Assembly: GCA_031263835.1 (NCBI GenBank)
Contig: JAISEZ010000021.1
Location: forward strand, 1-12,524
Reading direction: 5' to 3'
Source: Tannerella sp.
Lineage (GTDB): Bacteria; Bacteroidota; Bacteroidia; Bacteroidales; Tannerellaceae
DNA: 12,524 nt
Shown here: positions 1-12,524 of the stretch, in pieces
How positions within the stretch are numbered: position 1 is the first letter of the stretch
Layout: every line of letters begins with the position of its first letter
Made by a program: the position numbers and the translations under genes
Notes under the pieces: generated by a model
Database searches by the model: none
Told to the model about the DNA's origin: nothing
Seen by the model: the letters and a program-made list of their open reading frames with translations, nothing else

Positions 1-28
1 TCAAAGATTCAATCATTCAAAGATTCAA
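1..28. repeat. 12-bp direct repeat, two copies
   Basis: TCAAAGATTCAA occurs at 1-12 and again at 17-28, separated by TCAT. It sits at the window edge, so more copies may lie to the left. It lies next to the heptamer-repeat hairpin that follows the T9SS protein gene. No function can be assigned. Confidence 0.7.
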
Positions 29-38
29 GGGCGAGTCC

Positions 39-143
39 TTAATGGTTAACGGTTAACGGTTAACGGTTAATGGTTAGCGTCGGGAACGGGTTTTCTCACT
101 AACCATTAATCATTAACCATTAACCACTAACCACTAATCACTG
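39..143. repeat. Heptamer-repeat array forming a long hairpin over the stop codon of the T9SS protein gene
   Basis: Positions 39-77 are five or more degenerate copies of the heptamer GGTTAAC/GGTTAAT. Positions 99-137 are the inverted counterpart (ATTAACC/ACTAACC units), with a 21-nt spacer at 78-98. By eye 33 of 39 positions are complementary and several of the rest are G:T pairs. The array runs on to 143 and includes the TAG stop of the upstream gene (134-136). On the minus strand the hairpin would follow the stop codon at once, so it may end or protect that transcript, but no T-tract follows it, so it is not a classical intrinsic terminator. A second copy of the 107-143 part lies inverted at 4631-4667. 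Confidence 0.85.
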
Positions 144-3100
144 CTTACAAACACCTTTTTCGTAATCCAGGTGTTTTTGACCTGTACTTTCACGAGATAG
201 ATGCCTGCGTGTGCGACCGGAACGGTGAACCTGTCCGAAGCCGCACTGCCTGAATATACCTGTATGCCCGGCAGACTGTACACCTGTATCTGCCGGATAA
301 TCCCCGCCTGCGAACGTATGTGGATGTGGCCGCCCCGGCCGGAGAACCGCACGTCCGGACGGGAAATACCCTCTTCACCGGTCAGGCCCTCTCCCGTGTA
401 GTCCATCCTGAGTGTGAAGCGGCTGTCCAGCGCTGCCGGCGTCCCTGCCGGCGTGAAGGTGTAAACGGGCGTCTGCTGAAGGTTGATTTGCAGGTTGTCA
501 CATTCCCGGTCTATCAGGTAAACGTCGTGCCCGAAGCGCCCCAGGCCCGAAAATTCCAGGGTCACATCGCCCGCTCCGGCAACGCGCAGTCCCAGGTCGG
601 TCGTGTGGCTGTCGAGTTCCCCGTCCGCATAGATGGCCAGCGGCACGCGGCCGGCGGTCAGGAGATAGACGGCCAGCAGATGTTCGTCGCAGAACAGGCT
701 CCGGATATCTTCGTCGCCGTCGTATTCCGGCGATGCGTCCGGCTCATAGTGCATCACGGCATACGCCGTACTGTTTCCCTGAGAGGCTTTGATGCGCAGC
801 ACGCCGCTCTCCGCTGCGGCTGCGGCTGCGGCCGTGCGGAGGGGATAGCCGCCCTCTGCGCCGTCCGTGACATCGGTCGTTGTCCAGCGGGGCGACATGA
901 CGACGCTGGAAAGCATGTCCGCATCCGTCTTTTTCGGGATGAAGAAGGACTGCAGCGGCGGTATCAGCGCCGCATCGGAAGCGACCAGGTAGGGCGACGT
1001 GCTCACAACCGTGCCGGCGGTACCCGCAAACTTGACGGCAACGAAGCTGCTGTTCGGGTCGCCGTTCCAGACCAGGTAGCCGCCCGCAGCCAGCGAGTCT
1101 CTGTTGTTACGGAGAAAGGAATCCATCCGCAGACAGGCCAGGTAGGGATTCACCACCTGTACGAGGTGGCTGGCGCCGGACTCTCCTCCGAAGACCGGCA
1201 TGTCGAACCGTCCGGAGGCATCCTGCGCGACGCCGTCCGTGATAAACCGCCGGCTGTCGGTGCGACGCAGACGCCCGGCTTCGGATTTCGTCGCAGCATC
1301 CGTATAGAAGACATCCGGCTGCGGGAACTGCCACGTCCGGTCGCGCGACATGGACGTGCTTGTCACCTGCAGGTTGAAGGCCCTGCCCAGTTCCAGCGGC
1401 CTTTCCGGCGAAGTGACCGTGACGTCGACGAAGCTGGTCCGCACGGGTGCGGTGGAAGCGTCCGGCCGGAAGTAACTCATGTGCACGTCGCCCCAGAGCG
1501 GCTGTCCGGCGGCATTCTTGAAATGGTAGTCGCCCGAATACATGTCTGCAAGCGGCGCCGACCACATCACGGTGCGGTCGCGTTCCAGCGCCTTGAGCTT
1601 CAGTTCCACCTCTGCAGCGGTGTAGGTCAGGGCGTGCGGGTTTTTCAGCATGGCGCGGTCCTGCATGGCGAGGGTATCGCAGAAGGCCGGCGCGTCCAGT
1701 TCCGGATAGTGCGGAGCGCCGGACGTAATCACCGCGTTCGCGTGCTCCAGCGGCCACCACGAAACGGGTATTTCATACGTCCTGCCGCTGGCCGTCAGTA
1801 CCTCCACCCAGTTATCCGGATTGTACCAGTCCGTATCCTCCAGTCCCGTCCAGCGCATGGTGGAAAAGCCGACAGCGGTGAAGTCCGCGGAGATGGGGTT
1901 TGTTCCGCATTCGTCCGTCACCTCCATCGTGACGGTATGCCTGCCGGAAGCCAGCGTCCGGCTCCATTCCTTCATGTTTCCCGCAGCCGTTTCCTCCGCG
2001 CCGTCCACGTACCACTTCAGCGTGGCCGGAACGGCGGTTTGCAGGTCGGCTCTGAAGTGCACGGACGCTCCGATGCTCATCGTTGTATCCTGTACCTTCA
2101 GGTGATGGATGCCGTTCACATAGAAGTCCCGCGTCCCGGAGGGCATGAGACGGAGGGTTATCTCCCGCCTGTCGCCCGGCCCGTTTTCGCCGTAATTGTC
2201 GCCCGACACGGTCACGTAATAGGCGGCGGGCGCCGTCAGCAGCGGCGTGGTGAAGGTTCCGCCGGTGTGGAGCGTGTCGGTGGCCGTCTGTGATGCGTAC
2301 CAGCGGAAGACGGGGCTGGAAACGCCCGGCGCCGTGGCCGTCAGGGAGGTCGCCGTGCCGTGACAGATGTCCGTCGTCCTCCCGGAAACGGAAATCATGG
2401 CCGCCACAGCCCGCGCAAGGACTTTTACGGGGCCGGTTGTGGCGGAACAGTTGCCGGCAGAGGTGAACGTGAACGTCGCCTCGCCCGGCGAAACGCCCGT
2501 TACCGTACCGTCGGAGCTGACCGTGGCAACGGCGGCGTTACTGCTCTTCCATGTTCCGCCGCCTGCGGGCGACAGGGTGGTCGTTTCGCCCGGAGCAATC
2601 ACGGCAGGCCCCGTGATGGCGGCGGCAGGCGATTCCACGTTGATGTCGGTATCGACGGTTTGCGGGTTGCCGGTTATGTCCACGGCGGTCATGCGGATGT
2701 TGTGGCGTCCATCCGGAAGCGTCCTGTTCCAGGTCTGCCGGTTTCGCGCAGCCGTCTCCTCCACGCCGTCGATGTACCATTTCAAGTCCAGCGGACTTTG
2801 GGCGTATTCCACCCTGGCGGAGAATTTGATGTTGCCACTGCAGACGGTGTTATCCGGTATCTGCTGGAAATGAATGTCATTCACCGAAAACATCACGTTC
2901 AAATCATAGAGCGACGAACCGGCCAGATAATAATAGGATTCACTTGGCCCCAAACCGCAAACCAGCACCGTCAGGCCATCCGGATTGCTGAAGGTGTAGG
3001 GAACTGCAGCGGTTGGAGACAGGTCATATTTGAGGGAAGAATATCCGGCACGCTGCTGCCAGTCGCCGGACGGGGCTGTATTGTTCACTCTGGTTTGTCC

Positions 3101-4345
3101 CCTTGTGGCCGTGGAAGTCACAATGAGGGCATAATGTTCCGTTATCTGTGCGCTACTGCCGGGAATAAACGGGGCGACGGTAGTGGAGATTACACGCTGC
3201 TCAACCGGCGGAATCCATACGACTGCGGGACCTCCAAATCTCGTTAGATAGGATGGCGAGTATGACAGCAGATATGCACATACGCCCACCGGCTTGTTTG
3301 ACGTAATATAACATCCCGTGGTCGAAATTCCCCCTGGCCCCAGCCCGGTGCGCCCTGCTACGGCTACGAACTCTCCCTTCTTTAAGGCAGTGCTGGCAGG
3401 CTCTCCTCCCGATACATTCACCGTTGTTCCATCCATGGACGCCACGACCCGTATCTGCAGGGGACGAAGCTCCTTTCTGCCGACATCCGGCACAAAAAAC
3501 TTTGTTCCCCACGAATTTACCGGCGCCATTTGCTGATAGAGGTTATCCAGATTTCCTCCCCTGTCATCGGGAATGTAAGCGCCTCTGTGGGTGACAAAAT
3601 GCGCTACCGGCTTGTCGGACGTCACATGAACTCCTGTCATGTCTGTTTTTGTTGAAGGCAGATAATATACCCAGCCTCTATGCATCGGGATGGGCCGGCC
3701 GTCGATGTAGAGCTGCGTATTGTTTTCCGTCGCAACAATCGTCATGGCATCCCGGCTCTCCTCCTTACCGTCTGCGCCGGAAGGAAAGGAAATATGATAG
3801 TAGTCGGTTCCCAGGGCGTTTGTGGGAAGCACATTCGTTGCGTCGGTAACGGCGGACGTACTGTTAAGGGCATATACCGATACGGGTTGAGTGGAGGATA
3901 TGTGCAGCGAATTTACGGTTGTCAAAGCGTTTGCACTTCCCGAATAGACAAGCTCTTTGTCTTTGCCTTTGAAACTTTTCGAAAAAACCGTATTTGCGTC
4001 AATGTCGACTTCTTCAACCTTACCCGATTTTCTATATGTCAGGGTAACGGTTGTCGCGTTCGTCGTTACGATTCTCAGTTGCAAATCAACCCCGCCGGCA
4101 GCAAATTCTCTGTTTTGTCCGAATGCCAGCCAGAAATCCGTTCCCGCCGTTGTCTGTGCAGACAGGCTGACCGTTGCCAGCAGAAGGCCCAGGGCAAGAA
4201 GGGCCGCCGAAAGGAGGGAAAGCCGTTTCGGGACGGATTTGTTTTGGATACTTCCGGCGCGGCCGGTTCGTGATAAATCAGTCAAATACACCCGACTGTT
4301 CAGGGTTTTGCGGCAGGAAGCCGTCCGGTTATTTTTTTTATTCAT
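134..4345 (-). CDS. Large T9SS-secreted surface protein with IgGFc-binding-type N-terminal region and Ig-like domains
   Basis: A 1403-residue exported protein. Residues 1-41 form an unusually long, basic lead before the hydrophobic signal core (about 42-60), with likely cleavage after LSAQ near residue 64. No in-frame start codon lies nearer the core, so the ATG at 4345 is used. Residues about 66-480, opening with TDFWLAFGQN, match what I know of the IgGFc-binding N-terminal family (PF17517). Residues 500-570 and 748-825 are two related Ig-like modules sharing LKWY-DG-EETAA. Residues 575-642 resemble a bacterial Ig-like group 2 domain (VATVSSDGTVTGV), and 650-735 another Ig-like fold. Residue 831 onward (WTGLEDTDWYNPDNW) begins a segment common in Bacteroidetes surface proteins. 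Residues about 1330-1403 are a type A T9SS sorting domain (IQVYSLPG, then AGIYLVKVQV, KKVFV). Seven alanines at 1172-1178 come from a GCCGCA microsatellite. The protein is probably cell-surface attached; the domain name does not prove IgG binding. The 3' half looks more GC-rich than the 5' end. Confidence 0.9.
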   Translation of the reverse strand: MNKKNNRTASCRKTLNSRVYLTDLSRTGRAGSIQNKSVPKRLSLLSAALLALGLLLATVSLSAQTTAGTDFWLAFGQNREFAAGGVDLQLRIVTTNATTVTLTYRKSGKVEEVDIDANTVFSKSFKGKDKELVYSGSANALTTVNSLHISSTQPVSVYALNSTSAVTDATNVLPTNALGTDYYHISFPSGADGKEESRDAMTIVATENNTQLYIDGRPIPMHRGWVYYLPSTKTDMTGVHVTSDKPVAHFVTHRGAYIPDDRGGNLDNLYQQMAPVNSWGTKFFVPDVGRKELRPLQIRVVASMDGTTVNVSGGEPASTALKKGEFVAVAGRTGLGPGGISTTGCYITSNKPVGVCAYLLSYSPSYLTRFGGPAVVWIPPVEQRVISTTVAPFIPGSSAQITEHYALIVTSTATRGQTRVNNTAPSGDWQQRAGYSSLKYDLSPTAAVPYTFSNPDGLTVLVCGLGPSESYYYLAGSSLYDLNVMFSVNDIHFQQIPDNTVCSGNIKFSARVEYAQSPLDLKWYIDGVEETAARNRQTWNRTLPDGRHNIRMTAVDITGNPQTVDTDINVESPAAAITGPAVIAPGETTTLSPAGGGTWKSSNAAVATVSSDGTVTGVSPGEATFTFTSAGNCSATTGPVKVLARAVAAMISVSGRTTDICHGTATSLTATAPGVSSPVFRWYASQTATDTLHTGGTFTTPLLTAPAAYYVTVSGDNYGENGPGDRREITLRLMPSGTRDFYVNGIHHLKVQDTTMSIGASVHFRADLQTAVPATLKWYVDGAEETAAGNMKEWSRTLASGRHTVTMEVTDECGTNPISADFTAVGFSTMRWTGLEDTDWYNPDNWVEVLTASGRTYEIPVSWWPLEHANAVITSGAPHYPELDAPAFCDTLAMQDRAMLKNPHALTYTAAEVELKLKALERDRTVMWSAPLADMYSGDYHFKNAAGQPLWGDVHMSYFRPDASTAPVRTSFVDVTVTSPERPLELGRAFNLQVTSTSMSRDRTWQFPQPDVFYTDAATKSEAGRLRRTDSRRFITDGVAQDASGRFDMPVFGGESGASHLVQVVNPYLACLRMDSFLRNNRDSLAAGGYLVWNGDPNSSFVAVKFAGTAGTVVSTSPYLVASDAALIPPLQSFFIPKKTDADMLSSVVMSPRWTTTDVTDGAEGGYPLRTAAAAAAAESGVLRIKASQGNSTAYAVMHYEPDASPEYDGDEDIRSLFCDEHLLAVYLLTAGRVPLAIYADGELDSHTTDLGLRVAGAGDVTLEFSGLGRFGHDVYLIDRECDNLQINLQQTPVYTFTPAGTPAALDSRFTLRMDYTGEGLTGEEGISRPDVRFSGRGGHIHIRSQAGIIRQIQVYSLPGIQVYSGSAASDRFTVPVAHAGIYLVKVQVKNTWITKKVFVSSD

Positions 4346-4630
4346 AGCGAGGCAGTTTTTTCAGAGAACGGTTGTATCCATGCACAACACCGTGCCGTGC
4401 AGAGAATGAAAAGGGTTTTGTATGTATGTATGCGAATCATCACCGGAGATTTATTATCCTGTGAACCGGAAATTGTTTTCCCCCGTACTCCCCGGCGGAG
4501 AGGCGATTCTGATGAATACATCTTCCACATGCACACAGCCCGTTGCATACCGTTCTATCTTCTTCATTTTAAATTCCGTTTTGTCGTTTCTTCCTATAAA
4601 ACAAACAGGTGCGCCGGAAGGTTGTATTAA
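4346..4630. other. Non-coding leader of the T9SS protein gene
   Basis: This stretch separates the start of the T9SS protein gene from the heptamer repeat. I find no TAnnTTTG box on the minus strand, so the gene's promoter is not identified. A small GC-rich element at 4479-4505 (CTCCCCGGCGGAG core) resembles the one at 4757-4790. A 37-codon frame on the minus strand (4567 to 4454, starting MKKIERYATG) has an A-rich ATG context but runs through that repeat and has no recognisable match, so I do not call it a gene. Confidence 0.5.
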
Positions 4631-4667
4631 CAGTGATTAGTGGTTAGTGGTTAACGGTTAATGGTTA
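4631..4667. repeat. Inverted distal copy of the heptamer repeat
   Basis: This 37-bp block begins CAGTGATTAGTGG and continues with GGTTAAC/GGTTAAT units. It matches the reverse complement of 107-143 at 35 of 37 positions by eye. The two copies lie in opposite orientation about 4.5 kb apart and bracket exactly one gene, the T9SS protein. Its AGTGATTAG core is the same sequence that encodes Ser-Asp-stop at the end of that gene, although here no gene uses it. Confidence 0.85.
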
Positions 4668-4756
4668 TACTGCACGCGGGATGGTTTTGTGCAAAGAATA
4701 ACATGCAGAAGGTGCAATCCAAAATGTCCATTAGCGCATGGATATTTTGGGATGAT

Positions 4757-4790
4757 GCCCCTCCCGGTGGAGCGTAGCGACTGGGGGACA
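4757..4790. repeat. Short GC-rich repeat-like element
   Basis: A CCCCTCCCGGTGGAGCG stretch followed by TAGCGACTGGGGG can fold so that CCCC pairs with GGGG. It resembles small dispersed GC-rich intergenic repeats, and a related core occurs at 4479-4505. Whether it is repeated elsewhere in the genome cannot be seen here. The flanking sequence 4668-4756 and 4791-4844 shows no gene or clear signal. Confidence 0.4.
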
Positions 4791-4844
4791 GGCGAAGGCG
4801 GGGTATGCGTTATTTTGTATCTATTCGGGAAAATTGTCGCATCA

Positions 4845-5031
4845 GGAATTGTCTGGAAATAAACCGACATTTCCGGACTGCTTTACTTCGCTTTGTTTCT
4901 CGCAACCCCTCGCAGGGACGGGTCGACAAGTGTTCGTTTTCCAGCGGGCGTTACACCGCCCGTCTTTGCGAACTGAGAGGTACGAAGCAGGAAGCAATCC
5001 GGAAATGTGCTGTTTATTTCCTGACAATTCC
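4845..5031. repeat. 187-bp palindromic element directly downstream of susD
   Basis: The left arm (4845-4921) and right arm (4959-5031) are imperfect inverted copies. The outer parts share GGAATTGTC, GGAAATAAAC, CATTTCCGGA and TGCTT in the same order on opposite strands. The inner parts carry CGCAGGGACGGG and, inverted, CCCGTCTTTGCG. At the centre is a perfect 6-bp hairpin (CGGGCG at 4945-4950, CGCCCG at 4957-4962, loop TTACAC). The inner segments recall the widespread dispersed motif built around CGTCATTGCGAG and GAAGCAATCC. It starts 11 bp after the susD stop, has no open frame of its own, and shows no clear target-site duplication. It may be a MITE or REP-like element that also shapes the 3' end of the susC-susD transcript; that role is inference. 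Confidence 0.75.
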
Positions 5032-5042
5032 GAAGGCTCGAC

Positions 5043-6653
5043 TTACGGCTTATTATTTCCCAAATTCGGATTGAGCTGTGTCTCAAATTCCGGAAGCGGA
5101 AGGAAATAATCGTCCTTTGTAATAGAGCGCTGGATAGCATATCGAGGATCCGGTTCGTCTCGCCATTCGGTATTGGCTTTTTCGACAAGTTCGAGGCGTT
5201 GCAAATCCCACCAGCGCGAGCAAATCTCGAAGCCGGCAAACTCCCAGGCGCGTTCCCAAATGACCAGGTCTATAAATTCTTCTGTTGACAGGCCGTTCAC
5301 GGAAGCTTCGGTAGTATACAAGCCTTTATAGGCGCGGTTGCGTACGTCGTTGAGGCACTTATAGGCCAGCGCATCCGGTCCATCCGTCCGCGCTTTGGTT
5401 TCGGCATAAATCAGCAGAATTTCCGGGTAACGAATCCATGGCCACGAGCGTCCGTTTTGCCAGTCGCCCCGTGCCTCCATAGCGATGTTCCAGTTACTTG
5501 TCGGCAAGTTACGATTCTCCCATTTCCACTCCCCGACCAGGTCGTCGGCCCACAGTTTGCGGTAGCACGGATGCTGGACAGCCAAATCGGTATAATGGTG
5601 ATGATACACTTCCGCATGACCGGCGTCGGGTCCGTGATAGAAGTCGGTGATAAACATAAACTCCTTGCGGTCGCCTTCGGGGTAACGGTTATAGAAGCCC
5701 AGTTCAGGAAAGATCATACTCCATCCGCCATATTCGGCAGGACGCCACGGACGCGGCGAACGAAGGCTGCGAGCATAGGTGGGGTCATGAAGAGTATACC
5801 ATATATATTCCTCGTTTTCAACCTGCCCCGGTTTCCACATATCCCAGACTTGATAGAAATATTCATGCATACCATAATGGTAAACCGTTTCGGCGCCGTC
5901 AATAATTTCTTTCGCCTTGTCGCGCGCCCTGGCATAGTATTCCGTGCCACCGTTGATGGGATAACCCGCCATTTGCAGATAGACCTCCGCAAGCACGCAT
6001 TTTGCTATGCCCTTATTCGGTTCCGCAGCGTTTTGCCACGGATAGCCGCTGCCTTTCCATGTTACGGGCAGCCACTGCTCGGCAAACTGCAGATCCGAAA
6101 TAATCAGGTCGTAGATTTCGCGGGCAGGCGTGAGCGTCATTTCATGCTTAAAGTCCGCCCGGTACGAATCCAGCACCAGCACCACATTGTTGAAAAACCT
6201 TACCAGATAAAAATAACAATACGCACGCTTGAAATAAGCAATGGCCGCAAGAGCTTTCAGGTCGGCCTCGCTCATGTCTGTTACCTTTTCATACGTATTG
6301 ATAACGTTATTATTCGTATTGATACCTTCGTAGCACCGCTCCCATCCGTGGCGAATATCAATTTGCTGATCGGCATTGATGGCGCCGAAATTCTCCATGG
6401 AAAGGTATTCTGCCGCATCGTAACCCAATGCATCATCGGCTGCGCTCCATTTGATCTGCAAATCGTCGTAACACATGTGCAGCGACGGCAAGCCGGTAGC
6501 GCTGACAAGCATCACCAATTCCGTCTTATTGTTCGGCATTGATTCCGGTGCCAACTTTCCGTACAGGTTCTCTTTCAGAAAATCTTCGTTTGACTGACAG
6601 CTGACTAACCCAAGAAGGGCAGCTGCGATTATGAAAAATATTTTACTATTCAT
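5043..6653 (-). CDS. SusD/RagB-family nutrient-binding outer-membrane lipoprotein
   Basis: A 536-residue protein, a normal length for SusD homologues. The N-terminus is a lipoprotein signal with lipobox LVSC (Cys19); acidic residues shortly after it (QSNEDF) resemble the surface-export signal of Bacteroidetes lipoproteins. Family marks are the helical region around LAAIAYFKRAYCYFYLVRFF, the WPWIRYPEILLIYAETKA block, VIWERAWEFAGFE followed by SRWWDLQR, and the C-terminal YFLPLPEFETQLNPNL. SusD proteins lie over the SusC barrel like a lid and deliver substrate to it at the cell surface. The gene starts 40 bp after the susC stop, so the two are almost certainly co-transcribed. The substrate cannot be inferred from the sequence. 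Confidence 0.96.
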   Translation of the reverse strand: MNSKIFFIIAAALLGLVSCQSNEDFLKENLYGKLAPESMPNNKTELVMLVSATGLPSLHMCYDDLQIKWSAADDALGYDAAEYLSMENFGAINADQQIDIRHGWERCYEGINTNNNVINTYEKVTDMSEADLKALAAIAYFKRAYCYFYLVRFFNNVVLVLDSYRADFKHEMTLTPAREIYDLIISDLQFAEQWLPVTWKGSGYPWQNAAEPNKGIAKCVLAEVYLQMAGYPINGGTEYYARARDKAKEIIDGAETVYHYGMHEYFYQVWDMWKPGQVENEEYIWYTLHDPTYARSLRSPRPWRPAEYGGWSMIFPELGFYNRYPEGDRKEFMFITDFYHGPDAGHAEVYHHHYTDLAVQHPCYRKLWADDLVGEWKWENRNLPTSNWNIAMEARGDWQNGRSWPWIRYPEILLIYAETKARTDGPDALAYKCLNDVRNRAYKGLYTTEASVNGLSTEEFIDLVIWERAWEFAGFEICSRWWDLQRLELVEKANTEWRDEPDPRYAIQRSITKDDYFLPLPEFETQLNPNLGNNKP

Positions 6654-6693
6654 AGCACTTTTGTTTTTAAACTATTCGACTTTTATTCAGGAA

Positions 6694-9600
6694 TTAATAT
6701 TCGATGCCGATACCGAAAGAAACCGTAAACGGATTCGGATGTGTAAACCAGTCCGCACCGCCACTGGTATCAACGTTGCCGGCGCTTCCGCCGGAATGGC
6801 CTATTGCGCTTACTTCAGGGTCATAACCCTTGTATTTCGTGATGGTCAGCAGGTTTTGGGCGCTGACCGACAGGCGCACTTTCGCAAACGAAATCACGCT
6901 TTTCGGAACGCGGTACGCCAGACTGACGTTGCGCAGTTTGATATAGCTGCCGTCTTCGAGGAACTGGGTCGAAACGAACTGCGCATTGCGGGTTGCCGAA
7001 CCGGCTTTGGCGTAAGGTGCATTCGGATTTTGCGGCGTCCAGGTGTTCGTGGCTTCGTGCAGCGTAACGGTGCTCGGATAGGTTCGTGTAACCATAGAGG
7101 CGCGTGTCCAGTTCATCAGATCGCGTCCATACACGCCTTCAAACAGGACATTGAAATCCAAATTTTTATACGACAAATGGTTATTGAACCCCCCTGTAAG
7201 CGACGGGCTGGAACAGCCGATAATCTGATTGTCGTCCGAGGTATAGGCATAGTCGCCATTGAGGTCTTCAAACTTGTAGTCGCCCGGATTTTGCAGGAAT
7301 TTCCGGGCTTCTTCCGCCTCATTCTCCTGCCATATACCAAGGTATTTGTAACCTACAAAAGTACCAAACTGCTCACCCACCATGATGCGTTGCGCGATAT
7401 AAATACCGTCACCGAACGCGCTTCCATAGAGAAACGCCTGGTCGCCGATGTCGAGCACTTTGCTTCTGTTGTGCGAAGCGTTGAGGTTTATGTCATAGAA
7501 CCAGTCTTTGTTTTCGACAATGGTGTAATTGACATTGAACTCAACACCTTTGTTCTCCAGCGAGCCGACATTAGCCGTAACGCTTCCGGCGCCATTGTAC
7601 AGAGGCACCGTTAACGGCGCCAGCAGGTCGTCCGTTTTCTTGTAATAATAATCGAACGAGAACGACAGACGGCTGTTCAGCGTTGTCAGGTCGATACCGG
7701 CAGACGTCTGTCTGGTCGTTTCCCATTTCAGACTGGCATTACCGCCCGACTGAGGTCTGAATGACGGATATTGAGTGGCAGATGCATAACCGTTGCTTCC
7801 CTGGCTCATAAGGCTGTATGTGGCATACGAGCTGATCGCCTGGCTGCCCGTTACGCCCCAGCCGCCGCGCAGTTTGATATTTTGAAACAGGTCCTGATTT
7901 TTCATGAATCCTTCTTCCGAGAGACGCCATGCCACGGAAAACGACGGGAAATAACCAAACAGGTTGTCGCCCTTGAATTTCGAGGCGCCGTCGGCACGGT
8001 AGTTGGCCGTCAGATAGTAACGTCCGTCATAGTTATAGGCGACACGCCCGAAATAGGAACGTATGGCGCTGTTACTGTAGCTCGAACCGACGCCGATACT
8101 GGGCGCTGCCAGGCCAAGGTTATACCATTTGACTGCCTCGAGAGGCAGGATATTGGCGTTGGCATAGAAGCTCTCGTAAACGGTTTTCGTCTCTTCGATA
8201 CCGGCCATCAGCGAAAAGTCGTGCACGTCGATTTTTTTCGCATAGGTCAGGTAAGCGTTTACCAGCCACGTTTTCGACTCGTAAGACGACTGACTGGCCG
8301 AAGCCTGATTGCCGCTTCTGTTTTTGGAATTGAAGCTGCGGCTTCCGCCCGTACCGAATGCAACTGCACCTTTGGCGTCGAGTGTCAAGCCTTCCATAAA
8401 CCTGATTTTCACATTACCTGTGGCGTTACCGTTATTCGTATAATTCCGGCCTTCTCCGGTCAAACTCAGTCTGGGATTGATTACGCTGCCGGTTCCGTAA
8501 CCCAGTCGGCGATAGCTGCCGTCTTCTTCGAACATCTGTTCGGTGGGCGCCCAGAGCATCGCGGCCATCAGCGGGTTTGCCGTAGTGCCGATGCCTCCCG
8601 CCGTACCGCCGTTTAACTGGTCGATATGGTTGATGTTCGATTCAACCTGTACCGTAATGTAATTGCTCAAGTCCATATCCACTTTCGCGTTAAGGCCGTA
8701 GCCGCCGTAACTGGTATTCCAGATTATACCGTCGGCCTTGTTCCAGTTGGGCGAAACATAGTAGCGTACGTTTTTCGCACCGCCTGTCACTACAGCCTTG
8801 TGATTCTGCACAAATCCCGTACGGAAGACTTCGTTCATCCAGTCGATACCGCCGTTTGCTTTGAAACCGGCCAGCTCGGTTTCGGTAAACGTTGTATTGC
8901 CGATACTGTTGTTATACTCGGCAAATTCGTATGCGTCCATCAGGTTGTAGCGTTTCGGCAGCTGCTGGAAGGATGCGTCGGTGTACCATTTCAGTGTCGG
9001 CTTGCCGTCTTTACCGCGATTGGTAGTAACAAGCACTACGCCGTTGGCGCCGCGCGAACCGTATATGGCGGTTGCCGAAGCGTCCTTCAGTACCTCGATA
9101 TTTGCGATATCGTACATGTCGGGGATTTGATCAGCGTAATTGCCGTCTACCACAATCAGCGGTGCGTTGTCGCCCAGAATGGAATTGGCGCCGCGCACGC
9201 GGATAGTAACGCCTCCGCCCGGCTGACCATGCGTTTTTGCAACCGTTACGCCCGCTGCACGGGCAGACAGTACCGATGCGACAGCGCTCGCAGGCTGATC
9301 CAGAAAGTCGCGCGAAGTAACGGACGAGACGGAACCTGTCAGGTCGCTTTTCTTTACTGTGCCATACCCGATGACCACCACTTCTTCCAGCATTTCGCTG
9401 TCTTCGGACAGCGTCACATTAAACTGCAACCGGTTACCGACTGTAATCTCCTGTGCTGTATATCCGATAAAGGATATTTGCAGCACGGCATTGTTACCGG
9501 CTACGCCCAGCGTGAACTTCCCGTCAATGTCGGTCACCGTTCCGTTGGTCGTGCCTTTCTCCATGATATTCGCCCCGATAATGGGTTCGCCTGCTGCATC

Positions 9601-10032
9601 CGTCACGACGCCCGTAATCCGTTTGCCGGCCGGCTGCTGCATTGCACCTGTTTCGGGAGAAACCGCTTTCCTTGTAATAATGACGTTAACGCCTTCCATT
9701 GCGTAGGCGAGGTCCGAATTTTCAAACAGCCGGTCGAGCACTTCGCGCACCGGCTTGTTTTTCACATGTACGGAGACTTTGCGTTCCAGACTGATATCCG
9801 TGTTCGAAATAAAAAGATAATCCGTCTGCTGCTCAATCTCATCCAGTACATCCCTGAGTGATGCCTGCTGTTTGTTCAGGCTTACCCTTGCGTTTTGCGA
9901 GCTAAGATTTTCCGCAAAAACGAATCCGGAAAACAATAGCCAGAAACAAATCGTCAGTTTCATAATTCTGTTAAAGTGGAGATGGCGGGCGAAATTTGGC
10001 CCTGCAATCTCCGGTAAAAAGATTTTTTTCAT
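6694..10032 (-). CDS. SusC/RagA-family TonB-linked outer-membrane transporter with STN signalling domain
   Basis: An 1112-residue outer-membrane importer. After the signal peptide come an STN domain (about 45-122, DVLDEIEQQTDYLFISN), a carboxypeptidase-regulatory-like domain (about 138-210, GVVTDAAGEPIIGANI), a TonB-box region with LEEVVVIGYGTVKKSDLTGS (215-234), a plug (about 225-345, with VVDGNYADQIP and IEVLKDASATAIYGSRGANG) and a beta barrel ending in the aromatic IGIEY. The STN domain is the part that signals to FecR-type anti-sigma factors, and the sigma and anti-sigma genes lie directly upstream. Two starts are possible: ATG at 10032, which adds 23 basic or polar residues, or ATG at 9963, which gives a compact signal peptide MKLTICFWLLFSGFVFA. 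Extended starts are common in annotations of this family, so 10032 is kept with reserve. The -7 box of the antisense RNA overlaps the 10032 start codon. Confidence 0.96.
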   Translation of the reverse strand: MKKIFLPEIAGPNFARHLHFNRIMKLTICFWLLFSGFVFAENLSSQNARVSLNKQQASLRDVLDEIEQQTDYLFISNTDISLERKVSVHVKNKPVREVLDRLFENSDLAYAMEGVNVIITRKAVSPETGAMQQPAGKRITGVVTDAAGEPIIGANIMEKGTTNGTVTDIDGKFTLGVAGNNAVLQISFIGYTAQEITVGNRLQFNVTLSEDSEMLEEVVVIGYGTVKKSDLTGSVSSVTSRDFLDQPASAVASVLSARAAGVTVAKTHGQPGGGVTIRVRGANSILGDNAPLIVVDGNYADQIPDMYDIANIEVLKDASATAIYGSRGANGVVLVTTNRGKDGKPTLKWYTDASFQQLPKRYNLMDAYEFAEYNNSIGNTTFTETELAGFKANGGIDWMNEVFRTGFVQNHKAVVTGGAKNVRYYVSPNWNKADGIIWNTSYGGYGLNAKVDMDLSNYITVQVESNINHIDQLNGGTAGGIGTTANPLMAAMLWAPTEQMFEEDGSYRRLGYGTGSVINPRLSLTGEGRNYTNNGNATGNVKIRFMEGLTLDAKGAVAFGTGGSRSFNSKNRSGNQASASQSSYESKTWLVNAYLTYAKKIDVHDFSLMAGIEETKTVYESFYANANILPLEAVKWYNLGLAAPSIGVGSSYSNSAIRSYFGRVAYNYDGRYYLTANYRADGASKFKGDNLFGYFPSFSVAWRLSEEGFMKNQDLFQNIKLRGGWGVTGSQAISSYATYSLMSQGSNGYASATQYPSFRPQSGGNASLKWETTRQTSAGIDLTTLNSRLSFSFDYYYKKTDDLLAPLTVPLYNGAGSVTANVGSLENKGVEFNVNYTIVENKDWFYDINLNASHNRSKVLDIGDQAFLYGSAFGDGIYIAQRIMVGEQFGTFVGYKYLGIWQENEAEEARKFLQNPGDYKFEDLNGDYAYTSDDNQIIGCSSPSLTGGFNNHLSYKNLDFNVLFEGVYGRDLMNWTRASMVTRTYPSTVTLHEATNTWTPQNPNAPYAKAGSATRNAQFVSTQFLEDGSYIKLRNVSLAYRVPKSVISFAKVRLSVSAQNLLTITKYKGYDPEVSAIGHSGGSAGNVDTSGGADWFTHPNPFTVSFGIGIEY

Positions 10033-10039
10033 ATCTTTG
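10032..10039 (+). promoter_or_regulatory. -7 box of an antisense promoter facing away from susC
   Basis: TATCTTTG is a perfect match to the Bacteroidetes -7 consensus TAnnTTTG, and is the same octamer as in the sigma-factor promoter on the other strand. No TTTG is found at the expected -33 spacing (about 10007-10012); the nearest, at 9995-9998, is too far away. It points towards the terminator at 10096-10128, and no protein gene lies between them. Confidence 0.55.
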
Positions 10040-10045
10040 CAATTG

Positions 10046-10128
10046 CTTTGTTATTAATAAAATAAGTATATCTCTTTAAATGTGCTTGTTTGGAACCGGC
10101 AGGCGGGCAAACGCCTGTCGGTTTTTTT
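10046..10128 (+). ncRNA. Candidate cis-antisense small RNA opposite the susC leader
   Basis: The interval runs from the expected start site just after the TATCTTTG box to the end of a U-tract terminator, giving an RNA of about 80 nt. It is complementary to the untranslated leader of the susC mRNA. It lies between an anti-sigma gene and a SusC gene, the same setting as DonS, a cis-encoded antisense RNA that represses a polysaccharide utilisation locus in Bacteroides fragilis. The promoter has no -33 match and the exact start is estimated. No open frame of note is present. An alternative is that the terminator ends longer antisense transcription from within susC. Confidence 0.55.
10096..10128 (+). 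terminator. Intrinsic terminator on the plus strand
   Basis: CCGGCAGGCG (10096-10105) pairs with CGCCTGTCGG (10112-10121) with one G:U pair and a 6-nt loop (GGCAAA), followed by seven T (122-128 of that block). Two A:U pairs can extend the stem. The T-tract exists only on the plus strand; on the minus strand the hairpin is followed by TTCCAAACAAG, so it does not terminate the fecR to susC direction. Confidence 0.85.
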
Positions 10129-10184
10129 CTTCCGTTTTCCTTCAACCGGAGTCTGTTCCTGCTATCATGGCCGAAATCTTTGAG

Positions 10185-11126
10185 TTAATAAATACGGATA
10201 ATATTTGACTCTTCGTCACGCCTGTACGTGAAACGGAAGTCGTTTTGCAGTACCCGGAGGGCATGGTCGACGCCGTCGGCGATGCGGAGTTTGCCGCGGT
10301 AGCTCAGCGTTTTCACCCTGCTGTTCCCGACAATGATTTGCTGGTCGAAATATTTTTCGAACATTCGCATGATTTCTTCAAACGTATGGTCTTCGATTAC
10401 AATCAGCCCTTCACGCCAGCGGGAAGGATTTGTCCTGATGGGCGATACCCGCAGCGAGTCGTCCGTCAGTGCGGCGGCTTCCCCCGGGTTGAGGCAGAGC
10501 GGCGCGGCGTCGTCCGGTTCCCTGTAGAGCCTTACTTTTCCCGTAAACAGAGCCGTTGAGAAATCCGGTCGACCGGCGTATGCATCGACGTTGAAGGTCG
10601 TACCCAGGGCTTCTACATAATATTTCCCGGTTTTCACGACAAACGGCTGTCCGTCGCGCCCTGCAACGTCAAAATAAGCCTCGCCGTTCAGTTCCACCAT
10701 CCGCGTCCCGCCGGCAAACGCGCCCGGATAACGGAGTGTCGAATTGGAATTCAGCCATACGCTGCTGCTGTCCGGCAAGGTGAGGAACGCCCTGTTCCCC
10801 GGCGGAACATAAATGCTTTGCAACGCCGTATTCACCGGTTGAGAAGTGCGCAGATAAAAGTTGAAAAGGTAACTGCTTCCGACCAGCAACAAAATAGCGG
10901 CGGCTGCTTTCAACAGCGTCAGGACGACGCCTTTCGCACGGGCGGGTTGTCGCGACGGCGTTCCGGTTTCGCTCATCACCACGGACGCATCAAAGCGGAT
11001 GCGTTCGCGGATGAACGTTTTCCGGTGTACCCCGTCGCTTTCCAGCCACCTGCGGACAGCCTCCTTTTCTTCTCCGGAACAGCGTCCCAGGAAATAACGG
11101 ACAAGTATATTACGGTCTATTTTCAT
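10185..11126 (-). CDS. FecR-family anti-sigma factor
   Basis: A 313-residue inner-membrane regulator, typical length. Residues 1-60 form the cytoplasmic part that would hold the sigma factor (ILVRYFLGRCSGEEKEAVRRWL is the usual opening). A single membrane segment spans about 66-91 (VVLTLLKAAAAILLLVGSSY). The periplasmic FecR domain covers about 104-200 with VPPGNRAFLTLPDSSSVWLN, MVELNGEAYFDV and ALGTTFNVDAY. The C-terminal domain (about 240-313, FEEIMRMFEKYFDQQIIV) matches the DUF4974 type that receives the signal from the STN domain of SusC. It starts 56 bp after the sigma-factor stop and no promoter is seen between them, so one transcript is likely. An out-of-frame ATG lies 4 bp upstream of the chosen start. 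Confidence 0.95.
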   Translation of the reverse strand: MKIDRNILVRYFLGRCSGEEKEAVRRWLESDGVHRKTFIRERIRFDASVVMSETGTPSRQPARAKGVVLTLLKAAAAILLLVGSSYLFNFYLRTSQPVNTALQSIYVPPGNRAFLTLPDSSSVWLNSNSTLRYPGAFAGGTRMVELNGEAYFDVAGRDGQPFVVKTGKYYVEALGTTFNVDAYAGRPDFSTALFTGKVRLYREPDDAAPLCLNPGEAAALTDDSLRVSPIRTNPSRWREGLIVIEDHTFEEIMRMFEKYFDQQIIVGNSRVKTLSYRGKLRIADGVDHALRVLQNDFRFTYRRDEESNIIRIY

Positions 11127-11182
11127 TCATTTTGTCTTTAGCTCCATTTACAGGACAACTCAGACGATGAAAATCCCAACTT

Positions 11183-11782
11183 TCAATCGAAAAAAAGCTG
11201 GAAAAAAACGGCAAGCAGAGGCGAGTAGTCTTTCAATTCGGTGTATAAATGCCGGTTAGCTTTATTGATGTGATAGTCGATTTTTTGCAGCGAAACGCCC
11301 AGCTCGACGGCGAGTTCCTTCCGGGGTCTGAACTTGAAGCGGTGCTGTTCGAAGATGTACCGCGTCTGACCGGGGAGTTTGGCCAGCGCCTGTTTCGCGA
11401 TCCGCCTGATTTCATCTGTGAATATGTCGGCATAGTATTCGTCTTCGAGTGTCATGATGCGGGCCTTGACTTCCCATTCGTGCAGTTCGGCATACTGCTT
11501 GCCATATTCGGATTCAACCTGCAAGTGCTTCAGGTGATTCAAACACTTATTCTTTACAATCAGCAAAATATAACCCAGTACATCCGTATCGGGAGGCAGC
11601 TTGCTTCTGTTCTCCCAACAAGACAGAATCGCATCATGCGCAATGTCTTCCGCCGCCTGCACAGCGTTCACATAATAACAGGCATAACGGATAAAACGCC
11701 TGTAATACGCCGTATAAAACGCGCCGAAGTCCGATTCCGAAAGCACTTCGCCGGGGGTCACTATGTTTGCTATTTTTTTCAA
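11183..11782 (-). CDS. ECF RNA polymerase sigma-70 factor
   Basis: A 199-residue sigma factor of the Bacteroidetes ECF group. Region 2 covers about 20-85 (FYTAYYRRFIRYACYY, AAEDIAHDAILSCWENR) and region 4 about 130-185, with a helix-turn-helix at LAVELGVSLQKIDYHINKA. Region 4 is slightly unusual, having FRPRKELAVELG where many relatives have a YKEIAEELG-like stretch. Expected role: released from FecR, it transcribes susC-susD. No in-frame ATG exists near the start. TTG at 11782 is the most upstream start after an in-frame TGA, and GTG at 11761 is an alternative. An ATG upstream (MIPCTVEK...) would read into the gene if the run of seven A at the start were six, so a homopolymer error or a real frameshift is possible. 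Confidence 0.92.
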   Translation of the reverse strand: MKKIANIVTPGEVLSESDFGAFYTAYYRRFIRYACYYVNAVQAAEDIAHDAILSCWENRSKLPPDTDVLGYILLIVKNKCLNHLKHLQVESEYGKQYAELHEWEVKARIMTLEDEYYADIFTDEIRRIAKQALAKLPGQTRYIFEQHRFKFRPRKELAVELGVSLQKIDYHINKANRHLYTELKDYSPLLAVFFQLFFD

Positions 11783-11812
11783 CGGTACACGGTATCATTT
11801 AAAACCGGGAGA

Positions 11813-11845
11813 CAAAGATAGAAACTTTTTTTAGTACATGACAAA
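11813..11845 (-). promoter_or_regulatory. Bacteroidetes-type promoter of the sigma-factor operon
   Basis: On the minus strand TTTG (11842-11845) is followed after 21 nt by TATCTTTG (11813-11820). Both match the -33 and -7 consensus of the Bacteroidetes housekeeping sigma factor, with permitted spacing. Transcription would start near 11806, about 24 nt before the TTG start of the sigma-factor gene. Confidence 0.75.
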
Positions 11846-12116
11846 AATCTGATTTTGGGGGGGGCATTTCAATTTGTCGCATCACGCCGTAGGCGTAGCC
11901 TGTGAATAACGCCGGGATTTATCCCAGTCGTGGTCGGAAGATTGTAATTCACAAAGATTCAGTAATTTGCCATATTTTTCAAGTAGCAAATTTCACGCTG
12001 AACAGCCCGACGATGAATGTTTTTGTTGCGGCGGCCCGTCAGGAGGACAGCCGGGTACACGCTGCCGTACGGTTTTACAGCCATACGTTACAGCGGATAC
12101 GGCAAAACTTCTCCTT
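11846..12116. other. Intergenic region between the transposase and the sigma-factor promoter
   Basis: No gene is seen. It holds a run of eight G on the plus strand (11857-11864), 12 bp upstream of the -33 box. Two small hairpins follow: ACGCC-GTA-GGCGT at 11884-11896 and GGGA-TTTA-TCCC at 11914-11925, which together look like a repeat-family unit. A weaker inverted pair AATTTGC/GCAAATT lies at 11964-11992. One end of the IS4 element should lie in this region, but its inverted repeat cannot be defined without the other end. Confidence 0.5.
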
Positions 12117-12524
12117 TTAAACTTTACAGTTCTCCATGTAATTACCGTGTATATCGGGCACACGGATCCGGAGCACCCGGATATGATATGGCCCGATGAC
12201 CGCGACCGCGGCCAGTGTCAGTTCCTGAAGTTCAATCAGCATTCTGCGCTTTGCCGCCCCGAACCCGATGCCGTTTTCCTTCCTGTAAATCATTACCGGC
12301 ATGGCTGTAATGAGCGTCATGTACATCACCTCTATTCCGTTCCGGTTAAGCGATATGAAATGACTGAAACTTAACTCCTGCTTTGGAAATCTGAAAAATA
12401 CTTCGATGTCCCGCCGGCGGCGGTACATATGCGCTACAGTTTCCGCCGGTAAATTAAATATGTCTGTTATCAACAGAATATCCTCTTTTTTGCCTTCCGG
12501 ACGGAAGCGGATTACCCGGTATTT
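12117..12524 (-). CDS. IS4-family transposase, C-terminal part (cut by window edge)
   Basis: The reading frame stays open to the right edge, so only the last 135 residues are visible. They contain the full YREK signature of IS4 transposases: Y34, R37, E41 and K48 in YRRRRDIEVFFRFPKQEL, where E41 is the third acidic residue of the DDE catalytic site. The following FSHFISLNRNGIEVMYMTL and GFGAAKRRMLIELQEL agree with the C-terminus of Bacteroidetes IS4 transposases. Relatives that I recall have VMLYMTL where this one has VMYMTL, and a hydrophobic residue where this one has Pro47, so it may be divergent or decaying. The visible frame has no stop or frameshift. A TTG at 12473 is internal, not the start. 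Confidence 0.85.
   Translation of the reverse strand, partial: KYRVIRFRPEGKKEDILLITDIFNLPAETVAHMYRRRRDIEVFFRFPKQELSFSHFISLNRNGIEVMYMTLITAMPVMIYRKENGIGFGAAKRRMLIELQELTLAAVAVIGPYHIRVLRIRVPDIHGNYMENCKV

Follow-up and report, generated by a model that had tools for sequence, protein, structure and literature searches.

A probable structured antisense RNA gene opposite the leader of a FecR-linked susC gene in a Tannerellaceae-type bacterium

The plus strand of positions 10032-10128 very probably encodes a small folded antisense RNA, to judge from its sequence and from comparison with related loci. The initial annotation of this DNA had placed a plus-strand RNA here, in a DonS-like position. A predicted discrete RNA opposite the susC leader now has strong support from its conservation, from a fold specific to this strand and its covariation, and from a model search of the genome. 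We consider it likely that 10032-10128 (+) is a structured RNA gene of about 85 nt, whose promoter box overlaps the susC start codon, and whose RNA would lower susCD expression in cis by pairing with the leader. In this proposal, the use of the promoter, the ends of the RNA, the start of the sense transcript, and the repression together with its mechanism are what we infer.

The locus and the predicted RNA

The window, i.e., the whole stretch of 12,524 nt analysed here, forms contig C237 in a draft genome of 2.05 Mb that is 63% complete. The host genus is a Tannerellaceae-type lineage known from metagenomes and, to judge from isolate labels, perhaps one from the insect gut; the early guess that the system lay outside Bacteroides is supported. 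Pfam matches give the gene order sigma - FecR - STN-SusC - SusD, all on the minus strand, and the features of the locus are as follows.

10032..10039, plus strand: TATCTTTG, putative -7 box of a housekeeping-sigma promoter (sequence; comparison)
10044..10059, plus strand: predicted 5' end of the RNA at about 10044 (±3 nt, placed from the box) and unpaired 5' segment (box; fold)
10060..10091, plus strand: predicted stem-loop 1 of 12 bp, 10060-10071 pairing with 10080-10091, loop 10072-10079 (fold; covariation)
10092..10125, plus strand: predicted stem-loop 2, the terminator hairpin, 14 pairs, loop 10106-10111 (scan; fold; covariation)
10122..10128, plus strand: T7 tract, predicted 3' end of the RNA (sequence; scan)
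10166..10172, minus strand: GGCCATG block, candidate part of the susC sense initiation region (comparison, from which the promoter role is surmised)
6694..10032, minus strand: susC, TonB-dependent with an STN domain, the presumed target gene (PF13715, PF00593, PF07715, PF07660)
10030-10032, minus strand: susC start codon, CAT on the plus strand (sequence)
10185..11126, minus strand: FecR-type anti-sigma gene (PF04773, PF16344)
11183..11782, minus strand: ECF sigma factor gene (PF04542, PF08281)
5043..6653, minus strand: susD, presumed to be co-transcribed with susC (PF07980, PF14322)

The gap between the anti-sigma gene and susC measures 152 nt; it holds the terminator hairpin on the plus strand and has the box at its susC edge. 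Both elements named at the outset, a TAnnTTTG box (TATCTTTG, 10032-10039) and a plus-strand terminator (hairpin with T7 tract, 10092-10128), are present. The box had been assigned to the gap, which is right in part: it is not wholly in the leader but overlaps the susC start codon, its first base, T, also being the one that ends CAT, to which that codon is complementary. Similarly, the terminator hairpin with which the unit had been described is there, but a second hairpin at 10060-10091 had been overlooked. The predicted RNA of about 85 nt (10044-10128) folds into two hairpins after 16 unpaired nucleotides, with -34.5 kcal/mol and a z score of -6.28 (0/200 shuffles equally good); the z scores are -3.97 for 10044-10091 and -6.36 for 10092-10128. 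The minus-strand complement retains the terminator stem and lacks hairpin 1 (z -4.31 overall).

Taken alone, the box is at chance level in the window, where TANNTTTG occurs 5 times vs 5.86 expected, and the comparative evidence is decisive. CATANNTTTG occurs twice vs 0.36 expected, a count reached by 11/200 shuffles. No other terminator in the window scores as high as this one (44.5, runner-up 32.0), and a score of 44 or more was seen in 0/24 strand-shuffles (12 shuffles in 1-kb blocks on both strands). Under the looser rules of a consensus scan, terminator-like sites showed no overall excess in the window (17 vs 16.0 expected). No -33 element was recognisable 20-40 nt upstream of the box, where 101 aligned cases gave a maximum of about 0.3 bits per position. 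The only plus-strand open reading frame of at least 60 aa that reaches into 10032-10128 is the end of the frame 9872-10057. A search with Rfam 15 gave no match above the gathering score in the window and only rRNA and tRNA matches in 15 related loci; at 9980-10190 there were five weak sub-threshold matches (E 0.12-0.87).

Elsewhere in the window, a second TATCTTTG lies at 11813-11820 on the minus strand, about 30 nt upstream of the start of the ECF sigma gene, and is likely the housekeeping promoter of the sigma/anti-sigma operon. On the susC strand, no such box is found in the intergenic gap, and TACGTTTG lies inside the FecR gene (10379-10386). Downstream of susCD, 134-4345 (-) encodes a protein of 1403 residues that has IgGFc_binding and Ig-like domains and what we take to be a C-terminal sorting tail. 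Upstream of the sigma gene, a DDE transposase fragment (12117-12524, minus strand) runs to the contig end.

Box and terminator among SusC genes

The comparison covered 222 usable SusC genes, 178 with a same-strand FecR gene before them and 44 without, in a sample that was partly hand-picked from a longer list (40 short and 20 long reading frames). A box was counted if CATA(nn)TTTG or CATTA(nn)TTTG coincided exactly with an in-frame ATG among the first 80 codons, and a terminator if it exceeded a fixed score at most 160 nt upstream of susC. By these rules, the box lies on the start codon of 126/178 FecR-linked susC genes (55/72 in named records and 71/106 in the remaining genomes) vs 0/44 of those without FecR; the other 52/178 have no exact box. 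An antisense terminator precedes 111/178 FecR-linked genes vs 0/44, and a sense-strand terminator 2/178; box and antisense terminator occur together in 97 of the 126 boxed genes. The initial annotation had suggested looking among related SusC loci for a conserved promoter and terminator with covarying stem pairs; box and terminator recur in the FecR-linked genes, and stem pairs covary in the chosen alignments described below. For the genomes other than the named records, Fisher tests of FecR-linked against other SusC genes gave p values of 4e-16 for the box and 1e-12 for the terminator, which are only nominal because the sequences share ancestry.

Among 243 gene-like open reading frames from twenty 20-kb stretches, used as control genes, the box was found once, an antisense terminator six times, a sense terminator five times, and the box with the antisense terminator never. 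The box is thus rare in control genes and absent from SusC genes without FecR, and therefore goes with FecR linkage, which this control does not separate from the STN domain because most of the 44 genes also lack STN. A start-codon artefact, with CAAAnnTATG as a translation-start consensus, is ruled out by the same counts (1/243 other genes and 0/44 SusC genes without FecR).

FecR homologues were found in 53/61 genomes. Named records with boxed genes include Bacteroides, Parabacteroides, Phocaeicola, Proteiniphilum, Massilibacteroides, Dysgonomonas, and Labilibaculum, as well as Sunxiuqinia, Pedobacter, Sphingobacterium, Mucilaginibacter, Pararcticibacter, and Pseudoflavitalea. The SusC proteins themselves differ at the N-terminus, where the signal-peptide core is preceded by a median of 25 residues in the 126 boxed FecR-linked proteins vs 13 in 43 without FecR, and in the window the extra N-terminal codons of susC (9960-10032) coincide with the expected upstream part of the small RNA promoter.

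The orthologues and the named loci were first inspected by eye. Decay is seen in three of the four closest orthologues: in L009 (80% FecR identity), one base of the box is changed and the stem is weak; in L010, the box also differs by one base; and L018 (G007:C126) has lost the RNA body, with the FecR match in two pieces and the box alone left beside the susC start. Homologous loci that had not kept the hairpin were to count against the RNA, and such loci were indeed found in part (L018 and L009, with L010 for the box), but the wider family keeps the hairpin; both hairpins are kept in L011 to L017. In L013 (2493-2616), the 3' arm of stem-loop 1 and the terminator hairpin are tandemly duplicated.

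Strand-specific fold, covariation, and model searches

For 89 loci with box and terminator that remained after redundancy filtering, a fixed rule gave predicted RNAs of 70-124 nt (median 82). The antisense strand folds better than its complement in 88/89 loci, with one tie (mean -30.4 vs -18.5 kcal/mol). Because G.U pairs favour a U/G-rich strand, the inner segment from the putative start to the terminator was tested on each strand against dinucleotide shuffles of that same strand. The mean z score of this segment was -2.93 for the antisense strand vs -0.29 for the sense strand, and z was -2 or lower in 69/89 antisense vs 3/89 sense segments. The arms of the first hairpin recur as GTTAATAC/GTGTTAAC, GTGAATAC/GTGTTTGC, and GTTGATAC/GTGTCGAC, and as AATAAGTA/TACTTGTT in the subfamily of the window. 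By eye, the terminator loop recurs as GTTGCAGC or TGTTGACGCA-like sequence from Tannerellaceae-type genomes to Pedobacter (e.g., L051, L059, and L090), and these loops are more alike than a plain terminator needs.

On alignment A2, which comprises 33 sequences including relatives of the window, RNAalifold predicted the terminator hairpin alone, because the subfamilies have stem-loop 1 in different registers. For stem-loop 1, two separate hand-chosen alignments were then used, both choices leaning towards rows with visible structure: A3 holds 28 loci, chosen from the 89, that have the GTTAATAC-type arm and align well, and A4 holds 9 of 12 window-type loci (L009, L013, and L039 were dropped). 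In A3, the two helices comprise 21 pairs, with 95.4% pairing, and 14/21 pairs have changes on both sides; the cells with both-side changes number 74 vs 21.3 ± 4.9 in shuffled alignments and at most 17 when the pairing is slid. In A4, 22 pairs are also 95.4% paired, and 8/22 have both-side changes (one in helix 1 and seven in helix 2). One U.G pair of helix 1 is unchanged in 28/28 A3 rows and 9/9 A4 rows; in a wider, script-scored set of 65 loci the same pair is U.G in 47 and U-A in 18.

A covariance model, R1, was built from the 28 A3 sequences, among which the subfamily of the window is not represented. In the draft genome of the window, where 150 of 558 first-look candidates were scored, R1 gave a single match at E≤0.1, and this match is C237:10053-10127 (+), with 49.1 bits and E 6e-6. 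The model misses L004 and L005, the two other junctions of the same genome with a box on the start codon, and its sensitivity is therefore limited. At E≤0.01, R1 has matches in 33/61 genomes, seven of which supplied model rows and so match by construction. A FecR gene is present in 28/30 R1-matched loci examined, or in 21/23 once the seven loci that supplied model rows are set aside; the two exceptions are L277, with SusC only, and L285, with neither FecR nor SusC. On 100 chosen loci, model rows included, R1 found 81 matches in 79 loci at E≤0.01.

The genome of B. fragilis Q1F2, from which no row of the model came, has four R1 matches at E≤1, all four adjoining FecR genes on the opposite strand, and the box lies on the start codon in 12/21 of its readable FecR junctions. 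In a sample of the phylum, with 15 candidates scored per genome, R1 matched in at least 6/296 genomes, the genome of the window included. Three of the five other matches are FecR-SusC junctions with the box, L324 lies at another gene, and L326 at neither. At L324 (G118:C1:1538045-1538119), a box on the ATG and a terminator face the beginning of a gene other than FecR or SusC, one that may have an isocitrate-lyase-type N-terminus.

Proposed mode of action and relation to known antisense RNAs

Numbered on the susC sense strand, the predicted RNA extends from about -12 to -96. In B. thetaiotaomicron PUL24, the susC mRNA (BT1875) begins 291 nt upstream, at a 5' end within the anti-sigma gene (PMC11501099); if the sense 5' end at the present locus likewise lies upstream, the whole RNA is complementary to the leader. 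A candidate for the ECF promoter of susC is GCCTATG, to which GGCCATG at 10166-10172 corresponds in the window; it occurs exactly in 78/126 boxed FecR-linked susC genes vs 4/44 without FecR, at a median of 27 nt beyond the terminator stem (60 loci with both measurable). This sequence was seen between the FecR stop codon and the terminator, often after TTAACC-like sequence (L014, L021, L051, and many others).

In the mechanism that we propose, the housekeeping sigma factor would transcribe the RNA from the promoter whose -7 box lies on the susC start codon, and the intrinsic terminator would end it before the presumed susC sense promoter region, confining the RNA to the leader and sparing the sense promoter and the anti-sigma gene. 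The RNA may then pair with the leader beside the ribosome entry site, leading to a block of translation and/or to cleavage of the duplex, and head-on transcription might add to the repression. susCD would be switched on only once the ECF sigma factor released by FecR makes leader RNA in excess, so that leader pairing could set a threshold for the ECF switch. As to its reach, predicted pairing in one genome had a median of -14.2 kcal/mol with other FecR-linked susC leaders vs -12.9 kcal/mol with control leaders, the cognate value being -68; the comparison (110 non-cognate vs 120 control pairs) has p 0.009 on non-independent pairs from that one genome. Action in trans on other susC leaders thus left only a weak signal in predicted pairing, and cis action is favoured because pairing with other leaders is barely better than with control leaders.

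Repression by leader pairing is not the only way in which such an RNA gene could act. Bare base-pairing in cis needs no conserved fold, which counts against the leader-pairing reading, and because fold and box position are conserved beyond the needs of pairing, a protein partner may be involved, or interference between the two transcription units. The RNA gene could then be real and act mainly through its own transcription, with the housekeeping RNA polymerase seated on the susC start codon and colliding head-on with the ECF polymerase or occluding it, or through a protein-binding two-hairpin fold, with pairing secondary. The box locked to the start codon, the covarying fold, and the U.G pair kept in 28/28 and 9/9 rows, none of which pure antisense action needs, speak for this, as does the mechanism of DonS, called unknown in PMC11697453; yet with a sense start upstream, the RNA must be complementary to the leader throughout, and we regard this possibility as unlikely, though the most serious of the competing ones.

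It is improbable that the blocks of stem-loop 1 are themselves the susC ECF promoter (sense AACAC ... GTATT), from which divergent RNAs with scant overlap would arise and compete at the promoter level. An AAC with a spacer of 16-18 nt resembles the -35/-10 arrangement of ECF promoters, and such a spacer is found on the sense strand in 14/26 strict cases. However, the spacers range from 4 to 26 nt, the arms change together (AATA/TGTT, GATA/TGTC, AGTA/TGCT), and the reported 5' end of BT1875 lies inside the anti-sigma gene (PMC11501099).

We attach very little probability to a hairpin that serves as a sense-leader attenuator or stability element, with T tract and box incidental: the terminator stem does fold on the minus strand as well (z -4.31 for the whole), but the T tract, the box, and the inner hairpin are antisense-specific features, the sense inner segment falls short of z -2 in 86/89 loci, and strand-specific folding led us to reject a sense attenuator. 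Equally remote is a terminator that merely shields the anti-sigma and sigma genes from stray antisense transcription, with a functionless RNA, which would suit a stem ending a median of 27 nt before GCCTATG and the remark in PMC7366714 that not every antisense RNA candidate need be functional, but would leave the conserved inner hairpin and the start-codon-locked box without purpose.

The leader-pairing proposal has its closest parallel in DonS, reportedly described in Bacteroides fragilis by Cao et al. in 2016. DonS-like antisense RNAs are 78-128 nt long, lie opposite susC, and have a negative effect, and a canonical σABfr promoter belongs to 52% of the cis-antisense RNA candidates of B. thetaiotaomicron (Ryan et al. 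2020, PMC7366714); such RNAs are reported for 15 PULs of B. fragilis (PMC9723704), and the annotation of B. thetaiotaomicron contains 32 of them (Ryan et al. 2024, PMC10994844). With these, the window shares an RNA on the strand opposite a susC homologue, at its 5' end, a predicted length of 85 nt inside the published range, and a perfect TAnnTTTG of the σABfr type, with no -33 element seen; a B. fragilis genome has the same anatomy at FecR junctions. In contrast, the host is of Tannerellaceae type, another bacterial family, and the covarying two-hairpin fold and the box fused to the start codon are absent from the excerpts compared. On position, size, and promoter type, we regard the 10032-10128 (+) RNA as probably a cis-antisense RNA of the DonS kind outside Bacteroides. 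The PUL-associated antisense RNAs of B. thetaiotaomicron correlate both negatively and positively with their susC (PMC10994844), and this mixed correlation speaks against a simple repression reading.

The small RNAs FopS and GibS of B. thetaiotaomicron offer a different comparison. FopS represses susC translation near the start codon, forms a family of 14 paralogues, and acts on many susC mRNAs through a 5' seed (PMC11697453). The window RNA is small as well, but is encoded opposite its presumed target and is only weakly predicted to pair with other susC leaders. The order sigma - FecR - STN-SusC - SusD is that of FecI-FecR-TonB receptor signalling. We know of no antisense RNA at the receptor gene of the classical FecI-FecR-TonB system.

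Double control of one SusCD system by sigma/anti-sigma and antisense RNA, as the initial annotation had it, would follow only if the repression is real, and PULs with DonS-like RNAs have already been described in Bacteroides. What may be new is that the fold covaries, that the promoter sits on the start codon itself, that the RNA goes with FecR, and that it is spread across Bacteroidota. More tentatively, and with rather less confidence than we place in repression by leader pairing, the junction might be one instance of an ancient, Bacteroidota-wide RNA family of fixed anatomy (box on the start codon, first hairpin with a mostly kept U.G pair, GTTGCAGC-like terminator loop). Its conserved fold would then make it more than a copy complementary to the leader, namely a dedicated module of FecR-type cell-surface signalling that works with a protein partner or gates the ECF switch kinetically.

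In the accounts compared, PUL-associated antisense RNAs have so far come from the transcriptomes of two Bacteroides species, with their mechanism unexplained and a mixed correlation with their targets. The sequence anatomy described here, i.e., the start-codon-locked box, the two covarying hairpins, and the link to FecR, would allow such RNAs to be predicted in other Bacteroidota genomes, and may turn a list of transcripts into one testable family. It also raises the question of why a fold and a wobble pair are kept if complementarity alone counts.
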